A stretch of DNA of 64,000 nucleotides, from assembly GCA_016201275.1 (NCBI GenBank), contig JACQDB010000135.1, positions 1 through 64,000 of the forward strand. The letters run 5' to 3'. The notes below the pieces were generated by a model that made no database searches, was not told the origin of the DNA, and saw only the letters and a list, made by a program, of their open reading frames with translations. Below are positions 1 to 64,000 of the stretch, one piece after another; position 1 is the stretch's first letter; every line of letters starts with the position of its first letter. The stretch comes from Acidobacteriota bacterium. Lineage in GTDB: Bacteria > Acidobacteriota > Blastocatellia > UBA7656. Made by a program: the position numbers and the translations under genes.

Positions 1-101
1 TGTCGCAACTGACACCCGAAGAAGCGACGAACTTGGTGGTGCGCCATCTGGTGAACCGAGCCAGGTCTCGAAAAAGTCGAATAAAACATAGGCATGATTG
101 A
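1..101 (+). CDS. 3' end of an unidentified gene, possibly a transposase (partial)
   Basis: An open frame enters from the left edge and stops at TGA 99-101. The visible 32 residues are rich in Arg, Lys and His and run from SQLTPEEATNLVV to a basic tail ending in RHRHD. The acidic-amphipathic stretch followed by a very basic tail resembles C-termini I associate with DDE transposases, and an insertion sequence lies immediately downstream, but the fragment is too short for a family call. It could equally be the end of a DNA-binding protein. Confidence 0.35.
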   Translation, partial: SQLTPEEATNLVVRHLVNRARSRKSRIKHRHD

Positions 102-147
102 CGTTACATCCTTTCCCCTAATGTGACATTGTCGAGGTAGTCAGACA

Positions 148-166
148 CCACCGGCGTAGCCGGTGG
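148..166. repeat. IS end hairpin (3' side of tnpA)
   Basis: Perfect 8-bp stem CCACCGGC / GCCGGTGG with a 3-nt loop, followed by CTTGATG. A second small stem, GCCGTCT / AGACGGC, follows within 35 nt. The sequence TGGCTTGATGAGC just after the stem recurs in inverted orientation near 664-678 beside the tnpA start, showing that the two ends of the element are related. Confidence 0.6.
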
Positions 167-222
167 CTTGATGAGCGGTGCCGTCTCAAAGACGGCTGAC
201 TAGAGCACGTTGCTCGTTGAAC

Positions 223-639
223 CTAAACGCGTCCTTCACCATCGGCTCCTTCTTGCTCACGGATATAGCGGCGGATTTGTTCCTCCTTGAAGCCCACAGT
301 GGAAACCGCATAACCTCGTGCCCAGAAGTGTTCTCCGGTGTAGTTGCGCTCTTTGCCTTGCCGTCGCGCAAGAGCTATTGCACTCTTGCCTTTCAAAAAA
401 CCGATCAGCGAAGACACCGCAAACTTTGGCGGGATGGCGATACAGATATGCACTGCATCCACCATCAAATGCCCTTCGATAATCTGGCACTCTTTCTGGC
501 GAGCCAACTCGTGAAAGATTGGCCCCAATTGTTTTCGCAGTTCCCCATACAACACTTTGCGGCGGCGTTTGGGGACAAAGACGACCTGATATTTGCAATC
601 CCAGCGGCAATGCGACAAGCTTTGATACGTGTTATCCAT
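223..639 (-). CDS. tnpA: IS200/IS605 TnpA transposase with a damaged HUH motif
   Basis: About 138 residues from the ATG at 639 (MDNTYQSL), the usual size of single-domain TnpA. The start is chosen because an AAGGAG ribosome site sits 7 nt upstream. Family landmarks are CKYQVVFVPKRRR near the N-terminus, IPPKFAV, FLKGKSA, HFWARGYAVSTVG, and the helix RRYIREQE that carries the catalytic tyrosine. In active Y1 transposases the metal-binding HUH motif reads D-H-x-H; here it reads V-D-A-V-H, so the first histidine is alanine, while the second histidine and the tyrosine remain. Single-strand cleavage and transposition are therefore probably lost, although the frame is open. Confidence 0.85.
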   Translation of the reverse strand: MDNTYQSLSHCRWDCKYQVVFVPKRRRKVLYGELRKQLGPIFHELARQKECQIIEGHLMVDAVHICIAIPPKFAVSSLIGFLKGKSAIALARRQGKERNYTGEHFWARGYAVSTVGFKEEQIRRYIREQEGADGEGRV

Positions 640-640
640 C

Positions 641-693
641 AAGTTTCTCCTTGTGATATAAATTGGCTCATCAAGCCACACAAGGAGAAACTT
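641..693 (-). promoter_or_regulatory. Hairpin sequestering the tnpA ribosome-binding site
   Basis: A perfect 15-bp inverted repeat (641-655 AAGTTTCTCCTTGTG; 679-693 its reverse complement) lies directly before the tnpA start. In the minus-strand transcript the 3' arm contains the AAGGAG ribosome site, so folding would mask it. A smaller stem TGGCT / AGCCA lies inside the loop. IS200 elements are known to repress tnpA translation with such a leader hairpin; this copy retains it although the enzyme motif has decayed. Confidence 0.65.
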
Positions 694-944
694 ACTACGG
701 GAACGCTCAAAGCTTTTCTAGTCTCACTGGTCGAACCAGTGGCTTACCCTTTGGGATTTACAGTTACGATGGTTTTCGCCTTGCGGGCAGCCCTCATCAG
801 GTACACGCCGCCATCCTCCAAGCCCTCACAGGTCTTTTGCCTTTTGTGCGCCGATGGTCTATGATGCCTCGCAAAATTACATAAACAACCGACGAGCAAA
901 GAGCCGCTGTTCGTTCATCTTTCTACAATTGAAAAGGGTACGAT

Positions 945-2645
945 ATGTCAAAACCAATTATTTATGACGCCATCGTCGTTGGTTCAGGCGCGACCGGCGG
1001 TTGGGCTGCCAAAGAGCTTGCAGAAAAAGGTCTGCGCGTTATCGTCTTGGAAGCGGGACGCCAGGTTGATCCGGAAAAAGAATTCACCGAACACCGATGG
1101 CCGTATGAAGTGCCTTTCCGAGGCACTGTTAATGCGAGCGAAATTTTCAAACGCCAGCCGATACAATCCAAGTGCTATGCGTCGAATGAATTCGCGCATC
1201 AGTTTTTCGTTGACGACGTGGACAATCCCTACACCACGCCTGCCGATAAACCCTTCGACTGGATTCGCGGACGACAGGTTGGCGGACGCACGATTATGTG
1301 GGGGCGGCAATCGTATCGTTTGAGCGATTATGAATTCAAAGCCGCCAGCCGCGATGGCTACGGCGAAGACTGGCCGCTTTCTTACGCCGAGCTTGCGCCG
1401 TATTACGACAAAGTAGATTGGTTTGTCGGCATCAGCGGCAACCCGGAAGGCTTGGCGCAATTGCCGGATGGCAAATTTCTGCCGCCTATGAAGATGACTT
1501 GCGGCGAATTATTTTTGAAACACGCGGTGGAAAAACGCTGGAAAGATCGCCGCGTCACCATCGGGCGTGCGGCGATTCTCACTCAAAAACATCAAGGACG
1601 CGCGGCCTGTCACTGGTGCGGCCATTGCGAACGCGGCTGCTCGACCTACTCCTATTTCAGCAGCCCCGGTTCGACCTTGCCCGCCGCTGCCAAGACCGGG
1701 CGCATGACCTTGCGTCCGCATTCCGTAGCCAGTCACCTCATCATTGACACCAACACCGGCAAAGCCAAAGGCGTCGCCTTCATTGACCAGCGCACCAAAC
1801 AAGCGCATGAAGTCTTCGGCAAAGTCGTGGTGTTGTGCGCCTCGACTATCGAATCAACGCGCTTGTTGTTAAACAGCGCCTCTCGTCAGCATCCGAACGG
1901 CGCGGGCAATTCATCGGGAATGCTTGGCCATTATTTGATGGATCATACTTATTCGGTGAGCCTCAGCGGACTGGTTCCCGATGCCGCCAACTATCCGTAC
2001 AATTTTGATGACGGGCGCAACAACGGTTTGTACATACCGAAATTCCGCAACGTCGGCACGGACAAGCAGAGCAAATACATTCGCGGCTACGGCATACAGG
2101 GCAGCGTCCAACGCGGGATGCTGCCGACCACCATCAGGATGATTCCCGGTTTTGGCGCGGCCTTCAAAAAAATGGTGCGCGAAGAGAAAGATGCGCCGCC
2201 TTTCTGGATGGCCGCCTTTGGTGAAATGTTGCCGCGTTTTGACAACACCGTAACCCTCAACAAAGATAAGCAAGATGCCTGGGGCATCCCCGTCGCGCAC
2301 ATCGAATGCACGCATTCGGACAACGAGCGTGCGATGGCCAAAGAGGCGCTGGAAGATTTGAAAGAAATGGCCAGCGAAGCGAAATTCCAGATTCAATCTG
2401 CCAACTCGCTGTTGGCCGCGCCGGGGCTGGCGATTCACGAAGTCGGCACCGCCCGCATGGGCAACGACCCGAAGAAATCGGTGTTGAACAAGTACAATCA
2501 AAGCTGGGACATCAAAAATCTTTTCGTCACCGATGGCGCGTGTTTTGTTTCGATGGGCTGCCAGAATCCGACCTTGACGATGATGGCTTTAACGGTCAGA
2601 GCCTGTGAATACATCGTCAGCGAATATAAAAAAGGCAACCTGTGA
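945..2645 (+). CDS. GMC-family FAD-dependent oxidoreductase with a four-Cys motif
   Basis: 566 residues. The N-terminal dinucleotide fold is [14 protein letters not shown] with LEAGR at about 34-38. The C-terminal GMC half has HEVGTARMG and the [10 protein letters not shown] segment that close the FAD and substrate site. Residues 222-232 read [11 protein letters not shown], a CX2CX2CX3C arrangement; a Cys-rich Fe-S segment at the equivalent place is known in FAD-dependent glucose/gluconate dehydrogenase subunits, so electron transfer through a cluster is likely (inference). It probably oxidises an alcohol or sugar and passes electrons to a carrier. The usual small subunit-3 partner is not visible; the upstream side is occupied by the IS. 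The start follows AAAAGGG by 6 nt. Confidence 0.88.
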
Positions 2646-2807
2646 AAAGCGACGCGGTTTCCTGAAACCAACCAGCGATAGCTGCAAACGGCGCGTGTTG
2701 CAGCGCGTATGACAAAGCGCCATTGAGAACCAGCGGACGCAACGCTTTTGAGCATGGATTAGCACCGCTAAAATTCGGATGCGTTGAGAAGCCGTCTGTG
2801 ATGCAAT

Positions 2808-3057
2808 GACTCAGCCAGTGCCTGCGGCTGCGCCGCTTTAACGACTCAGCCAGTGCTTGCGGCGGTGCCGCTTTGAGGTGCGGACAGGCTGTGCCTTTCC
2901 GTAAGCTATGCTCCCCACTCTCGCGGCTGCGCCGCCCTTGGGTTTCTGCCGCCAAGCTTTTCTGAGGCGCAGCCTCCGGTGCGGCAGAGCCGCGAAAAAG
3001 TAACACCAGCCTAGCGGAGAGTCTATGACTCTCCGCACCTCAAAGCGGCACCGCCGC
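2808..3057. repeat. 35-bp tandem repeat and nested inverted repeats
   Basis: Two tandem 35-bp units begin GACTCAGCCAGTG (2808-2842 and 2843-2877). The second unit runs into a 26-bp arm at 2859-2884 that is perfectly complementary to 3032-3057. Inside, a 10-bp hairpin GCGGAGAGTC / GACTCTCCGC with loop TAT occupies 3014-3036. Stop codons and the symmetry argue against coding. This and the two neighbouring elements fill the 750-bp gap after the GMC gene. Confidence 0.7.
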
Positions 3058-3092
3058 ACCGCATTCAACCCTTGCAAACAGGCCGGGGAGTT

Positions 3093-3189
3093 AGGGCGTG
3101 TCGCAGAAATGGATGTTCTCTCCAGATATTGTGGGTGATGTTTAATCATCTACAACATATAGACGATTGCTGGAATTCTGCGACACCCT
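3093..3189. mobile_element. MITE-like element, copy A (most complete)
   Basis: About 97 bp bounded by inverted ends TGTCGCAGAA / TTCTGCGACA. The core contains CCAGATATTGTG and CTACAACATAT, which are themselves roughly complementary, so the whole unit is an imperfect palindrome. Related sequence recurs at 7873-7917 (half), 45323-45418 and 57175-57250 (opposite orientation). It has no coding capacity, as expected for a miniature element mobilised in trans. No matching transposase is in the window. Confidence 0.65.
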
Positions 3190-3295
3190 CTATATGCGCG
3201 GCACACCAAGATTCGGGAGATGAAACTTGGCGAACCGCCTGAATGTTCATCGCGTCGCGGCGCTCATACCGAATCTTGGGGGGCCGCGCATATAG
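3190..3295. repeat. Long inverted repeat, 27-bp arms
   Basis: Arms at 3190-3216 and 3269-3295 match at 25 of 27 positions (CTATATGCGCGGC at the outer edge, AAGATTCGG at the inner edge) around a 52-nt loop. It abuts MITE copy A. There is no T tract after it, so it is not an evident intrinsic terminator. It lies about 100 bp before the aminotransferase gene and could be a leader structure or a separate repeat. Confidence 0.6.
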
Positions 3296-3398
3296 TTACT
3301 ATTTCTTACTCCAGCCGCACCAATTCCGGTTCGCTTTCACTGCCAAAAAACTATATGATTGCGCCAAATGCTTTACGAGTTTTCAACCGAGGTGAGCC

Positions 3399-4697
3399 AT
3401 GTTTACACGACGAAATTTTTTGCGAACCTTCAGCACGGCAACCGCTTTGGGCGCAGTGGCGGCATTTCGCGACGACAGCCTTGAGCGCGTCTTTGCGGTC
3501 AGCAAAAACACCAGCAACCGCAGCGCCGAAGAGATGGCTACGGATGAAGATTTCTGGCGCGAGATTCAAAACGCTTTCACGCTCGACCGCACCATCATCA
3601 ATTTGAACAACGGCGGCGTCTGCCCGTCGCCGCGCATCGTTCACGAAGCCATGAAGCATTATGCAGATATTTCCAACGAAGCGCCGAGTTATTCGATGTG
3701 GCGATTGCTTGAACCCAATATCGAAAGCGTGCGGCGCGGCTTGGCCAACGCTTTCGGCTGCGATGCGGAAGAGTTGGCGATCACGCGCAATGCCAGCGAG
3801 GCGCTGGAAATCTGCCAGTTCGGTTTAGACCTCAAAGCCGGCGACGAAGTGTTGACCACCAATCAAGACTACGGGCGCATGATTAACACCTATTTGCAAC
3901 GCCAACGCCGCGAAGGCATCAAGCTGCGCCAGATTTCTTTCCCAGTGCCGCCGCCTTCGCAAGACGCTTTGTATGACCTCTTCGCCAAAGCCATCACGCC
4001 GCAAACCAAAGTGATTCACGTTTGTCACATCACCAATTTGACCGGGCAGATTTTTCCCATCAAACGCATATGCCAGATGGCGCATGAACGCGGCATCGAA
4101 GTCATCGTGGACGGGGCGCACGCCTTCGCGCATTTCCCTTTCAAACTCGCCGATCTGGATTGCGATTATTACGGCACGAGCCTGCACAAATGGTTGCTTG
4201 CGCCCATCGGCACGGGCTTCTTGTATGTGCGAAAAGCGAAGATCAAAAAGCTCTGGCCGTTGATGGCGGCGGATCAAAAACAGGACGACGACATACGCAA
4301 GTTTGAAGAGATCGGCACGCATCCGGCGGCAACGCACAACGCTATCGCCGAAGCCTTGAATTTTCATGAAGGCATAGGCATTGAGCGCAAAGCCGCAAGG
4401 TTGCGTTATTTGAAAAACCTCTGGGCGAAGCGTTTGGAAAAGACCGGGCGCGTCAAACTGCTGACGCCTTACGACCCGGCGCAATCTTGCGCTTTGGCGA
4501 ATTTTTCTGTCGAAGGCCTAGACCCGGTGAAACTTGGCGGGTATTTGTGGGAGAAGTATCGCATCAACTGCACGCCGATTGTTCACTCCGAATTCAGCGG
4601 CATACGCATCACGCCCAATGTCTATACGACGCTTCGTGAGTTGGATATTTTCTGCGAAGCCGTCGAAAAAGTCATACGCCAGGGCTTGCCCGCGTAA
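3399..4697 (+). CDS. Tat-exported class V aminotransferase (isopenicillin-N-epimerase-like)
   Basis: 432 residues. The N-terminus MFTRRNFLRT plus a short hydrophobic stretch is a twin-arginine signal, so the protein is probably exported folded with its cofactor. The PLP-fold landmarks are NNGGVCPSP (70-78), ITRNASEALE, VIVDGAHAF with the cofactor-contacting Asp near 238, and SLHKWLLAP, in which Lys264 should form the Schiff base. The class covers desulfurases, epimerases and lyases; the overall layout is closest to the isopenicillin-N-epimerase-like branch, and the substrate is unknown. GAGGTGA 3 nt before the ATG supports this start. Confidence 0.85.
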   Translation: MFTRRNFLRTFSTATALGAVAAFRDDSLERVFAVSKNTSNRSAEEMATDEDFWREIQNAFTLDRTIINLNNGGVCPSPRIVHEAMKHYADISNEAPSYSMWRLLEPNIESVRRGLANAFGCDAEELAITRNASEALEICQFGLDLKAGDEVLTTNQDYGRMINTYLQRQRREGIKLRQISFPVPPPSQDALYDLFAKAITPQTKVIHVCHITNLTGQIFPIKRICQMAHERGIEVIVDGAHAFAHFPFKLADLDCDYYGTSLHKWLLAPIGTGFLYVRKAKIKKLWPLMAADQKQDDDIRKFEEIGTHPAATHNAIAEALNFHEGIGIERKAARLRYLKNLWAKRLEKTGRVKLLTPYDPAQSCALANFSVEGLDPVKLGGYLWEKYRINCTPIVHSEFSGIRITPNVYTTLRELDIFCEAVEKVIRQGLPA

Positions 4698-4780
4698 AAA
4701 GCTGGCGCTTGGTGGGCAACCGGATTGCCCTGAAGCGCGAACGATTGGGCAAGCGGCGGATAATTTTTTATTATTGAAGA

Positions 4781-5842
4781 ATGAGCGTGATTGAACTTTG
4801 GGGATTGGAGAATGTCGGGTTGATGTTACAGGAGCCAGGGCAGTCGTTATCTGTCAAAGGGGTTTGGCAAAAATTTTATGATGTTCTGAACTACTCGCTC
4901 ATTCCGAACACCAATTATCAAATCTCGATTCTCAATATATTGGTGTTCACGCTGGTTCTGTTTATCGCCTTAATTTTCTCGCGCCTCATCCGAAAATTTC
5001 TCGACAAGCGGGTGTTGCCGCGACTTGGCCATATAGACAAAGGCTTCCAATATACCCTGCTGCGGGTGCTACATTACATCATTGTTTTTGTGGGCGTGTT
5101 GTACGCTCTGAAGATCGGCTTTGGTGCTGACCTCACCGGCATCGCTGTCATTGTCGGTTTTCTTTCGGTAGGCATAGGCTTCGGTCTGCAAGCGATCACC
5201 GGCGATGTGATTTCCGGCTTCATACTGTTGTTTGAACGACCGCTGCGGGTTGGCGATTATTTGAAGTTGGGCGAAATGGAAGGCCGGGTATCGCAAATCA
5301 ATCTGCGCTCGACCATGTTGATTACCAACGATCAAGTCACCATCATCGTGCCGAATTCCGAACTCGTGAAAAACCGCGTCATCAACTGGTCGTACAGCCC
5401 CAAAGTCAGACTCCGCATTCCCGTAGAGACTGCCGAATCCCATGACCTCGCCAGTGTTGCCGCCGCCTTAATCAAAGCCGCAGAGGGCATCAACCATGTG
5501 CTGACCGAGCCACAACCGAAGGTGCGCTTCTTAGGACACGGCGATTCGTCCATGCAGTTTGAGTTGTTAATCTGGACGGATATGCCGCACGACCATCAAC
5601 AGATTCGCAGCGATGTGAACAGTCAGATTCATCAACTGTTCAATGAAGGCGGCATCCTGACGCCAACCCTGCAACGCGAATTCAACCTACGCGGCGGCGT
5701 CATTCAATTGAATAAAAAGAAAAAAGCCAAAAGCAAAACGCCCGAGCCAGTTATGGAGCGCACCGCCAATGACACGCGCCAGGCCGCCGGACAAAAAGTC
5801 GAAGCGCAAAAGCTCGAAGCGAAAATTCTGCCTGAAGAATGA
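4781..5842 (+). CDS. MscS-family mechanosensitive channel
   Basis: 353 residues with three hydrophobic segments at about 45-65, 85-110 and 115-140. The pore helix and beta domain are typical: VGFLSVGIGFGLQAITGDVISGF, then FERPLRVGDYL and a beta domain with IVPNSELVKNRVINWS. It would release solutes across the inner membrane on osmotic downshock. The C-terminus (about 305-353) is a charged Lys/Glu/Ala tail, probably disordered. The start is uncertain because the upstream GAAGA is very close to the ATG; an in-frame ATG at 4823 is possible and would drop a short leader. Confidence 0.88.
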   Translation: MSVIELWGLENVGLMLQEPGQSLSVKGVWQKFYDVLNYSLIPNTNYQISILNILVFTLVLFIALIFSRLIRKFLDKRVLPRLGHIDKGFQYTLLRVLHYIIVFVGVLYALKIGFGADLTGIAVIVGFLSVGIGFGLQAITGDVISGFILLFERPLRVGDYLKLGEMEGRVSQINLRSTMLITNDQVTIIVPNSELVKNRVINWSYSPKVRLRIPVETAESHDLASVAAALIKAAEGINHVLTEPQPKVRFLGHGDSSMQFELLIWTDMPHDHQQIRSDVNSQIHQLFNEGGILTPTLQREFNLRGGVIQLNKKKKAKSKTPEPVMERTANDTRQAAGQKVEAQKLEAKILPEE

Positions 5843-6270
5843 CACCCCTTGCCGCCAGAAGAGGACGGCGGAAACGGCAACCGCCTAGGGATACCGCTGC
5901 ACACCGATACAAGCAAGACGGCAAGCGCTACACGCCAGTTCATCAAAGGGCGTGGTCGCTGTTCATTGGTGGTGTGCAAGGGCTCTCGAAATCGGCGCGA
6001 CCGGTTTGGCGAGGCGGCCTTTGCCGTGACTGTTTTTCAGCAAAAGGGCTGACAGATTCTTGCTCTCTTCGGGTATAATAAAAAACTGAACTCCCCTCAA
6101 GCGGTGGGCGTTTGGTATTACCGATTGCAAAACCAACGAAGAAGCACTTTGTTGAGCAGCGGTCAGAGCCTGCGAAATCCAGCAGTCAGAGATCACCTCT
6201 CAACGTAAGTGCTGTTATGCTGCAATTCGGTATCAGGTTGTTGAAAGCAGTTTTTTTATTCAGTTTTACT
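5843..6270. other. Intergenic region before the lytic transglycosylase
   Basis: No convincing gene. Open frames here are short and lack family features or ribosome sites. The only signal I can support is the candidate promoter at 6049-6079. The stretch 6112-6270 is open in frame with the downstream gene but its peptide looks non-coding. Confidence 0.5.
6049..6079 (+). promoter_or_regulatory. Candidate sigma-70 promoter
   Basis: CTGACA at 6049-6054 (one mismatch to TTGACA) is followed after 19 nt by a perfect TATAAT at 6074-6079. It points at the lytic transglycosylase gene and would give a leader of about 185 nt to the ATG at 6271. Confidence 0.45.
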
Positions 6271-7506
6271 ATGCGGAAAATAGCTACACTCAAGTTTATC
6301 TCGTTTTTACTGATCACCACATTTCTGGTTGCGCGCGCTGGCGAAGTCATGGCCTATGGCCGCGATCAGGCGCAAGACAACAAGCAGTCACAAATTGACG
6401 AAATCATTAACCGCGCCGAAAAGCATTACAGCCAAGGCGAAGCGGCGTACAAGGGCGGCCAATATGATTTCGCCCGCAATGAATTTGATCAAGCTGTAGA
6501 TACCATCTTCATCGCTTCGATTGATGTCCGCAGCGATGACCGTTTGCGTATCTATTACCGCCAGCTTGTTGAAAAAATTAATCACTACCAAATTGATTCT
6601 CTGGATGCTAAAAATGGCGGCTTCAGCGAACAGCGTTACGAACCATCGCCGCTTGACCGCCTCGCTTCCTTATCCGAAGCCGACCTCAGCGAAGTGGTTG
6701 CCGAAGATGTGGATTTGACCAACACGCGCTTCAATTTCGATTTCGAGGCGGCTTATCCGGTGCGGCAATTCATCAGCTATTTCACCAAAGGACGCGGACG
6801 CGCCACCTTGGAAGCCGGGCTGCATCGCTCAACCAAATACCGCGAACTGGCGACGCGGATATTTAAGGAAGAAGGCGTGCCGACGGATTTAATCTGGCTG
6901 GCGCAAGTGGAATCGAGTTGGAACCCGAACGCTTATTCATCGGCAGGCGCAAAAGGCATATGGCAATTTATGCCAGCGGCGGGGTCGCGTTTCGGCCTGT
7001 CGCAAAACTACTGGGTTGACGAGCGCTCGCATCCCGAAAAATCTACGCGGGCGGCGGCGAAATATTTGAAGTGGCTGGCGACGCGCTATCACGGCAACTG
7101 GACTTTGGCGCTGGCGGCTTACAACACCGGCGAGGGCAATGTGGATTCGGCGATTGCGCGTTCCGGCAGTCGCGATTTCTGGCGTATGCACAGCAGCGGC
7201 TATATGGCGCAGGAGACGCGCAATTATGTGCCAGCGATTTTAGCGGTGATTACCATCGCGAAAAACCCCGTCAAATATGGCTTTCAAATGCCCCCCGCTT
7301 ACGCTTTGAAATACGAGACCCGCGCCATTGCCAAGCAAACTGATTTGCACCCGTTGGCCAAGAAATTGAACATCTCTTACGGCGCGTTGCTGGATTTGAA
7401 TCCTGAATTGCAACACGGCGTCACACCTCCCGGCAAACACCTCATTCGCGTGCCTGCGGTGCTTGAACCAAAAGTCGAAAAAGCCGCAGGCGAAGGCGAA
7501 AAATGA
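6271..7506 (+). CDS. Secreted lytic transglycosylase (MltD/SLT type) with LysM-like tail
   Basis: 411 residues from the ATG at 6271, chosen because it opens a normal signal peptide (MRKIATLKFISFLLITTFLVA). No strong ribosome site is visible; an in-frame ATG at 6217 is the alternative. After a helical region carrying a TPR-like stretch (QGEAAYKGGQYDFARNEFD), the SLT domain has QVESSWNP with the catalytic Glu near 214, then SAGAKGIWQFMPA and AYNTGEGNV. The end (HPLAKKLNISYGALLDLNP) resembles one LysM peptidoglycan-binding motif. It cleaves the glycan strand between MurNAc and GlcNAc in the periplasm. Confidence 0.88.
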   Translation: MRKIATLKFISFLLITTFLVARAGEVMAYGRDQAQDNKQSQIDEIINRAEKHYSQGEAAYKGGQYDFARNEFDQAVDTIFIASIDVRSDDRLRIYYRQLVEKINHYQIDSLDAKNGGFSEQRYEPSPLDRLASLSEADLSEVVAEDVDLTNTRFNFDFEAAYPVRQFISYFTKGRGRATLEAGLHRSTKYRELATRIFKEEGVPTDLIWLAQVESSWNPNAYSSAGAKGIWQFMPAAGSRFGLSQNYWVDERSHPEKSTRAAAKYLKWLATRYHGNWTLALAAYNTGEGNVDSAIARSGSRDFWRMHSSGYMAQETRNYVPAILAVITIAKNPVKYGFQMPPAYALKYETRAIAKQTDLHPLAKKLNISYGALLDLNPELQHGVTPPGKHLIRVPAVLEPKVEKAAGEGEK

Positions 7507-7694
7507 TTTAGTCATTCGTCCGTAGTCCTTAGCTCGACTTTGTACATTTTGAGATTGGACAACCCCAATCAAGCGCTGACGTTGTGGTTCGCGCCTGGAA
7601 TGATTGAACCTCAGCTTGTTGAGGTGAGGCTCAATAATTCCCAGGGTTGAAAAAACCAATGAAATCAGACTGCTTCGCCGCTGAAAAATCTAGC

Positions 7695-7867
7695 AACGGA
7701 GAGCCGAAGCGGTGAGGCTATTCATCTGAATCCTCCCAACGGAAAGCCGAAGCGGTTTGGCCATTCGCCTGAATCCCCCCCACGGCAGTTGGGGGATGCT
7801 TAAAGTCCAGCCTACACACTAAGCAAGCAAGGTTTTTTTGCAATCCCCCCAACGGCAGTTGGGGGAT
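7695..7867. repeat. 43-bp tandem repeat and twin C5/G5 hairpins
   Basis: Two 43-bp units start at 7695 and 7738 (AACGGAGAGCCGAAGCGGT and AACGGAAAGCCGAAGCGGT). The second merges into ATCCCCC...GTTGGGGGAT, a hairpin repeated at about 7843-7867. No open reading frame of interest overlaps them. Confidence 0.6.
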
Positions 7868-7872
7868 GGACC

Positions 7873-7917
7873 AACTACAACATATGGGGTGTTGCTGGAA
7901 TTTTGCGACACGCTCTA
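7873..7917. mobile_element. MITE-like element, copy B (right half only)
   Basis: CTACAACATATGGGGTGTTGCTGGAATTTTGCGACACGCTCT matches, in pieces, the right half of copies A and C, including the TTGCGACAC end. The left half and its inverted end are missing, so this is a truncated copy. Confidence 0.55.
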
Positions 7918-7965
7918 GTTACAAACTTTATAGCGAATTGCATTTGCCTATGCCCACCACACCTA

Positions 7966-7996
7966 GTTGAGAGGTGGTCACAGACCGCCTCTCAAC
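7966..7996. repeat. Palindromic GAGGCGGTC-family hairpin, copy 1
   Basis: Arms GTTGAGAGGTGGTC / GACCGCCTCTCAAC with a 3-nt loop, one mismatch that can pair G-U. Related copies are at 18652-18698, 42491-42544 and 57791-57844. It lies between two plus-strand genes with no T tract. Confidence 0.65.
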
Positions 7997-8208
7997 CAAT
8001 CACCCACATCTGCAAGCCGCTATAAGAATCCCCGAAAGTCGTTGCCGCAAGTTGAAAAGCTAAGGACTACGGACTACATCACAAAACAAGACTGTTGCGG
8101 CGGTCTGCGCCCTGCGGTATGATCGCAGAGTAAAATTTTTAGCAGCTTCCTGCCTCCCTTTCGATAACGCTTAACCATCAAGGAAACCCGCAAGAGGTTT
8201 ACCGCAAT

Positions 8209-9888
8209 ATGCTGGACACGGTTCTTCTTACACTGTTAATCATCGTCTGGGCTTTCGAGTTGTTCTTCTTCTTTGTGCCGTTGGGCAATGAACGCTCGAC
8301 GGTCAGGCGTCTGCCGTTGATTACCTTTGCCATTCTTGCGGCCAATACTCTCATCTATTTCGTCAGCCTGCCGGTCACGGTGCAGCAAGACCGCGCCAAA
8401 GAAAAAGCCTTCAAACAGATCAAACTGTTTATCGAAGACAATCGCGAAATTCTCGCCGATGACCAGATTCGCGAACGCCTCAAAGAGACCGGCCTGTTTC
8501 GCAAAGAGATTGAGTCCATAGAAAAAAAATTGCAGGCAGAGCCAGCGAATGAAGATAACTATCGAAGCTGGTTGAAAGGCGCAACCGCATCGCAACTACG
8601 CAAAGAGATCAAGCCGTTATTGGAAGATTTCGACGCCGCCGACGAAGCCCATCTCTATAACAAATACGGATTGGTGCGCGATGGCAAATGGAAAGTCTAT
8701 CAACTACTGACCTATTCGTTCATCCATGCCAACAGCAAAATCTTTGGCCTGATCTTTCCGCTGCATCTGTTCTTCAACTTGATTACTTTGTTTGCCGTAG
8801 GCTTCAGCATAGAAGACCTGTGGGGGCGCGACCTGTTTTTGTTGTTCTATTTGTCGGGCGCGATTGTGGCCAGCATCCCTGATGCTCTCAGCGGCACTGG
8901 CTTGATCGGCGCTTCGGGCGCGGCTTCCGCCGTGATGGGGGCGTTTCTGGTGCGCCTGCCGCATACCAAAATTAAACTCGGCTGGATTTCCCTGCCGCTG
9001 GCTCTGCCGATGCTGGCTTTTGGCAAAAAGCCTTATGGCGTGGCCAAAGTCGCAAGCTATTATTATTTGGCTTTTTTCTTCGTCAATCAGTTGCTGTTGT
9101 GGTGGTTCTTCAACTACAAAACTTCGGGCGGCGATGGCGTCAGTTATCGTTGCCATTTGACGGGCTTCGCCTATGGAGCCATCTTTGCGCTGACCATCAA
9201 GTATTTTAAGGTTGAAGAGAAACACATCAATCCGCAGATTGAAGCCAAGATCGCTTTTTATCTATCGCCGAAAATTACCGCCGCGCTCGAACTGTTGGAC
9301 AACGGAGAAGAGAAGGTTGCCGAAAAGAAATTGAAGGCGCTGTTGTCGAGCTATCCGCATAATCCGGAAATCCTGATGGCGCTGGTGCAAGTCTATGAGC
9401 GCATCAAAAATTTTCCGCAACTCAACGAATCCTACAGCGCTTTGATTCGCCATCATCTGGAAAAAGACGATAAAGAAGCGGCGCTCTATGCTTATGACAA
9501 TCTGTTGCTGGCCTTTCCTGATAACCATATTGAGCCGCAGATACCGGCGCGTGACTGGCTGGTGTTGTGCGAATACCTAGTCGAGTTGGAGATGTATCAC
9601 GAAGCATCGGTGGAATATGAGCGGCTGGCGACACTGTGTCTGGACGATGAATCTACGCTGCGCGCTTGTGTGCAGGGCGGCGAAGCAGCTATGGAAGCAG
9701 GCGATTTGCAACGCGCCATACGGCTCTTTGAAAAGATCGTTTCGAAAAATGCTATGGACGGTTTTTCCGCACGCGCCCGTCTGGGACTAGAGCAGGCGCA
9801 GTGGCTATTGGCGCGGCGCACCGGCGCGCTCAACACCGGTATGCTGCCGAACATCACCAAGCCTCTGCCCTTCGCTTCGGATGCGTAG
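8209..9888 (+). CDS. Rhomboid intramembrane protease fused to C-terminal TPRs
   Basis: 559 residues. Two N-terminal hydrophobic segments (1-25 and 34-55) are followed by a charged helical insert (60-150) and then the rhomboid core. The core has HLFFN (His186, Asn190), GASG with the nucleophile Ser236, and CHLTGF with the partner His316, so the catalytic dyad is intact. From about 345 the protein is soluble and helical with repeats such as GEEKVAEKKLKALLSSYPHNPEI, typical of TPRs, probably cytoplasmic and used to bind partners. It should cleave membrane-spanning substrates; none can be named. It converges with the receptor gene downstream, with 18 bp between the stops. Confidence 0.86.
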   Translation: MLDTVLLTLLIIVWAFELFFFFVPLGNERSTVRRLPLITFAILAANTLIYFVSLPVTVQQDRAKEKAFKQIKLFIEDNREILADDQIRERLKETGLFRKEIESIEKKLQAEPANEDNYRSWLKGATASQLRKEIKPLLEDFDAADEAHLYNKYGLVRDGKWKVYQLLTYSFIHANSKIFGLIFPLHLFFNLITLFAVGFSIEDLWGRDLFLLFYLSGAIVASIPDALSGTGLIGASGAASAVMGAFLVRLPHTKIKLGWISLPLALPMLAFGKKPYGVAKVASYYYLAFFFVNQLLLWWFFNYKTSGGDGVSYRCHLTGFAYGAIFALTIKYFKVEEKHINPQIEAKIAFYLSPKITAALELLDNGEEKVAEKKLKALLSSYPHNPEILMALVQVYERIKNFPQLNESYSALIRHHLEKDDKEAALYAYDNLLLAFPDNHIEPQIPARDWLVLCEYLVELEMYHEASVEYERLATLCLDDESTLRACVQGGEAAMEAGDLQRAIRLFEKIVSKNAMDGFSARARLGLEQAQWLLARRTGALNTGMLPNITKPLPFASDA

Positions 9889-9906
9889 CCGTTCTAAAAC
9901 AGCATC

Positions 9907-12900
9907 TCAAAAATCCAACTTCAAATTCAGTTGAAGGACTCGCGGTCGCTGCGTGCGTCGCGGGATTAAAAAATCTTTGTCATCGCGGTCTATGAATTCC
10001 GAACCGAAACTGAAGGTCGTGCGATTCAACACATTGAAGACATCAATCGCGCCGCGCAGTTTTATGCGTTCACTCAAGGCAAAGGTTCGCGCAACGCGCA
10101 GATTGAAGGTAAAGGTTCCCGGCCCTCTGCCGTAATTGCGCGGCAGGTTGCCGCTTGCACCAATGGGCGCAAGCGCCAAAGCGTTTTTCACCGCATCGGC
10201 AAGTTCACTATTCGGTTTACGCCACAGCGGGCGACCGATTGCGGTAAGAAAATTCGGGCGATCATTTTCGATGTCGTTCAAGTTGCGATCAAATCCCGCG
10301 CCGATGTTGAACGGTCTTGACGAACCGAAGGCGACAATCGGCGCTAGGTCTAAATTGAGTTTCGGAATTTGCAACTGCCCGCTGCATACGAAACGATGAC
10401 GCTGGTCTTGCAAAGACAGTGCGCGTTCGGCGCGGCGGTCTTGCAAATCCTGCGGCGAAGCGGTGTTGGTTGTGCCTTCGTCAATGAATTTCGCCAACGT
10501 GTAAGCAGCGCGAAAATGCACTCGCCGACCGAGCCGGTAACGCACTGAAAAAATGCCGCCGTGATAAAACGAATTGCCGGTGGCTTCCAATAACTCCACT
10601 TGCGTCAATGACGGGTCGGGTCGCAAAACGCGCACCGCTTTCAAGGCCGCGCTGAGATTGCTCGAACGCGGCGCATTCAAACCAAGCGTCAAAATTCTGA
10701 CGCCATTCACCGTCTTGATTGCGCCTGTAGTCGTCGCCGTGTTCGCCCCCGCATCAAAGCGCACCACATCAGCATTAGAACTGGCTATCGGGCGCGCGCC
10801 CTGCACCGGGCGATTATCAAAATCACGGCTCATTAAATAGTCCGTGAAACTGGCAAACCCCGCAGGCAACAACGGCGCATTGATATTGGCTTCGCGCCAC
10901 AGATGCGCCCCGCGTGTGAAAATATAGTCGGCGGTGATGACGAGATTTTTGCTCACTTGACGCTCTATGCCAAGTCCGCTTTGCACGGTGTAAGGGATTT
11001 GTAAATCCTTACTGACGCGGCGCAAAAATCCGGTCTCTTTTACGCCGTAGGTGGGCGCGAGGTTCGCATCGGTTACGGAATTGGGAAATTTGACCAGTGC
11101 TAAAACCGCAGGGCTGAGGTCGGAATCAACCGTGATCGAGGTGCGGCCTAATGAAAAATCATCAAGCGTTCGCAGCAAGGCGCGGTTATAAAAAATGCCG
11201 AAGCCCGCACGTATCACGGTCTTGCCGGATTGCGCCAGCCCTTGGCTTTTTTGTTTACCGCCGAAAGGGTCAAAGGCGATGGCAAGTCGCGGACTGAAAT
11301 TATCGCGGTCGCGCAAAATCGTCTCGTTGTCCCAACGCAGACCGAGCGACAGGGTGAGATGATTTTTCAACTTCCATTCATCCTGAATGAAAATTCCTGT
11401 GACGTTGTTTTGCACGCGGCTTGCAGTGTTGAAGCGTTGCACAAAACGGCTTGGGCGATTGGCTAAAAAATCATCCACGCTGGCAAAGCGATATTGCCCG
11501 TTGGCGGCAAACAGGTTGTCGAAAGTCGAGCGCAGCAATTGCGCGTCGAATCCCGCTTTGAAGAAATGTGTGCCGCCCGTAAACGAGAGCGTGTCTTGAA
11601 TCTGGGTGCGCCGCTCTTGCCGCGCAAAGGCTGGAGCCGAAGCGCTGCCGGTAAACGCACCGGCGATGATTTTCGCCGGTTCATCAATCTCGACGCCTAT
11701 CGAATCCACAGCGGTTTTGCTGCGCGGCAAGAGGCGCGAATATTGCAAGCGCGCCTGATTGAGGAAGCGCGGCGTGAAAATATAATTGTCCGTGAAGCTG
11801 ATGGAATCGGAGTTGCGCCCGGCCAACAAAATCGTCTCTGCCAACCGCGCCCCGCCACCAAAGCCGCGTTGATTCGCGCCGCGTGAAAGGTCGAAACGCG
11901 CCGTCGCATTATGCAACTCGTTGACATAAACATCGCCGCGCAGATTGGCGGTGTTGACGATTTCCGGCGTCGAGATTGCGGTAAACAGCAAGCCGACATG
12001 GCTTCCCGTAGCAAGCGGTTGATTTGGTTGCGGCAACGGAAAAAGCGGATTCGTCTGCACCGGAACCAGCGTATTAATCTCTGCAAAGTCCGTGACGTTG
12101 AGGCGCTCGAAGCTGGCGAAGAAGAACAGTTTTTGTTTGCTGAGGGGGCCGGAAAACGTACCGCCTTCGCGGTACTCTGATTGCGGAATGCGAGACAAAC
12201 CGCGAGCATTGCGAAAGTAGGTGTTGGCATTGAGCGCTTCATCACCGAAGTAGAAATACGCTGCGCCGCGATATTGATTCGCGCCGCTGCGCGTTCGCAC
12301 GTTGATGCGGCTACCGGCGGCGCGGCCATATTCTGCGGCGTATTGATTGGAGATGATCTGCACTTCAGCGATGGCTTCGGGCGACAAGGTGATGCGTTCT
12401 CTAGCGCCACGGTCATCGTTGTTATCGAGACCGTCAATGGTGAGGTTGTTGGAAGTCGCAGGCGCGCCGGTCAACGAAAAGAGGCCCGCTTCTTCGGGGG
12501 CATTGCGAACGAATTGACCGCGCCCTTCGTCGGCCAACTCCGCTGTTGATAAAGGCGCTTCGGTTGCGCCGCCCAACAGAAAAATCAATTGCAGCGGATT
12601 GCGATTGAGGATCGGCAAAGCCTCCAGATCGCGCCGTTCAAAAGTGCCGCCGACCACCGTGCGCGACGTATCTACGAGCGGCGCGCTGGCCGGCGAGACG
12701 GTGATCTGCTCGTTGATGGTTTCCGGCACAAGCGCGAAATCCAGAGTGATGTTGCGACCGCTGCTGGCTTCGATAGCTTTTCTTTCTTCTGCCTTGAAGC
12801 CTGCGGCGTTGACCGTCACCTCATAAATTCCGGGTTCGGTAAAAGTGAGGCGATAGCGCCCTTGACTATCGGTCAGCACCGAGCGTTCGACCCAGGTTGC

Positions 12901-13092
12901 CGTATGTTTTGCCGTAACTCTGGCGGCAACGATGACGGCATTGGCGCTGTCGCGCACTACGCCTGCAAAGATGAGGTTGTCCAAATCATCGGCGCGAACG
13001 ATTCGGAAAGATGAGAACAGCACCATAAACAACAAGGTTCGCGCTATCGCTTTGAGCCACGCAGCGCGGCGTTTGAAAGACCGCTGAGGCAT
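9907..13092 (-). CDS. TonB-dependent receptor with carboxypeptidase-regulatory-like domain (receptor 1)
   Basis: 1061 residues from the ATG at 13092, chosen for its GGAGG ribosome site. A signal peptide (ARTLLFMVLFSSFRIVRA) precedes a carboxypeptidase-regulatory-like beta-sandwich (about 40-115: VRDSANAVIVAARV, TDSQGRYRLTF, YEVTVNAAGFK). Next come a plug with TIDGLDNND and INVRTRSGANQYRGAAYFYFGD, and a long outer-membrane beta-barrel ending in the aromatic LNLKLDF. This large type is expanded in Acidobacteriota and is thought to import oligosaccharides, peptides or chelates using TonB energy. The ligand is unknown. Two TonB-type proteins at 54.9-57.1 kb could energise it. Confidence 0.88.
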   Translation of the reverse strand: MPQRSFKRRAAWLKAIARTLLFMVLFSSFRIVRADDLDNLIFAGVVRDSANAVIVAARVTAKHTATWVERSVLTDSQGRYRLTFTEPGIYEVTVNAAGFKAEERKAIEASSGRNITLDFALVPETINEQITVSPASAPLVDTSRTVVGGTFERRDLEALPILNRNPLQLIFLLGGATEAPLSTAELADEGRGQFVRNAPEEAGLFSLTGAPATSNNLTIDGLDNNDDRGARERITLSPEAIAEVQIISNQYAAEYGRAAGSRINVRTRSGANQYRGAAYFYFGDEALNANTYFRNARGLSRIPQSEYREGGTFSGPLSKQKLFFFASFERLNVTDFAEINTLVPVQTNPLFPLPQPNQPLATGSHVGLLFTAISTPEIVNTANLRGDVYVNELHNATARFDLSRGANQRGFGGGARLAETILLAGRNSDSISFTDNYIFTPRFLNQARLQYSRLLPRSKTAVDSIGVEIDEPAKIIAGAFTGSASAPAFARQERRTQIQDTLSFTGGTHFFKAGFDAQLLRSTFDNLFAANGQYRFASVDDFLANRPSRFVQRFNTASRVQNNVTGIFIQDEWKLKNHLTLSLGLRWDNETILRDRDNFSPRLAIAFDPFGGKQKSQGLAQSGKTVIRAGFGIFYNRALLRTLDDFSLGRTSITVDSDLSPAVLALVKFPNSVTDANLAPTYGVKETGFLRRVSKDLQIPYTVQSGLGIERQVSKNLVITADYIFTRGAHLWREANINAPLLPAGFASFTDYLMSRDFDNRPVQGARPIASSNADVVRFDAGANTATTTGAIKTVNGVRILTLGLNAPRSSNLSAALKAVRVLRPDPSLTQVELLEATGNSFYHGGIFSVRYRLGRRVHFRAAYTLAKFIDEGTTNTASPQDLQDRRAERALSLQDQRHRFVCSGQLQIPKLNLDLAPIVAFGSSRPFNIGAGFDRNLNDIENDRPNFLTAIGRPLWRKPNSELADAVKNALALAPIGASGNLPRNYGRGPGTFTFNLRVARTFALSERIKLRGAIDVFNVLNRTTFSFGSEFIDRDDKDFLIPRRTQRPRVLQLNLKLDF

Positions 13093-13368
13093 AGAGGAAT
13101 TCCTCCGTTGAGAGATTTCATAGTTGCATTGACGATTTGCAAAAACAGCTTTTTCTGAGCGTTGCACGGTGCTGTGACCACGATGAACAGACCAGCCAGA
13201 GGCTTTGAGTTATCGAATGATTCGCTATTGAAATTTAGCCTCTATCAGGAGGGACGGAAAAAAATCACCAAACCATACAAAAAGTTTTCGCCGATAATTT
13301 TTTTTGATGGCGAGTCGAAAAAGAGGAAGGAGGCAGAGCGCAAATAAGAAGGCCGTGCGCTTTGAAGT

Positions 13369-13782
13369 TTAATCAACGCGCTCGGCGCGCCCGCCGCGTT
13401 TGATTTCGACCACATTGATTTTGCGGCGCGGCACTAGCGCGTTTTTGGAGCGCTCGTCAACTGAAAACAGTTCCTGGCTGATGTTTTCGCGTATGTAGTG
13501 GAGGAACTTTTCAAAATCGTTCTGCATTTGATTCATGCGTTCGCGCATATTCAAAATGATGCTGACGCCCGCCAGATTGACGCCCAGATCGCGGGTCAGA
13601 TTCAAAATCAATTCCAGCCGTTCGATGTCTTCTTCGGTGTAATAGCGCGTGCCTTTTTCGGAGCGCGACGGCGTAATCAAGCCTTCGCGTTCGTACAGGC
13701 GTAGAGTTTGCTGATGCACGCCGTACTGATCGGCGACTACGCTGATGGTATATTTCTTAACCTTTTTCGCTTTCGTTGCCAT
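13369..13782 (-). CDS. hspR: MerR-family heat-shock repressor HspR
   Basis: 137 residues from the ATG at 13782. The winged-helix MerR domain spans about 10-80: YTISVVADQYGVHQQTLRLYEREGLI, then SEKGTRYYTEEDIERLELI, followed by a helical dimerisation region. The match to HspR, which represses the dnaK operon with DnaK as co-repressor, fits both the sequence and the position at the end of the dnaK-dnaJ cluster. A HAIR-like operator lies over the dnaK promoter. In actinobacteria the order is dnaK-grpE-dnaJ-hspR; here grpE is absent and a small membrane protein gene lies in between. Confidence 0.88.
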   Translation of the reverse strand: MATKAKKVKKYTISVVADQYGVHQQTLRLYEREGLITPSRSEKGTRYYTEEDIERLELILNLTRDLGVNLAGVSIILNMRERMNQMQNDFEKFLHYIRENISQELFSVDERSKNALVPRRKINVVEIKRGGRAERVD

Positions 13783-13834
13783 ACGCAAAACTCTTCGGTG
13801 CAAAGATTTTCAAAGCGTTTCCAGTAAACCAAGA

Positions 13835-14131
13835 CTACGGCTTGTCTTCGCTGTGCGTGCGTTCGGCCTCGTCGCCTTTGCCGCCGCTTTTGGTCTGCCC
13901 TTGTTGTTCATCTTTCAAGTATTCAACAGCGGCGCGTTTGCCTTTCGCTTCGCCAACGAATTTATCCAACTCCAGCATACCGGCGCGCAACATGGATTCA
14001 CGAGCGCCGACAATGTCGCGCTCATACTCGGCGGCGGTGCGATGGCGCTGCCGGGTGCTGGCTCTGGCAAAAGCCCAAATCATCAGCGCCACCACAGCCA
14101 GAACGATTACCCATCCAATGGCTTCTCCCAT
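13835..14131 (-). CDS. Small single-span membrane protein in the heat-shock cluster
   Basis: 98 residues. One transmembrane segment (GWVIVLAVVALMIWAFA, about 6-22) is followed by a basic stretch and a cytoplasmic helical, highly charged tail (LELDKFVGEAKGKRAAVEYLKDE). No domain is recognised. It lies between dnaJ and hspR on the same strand, so co-transcription is likely. A role as a membrane-bound helper or sensor in the heat-shock response is a guess from position only. Confidence 0.7.
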   Translation of the reverse strand: MGEAIGWVIVLAVVALMIWAFARASTRQRHRTAAEYERDIVGARESMLRAGMLELDKFVGEAKGKRAAVEYLKDEQQGQTKSGGKGDEAERTHSEDKP

Positions 14132-14212
14132 AGCTTCAACTCACAACATCAAATTGCCAATTCGCAGCGCTGCGCTAGTCCGCATTCTGCCAGCCGCAAG
14201 CCGCAATCCCCC

Positions 14213-15130
14213 TCATTCCAAGCCCATTTCGGCGCGTGGATTTTCCATGTTTTTCGCGGCGTATTGTTGCAGCAATTCCTTAGTCTCTTCGCTGATGACT
14301 TTCGGCAAGGTGATTTTCACTTCGACATATTGATCGCCGCGCACGCCGCCGCCGCGTAAACTCGGCACGCCGCGTTCGCGCAAACGAAACTGCTGGCCGG
14401 ATTGCGTCCCCGGTGGGATTCGCAAACGCGCTTTGCCGTCAATGGTCGGCACTTCGATCTTCGCGCCGAGCGCCGCTTCGGGAACGGTTATGGGAATCGT
14501 GCAATAGATGTTATCGCCTTTGCGTTTGAAATACGGATGCGACCCGACATTGGTGATGATAAACAAATCGCCTGCCGTGCCGCCGAAATTTCCCGGCTCG
14601 CCTTTACCCGCAATGCGTATGCGCGAGCCGGTGTCCACTCCCGCAGGAATTTTGACAGCCAGTTTTTCCCGACTGCCATTGCGGGCAATCTCCATGTTCA
14701 CGGTCATCCCGCGCACCGCATCCTCGAAAGCAATCTCTACGGGTTGTTCAATGTCCGCGCCTCTGGTTGATTGCGTGTAGGTTTGCGAAGCGCGTCCCCG
14801 CAAGTTGGAAAAGATTTCCGAAAACACATCTTGAAAATTCGCCGACTCGAAGCGCGAGAAATCAAAGTTCGCGCCGGTTGCCGCGCCTGCTCCCTGCGGC
14901 GGTATCTGGTCGGAATAAAATCCGTAATGATCATATACGCTGCGCTTCTTTTCATCCGACAAGACATCGAAGGCTTCCGACAATTCCTTGAACTTCTCTT
15001 CGGCTCCTTTGTTATTCGGATTGACATCCGGGTGGTGCTGCCGCGCCAGTTTGCGGTACGCCTTCTTGATCTCTTCGGGCTTGGCCGTGCGCGGCACACC
15101 AAGCACAGCATAATAATCTTTCTTGCTCAT
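14213..15130 (-). CDS. DnaJ-like co-chaperone without zinc fingers (CbpA type)
   Basis: 305 residues. The J domain (1-70) has the HPD triad in [12 protein letters not shown] Gly/Phe-rich linker ([17 protein letters not shown]) follows and leads straight into the two C-terminal substrate-binding domains ([42 protein letters not shown]). The four CXXCXGXG zinc repeats of DnaJ are missing, which makes it the CbpA class. It stimulates DnaK ATPase and delivers substrates. The 95-bp gap to dnaK is almost entirely heptad repeat, and no clear ribosome site precedes the ATG. Confidence 0.88.
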
Positions 15131-15138
15131 GGGGTATT

Positions 15139-15219
15139 GGTTACTGGTTACTGGTTACTGGTTACTGGTTACTGGAGACGGGAGTTTATCTCCGAAACCA
15201 ATAACCAATAACCAGTAAC
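15139..15219. repeat. Heptad repeat hairpin between dnaK and dnaJ
   Basis: Five perfect tandem copies of GGTTACT fill 15139-15173. At 15197-15219 three complementary heptads (ACCAATA, ACCAATA, ACCAGTA) follow, so the RNA can fold into a long hairpin closed by a small GGAG / CTCC loop stem. It occupies the dnaJ translation initiation region in the minus-strand transcript. Confidence 0.7.
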
Positions 15220-15225
15220 GAAGAA

Positions 15226-17151
15226 CTACTTTTTATCATCAACATCAACGAAGTCGGCATCAATCACATCATCGCCGCCGGGGTTGCTGCCGCCTGCTGC
15301 TGCCGCGCCCGAAGCGTTGGGGCCGCCGCCATCGCCGCCAGGGGCTTGACCCTGCGCCGCTTGTTGATACATGACTTCGGCGATCTTGTGCGAAGCCTTC
15401 ATCAACTTTTCGTGAGCCGCGTTGATCTCTTCGGCGCTGTCGGCTTCGAGCTTGCCTCTGGCTTCGGTCAAGGCCGCTTCGACATCGCTGATGATAGCAG
15501 CGTCAATCTTTTCTCGATTGTCGGCAATGGTCTTTTCAATCGAGTAAATCATGCCGTCCAACTTGTTGCGCGCTTCTACACGCTCGCGCAATTTGCGGTC
15601 TTCGTCGGAATGCGATTCGGCATCCTTCATCATACGGTCTATTTCGTCTTTCGCCAGACCCGATGACGCCGTGATGGTAATCTTCTGTTCGCGTCCGGTG
15701 CCTAAATCTTTCGCCGACACGTTAGCGATGCCGTTGGCGTCTATGTCAAAAGTGACTTCGACTTGCGGCATACCACGCGGCGCAGGCGGTATGCCTACGA
15801 GGTGGAATTTGCCCAGCGTGCGATTCTGCGAAGCCATCGAACGCTCGCCCTGCAATACGTGAACTTCAACCGAGGTTTGATTGTCCGAAGCGGTAGAGAA
15901 AGTTTCCGATTTGCGCGTCGGAATCGTCGTGTTGCGCTCAATCAATTTGGTGAAGACACCGCCCAGCGTTTCAATGCCGAGGCTGAGAGGCGTGACATCA
16001 AGCAACAGCAGGTCCTTGACTTCGCCGCCCAAGACGCCTGCCTGAATCGCTGCGCCTACGGCTACCACTTCGTCGGGATTGACGCCTTTATGCGGCTCGC
16101 GGCCAAAGAACTCTTTGACCATCTGCTGCACTTTCGGTATGCGCGTCGAACCGCCTACCAGCACCACTTCATCAATCTGGCTGGCCTGCAACCCTGCGTC
16201 TTTCAAAGCGGCGCGGCAAGGCTCTATGGTCTTTTGCAAAATATCATCAACCAACTGCTCGAACCGCGAGCGCGTCAACTTCATCACCAGATGTTTAGGA
16301 CCGGCTTGGTCGGCGGTGATAAACGGCAGATTGATTTCCGTTTCCATCGTCGAAGACAATTCGATCTTGGCTTTCTCTGCGGCTTCCTTGAGGCGTTGCA
16401 AAGCCATCTTGTCTTTCGACAGGTCTATGCCCTGATCTTTCTTGAACTCTTCGATAATCCATTCGATAACGCGCTGGTCAACATTGTCGCCGCCCAAGTG
16501 AGTATCGCCGTTGGTGGATTTCACTTCGACTACGCCTTCGCCGACTTCCAGTATGGATACGTCAAAGGTGCCGCCGCCAAAATCGAATACCACTATGGTT
16601 TCATCTTTCTTCTTGTCCAAACCATAAGCCAGCGCTGCCGCCGTAGGCTCGTTGACGATACGCAGGACTTCCAAACCGGCAATCTTACCGGCGTCCTTGG
16701 TGGCTTGACGCTGCGAATCGTTAAAGTAAGCCGGTACGGTGATGACCGCTTGCGTGACTTTCTGGCCCAGATGATCTTCGGCTGCCTGTTTCAATTTTTG
16801 TAGAATCATCGCCGAAATTTCCGGCGGCGACCAATCCTTGCCGCCCGCCGTGATGCGTACATCGTTGCCCGATGGCGCGACCTTGTACGGCACCATCTTC
16901 ATCTCTTCGGAAACTTCGTCGTAACGCCGTCCCATAAAGCGCTTGATGGAATACACGGTGTTTTCAGGATTAGTGATGGATTGACGTTTGGCAACCTGCC
17001 CGACCAGGCGATTGCCGTCTTTGGTGAACCCTACGACCGAAGGCGTAGTGCGCGCCCCTTCGGCATTGGGAATGACAACCGGTTCGCCGCCTTCCATAAC
17101 GGCAACCACAGAATTCGTTGTACCTAAATCTATTCCAATAATCTTGCTCAT
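15226..17151 (-). CDS. dnaK: Hsp70 chaperone DnaK
   Basis: 641 residues, full length. The actin-like ATPase domain starts [14 protein letters not shown]; phosphate and connect motifs include [15 protein letters not shown] and [14 protein letters not shown]. The interdomain linker is [15 protein letters not shown], and the lid is followed by a Gly-rich tail ending in [14 protein letters not shown], the usual acidic terminus. It refolds client proteins with the adjacent J-protein; the nucleotide exchange factor GrpE must be encoded elsewhere. A GGAGG site lies 11 nt before the ATG, and the promoter carries a HAIR-like operator. Confidence 0.97.
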
Positions 17152-17203
17152 CTCTTAATTAGCCTCCGATTCTTAAAACCCGCCTGTCAACAGGCGCACT
17201 GTC

Positions 17204-17234
17204 ATAATAAATATCTGAGTCTTTTGTTGTCAAG
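17204..17234 (-). promoter_or_regulatory. dnaK promoter overlapped by a HAIR-like HspR operator
   Basis: On the minus strand TTGACA (17228-17233) and TATTAT (17204-17209) are separated by 18 nt. The palindrome CTTGACA-N7-ACTCAGA covers 17214-17234; the HspR consensus is CTTGAGT-N7-ACTCAAG, so each half matches 5 of 7 with the exact 7-nt spacer. Binding would block the -35 region. No CIRCE element is visible, in agreement with control by HspR rather than HrcA. Confidence 0.65.
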
Positions 17235-17458
17235 TTTTTTGTTTTATTCATTATCAGGAATTTTATTGCTCTTTGATGAGCGTCTGCGCTGGCAGTTGGC
17301 GGGGGCGAAAAAAATAGCTTGGAGTAAAAAATATTTCGCGGCGGTTTGGCGCGTTCAAGAATTTCTCAACTAGGGAAAGCTACATTCATAGCGTGGTAAA
17401 CAAATCTGGTTTGCGTGTGAATTTTCGCTTGACCAGCCGCCCTGCGATCAAGCGAAGC

Positions 17459-17580
17459 CAGTGTGCCAAGACACTTTTTGGGGATTAAGTGTTGCGGCCA
17501 AGCGGCCAAGCATTCGTAGCGACTACGATGTTTCGGCCAGGTTCAGAGAGTTGTTGCAAAAACAACTCTCTGAACATCTT
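17459..17580 (+). promoter_or_regulatory. Structured leader or terminator hairpins upstream of the secreted protein gene
   Basis: AGTGT / ACACT followed by five T lies at 17459-17478. Further on is a perfect 15-bp hairpin, GTTCAGAGAGTTGTT / AACAACTCTCTGAAC with loop GCAAA, at 17541-17575 followed by ATCTTTT. A repeat GCGGCCAA and the stem TCGTAG-CGA-CTACGA lie between them. No plus-strand gene precedes these hairpins, since dnaK diverges, so they belong to a leader, an attenuator or a small RNA rather than to the end of a coding transcript. Confidence 0.4.
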
Positions 17581-17704
17581 TTATAGAGGCAACACCAAAA
17601 GGTCTTCTTCGCACCAACGAGTTTCAATCACTACCTCACACAAATTTCTACATCATAAGTGGGCGTTCTCCTCACCAACGCGCCAAGTTTAAGGAGCAGA
17701 ACTC

Positions 17705-18523
17705 ATGAAAAAAATCATTTTAACTACGGCGATACTCATACTCTGTGCGGTCTGTGCGATGGCGCAAAAATCGGCAACCCAAGCGTCCGCCCAAGGGCAG
17801 CAGCAAACCGCTGCAAGGCCAGCGGCAAAAGAATTGACGCTGGCTTCCGGAACCCAACTGGTCGCGCAATTACAAACAACGCTGGATGCCGGAAAGTTGC
17901 AAGAAGGCGATGCGGTAATCTTCAAAACCACAAAGGACATCAAGGCCAACGGCGAGCTTCTTTTTAAGAAAGGCTCGACCTTGATCGGCCACGTCACCCA
18001 GGCGCAGAAAAAATCCAAAGAGACTCAAGAGTCAAAAATCGGTCTGGTCTTTGACCGTCTGGAAAACGGCTCAATGATGATGCCGATAAACGCTACGCTC
18101 ACTTCGGTCACCAGAGCGGCGACCACGGCTGGCGCAGGCGATGATCTGTTTGCCGCTGGCGGCAGCACAACTTCAAGCGGCAGCGTTGCCACTGGTTCGC
18201 AAAGCTCAGGCGGTTTGCTTGGCGGCGTCACGGGTGCAGTGGGCGGCCTCACCAACCCCGCAGGCGGCGTACTCAACTCCACCACGCAAGCGGCTGGTGG
18301 CGTGGTCAATTCGACCACCGGCACGCTTGGCAATACGACAGGCGCGCTTGATCAGACGATCAAAGGATTACAGATTTCGCCATCCTCGAACACTTCAGCG
18401 GAAGGCAGTTCAATGCTGTCGCTGACTGGCGCTAATCTCAAACTCGAAAAAGGCACCTTCTTCAACCTGACCTTGAATCAGGAAGCCCAAGCCGAAGCGT
18501 CGCCGCGCAATAAAAAACCATAA
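17705..18523 (+). CDS. Secreted protein of unknown function
   Basis: 272 residues with a clear signal peptide (MKKIILTTAILILCAVCAMA). The first half is a beta-rich domain: ASGTQLVAQLQTTLDAGKLQEGD, then VIFKTTKDIKANGELLFKKGSTLIG and LVFDRLENGSMMMPINATL. It resembles conserved secreted proteins I associate with Acidobacteriota but have no named family for. The second half is a low-complexity Gly/Ser/Thr/Ala tract with short repeats (GGLLGGVTGAVGGLTNPAGG, then NSTTQAAGGVVNSTTG), probably flexible. GGAG 8 nt before the ATG supports the start. The gene converges with receptor 2. Confidence 0.75.
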   Translation: MKKIILTTAILILCAVCAMAQKSATQASAQGQQQTAARPAAKELTLASGTQLVAQLQTTLDAGKLQEGDAVIFKTTKDIKANGELLFKKGSTLIGHVTQAQKKSKETQESKIGLVFDRLENGSMMMPINATLTSVTRAATTAGAGDDLFAAGGSTTSSGSVATGSQSSGGLLGGVTGAVGGLTNPAGGVLNSTTQAAGGVVNSTTGTLGNTTGALDQTIKGLQISPSSNTSAEGSSMLSLTGANLKLEKGTFFNLTLNQEAQAEASPRNKKP

Positions 18524-18651
18524 GCTGTCGGCAGTAAGCAGCAATACAAAAAGGTAGTGGGTCAAAGGGGTGAGCGGTTCAGCGTACAAGCTTCAGCCCA
18601 AAAGCGCGACTAAGGGAAGGAGAAGAAAATATCCTCCCATCATTGCCGTAG

Positions 18652-18698
18652 AGAAGCGGTCTGTGACCGTTGGGCTGGCGGTCACAGACCGCTTCTCA
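18652..18698. repeat. Palindromic GAGGCGGTC-family hairpin, copy 2
   Basis: GAGAAGCGGTCTGTGACCG and its exact reverse complement, 19 bp each, around a 9-nt loop. It lies between two converging genes and could act as a shared 3' end structure. Confidence 0.7.
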
Positions 18699-18769
18699 AC
18701 CGTAGGCTATTTCTTTCGCTTGAAGGCGGGACTACGAAACCGCTCTACTTTTTGACTCACTCCCGCTGA

Positions 18770-21700
18770 TTAAAACGTCAGGCGCAAAGCCAACTGAATA
18801 TTGCGCGAGCCGCCGCCGCCTAAAAACGGATTGCCGATGCCGACATCCGGCGTAACGGTGATCGGCAAAAAGCCTTGTCCGCGCCCGGTCGCCGGGTCTA
18901 TGCCGTTGAAACTGGCGTCGGCAGAAAAGCCCGGCAGCAAAGGCGAAGCGAAGTTCGGATGATTGAAGACATTGAAGACCTCTGCACGAAATTGCAACTT
19001 CACCGCTTCGGTAATCTTCGTGGTTTTGAACAAAGACATATCCACGTTGCGATAGGAGGGGCCGATCAACGCATTGCGTCCGAGGCTGCCGAAGTGCTGC
19101 GTGCCGGGTATGCAGGAGGCGGCGCTGCCATCGCCTTTCGGGTCTAAGGTGCAAGGCACAGCAAAGGCCGAGAGATTCAAGAAACGATCCGCTCCATGCG
19201 TTCCCGCATAAGGGTTGCCGACCAAATCGGGGCGCGGGAAAAATTCGCCCGTGCCGTTATAATCGTCGAACAGATTAAGGTGAAAAGGCGAGCCGCTTCT
19301 CAAGGTGACGATGCCGTTCAACTGCCAGCCTTCGCCCAGGCGCGGATGCGCTTTCCATAAACTCGGCAACTCGTAACTGAACGTCCAGACGAAGCGATGG
19401 CGTCCATCGAAATTCGAGTTGGCGCGCTCCTGATCGGTGCGATAGCTGTTGTCGGGTTGCGTCGCATTGGCTACATAATCCTGGCCGTCCGAAGCGTTGT
19501 CAATCGAATGCGACCAAGTGTAATTGATCTGCGAACTGAAGCCGTGCCAGTTGCTCAAACTCAAACTGCTTTGCAGCGCGTTGTAGATCGAGTTGGAAGT
19601 GGATTCCAGATAATTGACATAAAAGAAGGTCCCGCCCGAAGGCGCAAACGGTCCGTTATCAAAAGGTCTGGCGCTGGACGCCGCCGGATTCACCGGCTGA
19701 TTGATGTCGCGGTAACGAAAAAGTTTGGCTCCCAGCGAACCAACATATCCGACTTGCAGCAAGAGGTTTTTGTTCAATTGATGCTGCACATTCAGGTTGT
19801 AATTCTGCACGTAAGGGGTTCGCACTTTTTGATCAACGGCAAACACATCGGAGTCGGCGTAGTTGGTAAAAATTGGCACGCCGCGTTTAATGGTGTCCAC
19901 CGTCGAGAACGAAAAAAGAATCGCCGCCGGGCCAATCGGATTATAAGCAGGCCCCGGATTGAAGGTGTTGAAGGGCAATTGACCGACGAAAAAGTCTTGC
20001 GAAAAAGCGTCGTAGAACAAGCCCCAACCGGCGCGCACCACGGTTTTGCCTTTGCCCGTCATATCCCAAGCCAGTCCCAGGCGCGGCGAAAAATTATTCA
20101 GGTCGCGGTCATACAAACGGTCAACCATACGCAAGCCGGTCTTGGGAGCGAAGTTGCTGAACAAGCCATGCTTTTCGCCGATGACGCCGAAATAGTCATA
20201 GCGCACGCCAAGATTGAGAGTCAGATTTTTGCTCCAGCGATAGCTGTCCTGCACATAAGCGGTGTGCGAATTTTGAAAAGTGTTGCGCCGCGAATCGCCT
20301 ACTGCTGAACGCCCACCGCTCAAGGTGCCGGAGAGAAAATCTTCGAGCGAAGCGAAGTCCAGGCGTCCGCGATAACCGGCATCGAAGAACGCATTGACGA
20401 AGGTGCGGCGAAATTCGTAGCCGGTCTTGATTTCATGTTTGGTCAGTTTGACGGTCAGGTTGTCTATGAAATGCCAGTTGGTGTCAACGCGAGCGCGTGG
20501 CACCGACAGCGTTGCGCCCAGAGAGGCCAGCGACGAACCGAAGTTCGGGTCGTTGCGAATGCGTATGAAGGGCAAGCCGAAATCTTGCGCTCCTTGAACG
20601 CCGGTGTTCAAACCTATCGAGCGCGGGTCAAAGCTGCGGTCTTCGGGGAAGAAGCCTTCATCGAAGCGGTTATAACCGAAGCGCGCTTCGTTGACTCGGC
20701 GCGACGAAAAAATTTTCAGGTACGAGAGCGACAACAGATTCACCGTCGTTGGCGTCACGGTGTTATAACCCGGCAGCACCGTGCCTGCGAGAATGGCCAG
20801 CGGGAAGGATTGATCGCTAGTGCCAAAGTAATAACGCCCGGTCACTTGATTGCGTTCGTTGAAGGCATGATCAATTTTAGCGATGAAGCTGTGAACATTA
20901 TTTTTGGCGGGCGTGGTGACAAAAAGATTCGGCGACGGGTCAAACAACGCCACAGGATTATTCGGCACAGGCCACGGGTTGCGCGCCAGCAAATCCCGAA
21001 TCACCGGATTGGTTGCGCCGCCCAAGGTGGCGATCTCTCGCGGGTCGGGAACACGGGCGACCGAGTTCAAACCGACTTTTTCGCGTTGGCCTTCATAGCT
21101 GGTAAACCAAAAAGTTTTGTTCTGCACGAAGGGGCCTCCGGCAGCAAAGCCGAATTGGTTGTTATGAAATTCGGTCTGCGCGATGGACTTGCCGCTGCCA
21201 TCGGTTCGCGGGTTGAAATAGTTGCGCGCATCCAGCGCGTTGTTGCGATAAAACTCAAACAGCGAGCCGTGAATTTGATTGCTGCCGGACTTGGTGACGA
21301 TGTTGACGATAGCACCGGAGTTGCGTCCGTACTCGGCTTCAAAGTTCGACAGAATCGCGGCTTCGGCAATCGCTTCGACGGGCAAGATCGTCGCCGGAGT
21401 GCCAAAGACTCCCGCTTCATTGATGGCCGGAAGATTGCGATAGCCGTCGTTCATATCGGTGCCATCGAGCAGATAATTATTCGAGCGTCCGCGATTGCCG
21501 TTGGCGCTGAAGAGGCCGAAGGAACCCGGCGAATCGGTCGCCCCTGAAGGGTCGCCGGTCGCGCCCGGAACCAGCACTAAAAACTTGGTGAAGTCGCGCC
21601 CGTTGATGGGCAAATCGGCGACCTGTTTGGCGGCAATCGTTCCGCCCAAAGTGTTGTTGGTAGTTTGCGCTTGCAAAGTTCCGGCATCAATCTCTACGAC

Positions 21701-22105
21701 CTCTTCGCGGCCTACGCTTAGTTCCGTATCAACGCGACGTTCGCCAGCGACCTCGACTTTCACGGCGCTAACTTTGGCTTTCTTGAAGCCCGTCGCGTCA
21801 ACGGTGACTTCATAATCGCCGATGGGCAATTCTGGAATGGTGTAATTACCGGCGTCGTCCGTGACCGTGGTGCGTTCGATGCCGGTATTAATATTTTTCG
21901 CTTTAATCGTGGCACCGGCAATTGCTGCGCCTTGCGGGTCAGTGACAGTGCCTAAAATTTTGCCGCGAAAAGTTTGCGCCAGCGTCGGCAAAGCCGCGCC
22001 GAAAGTCAGCGCGAAGATCAGAGTGATGGCCGAAAAAGTTTTCAGCAGGTTTGCATAAAAGTTTTTCTGCTTTGCACAAATGAGCGTTTTGCAGGGAAAT
22101 TTCAT
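18770..22105 (-). CDS. TonB-dependent receptor with carboxypeptidase-regulatory-like domain (receptor 2)
   Basis: 1111 residues. The signal peptide ([20 protein letters not shown]) is followed by a carboxypeptidase-regulatory-like domain (about 48-130: [36 protein letters not shown]). The plug has [25 protein letters not shown] and [20 protein letters not shown]; a barrel of about 800 residues ends in [15 protein letters not shown] lies 7 nt before the ATG. It has the same architecture as receptor 1 but diverges in most of the barrel. Its neighbour is feoAB, so a link to metal supply is possible but not shown. Confidence 0.9.
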
Positions 22106-22502
22106 AAGCTATCTCCTCTATTGATGTAGTTATGGTTACGGATGACAAAAAGTCAGCCACAGATTACACGAATTTATAGAGATTCACACGGGCAAATCGC
22201 ATTCGCATAAGCGTTGGCAAAAACTTGGTGTGCATCAAAAAAACGGTAGCGATAAAAAAAGTAACGAGGTCGTGTTTACGCGGTGAATCGCTGACAGGTT
22301 TTCGCTGTTGGATGGTTAGGGAAAAAAGTCGCGCTTGAACGGTCGTGCAAATGGTTGGCCAATCATAAAGCCGCGACGAACGCAGCGTGCGGTTGATTGA
22401 ATAGCAGAGAAAATCCAGAAACAGTTATCGTCGTCGCCCATCAAAAAAGCGGAGCGCCATTCTTCAATCAGCGAAGCGGTTGCGCTGAAAATGCTGGTCT
22501 GA
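22106..22502. other. Intergenic region between receptor 2 and feoB
   Basis: About 400 bp upstream of receptor 2 on the minus strand. I see no gene, and none of the repeat families found elsewhere in the window. It presumably holds the receptor promoter. Confidence 0.4.
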
Positions 22503-24527
22503 TTACGCCACGCCGATAACCCGCAAGCCTTGCACGACGGCTACTGAAAGCAGATAGCCGAGTCCCGTGTAAAACAGCAATTGCAATCCCGCCATCTTCC
22601 ACGAATTGGTTTCGGCGCGCACCACAGAGACCGTCGAAAGACATTGCAGCGAAAAGAAGAAGAAGACCATCAGACCGATGATGCTCGATGGCGTAAACAC
22701 TCGTTGCGAGCTATTGGCAAAGGTCGCTTCGCGCATGGTGTCGAGCAATCCGGCTTGCTGCGCTTGCTCATTATTTTCGTCGGCTACATGAAAGACGATG
22801 GCCATGGTTGACACGAACACTTCACGCGCCGCAAAAGCGGAAATCAAACCGACGCCGACGCGCCAATCTACCGCCATAGGCCGCAGCACAGGTTCCAGGC
22901 TCTGTCCCAGTTGCGCCGCAAAGGAATGATCCAAATCGCTGGCCGTGATGAACGCTGCAGACGTGCCGTCTTCACGTTTAGGTTGCTGCGCGCCAAGCCC
23001 AAAATTGGAAAGCATCCAGAGAATAGAGGAGATGATGATGATCGGTGCTCCGGCTCTTTTCAAATATGCCGAAGCTCTTGACCAAGTGATTTTCAGCGTC
23101 GGTTTGATAAGCGGACGGCGATACAGCGGCATTTCCATAGCCAGCATCGAATCACTTTTTTTGCGTATGAAAAGTTTGCCGATGATGCCTGCAGTTAAGG
23201 AGCCAGTCAACAAACTGGCAAGATAAATACAGGCCAATGCCAGCCCGGCTTTGCCCACCGCACCGGGCAACAGCGCCGCCAGCAACAAAGCATAAACCGG
23301 CAGTCTTGCGCTGCAACTCATCAACGGAATAATCCATATGGTCAGCAGGCGTTCGCGCTTTGACGGAATGGTGCGCGCTGCCAACACCGCAGGAATGGCG
23401 CAGGCAAACCCCGACAGCATGGGAACGAAGGAACGACCATGCAGCCCCAAAGCAGAAAGCGGACGATCAACCAAAGCCGCGCCCCTCGATAAATAGCCGG
23501 AATCTTCCAGCAACGTCATCAGGAAAAAGAGTATGAGGATTTGCGGAAAGAAGACCGCCACCGCACCAACACCGCCGATGATGCCTTCGGCGATGAAGCG
23601 TGCCAAAATACCTTCGGGCAAAACCGCCAGCGTCAACGCTCCGGCTTCTTTGAACAGCCATTCGATAAAGTCCATGAAGGGTTGCGCCAGCCAGAAGATG
23701 GAAGCGAACAAGCCGCCTAAAATAATAAAGAAAATTGGCAAGCCTGCATAACGATGCAGAACGACTTTATCAATGCGTGCGGTCAAAGAATTTTCAGCCA
23801 GCATTAGTGGCCGACTCTTTTTTACTGCGCCGCTGGCGTCTAAAATGGCGCGCAAACGGCGATACGCTTCTACCGGTTCATCGGGAATTTCGGCCAGCAC
23901 AGCGGCGGTGATGAAGGGATTGGTAAGCCGCTCGCGCAATGCCGTCATCAATTCCCCAACGCCCCAACCGGTGCGCCCGTCCACGGGAACCACCGCCACG
24001 CCCAGCGCCTCAGAGAGTTTTTTGCTGTTGATGGTTTGCCCGGATTTGGCTAGTAAATCCATCATCGTCAACGCGACCACCACAGGCTTGCCTTGTCGAG
24101 CAACGAAGGCCGCAAATTTCAAATGACGCTCTAACTGTGTCGCATCTACAACGATGATGAGCGCGTCGGGGTGAATGGAGTCGTGACGGCCTTCGATGAC
24201 CGAGCAGGAAAGTTCTTCTTCTATGGTGGGTGCTACGGTGGAGTGTACGCCCGGCAAATCTACGAAAGAGATTTCCGCGCCCAACTCAGCGCGGCTTTTG
24301 CCACGCGAAATGGTGACCGTGACGCCGGGATAATTAGCGGTGTGAAAGCCGCCGCCGGTCAGGCCGTTCATCAACGCGGTCTTGCCAGCGTTGGGCACGC
24401 CCGCCAGACAAACCGTCAGCACTCGATCCGCAGGCGTGACGGGGGGCGCAGCCTGTTCCTCTGCCGTCCGGGTTTCTGTAGAAGTGGTCGTGAGGGCGCT
24501 GGAGTTGATTAAAGCACTCTGATCCAT
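22503..24527 (-). CDS. feoB: Ferrous iron transporter FeoB
   Basis: 674 residues from the ATG at 24527; upstream in-frame codons only read through feoA. The N-terminal G domain has GVPNAGKT (G1), NYPGVTV, DLPGVHS (G3) and PTIEEE. The membrane half carries the two gate repeats, GFACAIPAVLAARTIPSKRER and SAFAAREVFVSTMAIVFH, and about eight helices. The G4 motif, normally NxxD, reads ALTMMD, so the guanine-contacting Asn is Thr; nucleotide specificity or affinity may differ. The start overlaps the end of feoA by 19 nt, indicating translational coupling. It imports Fe(II) through the inner membrane. Confidence 0.93.
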   Translation of the reverse strand: MDQSALINSSALTTTSTETRTAEEQAAPPVTPADRVLTVCLAGVPNAGKTALMNGLTGGGFHTANYPGVTVTISRGKSRAELGAEISFVDLPGVHSTVAPTIEEELSCSVIEGRHDSIHPDALIIVVDATQLERHLKFAAFVARQGKPVVVALTMMDLLAKSGQTINSKKLSEALGVAVVPVDGRTGWGVGELMTALRERLTNPFITAAVLAEIPDEPVEAYRRLRAILDASGAVKKSRPLMLAENSLTARIDKVVLHRYAGLPIFFIILGGLFASIFWLAQPFMDFIEWLFKEAGALTLAVLPEGILARFIAEGIIGGVGAVAVFFPQILILFFLMTLLEDSGYLSRGAALVDRPLSALGLHGRSFVPMLSGFACAIPAVLAARTIPSKRERLLTIWIIPLMSCSARLPVYALLLAALLPGAVGKAGLALACIYLASLLTGSLTAGIIGKLFIRKKSDSMLAMEMPLYRRPLIKPTLKITWSRASAYLKRAGAPIIIISSILWMLSNFGLGAQQPKREDGTSAAFITASDLDHSFAAQLGQSLEPVLRPMAVDWRVGVGLISAFAAREVFVSTMAIVFHVADENNEQAQQAGLLDTMREATFANSSQRVFTPSSIIGLMVFFFFSLQCLSTVSVVRAETNSWKMAGLQLLFYTGLGYLLSVAVVQGLRVIGVA

Positions 24528-24727
24528 GCGGCTTCCCGGCGTCTGAGCGCCAGACGCATTCCACGCACTTCCACCACCAGCGGGTCGCCAAACGGCACGG
24601 CTTGCACCACCGCCATTTCCTCGCCCGGCGTCAGCCCCAAATCCAGCAACCGGCGACATTCGGTCTCCGGGCCATCCAGTCTTTCGATACGACAACAAGT
24701 GTTGATCGGCGCATCCAGCAGTTTCAT
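24509..24727 (-). CDS. feoA: FeoA-type SH3-like protein
   Basis: 72 residues, the normal size. Core features are ETECRRLLDLGLTPGEEMAVVQAVPFGDPLVVEVRGMRLALRR, the typical FeoA beta-barrel with a Gly-rich turn, cut here only by numbering. It is a small cytoplasmic partner that supports FeoB. The ATG follows AAGG by 5 nt, and the gene is the first of the feoAB pair. Confidence 0.92.
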   Translation of the reverse strand: MKLLDAPINTCCRIERLDGPETECRRLLDLGLTPGEEMAVVQAVPFGDPLVVEVRGMRLALRRREAAWIRVL

Positions 24728-24769
24728 ATGAACCTTTTTATGATTACTTTGAAAATAAGTCCTAAAATG

Positions 24770-24786
24770 AAATTGACTTTCAATTT
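24770..24786 (-). promoter_or_regulatory. Candidate operator of feoAB
   Basis: A perfect 17-bp palindrome AAATTGA-CTT-TCAATTT lies 43 bp upstream of feoA in an AT-rich promoter-like stretch. Its size and place suit a dimeric iron- or oxygen-responsive repressor. It matches neither the Fur, IdeR nor FNR consensus closely, so the regulator is unknown. Confidence 0.4.
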
Positions 24787-25018
24787 AAGTCCACGTAGAG
24801 AATACGGCCAATCGGTAGGCTTGTCAATAAAATTAATCGCCTACCGAAAGGCGTTCACGGCTGCGCCGTCAAACCGTCTGACAAGTGATAACAAGTCGGT
24901 TTTTATTGAGGTTTTTGATACTTTTTCAGTTTGTGCTGCGTCGTTCGGCTCACTTGCCCATACCTCTCACAGACAGAGCCAATCCTCAAACCAAGTTTAC
25001 AACTCCTTCTGAAGGCAA

Positions 25019-25700
25019 TGGGCTTTGGCTATGCAAAGCCTTCTAACACAGGGAAACTGGTCACGAAGATGAGGATCGGCGGCGACACAAATCCATAGAG
25101 ACGGAGTTTCAGGACGAGTTGTATCCGCATGGCGTGAGCAATGATCCGATATTTTGGGAGCGCGGCATGGCGATGTTGCTGATTTATGCCAGGCGTGAAG
25201 CCACAACTTTTTGGCAACCGCTTGGCAGCACCGAAGGCCATCGCCGCTGGTGGCTTTTTATGAAAGAGATTATGCTGACCAATCCCGGCAACAGGGTTGT
25301 TGCCATTGAACTCGATGCAGTCTTTACGACCTATGCAACACACACCAGTTGCTCAAATAGAGGTTGGCGCAGTTTTGCCTGAGTTAGAGATTACTTGTCG
25401 CTAACCAAGCGCTTTTGTGGCGTTGGCATTGACTGCGCTTCTCGCTTACAGAAAATGGCGTCATACTCGCCTCGTCAGCAAAGAGCGCCTATCATAAAAC
25501 CTTGAGGCGAAAATGAGAGAGTAGGTTCGATACGCCTAAGTCACAGCTACCTTTCCTTGCCGCAGCAACGATTCTTTTTGCTATCGGGTTATTCGTAAAG
25601 AAATTTCGTCACACACGGATTGCCTCTCTGGCTACTCTGTATATCTGGTTTGAATAAGGGTTTTGGTTTGCTGAAACAACGAGCGGGTTGGCAATGGCAG
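25019..25700 (+). pseudogene. Gene remnants upstream of asnB
   Basis: The 1.1 kb between feoA and asnB has no intact gene but several protein-like scraps. A short frame from ATG 25019 reads MGFGYAKPSNTG and stops at about 25105. An overlapping frame continues to 25382 with QDELYPHGVSNDPIFWERG, then MAMLLIYARRE and TNPGNRVVAIELD. A third piece, LPFLAAATILFAIGLFVKKF, a transmembrane-like segment, ends at a stop near 25656 and has no start. Base composition is lower in GC than the neighbours. I read this as decayed genes; no family is recognised. Confidence 0.35.
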
Positions 25701-25818
25701 GGATAGAACATTCTTATCCGCGCACCACACTCAATTTCACTTTTCATGGAGCCGATTGGTGGCACGTCGGCATTTTGGTACTATCTATTTCTTTATTGAT
25801 GGGGGAAGTGATTATCTT

Positions 25819-27717
25819 ATGTGCGGCATCTGCGGAGTCGTCGGCCAAGCCGATGAACAACTCATCAAGAATATGCTTGCGCCTATCGCGCATCGCGGCC
25901 CCGACGATGAAGGTATCTACATCGCCCCTGCCGCCAACGGCGAGCGCGTCGGCCTCGGACATCGCCGCCTCTCCATCCTTGATCTTTCGCCAGCCGGTCA
26001 CGAACCGATGCGTGACGCGCAAGGCGAAATCTGGCTCACCTACAACGGCGAAATTTACAACTTCAAAGCGCTTCGCAAAGAACTGGAAAGATGCGGTCAT
26101 CACTTCACATCCGAAACTGATGCCGAAGTCGTCATCTATGCCTACCGCGAATGGGGCTTGAACTCTCTGGCGATGTTTAACGGCATCTTCGCCTTTGCCT
26201 TATGGGATGGGCGCAACAACTCCTTGCTTCTGGCGCGTGACCATTTGGGCGTCAAGCCGCTGTATTACGCCGACACACCCGCCGGTTTTGCTTTCGCTTC
26301 GGAAATCAAGGCGCTGCTGGCGATGCCAAATTTTCAACGCGAAGTTGACCTTGAATCATTGAATCAATACCTCTCTTTTTTATGGACGCCCGACCCCTAC
26401 ACGCTGTTTCGCGGCGTCAAGAAATTGCCGCCCGCGCATTTTCTGCTTTATCAAAATGGACGCGCCGAGGTGCGCTCATTTTGGGACGTGGAGTTCAACG
26501 AAGACGATTCGCTCACCGAGCAAGATTGGATTGAACGAGTGCGCGAACAGGTCGAACGCAGCGTGCGCGCGCAGATGATTGCCGATGTGCCGCTCGGCGC
26601 GTTTTTATCGGGAGGCGTGGATTCGTCTTCAATCGTGGCGCTTATGACCGGCCTCGCTTCGCAGCAAGTGACGACTTACACCTTCGGTTTCAAGAGCGAA
26701 GATTTGCGTTACGACATACTCGAAGACGATGTGAAGTATGCGCGGGAAATCGGCGCAAAACTTGACACCGATTATCACGAAAGTTTCTTCGAGCCGCAGG
26801 TGATAGAGTTACTTCCGAAAATTGTTTATCACATGGACGAACCCGTTGCCGACCCCGCAGCGATTACCAGTTACCTGATTTGCAAAGCGGCGCGGGAACG
26901 CCTGACGGTTCTGCTTTCCGGCATGGGAGGTGATGAAGTGTTTGCCGGTTATCCGCGTCACATCGCCGTAAAAATAGCCGACGCCTACAACCTGATTCCG
27001 TCTTTCATCTCGCGCCCTTTGGTTGAAGCGATGCCGGCTTCGATGCCTGGGCGCTTCAATTCGGTCTTTCGCAATACCAAAAAACTGGCGCGGTCGGCGG
27101 CCTTGCCTTTGCGCGAGCGCTACTTGGGTTATTGCACCTATTTCAAAGAAGACGAAAAGGCGAAGCTTTATTCAAGCGCGATGAACGAAGCCGCGATGAA
27201 TTTCAACGCGCTCGCCGCGCACCAAAAATACTTCGACAAAGTTGCCGACGAAGATTTCGTCAATCAGATGCTCTACGTGGATATGAAAACTTTTTTGCCG
27301 TGTTTGAATTTGACCTACACCGACAAAACCAGCATGGCCAATTCGATGGAAGTGCGCGTGCCGTTGCTTGATTACGAGTTGGTAGAGATGGCGGCGCGCA
27401 TACCAACGCGACTAAAAATCAAAGGGCTGACGCGCAAATATGTATTGAAGAAAGCCGCTGAAGCGTGGCTGCCAAAAAATATTATTTACCGCAAGAAAGC
27501 CGGGTTCAGCGCGCCTTTGCGTTCGTGGCTACACAACGATTTGCGCCCGATGGTCGAAGAGTTATTGTCCGAAACGAACATCAAGCGGCGCGGTTATTTC
27601 GATTACGCTGAGGTGCGCCGTTTGATTGATGACAACCTGGCGGGACGCGAAGATAACGGTTTGAAGATTTTTCAACTGCTGACGCTTGAGTTGTGGCATC
27701 GTGAATTTATTGATTGA
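25819..27717 (+). CDS. asnB: Glutamine-hydrolysing asparagine synthetase
   Basis: 632 residues from the ATG at 25819, chosen because it places Cys at position 2 (MCGICGVVG), the N-terminal nucleophile of the glutaminase domain. The glutaminase half has HRGPDDEG, LGHRRLSILDLSPAGHEPM and YNGEIYNFKAL. The synthetase half has the ATP-binding SGGVDSSSIVAL, VLLSGMGGDEVFAGYPRH and KKAGFSAPLRSWL. It converts Asp and Gln to Asn and Glu. As the first gene of a run with a methyltransferase and a sugar-nucleotide epimerase, it may be an amidotransferase for surface polysaccharide or a small product rather than for bulk asparagine. Confidence 0.93.
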   Translation: MCGICGVVGQADEQLIKNMLAPIAHRGPDDEGIYIAPAANGERVGLGHRRLSILDLSPAGHEPMRDAQGEIWLTYNGEIYNFKALRKELERCGHHFTSETDAEVVIYAYREWGLNSLAMFNGIFAFALWDGRNNSLLLARDHLGVKPLYYADTPAGFAFASEIKALLAMPNFQREVDLESLNQYLSFLWTPDPYTLFRGVKKLPPAHFLLYQNGRAEVRSFWDVEFNEDDSLTEQDWIERVREQVERSVRAQMIADVPLGAFLSGGVDSSSIVALMTGLASQQVTTYTFGFKSEDLRYDILEDDVKYAREIGAKLDTDYHESFFEPQVIELLPKIVYHMDEPVADPAAITSYLICKAARERLTVLLSGMGGDEVFAGYPRHIAVKIADAYNLIPSFISRPLVEAMPASMPGRFNSVFRNTKKLARSAALPLRERYLGYCTYFKEDEKAKLYSSAMNEAAMNFNALAAHQKYFDKVADEDFVNQMLYVDMKTFLPCLNLTYTDKTSMANSMEVRVPLLDYELVEMAARIPTRLKIKGLTRKYVLKKAAEAWLPKNIIYRKKAGFSAPLRSWLHNDLRPMVEELLSETNIKRRGYFDYAEVRRLIDDNLAGREDNGLKIFQLLTLELWHREFID

Positions 27718-27728
27718 AGAGTCTGCGA

Positions 27729-27841
27729 GTCTAGCGTCCGGTGTCCGGCGTCCCTGACTTTAGCTTCCATCAGTATCCGAAAATGGTGGATTGCGAACCC
27801 AGAGTCAGAAACATTGCGACACCGGACGCCGGACACCAGAC
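27729..27841. repeat. Heptad repeat hairpin between asnB and the methyltransferase
   Basis: GTC recurs every 7-8 nt in the left arm (GTCTAGC GTCCGGT GTCCGGC GTCCC, from 27729), and the right arm 27818-27841 is its near complement, about 20 of 24 positions. The loop is about 65 nt. Confidence 0.6.
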
Positions 27842-27853
27842 AAAAGACGGCTT

Positions 27854-28738
27854 ATGACTGAAGACTTAAAGACGCGGGTGCATGATTTCTGGCAAGCGAA
27901 TCCTTGCGGGGCGAAGTTTGCCGAGATGCAGATTGGCTCGCGGGAATTTTTCGAGGCCGTAGAAAAACATCGCTACCAAACCGAATGGCATATTCCTGAA
28001 GTCGTGCAATTCAACCGTTGGCGCGATAAAGCTGTGCTGGAGATTGGTTGCGGACTTGGCACCGACGCGATCAATTTCGCCAGAGCAGGCGCGCATTACA
28101 CTGGTGTTGATTTAACCGAACGCTCCATAGAACTCGTCCAGCGTCGCTTCGATTTTGAAAACTTGAAAGGTGAGTTGCGAACCGCCGATGCGGAAAATTT
28201 GCCGTTTGCTGATAACACTTTCGATTTGGTTTATTCGCATGGCGTCTTGCATCACACGCCGGACACCGAACGCGCCATCAACGAAGCGCATCGCGTATTG
28301 AAGCCCAACGGGCAGGCGATGGTGATGCTTTATCACAAGAACTCCTACAACTATCGCGTCAACATTATGATGCTCAGACGAATGGGCGCACGTTTACTCG
28401 CCTTCAATTGGGGACCGGCTTTCGTTCACGGCATCACCGGCGAAGACGAAAACCGCCTGCGCCAGTTGCAAGAAATTTATCGCAGCGACAAAAGCAAGCT
28501 GCTTTCCCGCGCCGAGTTCTTGAGTCAGAACACTGATGGCGCGGGCAATCCGCTGGCTCGCGTCTATTCGCGCAAGGAAGCCTTGCAGATGTTTTCGCGC
28601 TACCGTGAAGCGCACACCCAAGTGCATTTTTTGAACAAGCGCTGGATTCCGCTCATTGGTCGTTTGCTGCCTCGCGCCCTTGAAAAAACTTTGGCGCAGC
28701 GCCTCGGCTGGCACTTGTGGATCATAGCGAAAAAATAG
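27854..28738 (+). CDS. Class I SAM-dependent methyltransferase
   Basis: 294 residues from ATG 27854; the upstream in-frame codons lie in the heptad repeat and are not protein-like. SAM-binding motif I is VLEIGCGLGTDAINFA and the acidic loop after strand 2 is GVDLTERSIELVQRRF; later motifs are DAENLPFADNTFDLVYSHGVLHHTPD and HRVLKPNGQAMVML. The C-terminal ~100 residues are helical and basic and may select the substrate. It lies between asnB and an epimerase and probably methylates a sugar or a small-molecule intermediate; the target is unknown. Confidence 0.88.
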   Translation: MTEDLKTRVHDFWQANPCGAKFAEMQIGSREFFEAVEKHRYQTEWHIPEVVQFNRWRDKAVLEIGCGLGTDAINFARAGAHYTGVDLTERSIELVQRRFDFENLKGELRTADAENLPFADNTFDLVYSHGVLHHTPDTERAINEAHRVLKPNGQAMVMLYHKNSYNYRVNIMMLRRMGARLLAFNWGPAFVHGITGEDENRLRQLQEIYRSDKSKLLSRAEFLSQNTDGAGNPLARVYSRKEALQMFSRYREAHTQVHFLNKRWIPLIGRLLPRALEKTLAQRLGWHLWIIAKK

Positions 28739-28751
28739 TTTGGAGTTTGTT

Positions 28752-28827
28752 GTCCAGAGTCTGTAGTCCGGCGTCCAGTGTTTGACAACAGTTTCAGACA
28801 CCGGACACCGGACTACAGACTCTGGAC
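28752..28827. repeat. Heptad repeat hairpin between the methyltransferase and the epimerase
   Basis: The left arm 28752-28781 reads GTCCAGA GTCTGTA GTCCGGC GTCCAGT GT, exact 7-nt phasing. The right arm 28798-28827 is complementary at 28 of 30 positions, with a 16-nt loop. It fills the 95-bp gap and ends just before the next start codon. Confidence 0.75.
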
Positions 28828-28833
28828 TTCTGC

Positions 28834-29808
28834 ATGGATATGAAAACAATTTTAATCACCGGCGGCGCGGGTTTCATCGGCAGTCATTTGCTTGACCGCT
28901 TGATGCAGGATGAAAATAACGACGTGGTTGTTCTAGATAACTTCAACGATTTTTACGACCCGAAAATCAAAGACGCGAATATTGCGCCTCACGCTGGTGG
29001 AAGCAACCTGACGATTTATCAAGCCGACATCACCGACGAAAAATCGGTAAACGAAATTTTCAGCTATCACGATTTCGATTGCGTGGTGCATCTGGCGGCG
29101 CGTGCAGGTGTCAGACCATCGCTCGAAAATCCGCTGGCTTACGAAGCGACCAACGTGCGCGGCACTTATGTGTTGCTGGAAGCGGCGCGCCAAACCAAGG
29201 TGCCGCAATTTATTTTTGGTTCGTCGAGTTCGATTTACGGCATCAACGCGAAAATACCATTCACCGAAAACGACCACGTATGGCAAACCATCTCGCCTTA
29301 TGCGGCGACCAAATTGGCAGGCGAAGCTATCTGTCACACCTACAGTCATCTGTATGGAATGCGCGTCGTGTGTCTGCGTTTTTTCACCGTCTATGGAGCG
29401 CGGCAACGACCCGATCTGGCGATTCATAAATTCGCTCGTTTGATTGATGAAGGCAAAGCAATTCCGATGTTCGGCGATGGTTCGACGCGGCGCGACTACA
29501 CCTACATTGATGACATCATTGCCGGTATCATCGCCGCGATGAAGTACACCACCAGTCAATTTGAGGTAATCAATTTAGGCGAATCGCAAACCGTAGAGTT
29601 GCGCTATTTGATTGAGCTAATCGAAAACGCGCTCGGCAAACGCGCCCTCATTGAGCGCCAACCATTGCAAGCGGGCGATGTGCCGATCACCTTTGCCGAC
29701 ATCAGCAAAGCGCGGCGGCTGCTCGACTACAACCCGCAGACGAAAATTGAAGACGGCATACGGCGGTTTGTTGAATGGTTCATTGCAGTGAAAGGATGTA
29801 GCCAATGA
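28834..29808 (+). CDS. NAD-dependent sugar-nucleotide epimerase (UDP-glucuronate 4-epimerase-like)
   Basis: 324 residues, extended short-chain dehydrogenase fold. The cofactor motif is ITGGAGFIGSHLLDRL, followed by FGSSSSIYG and the YAATKLAGE active site with catalytic Tyr and Lys. The segments FFTVYGARQRPDLAIHKFARLI and FGDGSTRRDYTYIDDII are typical of the UDP-glucuronate/UDP-glucose 4-epimerase branch. It supplies a sugar nucleotide for surface polysaccharide. Its stop overlaps the start of the thiF-like gene by 4 nt (ATGA), so the two are coupled. Confidence 0.9.
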   Translation: MDMKTILITGGAGFIGSHLLDRLMQDENNDVVVLDNFNDFYDPKIKDANIAPHAGGSNLTIYQADITDEKSVNEIFSYHDFDCVVHLAARAGVRPSLENPLAYEATNVRGTYVLLEAARQTKVPQFIFGSSSSIYGINAKIPFTENDHVWQTISPYAATKLAGEAICHTYSHLYGMRVVCLRFFTVYGARQRPDLAIHKFARLIDEGKAIPMFGDGSTRRDYTYIDDIIAGIIAAMKYTTSQFEVINLGESQTVELRYLIELIENALGKRALIERQPLQAGDVPITFADISKARRLLDYNPQTKIEDGIRRFVEWFIAVKGCSQ

Positions 29809-30836
29809 AAGTTCAAGAGCGATATTCGCGGCAGATTTTATTCGATCCGATAGGCGAAGCGGGGCAGGCGCGTTTGCTTGAATCGCGTGCGGTGATTATT
29901 GGGTGCGGCGCGTTGGGCGCGGTGCAAGCCGAGACGTTGGCAAGGGCTGGCGTCGGGCAAATGGTTTTGGTTGACCGCGACTTTGTGGAAGAATCGAATC
30001 TGCAACGCCAGATCATGTTTGAAGAATCGGATGCGCGGGAACGCTTGCCGAAAGCTATTGCGGCGGCGCGGCGCATCGGGCGCGTCAATTCTGATATTCA
30101 CGTCGAAGCGGTAGTGACCGATGTGAATTTTAAGAACATCGAAGAGTTGATTGCCGACGCGGATGTAGTGCTGGACGGCACGGATAATTTCGAGACGCGA
30201 TACTTGCTCAACGATGCTTGTGTAAAAACGAACACGCCGTGGATTTATGGCGCGGCGGTTGGCGCTTACGGTTTGACCATGACGGTGTTGCCGCACCAAA
30301 CGCCTTGCCTGCGCTGCGTGTTGGAAATGATGCCAGAGCCGGGGTCGGGGCCGACCTGCGATACGGCTGGGGTGTTGATGCCGATTATTTCTATCATCGC
30401 TTCGCTTCAAGCGAGCGAGGCGATCAAGATTTTAATCGGGCAGCCGGAGAAATTGCACGGGTCTTTGATTCGCGTTGAGGTGTGGGATTTTCAAATCAAC
30501 AAAATCAATCTGGCGAATTTCACCGGGCCGGAGGATTGTCCGGTCTGTTCGCAAGGCGAATATGAATTTCTGCGCGGCGCAGGTCGTCAAGTTGCGGTGT
30601 CGCTGTGCGGACGCAATGCCGTGCAGATTGGCCAGACCAGCACGGCAAAGCTTGATTTCAAATTACTGGCGGAACGCTTGCGACCATTGGGCGAAGTAGC
30701 GTTTAATGATTTCCTGTTGCGCTTTCGCGTTGCTGATTACGACATCACGGTGTTCCGCGACGCCCGCAGCATCATCAAAGGTACGAATGACATCAACATC
30801 GCACGCGGTCTCTATGCGCGCTATATTGGCGTTTAG
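29805..30836 (+). CDS. ThiF/MoeB-type adenylyltransferase (E1-like)
   Basis: 343 residues. The ATP-binding fold is RYSRQILFDPIG, then VIIGCGALGAVQAETLARAGVG and VDRDFVEESNLQRQ. The zinc site is built from CLRC and CPVC, and the reactive Cys lies in GPTCDTAGV. The C-terminal ~80 residues (YDITVFRDARSIIKGTND to ARYIGV) match the tail of Bacillus-type ThiF. It should adenylate the C-terminal Gly-Gly of a small ubiquitin-like sulfur carrier. No ThiS or MoaD carrier is nearby, and the company is sugar and amidotransferase genes, so its partner is unclear. Confidence 0.87.
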   Translation: MKVQERYSRQILFDPIGEAGQARLLESRAVIIGCGALGAVQAETLARAGVGQMVLVDRDFVEESNLQRQIMFEESDARERLPKAIAAARRIGRVNSDIHVEAVVTDVNFKNIEELIADADVVLDGTDNFETRYLLNDACVKTNTPWIYGAAVGAYGLTMTVLPHQTPCLRCVLEMMPEPGSGPTCDTAGVLMPIISIIASLQASEAIKILIGQPEKLHGSLIRVEVWDFQINKINLANFTGPEDCPVCSQGEYEFLRGAGRQVAVSLCGRNAVQIGQTSTAKLDFKLLAERLRPLGEVAFNDFLLRFRVADYDITVFRDARSIIKGTNDINIARGLYARYIGV

Positions 30837-30872
30837 TGTATGGTTTATCGGCGCTCGGAAAGGATGGGGAAG

Positions 30873-31082
30873 ATGACCAGAAAAGTAATTTTATATCTGG
30901 GAAAAGAGGGCTATGTGATAGCGGCAGTGCCGAGTCTTCCCGGCTGTCTCCGTCAGGGGAAAACCCGCGAAGAGGCCTTAGCAAATATTCAGGAGGCCAT
31001 TGCCCTACACATAGAAGTTTTGCAGGAACGCGGCGAAATCGTTCCCTACGATCATGTGGAGATGGTCGAGGTTGCGGCATGA
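30873..31082 (+). CDS. hicB: HicB-like antitoxin
   Basis: 69 residues from ATG 30873, the usual HicB start position before TRKVILYLGKEGYVIAAVPSLPGC. The partial RNase H-like fold continues with GKTREEALANIQEAIALHIEVLQERGE. It would bind and block HicA. Its stop overlaps the ATG of hicA (ATGA). Since hicA is damaged, the antitoxin may be redundant or regulatory. Two ATGs lie 9 and 33 nt upstream but would add unusual N-terminal residues. Confidence 0.85.
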   Translation: MTRKVILYLGKEGYVIAAVPSLPGCLRQGKTREEALANIQEAIALHIEVLQERGEIVPYDHVEMVEVAA

Positions 31083-31304
31083 GCAAATTGCCTATGGTTT
31101 CCGGCGCAGAGTGTGAAAGCGTTGAGCAAAGCCGGTTTCATTGTTTACCGTCAACGCGGCAACCATGTAACTCTCGTCCGTGACCATCCGGCAGCGCAAA
31201 CCACCGTGCCTTTGCATAAAGAACTTGATAGAGGGACATTGAAAGCCATTCTTCGGCAGACAAGATTGAGCAATGATGAGTTCATCGCTTTGTTGTCAGA
31301 CTAA
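31079..31304 (+). pseudogene. hicA: HicA toxin gene with an N-terminal frameshift
   Basis: The frame from ATG 31079 reads MSKLPMVSGAEC, the standard HicA start, and then goes out of frame at GAGTGTGAAAG. The rest of HicA is in another frame from GTG 31113: KALSKAGFIVYRQRGNH, PLHKELDRGTLKAIL, ending at 31304. The expected sequence GAGTGTGTGAAA lacks one TG, a typical slip in a dinucleotide run. The catalytic His (GNH) is intact. Translation from the GTG would give a 63-residue protein missing the first strand-helix segment. It is probably inactive, unless slippage restores it. Confidence 0.75.
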
Positions 31305-31351
31305 GGATTCGCCTGCAAAGCCCTAACGACAGCGACAGCGGGAGTTGATTG

Positions 31352-32002
31352 ATGGAAGCAAATACGAATTACTTGACCTCATCCACCGGCGATACCTTCG
31401 AGCAGGACTTCATAGGCGAATGCGAAGTCGTGGTCAAGCGCGAAGGGCATAGTCGGGCGCGGCACACCTTTACGGTGGGCAAGCGCATCATTGCGCGGCT
31501 CAAGTGGATTGGGATGCGGCGCGCCGTTTATGAAGTTGATGGGCAAATCTTTGACATCAACGTGAAGGCGTTGGGCAAAAGCATCGCCTTGATCGCGCCC
31601 GATGGCAGCGAGTCGTTTCTGATCGAACGCTCGAAGGCCAATCCTCACAAAGCCGGTATGCGCGTCGAGATGGCCGAAGGCGACAACTTTCGCTTGCTGC
31701 GAAAAATTGACAGCCGTCTCCGTGAAGAACAATCCATCGTCATCAATAAGAAATTTTATCAATCGCACTTGCTGGTCTTTCACTTCAATACGCGGGTGCG
31801 TTCACAAACCACGGTGCGTGTGATGGTCGAGCCAGCGATGAGATGGGAAGCGCGATTTATGCACAGGATATTGGCGCTGGTGGTGTGTCGCATCATTTTG
31901 GAGCGCCGCAATTCAGGCACTCATCGAACCCGTATGAAAGAGAAGAAGCCGCCGCAATTTTCCAGTAGCGTCGGCGTCCGCGAACGCAAAAAAGTTTATT
32001 GA
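31352..32002 (+). CDS. Protein of unknown function
   Basis: 216 residues from ATG 31352, with GGGAG 7 nt upstream. The N-terminal ~150 residues are beta-rich (FEQDFIGECEVVVKREGH, HTFTVGKRIIARLKWIGMRRAVYEVDG, VKALGKSIALIAPDG). This suggests a compact beta-barrel or a tubby/scramblase-like fold, but no motif is decisive. A hydrophobic stretch, HRILALVVCRIIL, and a strongly basic C-terminus follow. There is no signal peptide. It stands alone after hicA. I do not recognise a family. Confidence 0.6.
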   Translation: MEANTNYLTSSTGDTFEQDFIGECEVVVKREGHSRARHTFTVGKRIIARLKWIGMRRAVYEVDGQIFDINVKALGKSIALIAPDGSESFLIERSKANPHKAGMRVEMAEGDNFRLLRKIDSRLREEQSIVINKKFYQSHLLVFHFNTRVRSQTTVRVMVEPAMRWEARFMHRILALVVCRIILERRNSGTHRTRMKEKKPPQFSSSVGVRERKKVY

Positions 32003-32102
32003 CCGGCAAACGAGCTTACGGGAATTCTCCGGCGGTTGTGCCACTTTGATGTGCGGCGCGGGCTTTGCCCCGCCGAAACACTTGCCTCCAGAATGTTCGC
32101 GA

Positions 32103-32126
32103 CTACGCCGCCAATTGGCGGCGTAG
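32103..32126. repeat. Perfect 24-bp palindrome
   Basis: CTACGCCGCC-AATT-GGCGGCGTAG in the 240-bp gap before thrB. The flanks (GTGCGGCGCGGGCTTTGCC on one side, GCACAGCCACACGCCGC on the other) are also GC-rich and partly symmetric. It has no T tract. Confidence 0.6.
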
Positions 32127-32243
32127 CCGCAAGACTTTTATGGCAATCTGCCTGGAAAGGCCGAGCCTTTCCGCACAGCAAAGCGGCACAGCCACACGCC
32201 GCACACAAGAGATGGAAGGGATAAACAAACCGAAAAAATTGAT

Positions 32244-33164
32244 ATGACCACTTCACACACTCGCATACGCGTGCCGTCTTCGACCTCGAACCTTGGCCCC
32301 GGCTTTGATTCGCAAGGCCTCGCCTTGAACCTGTATTTGACCATTGACGTAGCGCCAACGACGGATTCGCATCTCACCTTCACCTTTAGCGGTGAAGGCG
32401 CAACTGAACTCAACTCTGCCGCCGAAAATAATTTGATTCACACGGCTATGCAATTTGTCGCCAAACGCGAAGGCGTAGCGCTCCAAGCGGCGCGCTTGAC
32501 GGTTACCAACGACATCCCGCTGGCGCGTGGCTTGGGGTCTTCTGCTGCCGCCATTATCGCCGGATTTTCGGCCTTTGAAGTAATCACCGGCACGACGCTT
32601 TGCGAAGATAAATTGCTCGCCTATGCCACGGCGATGGAGCATCACAGCGACAACGTAGCGGCTGCCTTGCTCGGCTCGTTCGTGGTAAGCTGTGTGACGG
32701 ACGATGGCAGCGTTCGCGCTTCGCGTGTACAGTGGCCGGACGACATTCGTGCGGTAGTGGCGATACCGAATTTCAAAGTGCGAACCGCAGCGTCGCGGCG
32801 CGTTGTGCCGCTGCAAGTATCGCGTCAGGACGCGGTGTTCAATATTCAACGCGCCGCGCTTTTTGTCGCGGCAATAGCCGAGCGCCGTTATGATTTGCTT
32901 CGGGAAGCGATGCGCGATAAATTGCATCAGCCGTTTCGCGCCGCCCTAGTTCCGGGTTTGGCAGAGGTTTTACAATTGGAAAAGGTTGATGGCCTGTTAG
33001 GCGCGGCCTTGAGTGGTTCGGGGCCTACGGTCTTCGCGCTGGCAACACATAATTTTGACCACGTAGCGAAAGTAATAGCCGCCTGCTTCGAGTCACGCGG
33101 CATTGAATGCGCGACACGATTTCTGGAAGTCGAAACAGTGGGGCGCGTGATTCAACAACTATAG
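32244..33164 (+). CDS. thrB: Homoserine kinase (GHMP family)
   Basis: 306 residues. The GHMP landmarks are VPSSTSNLGPGFDSQGLALN at the N-terminus, the phosphate loop PLARGLGSSAAAI near 90-102, MEHHSDNVAAALLGSF, and the C-terminal LSGSGPTVFALA. It phosphorylates L-homoserine to O-phosphohomoserine in threonine synthesis. ThrC and the upstream genes are not adjacent here. The length is normal. The ribosome site is weak. Confidence 0.93.
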   Translation: MTTSHTRIRVPSSTSNLGPGFDSQGLALNLYLTIDVAPTTDSHLTFTFSGEGATELNSAAENNLIHTAMQFVAKREGVALQAARLTVTNDIPLARGLGSSAAAIIAGFSAFEVITGTTLCEDKLLAYATAMEHHSDNVAAALLGSFVVSCVTDDGSVRASRVQWPDDIRAVVAIPNFKVRTAASRRVVPLQVSRQDAVFNIQRAALFVAAIAERRYDLLREAMRDKLHQPFRAALVPGLAEVLQLEKVDGLLGAALSGSGPTVFALATHNFDHVAKVIAACFESRGIECATRFLEVETVGRVIQQL

Positions 33165-33179
33165 ACGACAGGAACATGA

Positions 33180-33338
33180 TTTCAGCAGACCCGATAATGG
33201 AAACGAGTTGTACGGGCGACCCTCTGTGGTTGCCACTTCGTCAAAGCCAATCGTTTGAAGTAAAGGCGACCGGTTCAAAAGCTGAGGAGTTGCAATAAGG
33301 GGCAACCACAGAGGGTCGCCCGTACAGGGCTGCTGAAA
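33180..33338. repeat. TGTACGGGCGACC palindromic element, copy 1
   Basis: Outer inverted ends TTTCAGCAG / CTGCTGAAA (33180-33188 and 33330-33338) enclose a perfect 25-bp inverted repeat (33210-33234 and 33301-33325) beginning GTACGGGCGACCCTC. The second copy at 51001-51033 shares the flank (TTTCGGCAGACC, GAAAC) and the GTACGGGCGACC core. The ends plus palindromic core suggest a miniature mobile repeat. Confidence 0.65.
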
Positions 33339-33372
33339 AGTTTATCAAGATATATTTTTCAATAGGAGTTTT

Positions 33373-33915
33373 ATGGCAAATAAAAAACTAGCTTCGCAAA
33401 AGAGCAAGCTGCCGATCTTCGCCATTGCTATCGTCGTGATTCTGGTGGCGCTGGTAGCGGTCGCCTATATGTCCAGCAAAAAAGAGACCACCAAATCACT
33501 GCCGGTCTCGTCCGAACCCATTATGGTGGAGAACGTACAGCAGAGCCTGGAAGCTTATCGCGGCAAAGTTGTCATCCTCGACATCTGGGCGACGTGGTGC
33601 GGCCCCTGTCGCATAGAGATACCTGATTTCATCAAGCTGCAAAATCAATATCGCGCACAGGGCTTGGAAATTATCGGCGTGTCGGTTGATCCGATCACCC
33701 AGACCGGAGCCGCTGCGGTTGCCCCTTTTGTCAAAAGCAACGGCATCAACTACACCATCTGGATGGTCAATAGCCAAGCGGCTCTCAGCCAATATCCTAT
33801 GGGGTCGGGCATACCGACCACCTACATCCTTGACCGCAATGGCCGCGTCGCCCAGAAGTACGTAGGCGTGCAGCCTATGAGCCGCTTTGAATCCGACATC
33901 AAGGCATTGCTGTAA
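33373..33915 (+). CDS. Membrane-anchored TlpA-like thioredoxin
   Basis: 180 residues. A single N-terminal membrane anchor (LPIFAIAIVVILVALVAVAYM) is followed by a thioredoxin fold with WATWCGPCR; the redox cysteines are 76 and 79. IIGVSVDP and the cis-Pro region GIPTTYILDRNG are the other landmarks. It is probably periplasmic-facing and reduces or isomerises disulfides, for example in cytochrome c maturation, though no such genes are near. AGGAG lies 4 nt before the ATG. Confidence 0.9.
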   Translation: MANKKLASQKSKLPIFAIAIVVILVALVAVAYMSSKKETTKSLPVSSEPIMVENVQQSLEAYRGKVVILDIWATWCGPCRIEIPDFIKLQNQYRAQGLEIIGVSVDPITQTGAAAVAPFVKSNGINYTIWMVNSQAALSQYPMGSGIPTTYILDRNGRVAQKYVGVQPMSRFESDIKALL

Positions 33916-33918
33916 CAG

Positions 33919-34007
33919 TCCTTAGTCCCTGGTCATTAGTCATTAGATTTGCAGGCCATCGCTGCACTCACAGTTTTAACTAAGGACCAGGGAACAGGGA
34001 CTAAGGA
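33919..34007. repeat. Heptad repeat hairpin between tlpA-like gene and murQ
   Basis: AGTCCTT AGTCCCT GGTCATT AGTCATT in exact 7-nt phase starts at 33919. The right side, 33980-34007, carries complementary heptads (CTAAGGA, CCAGGGA, CAGGGAC). The clearest stem is CCTTAGTCCCTG with CAGGGACTAAGG, 12 bp. Confidence 0.65.
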
Positions 34008-34014
34008 TTAAGTA

Positions 34015-34920
34015 ATGAAGCCGCTCACCGAACAGACTAACCCGCATACGCGAGACATAGACCGGCGCTCGACGCTGGAAATCGTCACGCTCATCAATCA
34101 GGAAGACCAGAAAGTTGCCGAGGCCGTGGCGCAGGTGCTGCCGCAGGTCGCCGCCGCCATTGATTTGATCGTCGAGCGTTTGCAGGCCGAAGGTCGCTTG
34201 TTTTATGTAGGCGCGGGAACCAGCGGCAGGCTTGGCGTTCTGGATGCGTCGGAGTGTCCGCCGACTTTTGGTGTGCCGCCGGACTTGGTGCAAGGCATCA
34301 TCGCCGGAGGACCTACGGCTTTGCACAGCGCCATCGAAGGCGCAGAAGACAACCCCACACAGGCGGCCATTGATCTGCACGCTATTGGGGTGTCGTCGCA
34401 AGATGCCGTGGTGGGAATTTCGGCAAACGGCAACACGCCTTATACCGTCGGTGCTTTGGAATTTGCTCAACAACTAGGCGCGGCGGCTATTGCCATCACC
34501 TGCAATGAAGGCTCGCGCCTGACCCAAGTGGCGGACGTAGCGATAGTGCCGGTGGTGGGCGCGGAAGTTATTGCCGGGTCTTCCCGTATGAAAGCGGGGA
34601 CGGCACAGAAGCTGATTTTGAATATGCTTTCGACCGGCACGATGATTCGTATGGGCTGGGTCTATAGCAATTTGATGGCGAACCTGAAAGCGACCAACGA
34701 GAAGTTGCGCCGCCGTGCGCGCTTGATTTTAGCCGACGAGACCGGCCTTGATGCCGAAGCAGCGGCGCGTATATTTGCAGCGTCGGGCAATGATTTACGC
34801 CTCGCTTTGGTGATGACGCGCTTGCATCTGTCACGCGAAGAAGCCGTAGCAAAACTCGCAGCCTGCGGCGGTTCGGTGCGCCGCGCACTCGATAGCTTAG
34901 AGAAAACCGATGAAGTCTGA
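34015..34920 (+). CDS. murQ: N-acetylmuramic acid 6-phosphate etherase
   Basis: 301 residues, the normal length. The SIS-domain signature is FYVGAGTSGRLGVLDASECPPTF, followed by VVGISANGNTPYT and GSSRMKAGTAQKLILNMLST. It cleaves the lactyl ether of MurNAc-6-phosphate to give GlcNAc-6-phosphate and lactate in peptidoglycan recycling. The next gene, nagA, takes the product, so the pair forms a pathway. The stop codon lies inside an arm of a hairpin (34910-34922). Confidence 0.95.
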   Translation: MKPLTEQTNPHTRDIDRRSTLEIVTLINQEDQKVAEAVAQVLPQVAAAIDLIVERLQAEGRLFYVGAGTSGRLGVLDASECPPTFGVPPDLVQGIIAGGPTALHSAIEGAEDNPTQAAIDLHAIGVSSQDAVVGISANGNTPYTVGALEFAQQLGAAAIAITCNEGSRLTQVADVAIVPVVGAEVIAGSSRMKAGTAQKLILNMLSTGTMIRMGWVYSNLMANLKATNEKLRRRARLILADETGLDAEAAARIFAASGNDLRLALVMTRLHLSREEAVAKLAACGGSVRRALDSLEKTDEV

Positions 34921-35004
34921 ACCATGAAGTCTCAACGATTTCATCAGGCGCATCGCTCATCGTTGATACTTCGTCATTCCGACTTCACACCGTTCAGACT
35001 TCAT
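34910..35004. repeat. Hairpin spanning the murQ stop codon, heptad-like
   Basis: ATGAAGTCTGAAC (34910-34922) is perfectly complementary to 34992-35004. The left arm contains the murQ TGA at 34918-34920, and the right arm ends 5 nt before the nagA ATG. The interior has loosely 7-nt spaced words (CATCAGG, CGCATCG, CTCATCG). It occupies the whole 89-bp gap. Confidence 0.6.
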
Positions 35005-35009
35005 GAGTT

Positions 35010-36206
35010 ATGACTACACGGCTGATTCACAACGCGAAAATAATGCTGAAAGACGCCGTGCAATACGGCGGCGTGGTCATTGGCAATGGCCGCATCGTGC
35101 AAGTCTTTGTTGAGGCCGATAAGCCAACCGGGTTCGCCGCCCACGACACGCTTGATCTACACCAAAATTTTCTTGCGCCGGGAATGATTGACATACATAT
35201 ACACGGCTCGGCTGGCGTTGATGTGCAAAACGCCACGCAAGAAGACCTCGCCAAACTTGCCGAATTTTTATTGCACGAAGGCGTGACCGGATATTTAGCT
35301 ACATTTGTGCCGACCGCCGAACAGAATTATCAGCAGGCGATTGCTGAAATCGAAACCTACATAGCGCATCAAGAGGAAAGCCAACACCTCGGCGCACGAA
35401 TTTTAGGCATACACTTTGAAGGGCCTTTCGTCAGCCATGAAAAATGCGGCGCGCTGCAACGTCAGCACTTCAGAACTTACGATGGCAACCCGCGCTCGCT
35501 TGAAATTTTTACGCAACGTAAAAATTTGAACCTGCCTTATGCGCGAACCATGACGCTCGCTCCTGAAATCGCCGGAGGGCTTGCCTTGATTGCAGAATTG
35601 ACGCGCCACAACGTGCGCTCTTTCATCGGCCACACCATTGCTACGCCGGAAATTTTAGACCAGGCGGTTTCGGCAGGCGCGCATCACATTACGCACTTTC
35701 CCAATGCTCTGGAAGCGCTGCATCATCGCCAGCCCGGCGCAGTCGCATGGGGCTTGTTGAATCCTGAAGTCACGCTGGATTGCATAGCCGATTTTCATCA
35801 CGTTCATCCCTTGATGCTGCGCCTGATGTACCGCAATAAAACCGCCGAGCGCATGGCGTTAATCAGCGATGCGATATTAGCCAGCGGATTAGGCGATGGC
35901 GAATTCACCGTATGGGGCGACCGCATTGCCGTCAAAGACGGGTTGACGGCGCTGGTTGACGGCGCGGCCAAAGGCACTATCGCCGGGTCTGTAATCAGTA
36001 TGCGCGAGGCGCTGAAAAACCTTGCCGGTTTGGGCATTCCCCTTAACGAAGCGGTCTGCATGGCTTCGCTGATTCCGGCGCGTGCGGCTGGAATTGCGTA
36101 TGAGTACGGCTCGATTGCGGTGGGCAAACGCGCCGATTTGATGGCTTTCGATGAAGCCTTCAAGGTTCATTGGGCGATGGTGAACGGTGCAATCAGGCGG
36201 TACTGA
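35010..36206 (+). CDS. nagA: N-acetylglucosamine-6-phosphate deacetylase
   Basis: 398 residues, amidohydrolase superfamily. Motifs are PGMIDIHIHGSAGVDV (metal-binding HxH), GIHFEGPFV with the Glu ligand, FIGHTIAT, HHITHFPNALEALHHRQPG, and ALISDAILASGLGDGEFTVWG with the catalytic Asp. It deacetylates GlcNAc-6-phosphate to glucosamine-6-phosphate. It follows murQ directly and completes the recycling step. The start is the ATG at 35010; the ribosome site is hidden in the hairpin arm upstream. Confidence 0.93.
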   Translation: MTTRLIHNAKIMLKDAVQYGGVVIGNGRIVQVFVEADKPTGFAAHDTLDLHQNFLAPGMIDIHIHGSAGVDVQNATQEDLAKLAEFLLHEGVTGYLATFVPTAEQNYQQAIAEIETYIAHQEESQHLGARILGIHFEGPFVSHEKCGALQRQHFRTYDGNPRSLEIFTQRKNLNLPYARTMTLAPEIAGGLALIAELTRHNVRSFIGHTIATPEILDQAVSAGAHHITHFPNALEALHHRQPGAVAWGLLNPEVTLDCIADFHHVHPLMLRLMYRNKTAERMALISDAILASGLGDGEFTVWGDRIAVKDGLTALVDGAAKGTIAGSVISMREALKNLAGLGIPLNEAVCMASLIPARAAGIAYEYGSIAVGKRADLMAFDEAFKVHWAMVNGAIRRY

Positions 36207-36337
36207 TTTATGCGGCACACGCTGATCCGCCATTCGCTATGACTCCGTTATCGTTGGTTCTGCTGGTTTGTCAGCGCCGCGTCAGTGTGTTAAAAATTCA
36301 AGCAAAGTTTTTGCTGCGAGGATGAATTCAAGAGGCT

Positions 36338-37363
36338 ATGAAGTTGTTCAAAAAAATCATGCTGGTCGCTCTGCTAATCCATCTGTTGACCATCGGCGCG
36401 TGGCCGCAAACCACAGCCCCGACCAAGCCCTTGCCGCCGGCGACTTTTGCCGAACGTCTGGGAGCAGACGAAGGCGCAGTGCTGGCGATTTTGTTTGGCG
36501 CAAATATGCGCGGCAATCTCGATTTGTGCGATTGCAATCAACCGCGTGGCGGCTTGGCGCGGCGTGTTGGTTATGTCGAAGCCTTCAAAAAGCACTTCCC
36601 GGAAACGCCCGTCGTGCAAGTCGAGGTCGGGCAATTCTGGTACAACAGCGACACCATTTCGCCTGCTCTTCTGGCACAGAACGATTATGTGTCGCGGGCC
36701 TACAGTCGCTGGCCGATGGATGTCATTAATTTGAGCCGCTACGATTTGCTTTACGCCCAGAGGCTGCTGCAAAAAGACGGATTGGACGAGCGCCGCAAAA
36801 CCTTGCCGATGATGAAAAACCTGATTTCCGCCAATGGCAAATTTGCCGACGACACGGTTGCGCCGCCGCCATTTCTCATCAAAGAGGTTCAAGTGCCGCG
36901 CCTCAAAGGCGCAAAAAAGTCAATAAAACTGGGCTTTTTGGGCTTGGCCGAGCCGCTGCGTCCCAGCGGCGGCCTGATGGACAACACGGTGAAGAATATG
37001 TATGCGACGGCGCGTGCGCTGGTTCCGCAACTACGCCAGCAATGCGATGTGCTGATTATTCTGGCGCACGCTGAATTGGAAGGTGCTATGCAGTTAGCCC
37101 AAGAAAACCCCGCCGCTGATGTCGTCATAGCGGGCAACGCCGAAGGCTTTTACAATCCCAGAGAGGTGGGCAAAACCTTGGTGATATGCGCCGCCCCCGG
37201 CAATACCCGCGAAGGCGATTTGCGTTTGTTGGTGTCGCCCGAAGGACAGTTTCGCTTCAAATTTCTGTCCACCGATTTGGATGCTTTAGTGCCGACTGAC
37301 CGAGCGGCGCTGGCCTTTGCCGAAGAAGCGCGTGATGCGCTGTTCAAACTCCGCACTCGTTGA
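36338..37363 (+). CDS. Secreted 5'-nucleotidase/metallophosphoesterase-like protein
   Basis: 341 residues with a signal peptide (MLVALLIHLLTIGAWPQ). The body follows the UshA-like phosphoesterase order: AILFGANMRGNLDLCDCNQPRGGLARR, FWYNSDTI, then INLSRYDLLY, LIILAHAELEGAMQLA and VVIAGNAEGFYN. The usual metal ligands are altered: the first DxH is not seen, and the late GHxH position reads GNAE. Catalysis is therefore doubtful, and a binding role is possible. It stands between nagA and a lytic transglycosylase on the same strand, 19 bp before the latter. Confidence 0.65.
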   Translation: MKLFKKIMLVALLIHLLTIGAWPQTTAPTKPLPPATFAERLGADEGAVLAILFGANMRGNLDLCDCNQPRGGLARRVGYVEAFKKHFPETPVVQVEVGQFWYNSDTISPALLAQNDYVSRAYSRWPMDVINLSRYDLLYAQRLLQKDGLDERRKTLPMMKNLISANGKFADDTVAPPPFLIKEVQVPRLKGAKKSIKLGFLGLAEPLRPSGGLMDNTVKNMYATARALVPQLRQQCDVLIILAHAELEGAMQLAQENPAADVVIAGNAEGFYNPREVGKTLVICAAPGNTREGDLRLLVSPEGQFRFKFLSTDLDALVPTDRAALAFAEEARDALFKLRTR

Positions 37364-37381
37364 CAAGGTCTCCGGCTCTTT

Positions 37382-37996
37382 ATGCTTCGCAAATTTATCA
37401 TTGCAGTTGTCGTAGCGGCGGTGCTGTTAGGGCTGGGCATTTTTGCCGGCCATTATTACTGGACGCATCGTTACGATCAATTAATTATCGCCACGGCGCA
37501 GAAATATAAACTGGACCCGGCGCTGGTGAAGTCGGTGATTTATGAAGAGTCCTATTTCAACCCGCAGGCGCGCAGCGCGCAAAACGCCGTAGGCTTGATG
37601 CAGGTGACGCCCATCACCGCGCAGCAGTGGATAGATTCAACGCATACCGAGAACTTGAGCGAAGCGCTCAAGACCATAACGAAAGAGTATAAAAATCGGC
37701 GACCGCTGAAACTCGAAGAGGCCTTGCGCGACCCGGCCATTAATCTGCACATCGGCTGCTGGTATCTGCAAAATCTGCTGACCCGCTATCGCGGCAACCG
37801 CGATGCGCTGGCGGTGGCGTTGGCAGCCTACAACGCCGGGCCGACGAACGTGGAACGCTGGGTTGATGATATAGAGTTGGCGAAACTGTCGCGTGACGAA
37901 TTCATCTCGCGCATCGAATTTCCGGTGACGCGCAATTACGTACAGAAGATTATTGAGCGCTACAATCACTACAACAGCAAAGGCGGGATTGGTTGA
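37382..37996 (+). CDS. Membrane-anchored lytic transglycosylase (Slt family)
   Basis: 204 residues. An N-terminal anchor (FIIAVVVAAVLLGLGIFAG) precedes a compact SLT domain: VKSVIYEESYFNPQARS with the catalytic Glu near 56, GLMQVTP and LAAYNAGPTNVERWVDD, ending in the RNYVQKIIERY helix. It cleaves peptidoglycan glycan strands to anhydro-muropeptides, the material that feeds MurQ and NagA after further steps. This places 34-38 kb in one cell-wall turnover theme. Confidence 0.9.
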   Translation: MLRKFIIAVVVAAVLLGLGIFAGHYYWTHRYDQLIIATAQKYKLDPALVKSVIYEESYFNPQARSAQNAVGLMQVTPITAQQWIDSTHTENLSEALKTITKEYKNRRPLKLEEALRDPAINLHIGCWYLQNLLTRYRGNRDALAVALAAYNAGPTNVERWVDDIELAKLSRDEFISRIEFPVTRNYVQKIIERYNHYNSKGGIG

Positions 37997-38082
37997 TAGC
38001 TCCCGCCTTGGTTGTCGGTCAACCGATTCATGGTCTGCGGTTCGTGGCAAAGTGAACCTTGCCGGTTACCGTTAGCCTTCTC

Positions 38083-39675
38083 TCATCTGACAAATTCTTT
38101 CATCGTGCTGCGTTGATTGGTGAGCGCATTCCAGACGGTGATGCGCGCCGTTTGTCCGGCTTGCAAGAGTTGGTCAAGTCGAGCCTCGCGGCTGACGATT
38201 TGCGTAGTCGTGCCGCCGTCTTCGCGGGCTTCTTCCGGGTAGGTGAGAGCGTCGAGCGCCACACCGTTGATTTCGATCACCGTGTCGTTGGTAATGAAGC
38301 CTTTGCCGATGACGCGCAATTCCAGGTTGCCGCTTTTGTTTTTCAGCTTCACTTTTTTGATTTGCGGTTGCGTCGGCACGGCTTTGTAAACGCCCAGCGG
38401 CAGCGTGTGTCCCTTGCGTCCGTAGGCGAAGAAGGCGACCTCGCCCAGATCGTTCAAGGCAAAGGTGTCTATCTCTTTAATCGTTTCGCCGGTTGGCACA
38501 GTATCGCCGATGGCTACGACTTTGAGCATGGCTTTCGGGGATGCCAAAAAGATTGCGGTTGTGGAACTGCCGCCTTCGATTTTGGCTTTGAAAGCCACGG
38601 CGCTGTTGGCATTGATGCGCGGTCTAAGCAAAAGAAATCTTTCGATCAACTCGGGATCATAGAGTGTTAAGAATTTGCCGCCGATGGGAGTGGCATCGCC
38701 TTGCACCATAATTTTTTTGAATTGTTCGCCGGAGCGCACGAAGATGCCGCTATCGGCCTTGCCTTCGAGTAAGACCGAAAAGGCGACTTCGCCTTTGTCA
38801 TTCAAGTCGCTGGTGCCTAGAGTGCGCGCTTGAACCGCGAGGCCGTCAACCAGTGGGTCTTCGTCTATGAAAATCTTTTTGATGCCGGTGTCGGTCTTCA
38901 GAAACCAGCCGTAGCGTTCGCGGTCTAATGAATCGGGGATGATTTTGCCTTCAAAGAGGACCTCGCTGTTGTTGTTGATGAGGGCTTGTACGGCGGGAAA
39001 GAAATTGAAATAGAACTTGCCGGGAAGAATGGTGGTTGGGTCTTCATTGACAGCGACGGGAGTAATTTGTCCGTTTGATGATACGAAAATTCCATCCCGA
39101 AATTTGCCCTGCCCGTCATCGCTGCAAGCGCCGAAAGCAATTTCGCTTTTATTGTTGATGCTTGGCTCGCTAAGTCCACAACGTCGAAAAATCGTGCCGA
39201 GAGGGGTAACATCACCTTCCGCGATGATTTTTGTCACACGATCTTCCGAATAGAGAAAGATGGTAGTAACCAAGCTATCCTTCACCAATGGAAATGCCTT
39301 GAAAGTTGCTTGAGACTGGTGATTGATGTTGGCTGCCCCAAACCCTAATTTCCCCCAAGGAGTTTCTGTACAGGCGTCAGCTAGTATTACACTATTTTCT
39401 TTTGTGACAAAAAACAGTCCGTCAAAACATTTCCCTTCGGTTTCAGCAGAAATCCCTATATCACCTCTGTTATTGAAAGCGTGGGAACCATTAAGATATC
39501 CTACACAATCATCGCACCCAAAGAAGCGCCCGCCATCAGGACTTGGCTCACCGCGTTTTACAATCGGCGCAAAAGTAAAGCCGCCGCTTTGCGCGAACGC
39601 CGCAAGTGAAAAAAAAGAAATCAACGAAATCATGACGGCAAAGTTTACCACTCGTAACCACGAGGTGTGTTTCAT
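38083..39675 (-). CDS. Secreted tandem-repeat protein (DUF7453-like)
   Basis: 530 residues from the ATG at 39675, chosen for GGAGG 4 nt upstream and the signal peptide that follows (VVNFAVMISLISFFSLAAFAQ). The body has about six beta repeats of 60-70 residues marked by phrases like INNKSEIAFGA, LNDKGEVAFSV, INANSAVAFKA and LNDLGEVAFFA, each followed by a GIFV-type strand and a GD-P-G turn (GDATPIGGKF). This resembles DUF7453-type repeats. The C-terminal ~90 residues form an IPT/TIG-like beta domain (GNLELRVIGKGFITNDTV). It is probably extracellular; its function is unknown. Confidence 0.72.
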   Translation of the reverse strand: MKHTSWLRVVNFAVMISLISFFSLAAFAQSGGFTFAPIVKRGEPSPDGGRFFGCDDCVGYLNGSHAFNNRGDIGISAETEGKCFDGLFFVTKENSVILADACTETPWGKLGFGAANINHQSQATFKAFPLVKDSLVTTIFLYSEDRVTKIIAEGDVTPLGTIFRRCGLSEPSINNKSEIAFGACSDDGQGKFRDGIFVSSNGQITPVAVNEDPTTILPGKFYFNFFPAVQALINNNSEVLFEGKIIPDSLDRERYGWFLKTDTGIKKIFIDEDPLVDGLAVQARTLGTSDLNDKGEVAFSVLLEGKADSGIFVRSGEQFKKIMVQGDATPIGGKFLTLYDPELIERFLLLRPRINANSAVAFKAKIEGGSSTTAIFLASPKAMLKVVAIGDTVPTGETIKEIDTFALNDLGEVAFFAYGRKGHTLPLGVYKAVPTQPQIKKVKLKNKSGNLELRVIGKGFITNDTVIEINGVALDALTYPEEAREDGGTTTQIVSREARLDQLLQAGQTARITVWNALTNQRSTMKEFVR

Positions 39676-40593
39676 AGAGCCTCCGGTAGAACTACTGCTG
39701 AAATTTGTCCCATCTGCTTCGGTTGTGGAAAAGCCTTGCTGCTGGCCTTGCTGATGAAGCGCTTCTGCATTCATCACCGGCTATCTGGTAAATCGGATCG
39801 GTGATGCCAAGGCTTAACGAGATATTCGGTTGGTAATACCCCCCTATGGGCGGCGACTCTTTAAGCCTTATCAACCTCATTTAACCCATGAGCCGGCAGA
39901 AGGTTCAGTAACTTCTCTTATTTTTTTAAGCGCGCCGATAGTGATGCAACGAGGTAAGAACGAAAAGGGGTCGTCGTCCCGCCTTCAGGCGAAAGCGGTT
40001 CAGCGCCTGTCAACCAGAGGGCTTGAGCCGTTGACGAAACTCTCGCGTGACGCATTCGGCGCTGGCCTCAACTCCGGTAACGCAACTCGCAGCGACGCCA
40101 GTCTCTGGCAGGGTTTGAGGGATGGAGCGCGGCGCATCCGGGTCTGAGATTGCTGCACCGAATCAACTTTTCGCATAAGTGATTCACAAAACTCCATGCG
40201 CCGCGCTTTTCGCATAACGGGTCTGCTGGTTTTCAAAGTGGCGGGACACCTCTTGCTTAACCAGCCGCCTGACCTAGCCAAGCGCCGTTTATCAAGCGTG
40301 ATTCATAGCAGGTTGCCATCGGCGTTCACTTTCCCCTGCGCCGCCCCTGCAAAACCTTTTGCTTCGCAAGTCGCATCAGGCGAAGGTGAGTCGTATATCG
40401 GGTTCTTTCTTCAACTCCATTGCCTTATCATTCACCTGCTCTTACAATAGGTGCGGCGCTAAGGCTTAGGAAAAATTTTCGGGATATACGACTCGATTTC
40501 GTGAACGAGCATAGCGGAGTTGTTCCCGAAAAGTCTTAAACAAAATCTAAATTTAATTTAAACGAACTGGGAAAGAAGTCTGGGACAGTGGCT
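39676..40593. other. Long non-coding gap between diverging genes
   Basis: About 900 bp without a credible gene. Short frames on both strands lack start signals and have Arg/Ser-biased composition. Visible structure is limited: GAGTCGTATATC (40388-40399) is complementary to 40483-40494, and the phrase CTTTTCGCATAA occurs twice within 40 bp near 40170-40220. The last 60 bp are AT-rich (AAACAAAATCTAAATTTAAT) and probably contain the promoter and operator of the winged-helix regulator. Confidence 0.45.
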
Positions 40594-42369
40594 ATGCCTA
40601 TTTATGAATTTGGCGCATTTCATTTGAACGCAGGGGAGCGCCTCTTGCAGCGTGACGGGCAGGCGGTGTCGCTGAAACCGAAAATTCTCGACCTGTTGTT
40701 ATTCCTGGTACAAAACAGCGGCTGCGTCCTGACCAAGGATGCCATCATGAAAGCGGTGTGGGCGGACAGCTTCGTTGAGGAGAGCAATGTCTATGTCAGC
40801 GTCTCGGCGTTGCGAAAGATTCTGGAAGCCGACACCAAGGGCCGGGTGTTCATCGAAAATGTTCCCAAGCGCGGGTATCGGTTAGTGGCCGAGGTCACGG
40901 TTCGCGAACCAAACGCCCGTGCCGTCAAGTCCCATGACCAGCACACCAACGGCGCGGCAAAGACAGCGCTGGCGGTGCTGCCATTCAAATATATCGGCGC
41001 TGGCGAAGAAGACGAGTATCTGGGCTTAGGACTAACCGATGCGTTGATTACCAAACTGTGCAATGTCAGGCAAGTGATCGTGCGCCCGACCAGCGCGGTG
41101 CGAAAATATCAGGAAGCCGTTGACCCGCTGGCCGCTGGTCGGGAGTTACGTGTGGGAGCGGTACTGGACGGCAGCATACGCCGAGCCGGTCAGCGCTTAC
41201 GAGTAACCGTGCAGATGGTCAACATAGCGGATGGCGCAGCGTTATGGGCGGGACAATTTGATGAACAGTTCACTGATATTTTCGCGGTCGAAGACTCCAT
41301 CTCCACACAGGTGATCAAAGCGCTGATGCTGCAACTCACCCGCGAAGAGCAAGCGCGTTTGGTCAAACACCACACCGAAAACCCGGAAGCCTATCAGTTA
41401 TATTTGCAAGGGCGATACTGTAACGAGAAAAGAACTGCTGAAAGTCTCAAAAAAGCAGTTGAATATTTTCAGCGAGCGATAGAGATAGATCCGAACTATG
41501 CGTTGGCTTACTGTGGTTTGGCGGACTGTTATATCTATGGAAGTGGCTATAATGTCTTCCCACCAAAGGAGTATCTTTCTCAAGCTGGGGAGGCTGCATT
41601 GAAAGCGTTACAACTGGATGACTCTCTTGCAGAAGCCCATTCTGCATTAGGACATTATGGTGTATATATCTGGGATTGGGCAGGGGCAGAGCGAGAATAT
41701 AAACGAGCTATTGAATTAAACTCGAACCATATAGTAACTCATCGGCGGTACGCCTCCTATTTAGTGGCAATGGCGCGCTTTGATGAAGCAGAGGCAGAAA
41801 GTAGAAAGGGAATGGAGCTTAATCCTTTGTCATCACGCGCCAATTATAATTTGGGGTATACCTTTTATTTTGCCCGCCAGTATGACCGTGCCATAGAACA
41901 TCTATCCAGAATGCTTGAATTAGAACCTGACCTCAGAGCCCTATATGCTATCCTCTTAGGACTTGCATATGAGCAGAAGGGAATGCACGATGAGGCTATT
42001 GCAGAATATAATAAAGCCCTAAGCCTACAAACGATGGAGTTTGAAATCCTATCCTACATCGGATATTCCTATGCAACATCTGGGAGGATAAATGAGGCGC
42101 GGAAGGTGCTGGATGAACTGTTGGAAGCTTCGCAACAACATTATGTGGAGCCGTATTTCATTGCCTTGCTGTACACGGCTCTCGGCGAAAAGGATGAGGC
42201 GTTCGCCTGGCTCGAAAAGGGTTACGAAGAACACATCCTGACGATGGGCGAACTGAAAGTTGATCCGATGTTTGACAGCTTGCGCGATGACCCTAGATTC
42301 ACTGATCTGCTCCAGCGCATGGGATTCCTGACGAACAACGAACGCGGCTCAGATACAAGGGATTTTTAG
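40594..42369 (+). CDS. Winged-helix DNA-binding regulator with TolB-like and TPR domains
   Basis: 591 residues from ATG 40594 (a GTG lies 6 nt upstream). Residues 1-100 form an OmpR/CadC-type winged helix: LKPKILDLLLFLVQNSG, ALRKILEADTKGRVFIENVPKRGYRL. About 120-255 is a TolB-N/adenylate-cyclase-associated domain (LAVLPFKYIG, GLTDALITKL, RVTVQMVNIADGAALWAGQFDE). From 265 there are about seven TPRs (YFQRAIEIDPNYALAYCGLADCY). There is no transmembrane segment. It probably senses protein partners and regulates transcription directly. Codons from about 41395 to 42100 are clearly more AT-rich than on either side, suggesting a recombined TPR block. Confidence 0.85.
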   Translation: MPIYEFGAFHLNAGERLLQRDGQAVSLKPKILDLLLFLVQNSGCVLTKDAIMKAVWADSFVEESNVYVSVSALRKILEADTKGRVFIENVPKRGYRLVAEVTVREPNARAVKSHDQHTNGAAKTALAVLPFKYIGAGEEDEYLGLGLTDALITKLCNVRQVIVRPTSAVRKYQEAVDPLAAGRELRVGAVLDGSIRRAGQRLRVTVQMVNIADGAALWAGQFDEQFTDIFAVEDSISTQVIKALMLQLTREEQARLVKHHTENPEAYQLYLQGRYCNEKRTAESLKKAVEYFQRAIEIDPNYALAYCGLADCYIYGSGYNVFPPKEYLSQAGEAALKALQLDDSLAEAHSALGHYGVYIWDWAGAEREYKRAIELNSNHIVTHRRYASYLVAMARFDEAEAESRKGMELNPLSSRANYNLGYTFYFARQYDRAIEHLSRMLELEPDLRALYAILLGLAYEQKGMHDEAIAEYNKALSLQTMEFEILSYIGYSYATSGRINEARKVLDELLEASQQHYVEPYFIALLYTALGEKDEAFAWLEKGYEEHILTMGELKVDPMFDSLRDDPRFTDLLQRMGFLTNNERGSDTRDF

Positions 42370-42490
42370 GAAGAGACAAACATAAGCAAGCAACGCGCCG
42401 CCGCCGCGCCTATTCGTACCGCCGCACAGCCGCAAAAAATACGAGCCGCGAAGGTCGTCTAATATCAAGATACAAAATTGAGTGAGATGA

Positions 42491-42544
42491 GTTGCGAGGC
42501 GGTTTCTGACCGCGCTTTCCGGCGGTCAAAGACCGCCTCTCAAC
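42491..42544. repeat. Palindromic GAGGCGGTC-family hairpin, copy 3
   Basis: Arms centred on GAGGCGGTTTCTGACCGC (42496-42513) and GCGGTCAAAGACCGCCTC (42522-42539), two mismatches, with GTTG / CAAC outside. The loop is GCTTTCCG. It sits in the 350-bp gap between the TPR regulator and the sigma factor gene, which otherwise holds only a T/C-rich stretch. Confidence 0.7.
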
Positions 42545-42722
42545 AATGTGTACCTCAATTTTATCTCATCGTTCAGCCTTCCTTTTTCTTTTGCCTTTTT
42601 ACTTTTGCCTTCCTGCTGTTTCCCGCGTCAGGCTTGGGGTTCCTGCGGTACACTTTTCCGAGGTCTGCAATTCTCAGAAAATAATTTGCACTCGTGCCGT
42701 CCGCAGCTTGCGTACTTAGCTG

Positions 42723-43301
42723 GTGGGGTGGGAAGGATTAGACAAATTGTCCAGGGAGATTTTAGTCCGAGCAGAGGAGCAAATAGCCAGGTCTGCCGCC
42801 GGCGATCAGGTCGCTTTCGCCACGTTGGTGCGCGAACATCAAGGCATGGTCTTTAGTCTCGCGTATCACTTGCTCAGAGACCGCTCGCTTGCGGAAGAGT
42901 TAGCTCAAGAGGTTTTCCTTCTTCTCCACCAAAACCTCTCCTCCATAAAATCTCCCGCCCACCTGAAATTTTGGTTGCGGAAAGTCACCTCGCATCGCTC
43001 TATAGATCAGATGCGACGGCAACAGGCCAGACCGCAAGTGCCGCTCGACGAGGTGGCGGAACCAGTAAGCGTGGAGCGAGCGACAGACCCTTTGCTGTCG
43101 AAGTCTTTGCATAAACTGATTGCGGCGCTGCCGGAAAAAGCGCGCCTGGTGTTGATCCTGCGCTATCAGGAAGACCTTGAGCCGATGGAGATCGCCGAAG
43201 TTTTAGAGATGCCGCTCAACACCGTGAAGAGCCATCTGCGGCGTTCGCTCGCCACCCTGCGCGAGAAGTTGACGCGCTGCATAGGAGAAGTAAACGTATG
43301 A
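42723..43301 (+). CDS. ECF-type RNA polymerase sigma factor
   Basis: 192 residues. Region 2 is FATLVREHQGMVFSLAYHLLRDRSLAEELAQEVFLLLHQ with the RSIDQMRRQQ end, and region 4 is LPEKARLVLILRYQEDLEPMEIAEVLEMPLNTVKSHLRRSLATL. These are split here for reading; together they cover sigma-70 regions 2 and 4 with no region 3, as in ECF factors. The start is uncertain: GTG 42723 opens the frame and a downstream TTG is possible. It overlaps the next gene by 4 nt (ATGA) and should be controlled by that product. Confidence 0.88.
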   Translation: MGWEGLDKLSREILVRAEEQIARSAAGDQVAFATLVREHQGMVFSLAYHLLRDRSLAEELAQEVFLLLHQNLSSIKSPAHLKFWLRKVTSHRSIDQMRRQQARPQVPLDEVAEPVSVERATDPLLSKSLHKLIAALPEKARLVLILRYQEDLEPMEIAEVLEMPLNTVKSHLRRSLATLREKLTRCIGEVNV

Positions 43302-43921
43302 GTCGCCTTGATGATGAATTGAAAGTGTTGCTGCAACGTCAGGAACCGTCGCCCGATTTTACTGCGCGTGTGCTGGCGCGCCTCAATGCCGAACAACCTA
43401 GCGCGCCACTGCCGTCAGCGAATTTCTGGCAACGCCTGGTCGCATACTTGCAATTGCCAACCCGGCGTTGGGCGCTGGCGACAGCAGCCCTCTTGCTGAC
43501 CGCTGCCATCGGCGTCGTGCAATATCAACGCACCAAACCACACGGCGTTGAGCCACCGACAGCAAGCGCGCCCAACAACAATTCATCAAGCGACCATACA
43601 AGCCTAGTGGCAAGCGGGACAACTGCTACGCTGCCCGATACAACAACTGATATAACGGGTGTGGAAAAATCTGTAGGTGAAAAAAATCGTGATGGCGAAA
43701 GCTCGCCAAGTGTAACGCCGGTCAAGGATGAAAAATTCAAGCCGTATCATCAAACGAATTTGCCGTACAGGAAAGCCGCTTCGCCCAGTCACGAAGACAG
43801 GCTTGCTCATGCGCCGCCGCCATCGGCAGGCGAGCTTGCCAAAGCACAATTGATGCAGGCGCTCTTCATCGCCAGCGCCACCGTCAATGAAGCGAAACGC
43901 CTGGCGATCAACGATGAATAA
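43298..43921 (+). CDS. Putative membrane anti-sigma factor
   Basis: 207 residues. The first ~65 are cytoplasmic and acidic-amphipathic (MSRLDDELKVLLQRQEPSPDFTARVLARL), then one membrane span (WALATAALLLTAAIGVVQY, about 67-85), then a Thr/Ser/Pro-rich periplasmic tail with low complexity. The zinc-binding HxxxCxxC of ZAS anti-sigma factors is absent. The role is inferred from the 4-nt overlap with the ECF gene and the topology. The final residues (KAQLMQALFIASATVNEAKRL) form a helix that might contact another protein. Confidence 0.7.
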   Translation: MSRLDDELKVLLQRQEPSPDFTARVLARLNAEQPSAPLPSANFWQRLVAYLQLPTRRWALATAALLLTAAIGVVQYQRTKPHGVEPPTASAPNNNSSSDHTSLVASGTTATLPDTTTDITGVEKSVGEKNRDGESSPSVTPVKDEKFKPYHQTNLPYRKAASPSHEDRLAHAPPPSAGELAKAQLMQALFIASATVNEAKRLAINDE

Positions 43922-43928
43922 TTTTTTT

Positions 43929-43985
43929 CGCTGGCAAGCCGTCGTGCCAGCGTAGCAGCAAGGTCTGGTCGCCGGACTCCAGACC
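43929..43985. repeat. Two hairpins between anti-sigma and DUF4252 genes
   Basis: CGCTGGCA / TGCCAGCG (8 bp, 8-nt loop, 43929-43952) is followed by GGTCTGG / CCAGACC (7 bp, 43962-43985). The second is followed by heptad-like words (CTCCAGA, CCCCAAG, ACTCCAA). It lies in an operon gap like the longer heptad hairpins and may be a short relative. Confidence 0.5.
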
Positions 43986-44015
43986 CCAAGACTCCAAATC
44001 ACTATCGAGGGTTTT

Positions 44016-44639
44016 ATGAAAGCAATTTTTCCCAAGCTCCCAGGTCTGCTCTTTGTGGTGTTGCCGCTGCTGGCGGTCAACGCCGCCACGGCTTACGCGC
44101 AAGACGCCAAACTGCGAATTGACCATCTCAATAAACTGTCCGACAAAGCCGTGCAGATTATTGATGTCAACATGGGCGAATCCATCATCCAACTCGCCGC
44201 CAGTATGCTCAACGAAAAACGCTCGCCCGATGAAGCGAAAATCAAAGAGTTGATCAAAGGCATTCAAGGCGTTTTCGTCAAACGCTTCGAGTTTGACAAA
44301 GAGGGCGAATTCACCGACAGCGACATCGCCCCCATTCGTTCACAACTGCACGACAACCCCGCCTGGGAGCGCATCGTCAGCGTCATCAGCAGGAAAAAAG
44401 GCGGCGACAAAATGAACGTCGAGGTCTTTTTGATGAGCCAGGGAACTGTCGTCAAAGGGCTGGCGGTGCTGGCCACGGAAGCCAAAGCCATCACCGTTGT
44501 CAATCTGGTCGGCCCAGTGGATTTGCAGAAGCTGTCGGAACTCGAAGGCAAATTCGGCATCCCCAAACTTGGTTTGAAACAGACAGAGCAGCCCGATGAC
44601 GCCGAGAAGAAAGAGAAACCGGAACCCAAAAAACCTTAG
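44016..44639 (+). CDS. DUF4252 secreted protein 1
   Basis: 207 residues with a signal peptide (LLFVVLPLLAVNAATAYAQ). The DUF4252 core follows: LNKLSDKAVQIIDVNMGESIIQLAASML, IKGIQGVFVKRFEFDKEGEF, DIAPIRSQL and a beta end VEVFLMSQGTVVKGLAVLATEAKAITVVNLVGPVDL (given in fragments of the domain, about 30-185). The tail is charged (EKKEKPEPKKP). The function is unknown. DUF4252 proteins sit in sigma/anti-sigma operons in Acidobacteriota and Bacteroidota and are thought to be regulon members or signal partners in the envelope. Confidence 0.82.
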   Translation: MKAIFPKLPGLLFVVLPLLAVNAATAYAQDAKLRIDHLNKLSDKAVQIIDVNMGESIIQLAASMLNEKRSPDEAKIKELIKGIQGVFVKRFEFDKEGEFTDSDIAPIRSQLHDNPAWERIVSVISRKKGGDKMNVEVFLMSQGTVVKGLAVLATEAKAITVVNLVGPVDLQKLSELEGKFGIPKLGLKQTEQPDDAEKKEKPEPKKP

Positions 44640-44651
44640 GAGTAAGCCGTC

Positions 44652-45371
44652 ATGGCAACGCCCAAAACGCGCCTCGCAAACATTATCGTAGCGCTTGCCC
44701 TGCTGTTGTCAGGGGCAGGCGCTGCGGTCTGCGCCGATAACCAAGATGATAAGAGTTATAGCTCCGTCATCAACTACTTGAAATCGAATTATAAAGCCAA
44801 AGGGCAAGGAGCGTTCGGCTTGGTCACACTGGCGCGATTTGTTGTCAAAGTCATCAAACCGGCAGGCGTTAAAAACTTCAAGCTGGCGATGCTGCGCGAT
44901 TTGCAATTCACCAGCGCCAGAGTTGATGACGACCTCGGAGCCTTCATGCGAGCCAATGTTCATGCTCGTTGGCAGCCCTTGACGCAGGTCATCTCGCGCC
45001 AAGAAAAGCAATACGTTTACGTTTACTTTCAACAGGAAAAAACCGACGCGAAATTTCTCATCGTTGCCGTACAGAAGCAGAACGCCTTCATCATTCAATT
45101 CAAATTCAGCCCGGAAAAACTGGCGCAATTCCTGGCAAAACCTGAAATCATGGGCATCTCTTTGACCGGCGAGGACGACAAGAAAAATAATTCCTCGTCC
45201 GCTACTCATGCCGATGACGATAACCAGAAGAGCAAAGAAAACAGAAAGCTCGACGACAACAAGAAGAACTCGGAAGTGAAGCCGCCGGTCGCCCCTGAAG
45301 CCGTCGTAGAAATCACTGACGGGGGTCGCAGCAATGGGTGTTTTGTCCAGATATTGTGTTCGATGGTTTAA
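44652..45371 (+). CDS. DUF4252-like secreted protein 2, C-terminus supplied by a MITE
   Basis: 239 residues with a signal peptide (IIVALALLLSGAGAAVCA). The middle resembles a divergent DUF4252 (LARFVVKVIKPAGVKNFKLAML, ARVDDDLGAFMRANVH, YVYVYFQQEKTDAKFLIVAVQ). A charged low-complexity region (DDDNQKSKENRKLDDNKK) follows. The last ~15 residues, from GGRSNGCF to the stop, are encoded by the inverted end and left half of MITE copy C, so the original C-terminus has been replaced. It lies 12 bp after DUF4252 protein 1. Confidence 0.75.
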   Translation: MATPKTRLANIIVALALLLSGAGAAVCADNQDDKSYSSVINYLKSNYKAKGQGAFGLVTLARFVVKVIKPAGVKNFKLAMLRDLQFTSARVDDDLGAFMRANVHARWQPLTQVISRQEKQYVYVYFQQEKTDAKFLIVAVQKQNAFIIQFKFSPEKLAQFLAKPEIMGISLTGEDDKKNNSSSATHADDDNQKSKENRKLDDNKKNSEVKPPVAPEAVVEITDGGRSNGCFVQILCSMV

Positions 45372-45418
45372 CTATCTACAACATATGGGATATTGCGGGA
45401 ATTTTGCGCCACGCTCTG
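45323..45418. mobile_element. MITE-like element, copy C, inserted in the 3' end of a gene
   Basis: GGTCGCAGCAATGGGTGT at the left, CCAGATATTGTG and CTATCTACAACATAT in the core and TTTTGCGCCACGCTCT at the right align throughout with copy A. The inverted ends are less perfect (GTCGCAG / TTGCGCC). It starts within the DUF4252 protein 2 frame and provides its stop codon. Confidence 0.65.
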
Positions 45419-45568
45419 GTTACTCGTAGAAAAGGTACGAACCCAATAGTCAGCAAGGCATATCTGTTGCGGTTTTCATCAATGCGCGCTGCCTTCGGCA
45501 AAGCGCATTGCCGCAAAGTTGTGTAAGATACTCGGCGAAGTCATATTGGAATTTCGCGGAGTGTTGGG

Positions 45569-46903
45569 ATGACCGAAAAAAATCTTACGCCTCATGTGGT
45601 TATTGTCGGCGCGGGCTTTGGCGGATTGGCAACGGCGCGAGCGCTGAAAAATGCTGCCGTTCGCATCACCCTCGTTGACCGCACCAATCATCACCTCTTT
45701 CAACCGCTGCTTTATCAAGTCGCTATGGCGGGGTTGTCGCCTGCCGATATTGCCGCGCCGATTCGCTCGATTCTGCGTAAACAAAAAAACGTCAACGTCA
45801 TTCTCGATGAAGTGACCGAGGTGGATTTGACTGGCCAAGTCGTCACCATGCGCGATGGGCAATTGCCTTATGATTATCTGGTGTTGGCAACCGGCGGACG
45901 CACCAGTTATTTTGGCCACGACGAATGGGAAAAATTCGCGCCGGGCTTGAAGGATTTAGATGATGCTGTAGAGATTCGTCGCCGCGTCTTGCTGGCCTTT
46001 GAAGCGGCTGAAAAAGCGACCGATGAACAACGCCGCCGCGAGTTGTTGACCTTTGTGGTGGTTGGCGGCGGCCCCACGGGCGTAGAACTTGCGGGAGCGA
46101 TTGCCGAACTGGCGCGCTTTGTTTTAGACCGCGATTTCCGCTCGGTGAATCCGAAATCGGCGCAGATTCTGTTGCTCGAAGGCGGGGCGCGCATCCTGCC
46201 AAGCTTTGCCGCAGAGTTGTCGAAGAGCGCCACTGAACAACTCGAAAATTTGGGCGTCACGGTGCGCCTCAACGCACAAGTAACGAGCCTTGATGACCAA
46301 GGCGTTTTTCTTGGCGACGAATTAATCAAATCGGCAACCGTGATTTGGGGCGCGGGAGTGCGCGCCACTTCGTTGACCACCAAACTCGGCGTGCCGCTCG
46401 ACCGCGCCGGGCGGGTGATTCTGGCAGCCGATTTGACGTTGCCAACATTTCACAACGCTTTTGCGATTGGCGATATGACGGCGTTTTTGCATCAGGACGG
46501 CAAGCCATTGCCCGGCGTCAGCCCCGTAGCCATACAGATGGGCGAGCGCGTCGCTACAAATATCAAGCGCGATTTGCAGGGACAAGCTTACGAAAATTTC
46601 TCTTATCATGACAAAGGCAGCATGGCGACCATAGGGCGTTCGGCGGCCATAGCGCAACGCGGCGACCTGCAGGTAAGCGGCTTCGTCGCCTGGCTGGCGT
46701 GGTTACTGGTGCATATCTTTTTCCTGATCGGCTTTCGCAATCGCTTCGCCGTATTGTTCAACTGGGCGTGGTCGTATTTCACCTATCAACGCGGGGCGCG
46801 ATTAATCACCGGCAGGCGTTTGAGTTTATTGCCGCGTCAAGCGCTGCCTGATGAATCGTCGTCCGCAACGCCGTCAAGCGAAGGCGAATATCTGAGGCGT
46901 TGA
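45569..46903 (+). CDS. ndh: Type II NADH dehydrogenase
   Basis: 444 residues. The FAD-binding start is VVIVGAGFGGLATARAL, followed by NHHLFQPLLYQVAMAGLSPADIA. The NADH site is FVVVGGGPTGVELAGAIAEL. Next is FAIGDMTAFLHQDGKPLPGVSPVAIQMG, typical of NDH-2, and a C-terminal amphipathic membrane region WLAWLLVHIFFLIGFRNRFAVLFNW. It oxidises NADH and reduces quinone without proton pumping, attached to the inner membrane. It is a single gene with its own short upstream region. Confidence 0.94.
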   Translation: MTEKNLTPHVVIVGAGFGGLATARALKNAAVRITLVDRTNHHLFQPLLYQVAMAGLSPADIAAPIRSILRKQKNVNVILDEVTEVDLTGQVVTMRDGQLPYDYLVLATGGRTSYFGHDEWEKFAPGLKDLDDAVEIRRRVLLAFEAAEKATDEQRRRELLTFVVVGGGPTGVELAGAIAELARFVLDRDFRSVNPKSAQILLLEGGARILPSFAAELSKSATEQLENLGVTVRLNAQVTSLDDQGVFLGDELIKSATVIWGAGVRATSLTTKLGVPLDRAGRVILAADLTLPTFHNAFAIGDMTAFLHQDGKPLPGVSPVAIQMGERVATNIKRDLQGQAYENFSYHDKGSMATIGRSAAIAQRGDLQVSGFVAWLAWLLVHIFFLIGFRNRFAVLFNWAWSYFTYQRGARLITGRRLSLLPRQALPDESSSATPSSEGEYLRR

Positions 46904-47122
46904 GACCGCCACCGTAGCGAAAAATAAATCCTCGTAAAATCGAACCTCGAATAAATTATCGGCGTTATAAAAGCAATGCCCAACAGGTTGCTTCCCAGCC
47001 AGCTCCTGAAAACGAACAACCGGGAAATCAGGAAAGCGCGATAACTTTTGCACCTTAGTCAAAAGGTTCTGGCCTGCGTTGACGCTCCGGTTTCTCTGTT
47101 GCGGTGACAAGGAGAAGGAAAG

Positions 47123-47902
47123 ATGTCTCAACGTGAAGCGATTCGTGTGTTGTTATTTGCCGATCAAGCGTTATCCCTGCCAAGCCTGCGCGAGTCGTTC
47201 AAGGCGCATAGCGAAATGAAAATCATGGGCGAATGCGCGAGCGGCATCGAAGCCGTTCATGCCGTCAGACAACAAGCCATAGAGTTGATGATTCTCGACA
47301 TCGAGAGCGCCGATTCACAGGGTTTTGCGGCACTGGAAATTCTCTCTGCCGAAGGGTCGCCTTACGCCATATTCGTGACCCACAACGAAGGCTTTGCCGC
47401 CCGCGCTTTTGAATTCAACACCGTGGATTATCTATTGAAACCGTTTGCGCCCGAACGCTTCGACAAAGCTCTGCTGCGCGTCCGCAAACAACTCCTGGAT
47501 GACAGCAGCCATTGCCTGCGCCAGCAATTGCTGGGAATTTTGCAGACACTGAATGGCAAGCCCGAATACGCCGAACGCTTCCTCATCAAAAACAACGGTC
47601 ATATTCTCTTCGTCAAAACCGCAGAGTTGGACTGGATTGAAGCGGAAGGCAACTATGTGCGCCTGCATTGCGGCAAACAAGCGCACCTGCTACGCGACAC
47701 CATCAGCGCTCTGGAAGCACAACTCGACCCGAAAAAATTTCTGCGCGTGCACCGCTCGACCATCGTCAACCTGGATCGCGTCAAAGAGATGCACAGTTGG
47801 TTTCACGGCGATTATCGCATCATCATGCAATGCGGCGCGGAGTTGATGTTGTCGCGCCGTTATCGTGACCGCCTCAGCGGCCTCTTTGGCAGAGAGTTGT
47901 AA
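47123..47902 (+). CDS. LytTR-family response regulator
   Basis: 259 residues. The receiver domain (1-125) has LMILDIE with the phosphoacceptor Asp near 59 and VDYLLKPF with the conserved Lys. The acidic pocket is reduced to FADQA, one Asp where two are usual. The DNA-binding LytTR domain (about 150-255) has FLIKNNGHILFVKTAELDWIEAEGNYVRLH, FLRVHRSTIVNLDRVKEM and LMLSRRYRDRL. Each phrase is shown whole only for orientation. No sensor kinase is adjacent. AGAAGGAAAG lies just before the ATG. Confidence 0.9.
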   Translation: MSQREAIRVLLFADQALSLPSLRESFKAHSEMKIMGECASGIEAVHAVRQQAIELMILDIESADSQGFAALEILSAEGSPYAIFVTHNEGFAARAFEFNTVDYLLKPFAPERFDKALLRVRKQLLDDSSHCLRQQLLGILQTLNGKPEYAERFLIKNNGHILFVKTAELDWIEAEGNYVRLHCGKQAHLLRDTISALEAQLDPKKFLRVHRSTIVNLDRVKEMHSWFHGDYRIIMQCGAELMLSRRYRDRLSGLFGREL

Positions 47903-48093
47903 ATCATTCGCATCAAGTTGTAAATCTTTATCAACCTACGGCGCGTCATCACGCTCACCTCTCACTCCATCACTTGTGGACGGGCCTTCATCACATAGTG
48001 ATGCCGCCGCTTCCGCCATAAACCTACACTACATCGCATGGCAAAGGTCGCGTTCGCAACTGGGCGCGACCAGCTTCAGTGCATCGTGACAAA

Positions 48094-48141
48094 GGCTGCG
48101 CCGAGGTTGGAGAGCGTCAGAGGAAAGACTTCGGCGCAGCC
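48094..48141 (+). promoter_or_regulatory. Leader hairpin upstream of the secreted JAMM-like gene
   Basis: GGCTGCGCCGAGG (48094-48106) pairs with CTTCGGCGCAGCC (48129-48141) at 12 of 13 positions around a 22-nt loop, 25 bp before the start codon. No T tract follows. It may affect mRNA stability or be a remnant of a repeat. Confidence 0.4.
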
Positions 48142-48165
48142 CGAATTCAAACTAAGGAGTGTGCT

Positions 48166-48741
48166 ATGCGACGATTCCCTTGCCTCTTCACTTTGGCTCT
48201 CGCGTTTCTAATTTTTCCTGTTGCCGCGACGCCTGTTGTACCGGCAACGCCTAGGCCTCGACCCGCGAAAGACCTCGTGCCTTTCGATCTTTCGCGAATT
48301 GATCAGCAGACGATAAACGCATTTGTGAAAGCTTGGCGCATATCGAAATGCGGCCTCAGCGACAACGAAGGAGTGGTGTTGGTTTATGCCACGCCCACTG
48401 GTCGCTATCAAATCAAAACCCCGAATTCCAGCAATCAGTTTCGGAGTTTCACCTTTCCCTGGCAAGACGACATCATTGCCATCTTTCACACTCACCCGCG
48501 CAGCGTTGACCCCAGACCCTCGCTCTATGATATGCAGGTAGCCGATAAATATCAGGTGTTGGTCTTCACACTGACCTTGCAGGGAATGTACGTTTATGAC
48601 CCGCAGCTTAAAAGGACGCATCTGGTAATCGCTGGGCTGGATTGGCTGGAGGCCGCGAAGTGGACGGATGAGTTGGCGACCAAGATGGCGGCGGTGTCGT
48701 CGTCGTTTTCATCAAGACTGATAACCAACGGTTCACGGTAA
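48166..48741 (+). CDS. Secreted JAMM/DUF4329-like metalloprotease-fold protein
   Basis: 191 residues from ATG 48166, with AAGGAG 6 nt upstream. A signal peptide (CLFTLALAFLIFPVAA) is followed by a Pro-rich linker and a domain with IAIFHTHPRSVDPRPSLYDMQVA. His108, His110, Ser119 and Asp122 match the JAMM metal site except for an 8-residue instead of 7-residue spacer; Glu68 could be the catalytic acid. Related DUF4329 domains occur in secreted toxins and lysins. The predicted role is a zinc-dependent isopeptidase or peptidase outside the cytoplasm, unproven. Confidence 0.7.
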   Translation: MRRFPCLFTLALAFLIFPVAATPVVPATPRPRPAKDLVPFDLSRIDQQTINAFVKAWRISKCGLSDNEGVVLVYATPTGRYQIKTPNSSNQFRSFTFPWQDDIIAIFHTHPRSVDPRPSLYDMQVADKYQVLVFTLTLQGMYVYDPQLKRTHLVIAGLDWLEAAKWTDELATKMAAVSSSFSSRLITNGSR

Positions 48742-48748
48742 GCTGAAT

Positions 48749-50917
48749 TTATCGAAGGTTGAATTCCAATTCCATGACTACCCAATAAGGAACAGGCCGG
48801 CCATCTTTCATGGCCGGCTTAAAAACCATATCTCTAATAGATTTTTCTGCCTCTTGATTTAAGCCGTCAGGCAATCCCCATACAATTTTCACCTCTTTAA
48901 TTTTGCCATCTGTGCCAACCAATGCTCGCAAACGAATCCTGCCTTCGATTTTATTCCGGCGCGCTTCTTCGGGATAATTCGGACGCGGACGGGTCAAAGG
49001 TATAGGTTTGGAATCAACGCTCTTTGCCGATCCATCTGCATTGAAACCTGCTCCTGTACTATTGTCGTCCGCCTTCTCTTGTGCCTCTGATGCTTCACTT
49101 TCCTGCTGCTTAAAATCGTTGGGGATACCGCGAATTTCTGTTACGGCTGGCACAGAGGGTAGCGTGGCCTTGTTGGCCTTGGCGGTTTGTGATGCAGTAG
49201 AGATAGTGGCTTGAACAGTCGCGTCGTAAACCACTTCGCCGCCGATGACGGTCATGATGCAGCGCGTCTTTAAGATTTCCGGTTCGGCGATTTTCATGAT
49301 GTCTGCCGATAGCACCGTCAGGTCGGCGAATTTGCCAACTTCTATGGAGCCTCTGCTCTTCTCTTCAAACGCCGCGTTCGCCGCCCACAAGGTAAACATC
49401 TTCAAGGCGTCCTGGCGCGAAACTTTTTGCTCAGGGTGCCAGCCTTCGCCGGTGAAGCCTTTCATATCCTTGCGCGATACCGCCGCGTAAAATTCAATCA
49501 TCGGTTCGCCCCTTTCCACAGGCGCGTCCGAACCTCCGGCAACCTTGCAACCCAACTTGATGAAACTCTCCCACGCATACGCCCCGGCGAGGCGCTTCAT
49601 GCCCAGACGCGACGGCGCAAAATGCAGATCGCCAATAGCGTGCGACGGCTGCATAGAAGGAATGACGCCGAGTTTGGCAAAACGCGGAATGTCGTCCGGG
49701 TGGACAATCTGCGCGTGTTCAATTCGCCAGCGCGGCTCTTGCACTTTGCGTTCGGCAACCGGCACCGCTTTGAAAGCTTTTTCGTACAAATCCAGAATCA
49801 CGCGATTCGCCCTATCGCCTATCGCATGAGTTTCGACTTGAATGCCGCTCTTCAAGGCTTCGACCAGCATCGGGTACAACTCTTCTTCTTTGACCGTGGT
49901 AAAACCTGCGGTGTTGTAATCGGAATAATTTTCCAACAGCCAAGCGCCTTTGGAACCGAGCGCTCCGTCCATCACCACTTTGATGGTTCTGAGGGTGAAG
50001 CGCTGATCGAATTGCCCTGGGCTTGCGCCTTCTTTCATCAACCGCGAGGCGTTGACGCCGGGGCCATAAATCGCTTTGTAGATTCGCAATTTGATTTTGC
50101 CTTCGCCATAAAGTTTTTTATACAACTCGACATCCGCATAACTACCTCCGGCGTCGTGAATCTGCGTCCAGCCGAGTTCGAGGCTGCGTTTGACGCCCAG
50201 CAATATCGCCTGTTCGGTGTCGGCGCGACCGCCTGCGGGAATCTTGCTGCCAAGGAGCGCTTGCGCCTTGTCCAAAAACATTCCGTTCGGTTCACCTGTC
50301 TGTTGGTCTTTCATGATTTCGCCGCCAAACGGATTGGGTGTGTTTTTATCTACGCCAGCGAGTTTGATGGCGGCGCTATTGGCCACCCCCGCGTGACCAT
50401 CGGCGCGGGTCAGATAGACGGGATTATGGGGCGCAATTTTATCCAAGTCCCAACGGGTCGGAAAAGCTTGCGGCTTCCAGAAAGTTTCAATCCAACCGCG
50501 CCCCGTCACCCATTCGCCGACTTTGGTTTTATCAACACGCTCTTTGATACGCGCCAGAAATTCATCGAGCGTGTTGGTGCCTTCAAGGTTCAAGGTCATC
50601 TCGCGCTGGCCTACGCCGATCAAGTGATAATGCGAATCGGTCAAACCTGGCACCACGGTGTTGCCCTTGAGGTCAACGATTTTGGTGGCTTTGCCTTCGT
50701 AAGCTTTGGCGTCTTTGTTCGAGCCGACGAAGATGATTTTTCCGGCCTTCACGGCGAGGGCTTCGGCACGCGCTTGCTTGTCGTTGACGGTGTAGATGTT
50801 GCCGTTTTTGAAAACCACATCGGCGGCTTCTGCGAACGCTTCAACCGTTTCAGCGCGAGTAAACGCCAGCGGCAGACACCACAGCAAAGCAATCAAGGTC
50901 AGGGAGATGATTCGCAT
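48749..50917 (-). CDS. Secreted amidohydrolase (YtcJ-like) fused to a TonB C-terminal domain
   Basis: 722 residues. A signal peptide (ISLTLIALLWCLPLAFTRA) is followed by an amidohydrolase (about 30-575): GLTDSHYHLIGVG with the metal-binding His pair, TRADGHAGVANSAA, HAIGDRANRVILDLY, RIEHAQIVHPDDI and GGSDAPVERGEP. After a linker (600-625) the last ~95 residues are a TonB_C domain: RPRPNYPEEARRNKIEG, IKEVKIVWGLPDGLNQEA, then MVFKPAMKDGRPVPYWV and ELEFNLR. The linker motif GFNADGSAKSVDSKP also occurs before the TonB_C domain of the gene at 54904. The stop converges on the JAMM gene. The fusion is unusual for this family. Confidence 0.88.
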   Translation of the reverse strand: MRIISLTLIALLWCLPLAFTRAETVEAFAEAADVVFKNGNIYTVNDKQARAEALAVKAGKIIFVGSNKDAKAYEGKATKIVDLKGNTVVPGLTDSHYHLIGVGQREMTLNLEGTNTLDEFLARIKERVDKTKVGEWVTGRGWIETFWKPQAFPTRWDLDKIAPHNPVYLTRADGHAGVANSAAIKLAGVDKNTPNPFGGEIMKDQQTGEPNGMFLDKAQALLGSKIPAGGRADTEQAILLGVKRSLELGWTQIHDAGGSYADVELYKKLYGEGKIKLRIYKAIYGPGVNASRLMKEGASPGQFDQRFTLRTIKVVMDGALGSKGAWLLENYSDYNTAGFTTVKEEELYPMLVEALKSGIQVETHAIGDRANRVILDLYEKAFKAVPVAERKVQEPRWRIEHAQIVHPDDIPRFAKLGVIPSMQPSHAIGDLHFAPSRLGMKRLAGAYAWESFIKLGCKVAGGSDAPVERGEPMIEFYAAVSRKDMKGFTGEGWHPEQKVSRQDALKMFTLWAANAAFEEKSRGSIEVGKFADLTVLSADIMKIAEPEILKTRCIMTVIGGEVVYDATVQATISTASQTAKANKATLPSVPAVTEIRGIPNDFKQQESEASEAQEKADDNSTGAGFNADGSAKSVDSKPIPLTRPRPNYPEEARRNKIEGRIRLRALVGTDGKIKEVKIVWGLPDGLNQEAEKSIRDMVFKPAMKDGRPVPYWVVMELEFNLR

Positions 50918-51000
50918 AATTTTTCCTCTTATCAGAATGCAGGCTCTCCGCTATGGATGTTAAGAAAAAGATTTCGGCAGACCAAATTATTGAAACCACC

Positions 51001-51033
51001 TGTACGGGCGACCACCGCAGGGTCGCCCGTACA
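51001..51033. repeat. TGTACGGGCGACC palindromic element, copy 2
   Basis: Perfect 13-bp arms TGTACGGGCGACC / GGTCGCCCGTACA around a 7-nt centre. The upstream flank (TTTCGGCAGACC, GAAAC) matches copy 1 at 33180-33338. It is shorter inside than copy 1, so the arms differ in length between copies. Confidence 0.65.
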
Positions 51034-51109
51034 AGGCTATTAAAGCTTTCACCAGAAAACATTTTCTTCAGAGTTTTTAGGCGAACGGAGAGTCAGATTT
51101 TCAAGCAAT

Positions 51110-51133
51110 AAAAAAGGCGGCCTTGCGACCACC
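51110..51133 (-). terminator. Intrinsic terminator of the acyl-CoA dehydrogenase gene
   Basis: On the minus strand GGTGGTC-GCAA-GGCCGCC forms a 7-bp stem with two G-U pairs and a GNRA tetraloop, followed by six T. It starts 20 bp after the stop codon of the acyl-CoA dehydrogenase gene. Confidence 0.75.
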
Positions 51134-51153
51134 TCTGAATCATTGGCAATGTC

Positions 51154-52923
51154 TTACAAATTATATTTGCCCGCGTTAATGATCGCGTCGGCGATGCGAC
51201 GGCGCGCCGCTATCGCTTTGATCGGGTCTTTATGCACAGCGTTCGCGATGACCGCCGCGCCTTGTGCATCGTCGGTTTCCGTAGCGATGGTCTGCGCCCT
51301 TTGTTCAATGCGCGCCGCCGCATCGCGCACAAAAACTTTGGTGATGTCTATCTGCACAGGAACCTCTTCTTCGCCGCGTTCATCAACCAGCCGGCGCGTG
51401 CGGAGCAAGGCACTCTCCATCGCATAGACCTCCATCACCATGTCGGAAAGCAAACCAAAGCACTCCTGCTCGTCACGCGCTTTGTCGCCATAGGTTTTCT
51501 CGACGCTGCGTATTGCCGTCAGCGTCATGGCTTTTGCGCCTTCGAGCAATTTCAATTCATCAACGAACAGGACGTTCGCCAGATTCAAGGTCATGGTGTC
51601 GGAATCAACCGCGCCGCTGGCGACGATGCGTTCCGCTGCGGCAAACAACGCGAGTTCGCCGGTCTTTGCACGCTTCAACAATTGCGAGGCGATGACGATG
51701 CGATTGATTTCACTGGTGCCTTCATAAATTCTGGCGATGCGCGCATCCCGATAAGCGCGCTCTGCCGGGTAATCTTTCGAGTAGCCGTAACCGCCGAATA
51801 TCTGCACCTCTTCGTCCACCACATAGCCTAGGGCTTCGCTCTCCCAGACCTTGATGATCGAGCATTCGATGGCGAATTGTTCCAACACGCGCAAGACCTG
51901 TTGCGGTTCGTCTTTATCCACTTCGTGCAGCGCTTCGTCTATTGCGCCGAGGGTGCGATAGAGCATGGATTCGCCGACATAAGCGCGCATGGTCATCTCG
52001 GCAAGCTTCTGTTTGATGAGGCCGAAATTGGCGATGGCTTGACCGAATTGATGGCGCTCTTTGGCGTATTGCACCGATTGCATGAGCGACAATTTCATCG
52101 TGCCAACCGAGCGCGCTCCCAATTTCAAACGCCCGATGTTTAAAACATTGAAAGCGATTTTATGGCCGCGCCCGATTTCGCCCAGCACGTTTTCAACCGG
52201 CACACGGCAATCTTCCAACATCAAGGCCGTCGTTGAGGAACCATCTAGGCCGAGTTTTTTTTCTTCGTGACCGCTGACCAGCCCTTCGCCGCGTTCGACT
52301 AAAAAAGCGGTGAATTTGTCGCCATCAATTTTGGCAAAGACGGTGAAAATATCGGCAAAGCCGCCGTTGGTAATCCACATCTTCTGGCCGTTGAGGATGT
52401 AATGTTTGCCGTCTTCCGACAGCACCGCTTTGGTGCGTGCGGCTAAAGCATCGCTGCCCGATTGCGGCTCGGTCAAAGCATACGCGCCGATCCATTCGCC
52501 GGTCGCAAGCCTGGGCAAATATTTCTGCTTCTGTGCTTCAGTGCCGAAAAAGACTATGGGCAAAGTGCCGATGTTGACGTGCGAACTTTGCGAACCGGCA
52601 AACGATGATTGCAAGGCAAACTGTTCGCCGACCACGGCAGAACTGACTTTGCTGAGACCCAGCCCACCATAGGCTTCGGGAATGTCTATGCTGAGAAGGC
52701 CGAGGTCGCCCGCCATACGCATCAATAGCCGATGCACTTCGTAGTCTTTGGCATAGATGCCGTCTTCACGCGGCAACACTTCTTTGCGAAGAAACTCTTC
52801 AGCGGTGGCCGCAAACATTCGCTGCTCTTCGTTGATGTCTTCGGGGGTGAAGACTTCGGCAGGCGAGCGGTCTTCAAGAAGAAAGCTGCCACCTTTAACC
52901 GTAGGCTTTGCTGCGCTGGTCAT
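51154..52923 (-). CDS. Acyl-CoA dehydrogenase, long form
   Basis: 589 residues. The acyl-CoA dehydrogenase core has YALTEPQSGSDALAARTKA, MWITNGGFADIFTVFA and the region IFGGYGYSKDYPAERAYRDARI followed by YEGTSEINRIVIA, which carries the catalytic Glu. About 180 extra C-terminal residues form a helical domain, as in VLCAD/ACAD9-type and bacterial FadE-like long enzymes. It oxidises acyl-CoA to trans-2-enoyl-CoA and passes electrons to ETF. It is monocistronic, with an intrinsic terminator. GGAG lies 9 nt before the ATG. Confidence 0.93.
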   Translation of the reverse strand: MTSAAKPTVKGGSFLLEDRSPAEVFTPEDINEEQRMFAATAEEFLRKEVLPREDGIYAKDYEVHRLLMRMAGDLGLLSIDIPEAYGGLGLSKVSSAVVGEQFALQSSFAGSQSSHVNIGTLPIVFFGTEAQKQKYLPRLATGEWIGAYALTEPQSGSDALAARTKAVLSEDGKHYILNGQKMWITNGGFADIFTVFAKIDGDKFTAFLVERGEGLVSGHEEKKLGLDGSSTTALMLEDCRVPVENVLGEIGRGHKIAFNVLNIGRLKLGARSVGTMKLSLMQSVQYAKERHQFGQAIANFGLIKQKLAEMTMRAYVGESMLYRTLGAIDEALHEVDKDEPQQVLRVLEQFAIECSIIKVWESEALGYVVDEEVQIFGGYGYSKDYPAERAYRDARIARIYEGTSEINRIVIASQLLKRAKTGELALFAAAERIVASGAVDSDTMTLNLANVLFVDELKLLEGAKAMTLTAIRSVEKTYGDKARDEQECFGLLSDMVMEVYAMESALLRTRRLVDERGEEEVPVQIDITKVFVRDAAARIEQRAQTIATETDDAQGAAVIANAVHKDPIKAIAARRRIADAIINAGKYNL

Positions 52924-53208
52924 GATGTCGGTCTCCGTTTTCGCTTGATTCCAAACAGGGCATTAGGGTAGCGCAACTGTAGCGGTGAAGTCCACCTTTC
53001 GTATTCACATGAGCAGACAAAAAAAAGCAAGGTTTGACGGGCAATTGATAAAAATATTCAGCGACCAACCAGTTCAACCTTGCCGGCAAACTACGACACG
53101 CGCCGCGTTCCTACTACAGACTGAAAATCGTCGCAGGGCTTCGCCTGGGTCAGCAGCGCAATGCTAGAATCATGCGAGCGACGAAAACCACAGGTGAAGG
53201 ACGGATGG

Positions 53209-54384
53209 ATGCGAAAGAAACTTTTTTCAACGGCAGTGCTGCTCGGCTCTTTGATGTTTTATAGCGCCTGTTCGCAAGCGAAGATGCCCGGCAGTTGGGT
53301 GATTCTGGATACCGGAACGCCGGATGCTTTTTATACGGTGAATTTTGTCAACGACAAAGTGGGCTTTCTCAATGCTTCGACAGATCGTAACTATGTGCCG
53401 CTCGGCGTTGATGACAAAGCCAATCAAAACGCCAATCAAAACGCCAATACCAATACAAGCAGGGAATCCAAAACCCTCAACCCGGCAACCCACAATGGCA
53501 AGAAAAAAGTTGACCCGTTGAAAGCCAACGACGGCTTCGAGGTCTTGCAGACCACCGACGGCGGCGAAACCTGGAAGCAATTGCCGGAGCAGTTCAAATA
53601 TAAAATTCGTTCGGTGTGGTTTGTTGACCCGCTAAACGGTTGGGCGTTGACCATTGACCGCGACATCCTCAGAACCACGGACGGCGCGAAGAGTTGGACG
53701 ACACAACGCAAAGCCGGAAAGATCAAACTCAAAATCACCGCCAATCGCCGCACCCCGGAGATGGAACAACCGGAACAACTGGAGCGCGTCTTTTTCATTG
53801 ATACCAATCACGGCTGGGCGTGGGGCGGTGGCGTCAAGAATGACTATGCGGAACAGCCGGGCATCTTTTTGACGACCGTGGATGGCGGACAAAACTGGAA
53901 CGCCATCAACTATCCGTTCGAGCAGAATATCTTCAGCGCCTTTTTTCTGGACCCGCAACGCGGCTGGGTGAACCTTGCCGAAGGCGGTTTATATAAGACC
54001 ACGGATGGCGGCGTGACTTGGACGAAGTATCAAAGCAAAACCCCGGAATTGACCTTCGATTCGATCTTTTTCGTGGATGATAACAATGGTTGGGTGGCCG
54101 GTCACAGCGGACGATTGGCGAAGACTACGGATGGCGGCAAGACGTGGACGAAGATGGTTGACATCAAAGCTGAGTACAAAATGCGCGATCTGTTTTTCAG
54201 TGATAAAAACCACGGCTATGCGGTGGGCGATAAGGGCGCGATTTTGTACACCGCAGACGGCGGCGAGTCGTGGGCGGTCGAGACGCCTATGGCCGAGGTC
54301 GCATTGCGCCAGGTCTTTTTCATCAATCCCAACACAGGCTGGGCGGTCGGACTGGACGGCGCGATCCTGCGCCACGAACCGTAA
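53209..54384 (+). CDS. YCF48/BNR-repeat secreted protein
   Basis: 391 residues from ATG 53209, with GAAGGA 7 nt upstream. The signal peptide ends in LMFYSACSQ, a weak lipobox, so it may be a lipoprotein. The body is a beta-propeller with at least six DGG-x-W repeats (TTDGGETWKQL, TTDGAKSWTTQ, TVDGGQNWNAI, TTDGGVTWTKY, TTDGGKTWTKM, TADGGESWAVE). Gly-Trp phrases (LNGWALT, NNGWVAG, NTGWAVG) alternate with them. An insert of about 30 residues contains NANQNAN repeats. It resembles YCF48-type assembly factors; its partner is unknown. Confidence 0.82.
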   Translation: MRKKLFSTAVLLGSLMFYSACSQAKMPGSWVILDTGTPDAFYTVNFVNDKVGFLNASTDRNYVPLGVDDKANQNANQNANTNTSRESKTLNPATHNGKKKVDPLKANDGFEVLQTTDGGETWKQLPEQFKYKIRSVWFVDPLNGWALTIDRDILRTTDGAKSWTTQRKAGKIKLKITANRRTPEMEQPEQLERVFFIDTNHGWAWGGGVKNDYAEQPGIFLTTVDGGQNWNAINYPFEQNIFSAFFLDPQRGWVNLAEGGLYKTTDGGVTWTKYQSKTPELTFDSIFFVDDNNGWVAGHSGRLAKTTDGGKTWTKMVDIKAEYKMRDLFFSDKNHGYAVGDKGAILYTADGGESWAVETPMAEVALRQVFFINPNTGWAVGLDGAILRHEP

Positions 54385-54391
54385 CGCACAA

Positions 54392-54454
54392 GTCAGGAGT
54401 CGAGAGTCCGGCGTCCGGTGTCAGGGGTCGAGAGTTTGGCGGTGCGAGTCCGCG
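54392..54454. repeat. Tandem heptad array downstream of the YCF48-like gene
   Basis: GTC (or GTT/GGT) occurs at 54392, 54399, 54406, 54413, 54420, 54427, 54434, 54441 and 54448, exactly every 7 nt: GTCAGGA GTCGAGA GTCCGGC GTCCGGT GTCAGGG and so on. No complementary arm is obvious nearby, so this is the array without the hairpin. It starts 7 bp after the stop codon. The rest of the gap to 54621 shows nothing clear. Confidence 0.7.
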
Positions 54455-54621
54455 AACCGGTGACGACGATGAACAACGAATAGCCGTTTGCCCTCTCTGG
54501 CTTCACGAACCGTGATTGGTGCAATTGGCTTTGGCTGTCGGACGCCGTACACCGTACCGGTGACTTCAGATTGAAGGTGCGAGACAACTTAGTGGCAGGC
54601 GTTTGGCACTAAAGAAGTTGG

Positions 54622-54876
54622 TTGACAACACTTCAAGAAATCTTTGCAAGACGAAAAACTTTGCCGCGTTCTAAGGTTGTGCAAAAGATGCTTGAAACCA
54701 CAGCCCAACCACAAGCCGTAAAATTAACTGTAGAAGGTCAGAACGAAAACTTGACACTCGAAAGAGCAGCAAGGGAAAATAAGGAAGCCTCTGGTGAAAA
54801 CACAGAGCAGGAGTTGGTAGTAGGGATTAGCCCGATTAAACCTTGGAGCCGGGAAATCAATCTCTCCCGTATTTGA
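54622..54876 (+). CDS. Small unidentified protein
   Basis: 84 residues from a TTG start (AAGAAG lies 4 nt upstream). The sequence is hydrophilic, Lys/Glu-rich and probably helical or disordered (RRKTLPRSKVVQKMLETT, LERAARENKEASGEN). It has no signal or membrane segment. It ends 27 bp before the TonB-type gene, on the same strand. Base composition is more AT-rich than in the neighbours. I cannot tell whether it is a real gene; the position suggests a small partner of the next gene. Confidence 0.35.
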   Translation: MTTLQEIFARRKTLPRSKVVQKMLETTAQPQAVKLTVEGQNENLTLERAARENKEASGENTEQELVVGISPIKPWSREINLSRI

Positions 54877-54903
54877 TAAGGGCTCTCAGGGAGGAAAAAG
54901 GAT

Positions 54904-55923
54904 ATGCAAAACAAAGCCTTGTTTGCAGACGCATTCATCTCTCAACCGTCATTGGTTGCGCGTCTAGCGATGGAGTTTGCGGAAGCCAGCCGCGAATTTC
55001 GTGAGAACCCAAGTCAATATGTCAGCAGCGCCGTCAAAGGCGATGGCATCGGCGGACGGCGACGCAGAATGCACTTGATGTATGGCGCGGCGGTCGCCTT
55101 GCTGGTTTTTTCAACCCTCTTTCTGGGAATTCTGGTGGCTTACACCATTACCCACGCCAAAGATAAAATCGGCGATGAACTAGCCGAAACCTCCATACCG
55201 CTGGTTGATCCCAACGATTTCAAGATGCAGGAAATAGATGCGCCGAAATCGTCGGCCAAAGAACGCGCCGGTGGTGGCGGCGGTGGCGGTCGCAAAACTC
55301 CTACGCCTCCTTCCAAAGGTCAATTGCCGGAATTTTCTTTGAAGCCTCCGATTATTGCGCCACGACCGGAGCAGACCTTGCGTCCACCCGCGTTGCCGGT
55401 GCCTGAGACGGTACAGGTTGATCCGCGCCTGCAACCCAAGCGTGATGATTTAACCCCGACGGGATTACCAACCGGCGTGCTGGGACCGCCTTCGGCAGGG
55501 CCAGGTGAAGGCGGCGGTATGGGAACCGGTAAAAACGGCGGTATGGGGTCGGGCGATGGCACAGGTGTTGGCCCCGGCAGAGGCTTCAACATGGGTGGCG
55601 GCGATCCCCGACTTGGCGGCAGCGATTTTAACGCGGACGGCTCGGCCAAGAGCGTGGATTCAAAACCCCAAGCGTTGAACCGCCCACGTCCCAATTACAC
55701 GGAAGAAGCGCGCAAGAACAAGATTCAGGGCGTGGTCAGAGCGCGGGCGCTCATTGGCGCGGATGGCAGCGTCAAACAGGTCAGGGTCCTCAGCAGCCTT
55801 CCCGATGGTCTGAACGAAGAAGCGATTCTGGCCGTCAAACAGATGCGCTTTAAACCCGCTACCAAAAATGGTCAACCCGTTCCTTTCTGGCAGACACTCG
55901 AAATCGAGTTCAACCTGCGTTAG
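54904..55923 (+). CDS. TonB-type energy transducer 1
   Basis: 339 residues. An unusual cytoplasmic N-terminus of about 55 residues (VARLAMEFAEASREFRENP) precedes a single membrane span (AAVALLVFSTLFLGILVAYTI, about 61-81). A periplasmic Gly/Pro-rich spacer follows (GGGGGG, PPIIAPRPEQT, GGGMGTGKNGGMGSG) and then a C-terminal TonB_C domain (NRPRPNYTEEARKNKIQGVV to LEIEFNLR). It should couple the inner-membrane proton gradient to TonB-dependent receptors. No ExbB or ExbD lies nearby. GGGAGG 8-9 nt upstream supports the start. Confidence 0.85.
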   Translation: MQNKALFADAFISQPSLVARLAMEFAEASREFRENPSQYVSSAVKGDGIGGRRRRMHLMYGAAVALLVFSTLFLGILVAYTITHAKDKIGDELAETSIPLVDPNDFKMQEIDAPKSSAKERAGGGGGGGRKTPTPPSKGQLPEFSLKPPIIAPRPEQTLRPPALPVPETVQVDPRLQPKRDDLTPTGLPTGVLGPPSAGPGEGGGMGTGKNGGMGSGDGTGVGPGRGFNMGGGDPRLGGSDFNADGSAKSVDSKPQALNRPRPNYTEEARKNKIQGVVRARALIGADGSVKQVRVLSSLPDGLNEEAILAVKQMRFKPATKNGQPVPFWQTLEIEFNLR

Positions 55924-56033
55924 CGTAACGGTTGTCACAACACTATGAGTGGTTGCGTGCCGCGATTCGAGGCTTCCGTTTGGAGGCTTCCAATCGCGGC
56001 GTTCACTTTACGAAAAAAGTTTCTCTCAGCAAC

Positions 56034-57137
56034 ATGGCTACACTAATCACAAGCGAATTCGTCAAAACGCGGGAACCGCTTGCCGCTTTCTCTATGCTAG
56101 AGCAAAAGGGCATAGTGGCGCGCCTGGTTGAAGAGCTTGCGCTTGCGATAAAAGATTTCACCCGCGACCCGCGCAGTTTTCTGCGCGACCTGTTTGCCGA
56201 CGAAGCTAAAGACCTGCAACGCCGCAAACGTCTGCGGATGGGCTTGGCGTTGGCACTGACAACACAACTGGTTTTATTTGGTGTGATCGCTTATTTCGGC
56301 TGGCATCATTCAATGGCGACAACGAAAGCGGATGAATTGCCCTACAAGGTGAAGTGGGTTGACCCGAATGATTTTAAACCTGAGCCGACAAAAACAACGG
56401 AGTCAGCCGCCAACGGCAACGATTCATCAAAAGTTGAAATGCCGAAAGGTAATCGCGACGCTGGCGCAAGCAACGGCGGCGGCGGTAACGAAAGCTCTAC
56501 ACCTGCCAAACAAGGGGTCTTACCTCCGGCAGTTTCGATTCCACCAATGGTATCTGTAAACGCACCCAGCGCTCCTGCACCTAGTCTTGCCATCTCCCCG
56601 ACGATTGAAGGAATTCCGACGCCGCCGCCACCGAATACGAATATTGGTTTGCCCAATGGCGATCCGCATTCCGCTTCAGGCGGGAAAGGCACGGGTGATG
56701 GTCTTGGCGATGGGAATGGTCCCGGCGCAGGCAACAACACAGGCCCCGGCGCAGGCAATGGGAAAGGCGAGCGCGGTTCGGGAACCGGAACCGGCAACCC
56801 CGGCACCCCGAATGGTTCTTTGATTCCGACCGGGCCGATTAATTATTCTCTGCTTGCCGGAATACCGGACAGCACAGGCATCGTCTTCGTTCGCCGCGTC
56901 AAGCCCATCGTCACGGCTGAAGCGCAGGCCAACAAAGATTTCGGCTATGTGTTCATTGAAGCGACTTTCAATAAAGACGGCACGATCAGCGATATTGTCA
57001 TCAGACAATCGGTGCCATCAATGGATGAGCAGGCGAAAGAAGCCGTCCGGCAAATTAAATTTCGCCCCGCGACGATTCGTGGCGAACCGATTACCTTGCG
57101 GAAAGTGCCGATTAAAGTGCCGATCAGAATTGAGTAA
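56034..57137 (+). CDS. TonB-type energy transducer 2
   Basis: 367 residues from ATG 56034, chosen because the N-terminus then matches the paralogue (MLEQKGIVARLVEELALAIKDFTRDP against LVARLAMEFAEASREF). The membrane span is LALALTTQLVLFGVIAYFGW (about 65-84). A long Gly/Pro/Asn spacer (GGKGTGDGLGDGNGPGAGN) is followed by TonB_C with EAQANKDFGYVFIEATFNKDG and KEAVRQIKFRPATIRGEPI. The gene follows transducer 1 at 110 bp. The two differ strongly in spacer and tail and may serve different receptors. Confidence 0.83.
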   Translation: MATLITSEFVKTREPLAAFSMLEQKGIVARLVEELALAIKDFTRDPRSFLRDLFADEAKDLQRRKRLRMGLALALTTQLVLFGVIAYFGWHHSMATTKADELPYKVKWVDPNDFKPEPTKTTESAANGNDSSKVEMPKGNRDAGASNGGGGNESSTPAKQGVLPPAVSIPPMVSVNAPSAPAPSLAISPTIEGIPTPPPPNTNIGLPNGDPHSASGGKGTGDGLGDGNGPGAGNNTGPGAGNGKGERGSGTGTGNPGTPNGSLIPTGPINYSLLAGIPDSTGIVFVRRVKPIVTAEAQANKDFGYVFIEATFNKDGTISDIVIRQSVPSMDEQAKEAVRQIKFRPATIRGEPITLRKVPIKVPIRIE

Positions 57138-57174
57138 GGGTGGTGAAACTTCTTTCCCGTTTTTCGATTAACGG

Positions 57175-57250
57175 GAGCGTGTCGCAGAATTCCAGCAGCC
57201 GTCCATATGTTGTGGACGGTTAAACCATCGAACACAATATCTGGGCAGGA
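57175..57250. mobile_element. MITE-like element, copy D (reverse orientation, one end missing)
   Basis: GAGCGTGTCGCAGAATTCCAGCA, then CCATATGTTGTGGAC, TTAAACCATCGAACACAATAT and CTGGGCAG are the reverse complement of copies A and C, except for about 25 bp at the distal end. It lies downstream of transducer 2. Confidence 0.6.
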
Positions 57251-57300
57251 AATCACTTTCAGCACCACCCTCTACCTGAATGCGGCGCTGAAAGTGATTT
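57250..57300. repeat. 14-bp inverted repeat at the end of copy D
   Basis: AAATCACTTTCAGC (57250-57263) and its exact reverse complement (57287-57300) surround 23 nt. It sits between the MITE remnant and the converging roadblock gene and may serve as a bidirectional 3' structure. Confidence 0.55.
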
Positions 57301-57305
57301 CGCCG

Positions 57306-57662
57306 TCACAACTCTTTTTGTAGTTTGGTGGAAGTGGATTTTATTTTATAAAGCGCCTTGCCGATGTTAGCCGTCGGAGTCATTTCCAGAATCACCATAT
57401 AATCGCTCTCCAGATGACGGATTAAAAAACTCGCGCCCTCGTAAGCAATCAAAGTGGCGTCTTGATTGAGTAAATTCAATTGCCGAGTGATGTCGCGGCA
57501 CGATTGCGCGGTCAAGGCGATGTAGGCGGCACGCAACCGCAGTTGTTCGACATTGCCTTTGGAAAACCATTGCACCGCCTCGCCATCGGCTTCCAACACA
57601 ATCGCGCCCTCGGCTCCATCAATCGTCTCGACCAGTTCTTTCAGTATCGCTGTAAATGGCAC
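57306..57662 (-). CDS. Roadblock/LC7-domain protein
   Basis: 118 residues from GTG 57662, chosen because GGAG lies 5 nt upstream and MPFTAILKELVETIDGAEG is the usual family start; a TTG at 57686 would add eight residues. The single domain has GAIVLEADGEAVQWF, YIALTAQSCRDI and FLIRHLESDYMVILEMTPTANIGKAL. Bacterial roadblock proteins are small cytoplasmic regulators that often pair with Ras-like GTPases (MglB with MglA). No GTPase gene is adjacent. Confidence 0.82.
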   Translation of the reverse strand: MPFTAILKELVETIDGAEGAIVLEADGEAVQWFSKGNVEQLRLRAAYIALTAQSCRDITRQLNLLNQDATLIAYEGASFLIRHLESDYMVILEMTPTANIGKALYKIKSTSTKLQKEL

Positions 57663-57790
57663 ACGCGCTCCTTTTTCATAATTCAAAAATTCGCATCATT
57701 ATAGCCGAGACCATTGATGAACAGAATACATTTTCGGTAACCCAAAATCCCACTGATCCCGCTGCCGAAATTCAATACGGAACGAGTTGA

Positions 57791-57844
57791 GTTTAGAGGC
57801 GGTCTTTGACCGCGCATTTCGGCGATCAAAGACCGCCTCTAAAC
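57791..57844. repeat. Palindromic GAGGCGGTC-family hairpin, copy 4
   Basis: Arms at 57791-57813 and 57822-57844, 22 of 23 complementary, centred on GAGGCGGTCTTTGACCGC. It is located between the roadblock gene and the 3' end of the deoxyhypusine-synthase-like gene. A second pair, GGCGAAGG / CCTTCGCC, follows in the same gap at about 57918-57960. Confidence 0.7.
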
Positions 57845-57989
57845 TTCGCGCCGCTTATTTTGTTTTGTTGTTCGGTAGTAAAAAGATTGGCAAAAGTCTG
57901 GCGCAAAAAAGTAAGGCGAAGGAGTCGCGGTGTGAATGTCAACGCGCCTGCCTTCGCCGGAAAAATATCTTGATTCGTAGCGGCTGGGT

Positions 57990-59039
57990 TTAGCCGAACG
58001 ATACCGTCAGGTCGCGCCCGAAATTGAATTGCGGACGGCGACGTTGTTTGAGCGCCTTGGTGCCGGTCTGCGACAACGAGGTTACCAAGATCGGCATGGC
58101 GATGGTTGGGTCGCACAGCACGGTGACGGTGCGCGCATCTTTGGCAACGCGCCCCCAGGTCTGCGCTTCTTCAAAACTGCGTCCGGCATTGACACTGCTT
58201 TCCGGCAAATCGAGGCCGATTTGAATACCGTATTTGTGACCGCGCACCGTTTGCTTGATAATCGAAGCCGTCACTTCCGCCTGATGCAGAAAACTCTTGG
58301 GCGGGCCGCCGCCAAACAACACCACAGAGGTATTGACCGAACGCGAGACGATCTGCGAAGCCTCGACCATATCTTGAATGATGTCGAACTGGAAAGGGTT
58401 TTTGCGATTGATGCGCGAGGTGGCGATGCCTACGGCGATGGCTGAATCACTGATGCCCGGACAGAAGACCGGCACTTTGGATTTATAAGCCGAAGTCAGT
58501 ATGCCGTCTTCGGTAGCGATTTCGGAAAGCTCGCGCCCTAACAGATGCAGAAACTCGCGGGTCGAATAAGGGCGCATATGATCAACCGTGTTGGCGAAAT
58601 TGCCTACCCATTCGTCGGCTTCGCGGTACTCGTATTCGCTGGCCAGCGTGTCATAAAAACGGCCTACCTGCGCTTCCTGCAACTCTTCGTCGCTCATATC
58701 GTGAGAGGCTTGATAATGATAACGTCCGAGCGTCTCGTGCAGATCGTGAAACAGATTCGTGCCGCTCGACACCACCACATCCACGTAATGATTTTTGATC
58801 AGGTAGGAAATCAGCCGCCGCATTCCCGAAGCAATCAACGCCCCTGACAGCCCCAGAAAAATCGTGCCGTTGTCCGACAACATATCAATCCACAGATTGT
58901 GGGCGTCGGCCAAAGCGCGGGCTTGGAAACCTGCGCCTTCCATCTTTTGCAGAATTCCGGAAACCGAACGATCCCGATCTATCTGCACAGGGCGTGTCGG
59001 ATTGGTTAAAAATTTTGCGCTCTTTTGTCTTCTCATCAT
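57990..59039 (-). CDS. Deoxyhypusine synthase-like protein
   Basis: 349 residues from ATG 59039, after GAGG at 9 nt. The family landmarks are GTIFLGLSGALIASGMRRLI, VVVSSGTNLFHDLHETLG, PVFCPGISDSAIA and VVLFGGGPPKSFLHQAE, in which the Lys near 248 matches the catalytic lysine that forms the imine with the aminobutyl group. Bacteria generally lack eIF5A, and bacterial relatives act in polyamine synthesis, for example homospermidine-type reactions. The neighbour speA supports that reading. The exact product is not determined by sequence. Confidence 0.9.
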   Translation of the reverse strand: MMRRQKSAKFLTNPTRPVQIDRDRSVSGILQKMEGAGFQARALADAHNLWIDMLSDNGTIFLGLSGALIASGMRRLISYLIKNHYVDVVVSSGTNLFHDLHETLGRYHYQASHDMSDEELQEAQVGRFYDTLASEYEYREADEWVGNFANTVDHMRPYSTREFLHLLGRELSEIATEDGILTSAYKSKVPVFCPGISDSAIAVGIATSRINRKNPFQFDIIQDMVEASQIVSRSVNTSVVLFGGGPPKSFLHQAEVTASIIKQTVRGHKYGIQIGLDLPESSVNAGRSFEEAQTWGRVAKDARTVTVLCDPTIAMPILVTSLSQTGTKALKQRRRPQFNFGRDLTVSFG

Positions 59040-59056
59040 AAACGGTGTCCTCAAGT

Positions 59057-59124
59057 AGTCGGTAGTCCGTAGCCCTTAGTCCCTGGCAAAAAAACTCAGG
59101 ACTACGGGCTACGGACTACCGACT
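59057..59124. repeat. Heptad repeat hairpin between speA and the DHS-like gene
   Basis: The left arm 59057-59082 (AGTCGGT AGTCCGT AGCCCTT AGTCC, exact 7-nt phase) is complementary to 59099-59124 at 25 of 26 positions, with a 16-nt A-rich loop. The distal arm overlaps the first two bases of the speA stop codon (59123-59125). Confidence 0.75.
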
Positions 59125-61021
59125 ATTCTAAATAAGTGTATCGGTTGATGTCGCTTTCGTACTGTTTTACGAGTTCGTCGGCTCTTTCCTGAGACATCTG
59201 GCCATTGGCAACCCGCTCGCGGGTCATGCGTTGAAAGCTCTCGAAAACCTGCTGTCGGTCGTACCGCGCAAAGCTAATCATGTCGCCGACGCGATGTCCC
59301 TGCACGGTCTTCTTGATGTGATAGCGCCCCTCGGTATCTATGACAATGTGCGCTTCGTTCGGTTGTCCGAACAGGTTATGGTAACTGCCCATCACTTCCT
59401 GATACGCGCCGACTAAAAATATGGCGATGTAATACGGCTCACCGGTAAACGGGTGCAACTCCAAAACCTCTTTCACATCTTTCAGGTCAACGAATTTATC
59501 TATGTGGCCATCGGAATCGCAGGTGATGTCCACGAAGGTGGCATAATCGGTGGGCTGTTCATTCAAACGATGAATCGGCATGATGGGAAATAGTTGATCA
59601 ATCGCCCAATGATCCGGCGCGGAACGAAAGACCGAGAAATTGCACAGGTATTTCGACGCCAGAATCTTTTTCAAATCGTCGAACTCTTCTTCCTGAACTT
59701 TGGCACCTTGGGCGAATTTGGAAGCGCGTGAACAAACTTCCCAGAACAGCACTTCGCCTTTGGCGCGGTCTTCCAGACTGATCAAACCGAGATTGAATTG
59801 CGTGTGTAATTCATCTTTGTGATCGAGCGCGTCGTGATAATACTCGCGATAATTTTTCGAGTTGATATAGTCGTACAACTCTTTGAGTTCAAAAATCACC
59901 TGCGGGTCGTCATCGGAAACCGCGACTTCGGGTTGATCGTCGGCAAAGGTTTCGATCTCGTCGCGTATCGAAGTCACAAAGACAGCGTGATAGGCCGACA
60001 TGACGCGCCCACTTTCCGTCACCAGATTCGGTTCCGGCACGTTCTCGTCTTCGCACACTGATTTGATGGTATAAACGACATCGTTGGCGAACTCTTCGGC
60101 GGTGTAATTGACCGACGATTCAAAGGTCGTCTTCGAGCCGTCGTAATCCACTCCCATGCCGCCGCCGATGTCCAAAAATTCCACATCAATGTGCATCTGG
60201 CGAATCTTTGAATAGACGCGGGCCGCTTCTTTCATAGCGTTTTTGACGCGCTTGATGTCGGTGATTTGCGAGCCGATGTGAAAGTGCAAGAGCTTGAGCG
60301 AATCAATCATGTCGTTTTCGCGCAGCAGTCTTATGCACTCCAACATTTCGGAAGGCGTCAGTCCGAACTTCGCCGATTCGCCGCCCGATGAGGCCCACTT
60401 GCCCGAACCTTTCGAGTAGAGTTTGGCGCGCAGCCCAACCATAGGCTTGACGTTGGTCTCTTGAGCGCGGCGCACAATCATTTTTAATTCGTTGAGTTTT
60501 TCGACAACGATGATGACGCGCTTGCCGACCTGGGTTCCCATCAAGGCGAGATTGATGAAGGTTTCATCTTTGAAGCCGTTGCAGATGAGCAGGGATGCCG
60601 ACGTTTGATCGAGCGAAAGGGCGGCGTAGAGTTCGGCTTTCGAGCCGCATTCAACACCAAAATTATATTTGCTGCCTTCGCGTAAAAACTCTTCAATGAC
60701 TTCGCGGCGCGGATTCACCTTCATGGGAAAGACCGGATAATGGCCGCCGGTGTAATTGAATTCGCGAGTCGCTTCAGCAAAAGCGCGATGCAGTTTTTTC
60801 AGTTGGTTGGTGAGAATCTGCGGAAAGCGCAACAGGATGGGCAATTGTAGCTTGCGCTGTTCTATGAGGTCATCAATGAGTTCCTTCACATCTACAGCGC
60901 GTGGATCGCCCTCCGCAGGGCGGACAGCCAGATGACCTTTTCGGTTTACCTCAAAGTATCCCGCTCCCCAATTTTCCACACCGTAGGTCTGTAGGACCTC
61001 GTCTAGTGTGTTATTCCTCAT
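59123..61021 (-). CDS. speA: Biosynthetic arginine decarboxylase
   Basis: 632 residues, the normal length. The alanine-racemase-like fold has FPMKVNPRREVIEEF with the PLP Lys near 101, LKLLHFHIGSQI, FLDIGGGMGVDYDG and NLVTESGRVMSAYHAV. Next come NFSVFRSAPDHWAIDQLFPIMP and LVGAYQEVMGSYHNLFG. It decarboxylates L-arginine to agmatine, the first step of polyamine synthesis. GGAAGGA lies 5 nt before the ATG. The DHS-like gene follows downstream on the same strand. Confidence 0.96.
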   Translation of the reverse strand: MRNNTLDEVLQTYGVENWGAGYFEVNRKGHLAVRPAEGDPRAVDVKELIDDLIEQRKLQLPILLRFPQILTNQLKKLHRAFAEATREFNYTGGHYPVFPMKVNPRREVIEEFLREGSKYNFGVECGSKAELYAALSLDQTSASLLICNGFKDETFINLALMGTQVGKRVIIVVEKLNELKMIVRRAQETNVKPMVGLRAKLYSKGSGKWASSGGESAKFGLTPSEMLECIRLLRENDMIDSLKLLHFHIGSQITDIKRVKNAMKEAARVYSKIRQMHIDVEFLDIGGGMGVDYDGSKTTFESSVNYTAEEFANDVVYTIKSVCEDENVPEPNLVTESGRVMSAYHAVFVTSIRDEIETFADDQPEVAVSDDDPQVIFELKELYDYINSKNYREYYHDALDHKDELHTQFNLGLISLEDRAKGEVLFWEVCSRASKFAQGAKVQEEEFDDLKKILASKYLCNFSVFRSAPDHWAIDQLFPIMPIHRLNEQPTDYATFVDITCDSDGHIDKFVDLKDVKEVLELHPFTGEPYYIAIFLVGAYQEVMGSYHNLFGQPNEAHIVIDTEGRYHIKKTVQGHRVGDMISFARYDRQQVFESFQRMTRERVANGQMSQERADELVKQYESDINRYTYLE

Positions 61022-61325
61022 CTAATTCCTTCCCTGCTGAATGTGGCATCAGCCGCTCAAAAGGGCTTCTTGCAAGCCCCTGAATGTAGCAGATATGCGG
61101 CGGCAAAGTCAAAAATTTTTTCATGCACAAAATCCCCCAAATCATTAGCAGGACGGGCGGATTTGCGATACAATCCGCGCCGCTGTCATTTGTTGGGTTT
61201 TTGCCTCACCTTTACGATCTGGATGTCAGCACCTCTGCTGCACAAGCGGAGTGGAATCCCCAAGGATTTTTTTGCGGATAAACTTTCAAGGAAAAGCTTA
61301 CTTATCTAAGGAGGAAGGTACTGCG
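61022..61325. other. Promoter region between speA and the protease gene
   Basis: 304 bp between diverging genes. The only candidate signals are a plus-strand promoter at 61145-61174 and a 7-bp stem GCGGATT / AATCCGC overlapping its -10 region. No gene is visible. Confidence 0.45.
61145..61174 (+). promoter_or_regulatory. Candidate sigma-70 promoter of the protease gene
   Basis: TTAGCA and TACAAT are separated by 18 nt. The -10 hexamer lies in the loop region of the stem GCGGATT / AATCCGC, which might be an operator. Confidence 0.35.
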
Positions 61326-64000
61326 ATGAAGCATTCAACGCTGTTCCTCAGCGCTCTGGTTATTGCTGTGTTCGTAGGCGGCACCAGTGCGTTGATGCAA
61401 CAGAACTACAACAAACAACTACAGGACAAGGGGATTGATTCGGCACCGCCGGTGTTGGAAGCAATTCCGCAAACTTACATGAATCAAACTTCGCGTCACA
61501 AATTAATCCTTGCTGTAGCCGACGCGCAGGTTTATGCCGATTTACAAAATCAAAATGCCATCGTTGATGAAATTAATTATGGCAGTTTCAAAGTCGTGAC
61601 GATTGACGAGCAAGCGGTAGGAGGCCGCGCGGCTCTGCAAGCGCTTGCGACGCCGGTGCATGACGAGCAAAATTTCATCGCCCTCAACGGCTTTGTTCTC
61701 GACACCACCAATCCTGAAGTAACGTATGCACAGTTGCCCGCCGATTTGCACAAGCCAGACATGGCCGACGCCCTGACTCGCGACCTGCGACCGCGTGGCG
61801 GTTTGTACCTGGTGCAGTTTGCCGGGCCGGTCAAAGATGACTGGTTGGCAGCGTTGAAAAACTCCGGCGCTGAAATCGTTTCCTATATGCCGTCAAACGC
61901 TTATGTGGTGCGCTCGAAGGCCAAAGCCGCAACGGCCTTGAAGGCGTTCAAACAAAATCGCTTCGTGCAGTTTGTCGGCGATTATGAACCGGCGTATCGC
62001 CTCTCGCCCGAACTGCGTAGCCTACGAAGTGTGGATGGTACGGCTTTCGTTGACATCACCGTGCAGGTCATCGAGGGTGCGAATGCGAAAAAGACGCTTG
62101 CCAATCTTGCCGCGCTGGCCAGCGCTGGCATTCAGACGCATCAGGTGTTGAATTATCATAATGTCGAAATGCGCGTGCAGGCTTCGCGGCTGGCGGAAAT
62201 CGCTTTTTACGATGATGTATTCGCGGTTGAACCGCAGCGGCAACGACGCAGACTCGACGAAGCGCAAGGGCAAATCGTGGCCGGAAATCTCACAGGCAAT
62301 TCGCCTACAGGTCCCGGCTATCTGACTTGGCTTGCCGGTAAAGGCTTCACCAGTTCGCAATTCACGACGTTTGCGGTCAACGTCGTGGACGATGCGCTCA
62401 CCTTGACCGGGCATCCTGATTTGCCTACCGCCCGTGTCGCCTTCACCAACAACCCGACGGCGCAGACCGGTATGCAAGGTGGCCACGGATTTTTGAACGC
62501 CAACATCATTGCCGGATTCAACAGCGGCACGGGTGCGGCGGTCGAAGATGCCAACGGCTTCAACTACGGCTTGGGGATTTCACCGTTTGCCAGAGTCGGC
62601 TCAACGGCCATCTTCGGGGCGACGGCCTCAAGCAGCACCGCCTGGGAAAGCACAGCTTACGGACAGGGCGCACGCCTGTCGTCAAACTCTTGGGGCTTTC
62701 AAACTCAAACCGGCGGCCCGGTCGCCGTTTATGATGCCAGCGCACAGGAGTACGACCGCATCGTGCGCGACGCGCAAACTACCGCAGGGTTGCAGCAACT
62801 CTCTATCGTCTTTGCGGCGGGCAATGATGGCTCTGGCGCGAACACCGTCAGCAGTCCAGCCACCGCCAAGAACATCATCTGCGTAGGCGCAAGCGAAAAC
62901 GTGCGACAGACCGGCACTGACGGTTGCGCGGTCGCCAACACAGGGGCTGACAGCGCCAACGACATCATCGGTTTTTCGTCGCGTGGCCCGGTCAATTCCG
63001 CTGGCGGTGACGGGCGCATCAAACCCGACATCATGGCTCCCGGCACCCACATCGAAGCGGGTGTGCCGCAATCGAACTACGATGGCACCAGCGTTTGCGA
63101 TAAATTCTTCCCCACTGGACAAACCCTCTACGGTTGGTCTAGCGGCACCTCGCATTCCTGTCCGGCAGTCGCAGGCGGCGCGTCGTTGGTTTATCAGAAT
63201 TTCCTCAACAACAGTCTGGCCGCGCCGAGTCCGGCAATGGTCAAAGCCTATCTGATGAACTCTGCCAGTTATATGAGTGGGGTGGGCGCAAACGATACCT
63301 TGCCTTCCAACAATCAGGGCATGGGGCGCATGGATTTGGGCAGAGCCTTCGACGGATCGGCAAGAATTCTGGTTGACCAGACTCAGGTACTAGGCACCAC
63401 CGGACAAACTTTCCAAGTCACTGGCTCGGTAGTGTCTTCGGCGCAACCCTTCCGCGTCACCTTGGCGTGGACCGATGCCGCAGGGCCAACCACAGGCGCG
63501 CCGTGGGTCAACAACCTTGACCTTGAAGTAACCATCAACGGCACGACTTTCAAAGGCAATGTTTTCTCCGGTGCCAACTCGGTAGCGGGCGGCACTGCCG
63601 ATGGCAAAAACAACGTCGAGTCGGTATTCCTTCCGGCTGGCACTACCGGCAGTTTCACTGTCACCGTCAGAGCTACGAATATCGCTGGCGATGGCGTGCC
63701 GGGCAATGCCGACACCACCGATCAGGATTTTGCGTTGGTGGTTTACAACGCCAATACCGGCACGCCGACTTCGCCAACCATAGGCGTCAGTCCCGCCAGT
63801 TTCAGCTTCACGGCCACCGCAGGCGGCGCGAATCCGGCGAGCCAATCCCTGAGCATCACCAACACCGGCGGCGGCACTTTGAGTTGGACGGCGAGCAGCA
63901 ACCAAACGTGGTTGAGCGTCAGTCCGACTTCGGGAACCGCTCCGTCAACGGCAACCGTGTCGGCCAACATTACGGGGCTGGCAGCGGGAACCTATAACGG
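61326..64000 (+). CDS. Secreted subtilisin-family serine protease with BACON-like domain (partial)
   Basis: At least 891 residues, open at the right edge. AAGGAGGAAGG lies 7 nt before the ATG. A signal peptide (LFLSALVIAVFVGGTSA) and a long prodomain-like region (to about 300: GGLYLVQFAGPVKDDWLAALK, ALKAFKQNRFVQFVGDYEP) precede the S8 domain. The triad is in FAVNVVDDALT (Asp), GMQGGHGFLNANIIAG (His) and SSGTSHSCPAVAGGAS (Ser). After a proprotein-convertase-like beta region (PFRVTLAWTDAAG), a BACON-type domain begins (SPASFSFTATAGGANPASQ, LSITNTGGGTLSWTASS). It degrades extracellular protein; BACON domains may bind mucin or carbohydrate. Confidence 0.9.
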   Translation, partial: MKHSTLFLSALVIAVFVGGTSALMQQNYNKQLQDKGIDSAPPVLEAIPQTYMNQTSRHKLILAVADAQVYADLQNQNAIVDEINYGSFKVVTIDEQAVGGRAALQALATPVHDEQNFIALNGFVLDTTNPEVTYAQLPADLHKPDMADALTRDLRPRGGLYLVQFAGPVKDDWLAALKNSGAEIVSYMPSNAYVVRSKAKAATALKAFKQNRFVQFVGDYEPAYRLSPELRSLRSVDGTAFVDITVQVIEGANAKKTLANLAALASAGIQTHQVLNYHNVEMRVQASRLAEIAFYDDVFAVEPQRQRRRLDEAQGQIVAGNLTGNSPTGPGYLTWLAGKGFTSSQFTTFAVNVVDDALTLTGHPDLPTARVAFTNNPTAQTGMQGGHGFLNANIIAGFNSGTGAAVEDANGFNYGLGISPFARVGSTAIFGATASSSTAWESTAYGQGARLSSNSWGFQTQTGGPVAVYDASAQEYDRIVRDAQTTAGLQQLSIVFAAGNDGSGANTVSSPATAKNIICVGASENVRQTGTDGCAVANTGADSANDIIGFSSRGPVNSAGGDGRIKPDIMAPGTHIEAGVPQSNYDGTSVCDKFFPTGQTLYGWSSGTSHSCPAVAGGASLVYQNFLNNSLAAPSPAMVKAYLMNSASYMSGVGANDTLPSNNQGMGRMDLGRAFDGSARILVDQTQVLGTTGQTFQVTGSVVSSAQPFRVTLAWTDAAGPTTGAPWVNNLDLEVTINGTTFKGNVFSGANSVAGGTADGKNNVESVFLPAGTTGSFTVTVRATNIAGDGVPGNADTTDQDFALVVYNANTGTPTSPTIGVSPASFSFTATAGGANPASQSLSITNTGGGTLSWTASSNQTWLSVSPTSGTAPSTATVSANITGLAAGTYN

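Follow-up and report, generated by a model that had tools for sequence, protein, structure and literature searches.

TonB_C is the C-terminal domain of the energy transducer TonB (PF03544/TIGR01352), a protein that also contains a transmembrane helix, a motor-binding segment, and a proline-rich spacer. The domain is known from other settings. In MxcH, a receptor, TonB_C stands at the N-terminus (NCBIfam NF038079). FusB is an anchored transducer, and its TonB domain directly binds the imported substrate (PMC7593965). Searches of the literature for fusions of TonB_C in Acidobacteriota returned nothing on point, and a paper of 2025 that treats periplasmic force transducers (PMC12204202) makes no mention of Acidobacteria.

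The window analyzed here is a 64,000-nucleotide stretch from a member of the Blastocatellia and belongs to a 6.8 Mb genome (G000; 162 contigs, 98.7% complete). TonB_C was found in 158 of the 158 genomes of this class that were searched. The window genome has 13, and about half of the proteins are not canonical transducers, e.g., an M56/BlaR1 peptidase, a TPR protein, a HEAT protein, and a protein with two TonB_C domains, among others. Relatives add a kinase-TonB_C protein and a DUF5122 propeller joined to a transducer-type TonB_C. Joining TonB_C to other proteins is thus a habit of the class, and the amidohydrolase fusion described below is one more case.

Some of these carriers have unusual layouts. 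In the window's own genome, a TonB_C precedes a long TPR array (L009, G000:C55:25719-25946). A secreted 413-aa protein (L007, G000:C157) has two TonB_C domains around an unnamed domain, and the G001 gene next to the amidohydrolase encodes this unnamed domain as well. The DUF5122 beta-propeller with a transducer-type TonB_C (G002, L162 95-2104, plus strand) is an independent case in the family. A 774-aa frame in G006 (L169 409-2730, plus strand) combines a double zinc ribbon, a protein kinase, and a C-terminal TonB_C, an odd mix of inside and outside parts.

Layout and distribution of the fusion

The fusion is a single ORF of 722 aa on the minus strand (48749..50917; ORF list, Pfam, and structure models), while frame 1 of the plus strand is interrupted by stops. 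The protein is composed of a signal peptide, a YtcJ-type Amidohydro_3 domain, a disordered linker, and TonB_C, in that order. The original prediction of one frame joining the two domains is real, and both score far above their Pfam cut-offs. The N-terminus, MRIISLTLIALLWCLPLAFTRAE, resembles a Sec signal peptide when read by eye. The putative signal peptide comprises residues 1-22 (50852..50917, minus strand), with a helix at residues 2-17 in the model and a presumed cleavage site. The enzyme looks secreted, as had been proposed. No second hydrophobic anchor was seen beyond this segment, either by eye or in the model. The TonB_C domain is complete and, in agreement with the earlier description, lacks a membrane anchor, since the sole hydrophobic stretch is the signal-like N-terminus. 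The product is presumably periplasmic.

The Amidohydro_3 match (PF07969) spans residues 79-564 (49226..50683, minus strand) and covers profile positions 1-472 of 472 (E 2e-105, 354 bits, cut-off 29.7). H96 and H98 (the HxH motif), H175, K313, H364, H401, and D464 are present, and the HxH, Lys, His, His, and Asp residues are presumably those that bind metal, as is general for the superfamily. The closest solved structures, 3igh and 3icj, are uncharacterized metal-dependent hydrolases. The amidohydrolase is probably active, because its catalytic motifs do not vary in any of 93 orthologue loci. The fusion most likely yields a metal-dependent amidohydrolase of the periplasm whose active site is intact.

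A low-complexity, disordered linker follows at residues 567-629 (49031..49219, minus strand), as judged from sequence comparison and models. TonB_C with an N-terminal extension makes up residues 630-722 (48752..49030, minus strand; Pfam and models). Within it, the profile match to PF03544 covers residues 644-721 (48755-48988, minus strand) and positions 1-79 of 79 (E 6e-18, 65.5 bits). The tail also matches TIGR01352, the energy transducer TonB, at 44.2 bits against a cut-off of 27.1. Nine transducers of the family share 36 invariant residues, of which the tail retains 32. The tail model has a pLDDT of about 97, and its structure matches are TonB C-terminal domains. The best is Pseudomonas aeruginosa TonB bound to FoxA (TM by target 0.84), and the predicted fold is like that of the TonB domains in receptor complexes 6i97, 2gsk, and 2grx. 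In the full-length model, the enzyme and TonB_C fold as separate units with a disordered stretch between them (residues 570-655, pLDDT <50).

About 85 orthologues were checked in all, from the 80 best named loci, mostly in Acidobacteriota, Verrucomicrobiota, and Gemmatimonadota, and from 7 genomes of the same family or order. TonB_C in frame after the enzyme was found in none of these 80 loci and 7 relatives. The orthologues stop near residue 566; the exceptions are a few that are cut by contig ends or have an internal stop. A close orthologue is present in 49 of 162 class genomes and, by frame length and reading of the loci, is fused in the window genome only. A query spanning the junction returned nothing comparable across 396 genomes of the phylum. 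The search included one genome of the window's genus and, outside the phylum, was confined to the closest amidohydrolases. No homologue with the same Amidohydro_3 and TonB_C fusion, an outcome named beforehand as counting against the original prediction, was thus found in the genomes searched. A single genome is the whole record of the age and maintenance of the fusion.

Origin of the fused domain

The unfused state is observed in the nearest genome, G001. Its enzyme is 80% identical to that of the window and is encoded without TonB_C (L044 5992-7707, minus strand). A separate gene for a secreted TonB_C protein of 348 aa (L044 4915-5961, minus strand) lies directly downstream, 30 nt away and in the same strand and frame. 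This gene encodes a signal peptide of its own and ~250 aa of N-terminal sequence, both of which are missing from the fusion. The window genome contains no further close copy of this gene; among full-length relatives, the next is 31% identical. In G006 and G002, where the downstream genes were listed, the enzyme is not followed by a TonB_C gene, and the other orthologue regions examined have no TonB_C gene match downstream of the enzyme.

The fusion is therefore likely to be a lineage-specific merger of two neighboring genes, the enzyme gene and the secreted TonB_C gene. The comparison with G001 supports an origin from adjacent genes, and the exact path is a reconstruction from sequence. The ancestor shared with G001 would have had a gene for a secreted YtcJ-type enzyme and, 30 nt on, the secreted TonB_C gene in the same strand and frame. 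In the window lineage, the stop codon, the spacer, and the ~250 N-terminal codons of the second gene would then have been lost or replaced by linker. This would have left the TonB_C of the second gene on the enzyme, with a linker of no recognizable ancestry between them. Compared with all frames of the G001 downstream gene, the linker (residues 564-625) has no similarity above that of shuffled sequence.

Synonymous divergence is consistent with this origin. The fused tail and the G001 downstream gene differ by a dS of 1.14, equal to the 1.18 between the two enzymes, although the low GC3 common to tail and downstream gene could by itself depress the value. Between the tail and the G001 transducer, dS is 2.4. 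Estimates over 95 codons are noisy, since the transducer orthologues themselves reach 2.7. The tail and the G001 downstream gene have the same GC3, 0.42. They are also paired in the best tree found, but across domain trees of 22-25 TonB_C sequences the fused domain is unplaced, and the AU test rejected none of three groupings.

Gene order, compared by eye, places a rearrangement at the same site. The neighborhoods of window and G001 agree in a LytTR regulator, a JAMM-motif protein, an acyl-CoA dehydrogenase, a YCF48-like protein, and two TonB-type genes. An NADH dehydrogenase-like gene directly adjoins the TonB_C gene in G001 and lies elsewhere in the window (45569..46903, plus strand), which indicates that the 3' side of the fusion was rearranged. 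The fusion site coincides with this breakpoint. The reverse event, fission in G001, was rejected. In every outgroup the enzyme stands by itself. The downstream gene, moreover, starts with a separate signal peptide, and paralogues in the two genomes have the same N-terminal region.

The JAMM-motif protein is of separate interest. It is a secreted protein of ~200 aa with the JAMM-like motif FHTHPRSVDPRPSLYDMQVAD and no Pfam match (window 48079-48741, plus strand; L044 2575-3174, plus strand). The gene adjoins the LytTR regulator, an arrangement conserved in G001. The product is possibly an unrecognized secreted MPN/JAMM protease.

A rival candidate for the source of the tail lies in the window itself. 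An anchored TonB-type transducer of 339 aa (54904..55923, plus strand) is followed by a second anchored TonB-type protein of 401 aa with a more divergent TonB_C (55932..57137, plus strand). The 339-aa protein has the motif FNADGSAKSVDSKP before its TonB_C, identical to that of the fusion in 14 of 14 residues. Nine of the 14 motif codons differ between the two genes, all synonymously, with no non-synonymous change. This motif had been read as a shared linker. The relation to the transducer stands, but most of the motif is modeled as ordered (block means of pLDDT 86 and 94), so it would be largely an N-terminal extension of the folded TonB_C and not a free linker. Among the sequences compared, its core, DGSAKSVDS, is common only to the fusion and the transducers of G000 and G001, where the G001 transducer retains it. 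The tail also has its top protein identity, 61%, with the 54904 transducer.

These likenesses would be expected if the tail had been copied by recombination directly from this transducer or its ancestor, independently of the adjacent gene in G001. Such a copy is unlikely. Synonymous sites of the tail are saturated against the 54904 transducer but not against the G001 downstream gene. GC3 of the tail is unlike the 0.65 of the 54904 TonB_C, the same value as in the enzyme. The tail and the G001 downstream gene share the 3' end TAA+ATTC, as opposed to TAGCGT in both transducers. A tree constrained to the copy is 5.5 log units worse, though the AU test does not reject it. The 54904 transducer is probably a paralogue of the fused domain rather than its immediate donor. 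Given the separate TonB_C gene in G001, the dS match to it, and the saturation against 54904, the original prediction that both were shuffled from the same immediate source is not supported.

Under the merger of neighboring genes, the motif has the following simplest account. The TonB_C of the G001-type downstream gene descends from a transducer of the same lineage, and the G001 copy lost the motif. The motif region of the fusion resembles the transducers more than it resembles the G001 downstream gene, which leaves room for a possible later exchange between the fused tail and the transducer. An artefact of assembly or sequencing that joined two genes is very improbable: the fusion is known from one genome assembled as 162 contigs, but the frame is open across 156 additional codons, the gene order on the 5' side agrees with G001, and the longest word common to the fusion gene and the rest of the window is at most 14 nt, which makes a repeat-mediated misjoin within the window unlikely.

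Possible roles of the tail

The N-terminal transmembrane helix and motor-binding (SHLS) segment of TonB transducers were not found in the fusion, by eye or in the model. The periplasm-spanning domain of the transducer type is also missing, and the globular enzyme and a linker of ~60 residues are in its place. Without helix and motor-binding segment, the fusion is unlikely to transduce energy. Its TonB_C would be at most a passive protein-binding module. The dN/dS of the tail is 0.36, a figure that includes the time before the fusion, compared with 0.12 for the enzyme and 0.07 for the transducers. With the same reservation, the weaker constraint on the tail makes a strictly conserved contact with a receptor less likely.

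A tentative but serious reading is that of an appendage that is neutral or decaying, i.e., a TonB_C without a selected role. It fits a fusion found in one genome, a constraint relaxed relative to the transducers, and a disordered linker of no recognizable ancestry. Yet at a dS of about 1 the tail has neither a stop nor a frameshift, its core TonB_C residues are retained, and its dN/dS is well below 1, though again with pre-fusion time included. This reading concerns function and does not exclude an origin from adjacent genes.

The same is true of docking, which is doubtful. Here, the tail would bind the TonB boxes of receptors without energy and hold the enzyme at the receptor exit, where an imported amide- or peptide-like substrate would be hydrolyzed as it emerges from the TonB-dependent receptor. 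The TonB_C is full length and keeps nearly all of the transducer-invariant residues, its model is closest to a TonB bound to the receptor FoxA, and the window encodes two TonB-dependent-type receptors. A precedent is FusB, in which the TonB domain contacts the imported substrate (PMC7593965). Against docking are the confinement of the fusion to one genome, the weaker constraint on the tail than on the transducers, and the competition that an unanchored TonB_C would pose to the real transducers; nothing in the genomic evidence indicates docking. If the tail does bind receptors, TonB_C could act as a plain periplasmic address tag.

Oar-like receptors in the window, made up of CarboxypepD_reg and OMP_b-brl_4, are located at 9907-13167 and 18770-22105, both on the minus strand. 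A FeoB-type gene (22503-24698, minus strand) adjoins the latter.

Comparison with known systems

As a likely product of two genes whose unfused state is kept in the nearest relative, the fusion would be a clear case of neighboring genes merged into one protein. It also adds an enzyme to the non-transducer carriers of TonB_C, a frequent and unexplained pattern in Blastocatellia. The chimeras of this class (M56/BlaR1, kinase, DUF5122 propeller, TPR, and HEAT) are alike in placing TonB_C on a protein other than a canonical transducer. Their partner domains differ from the amidohydrolase, and several are membrane proteins.

Relative to the YtcJ/NfdA-type amidohydrolases, the fusion has the same full-length domain, metal-site motifs, and nearest structures. 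The C-terminal TonB_C is found only in the fusion and is absent from every orthologue checked. With the energy transducer TonB, it shares a complete TonB_C above both curated cut-offs and the predicted fold, whereas the transmembrane helix, the motor-binding segment, and the proline-rich spacer are lacking. In MxcH and FusB, TonB_C likewise extends beyond the plain transducer role and contacts receptor or substrate (PMC7593965). The former is a receptor and the latter a transducer with an anchor; unlike the fusion, neither is an enzyme that carries a soluble TonB_C.
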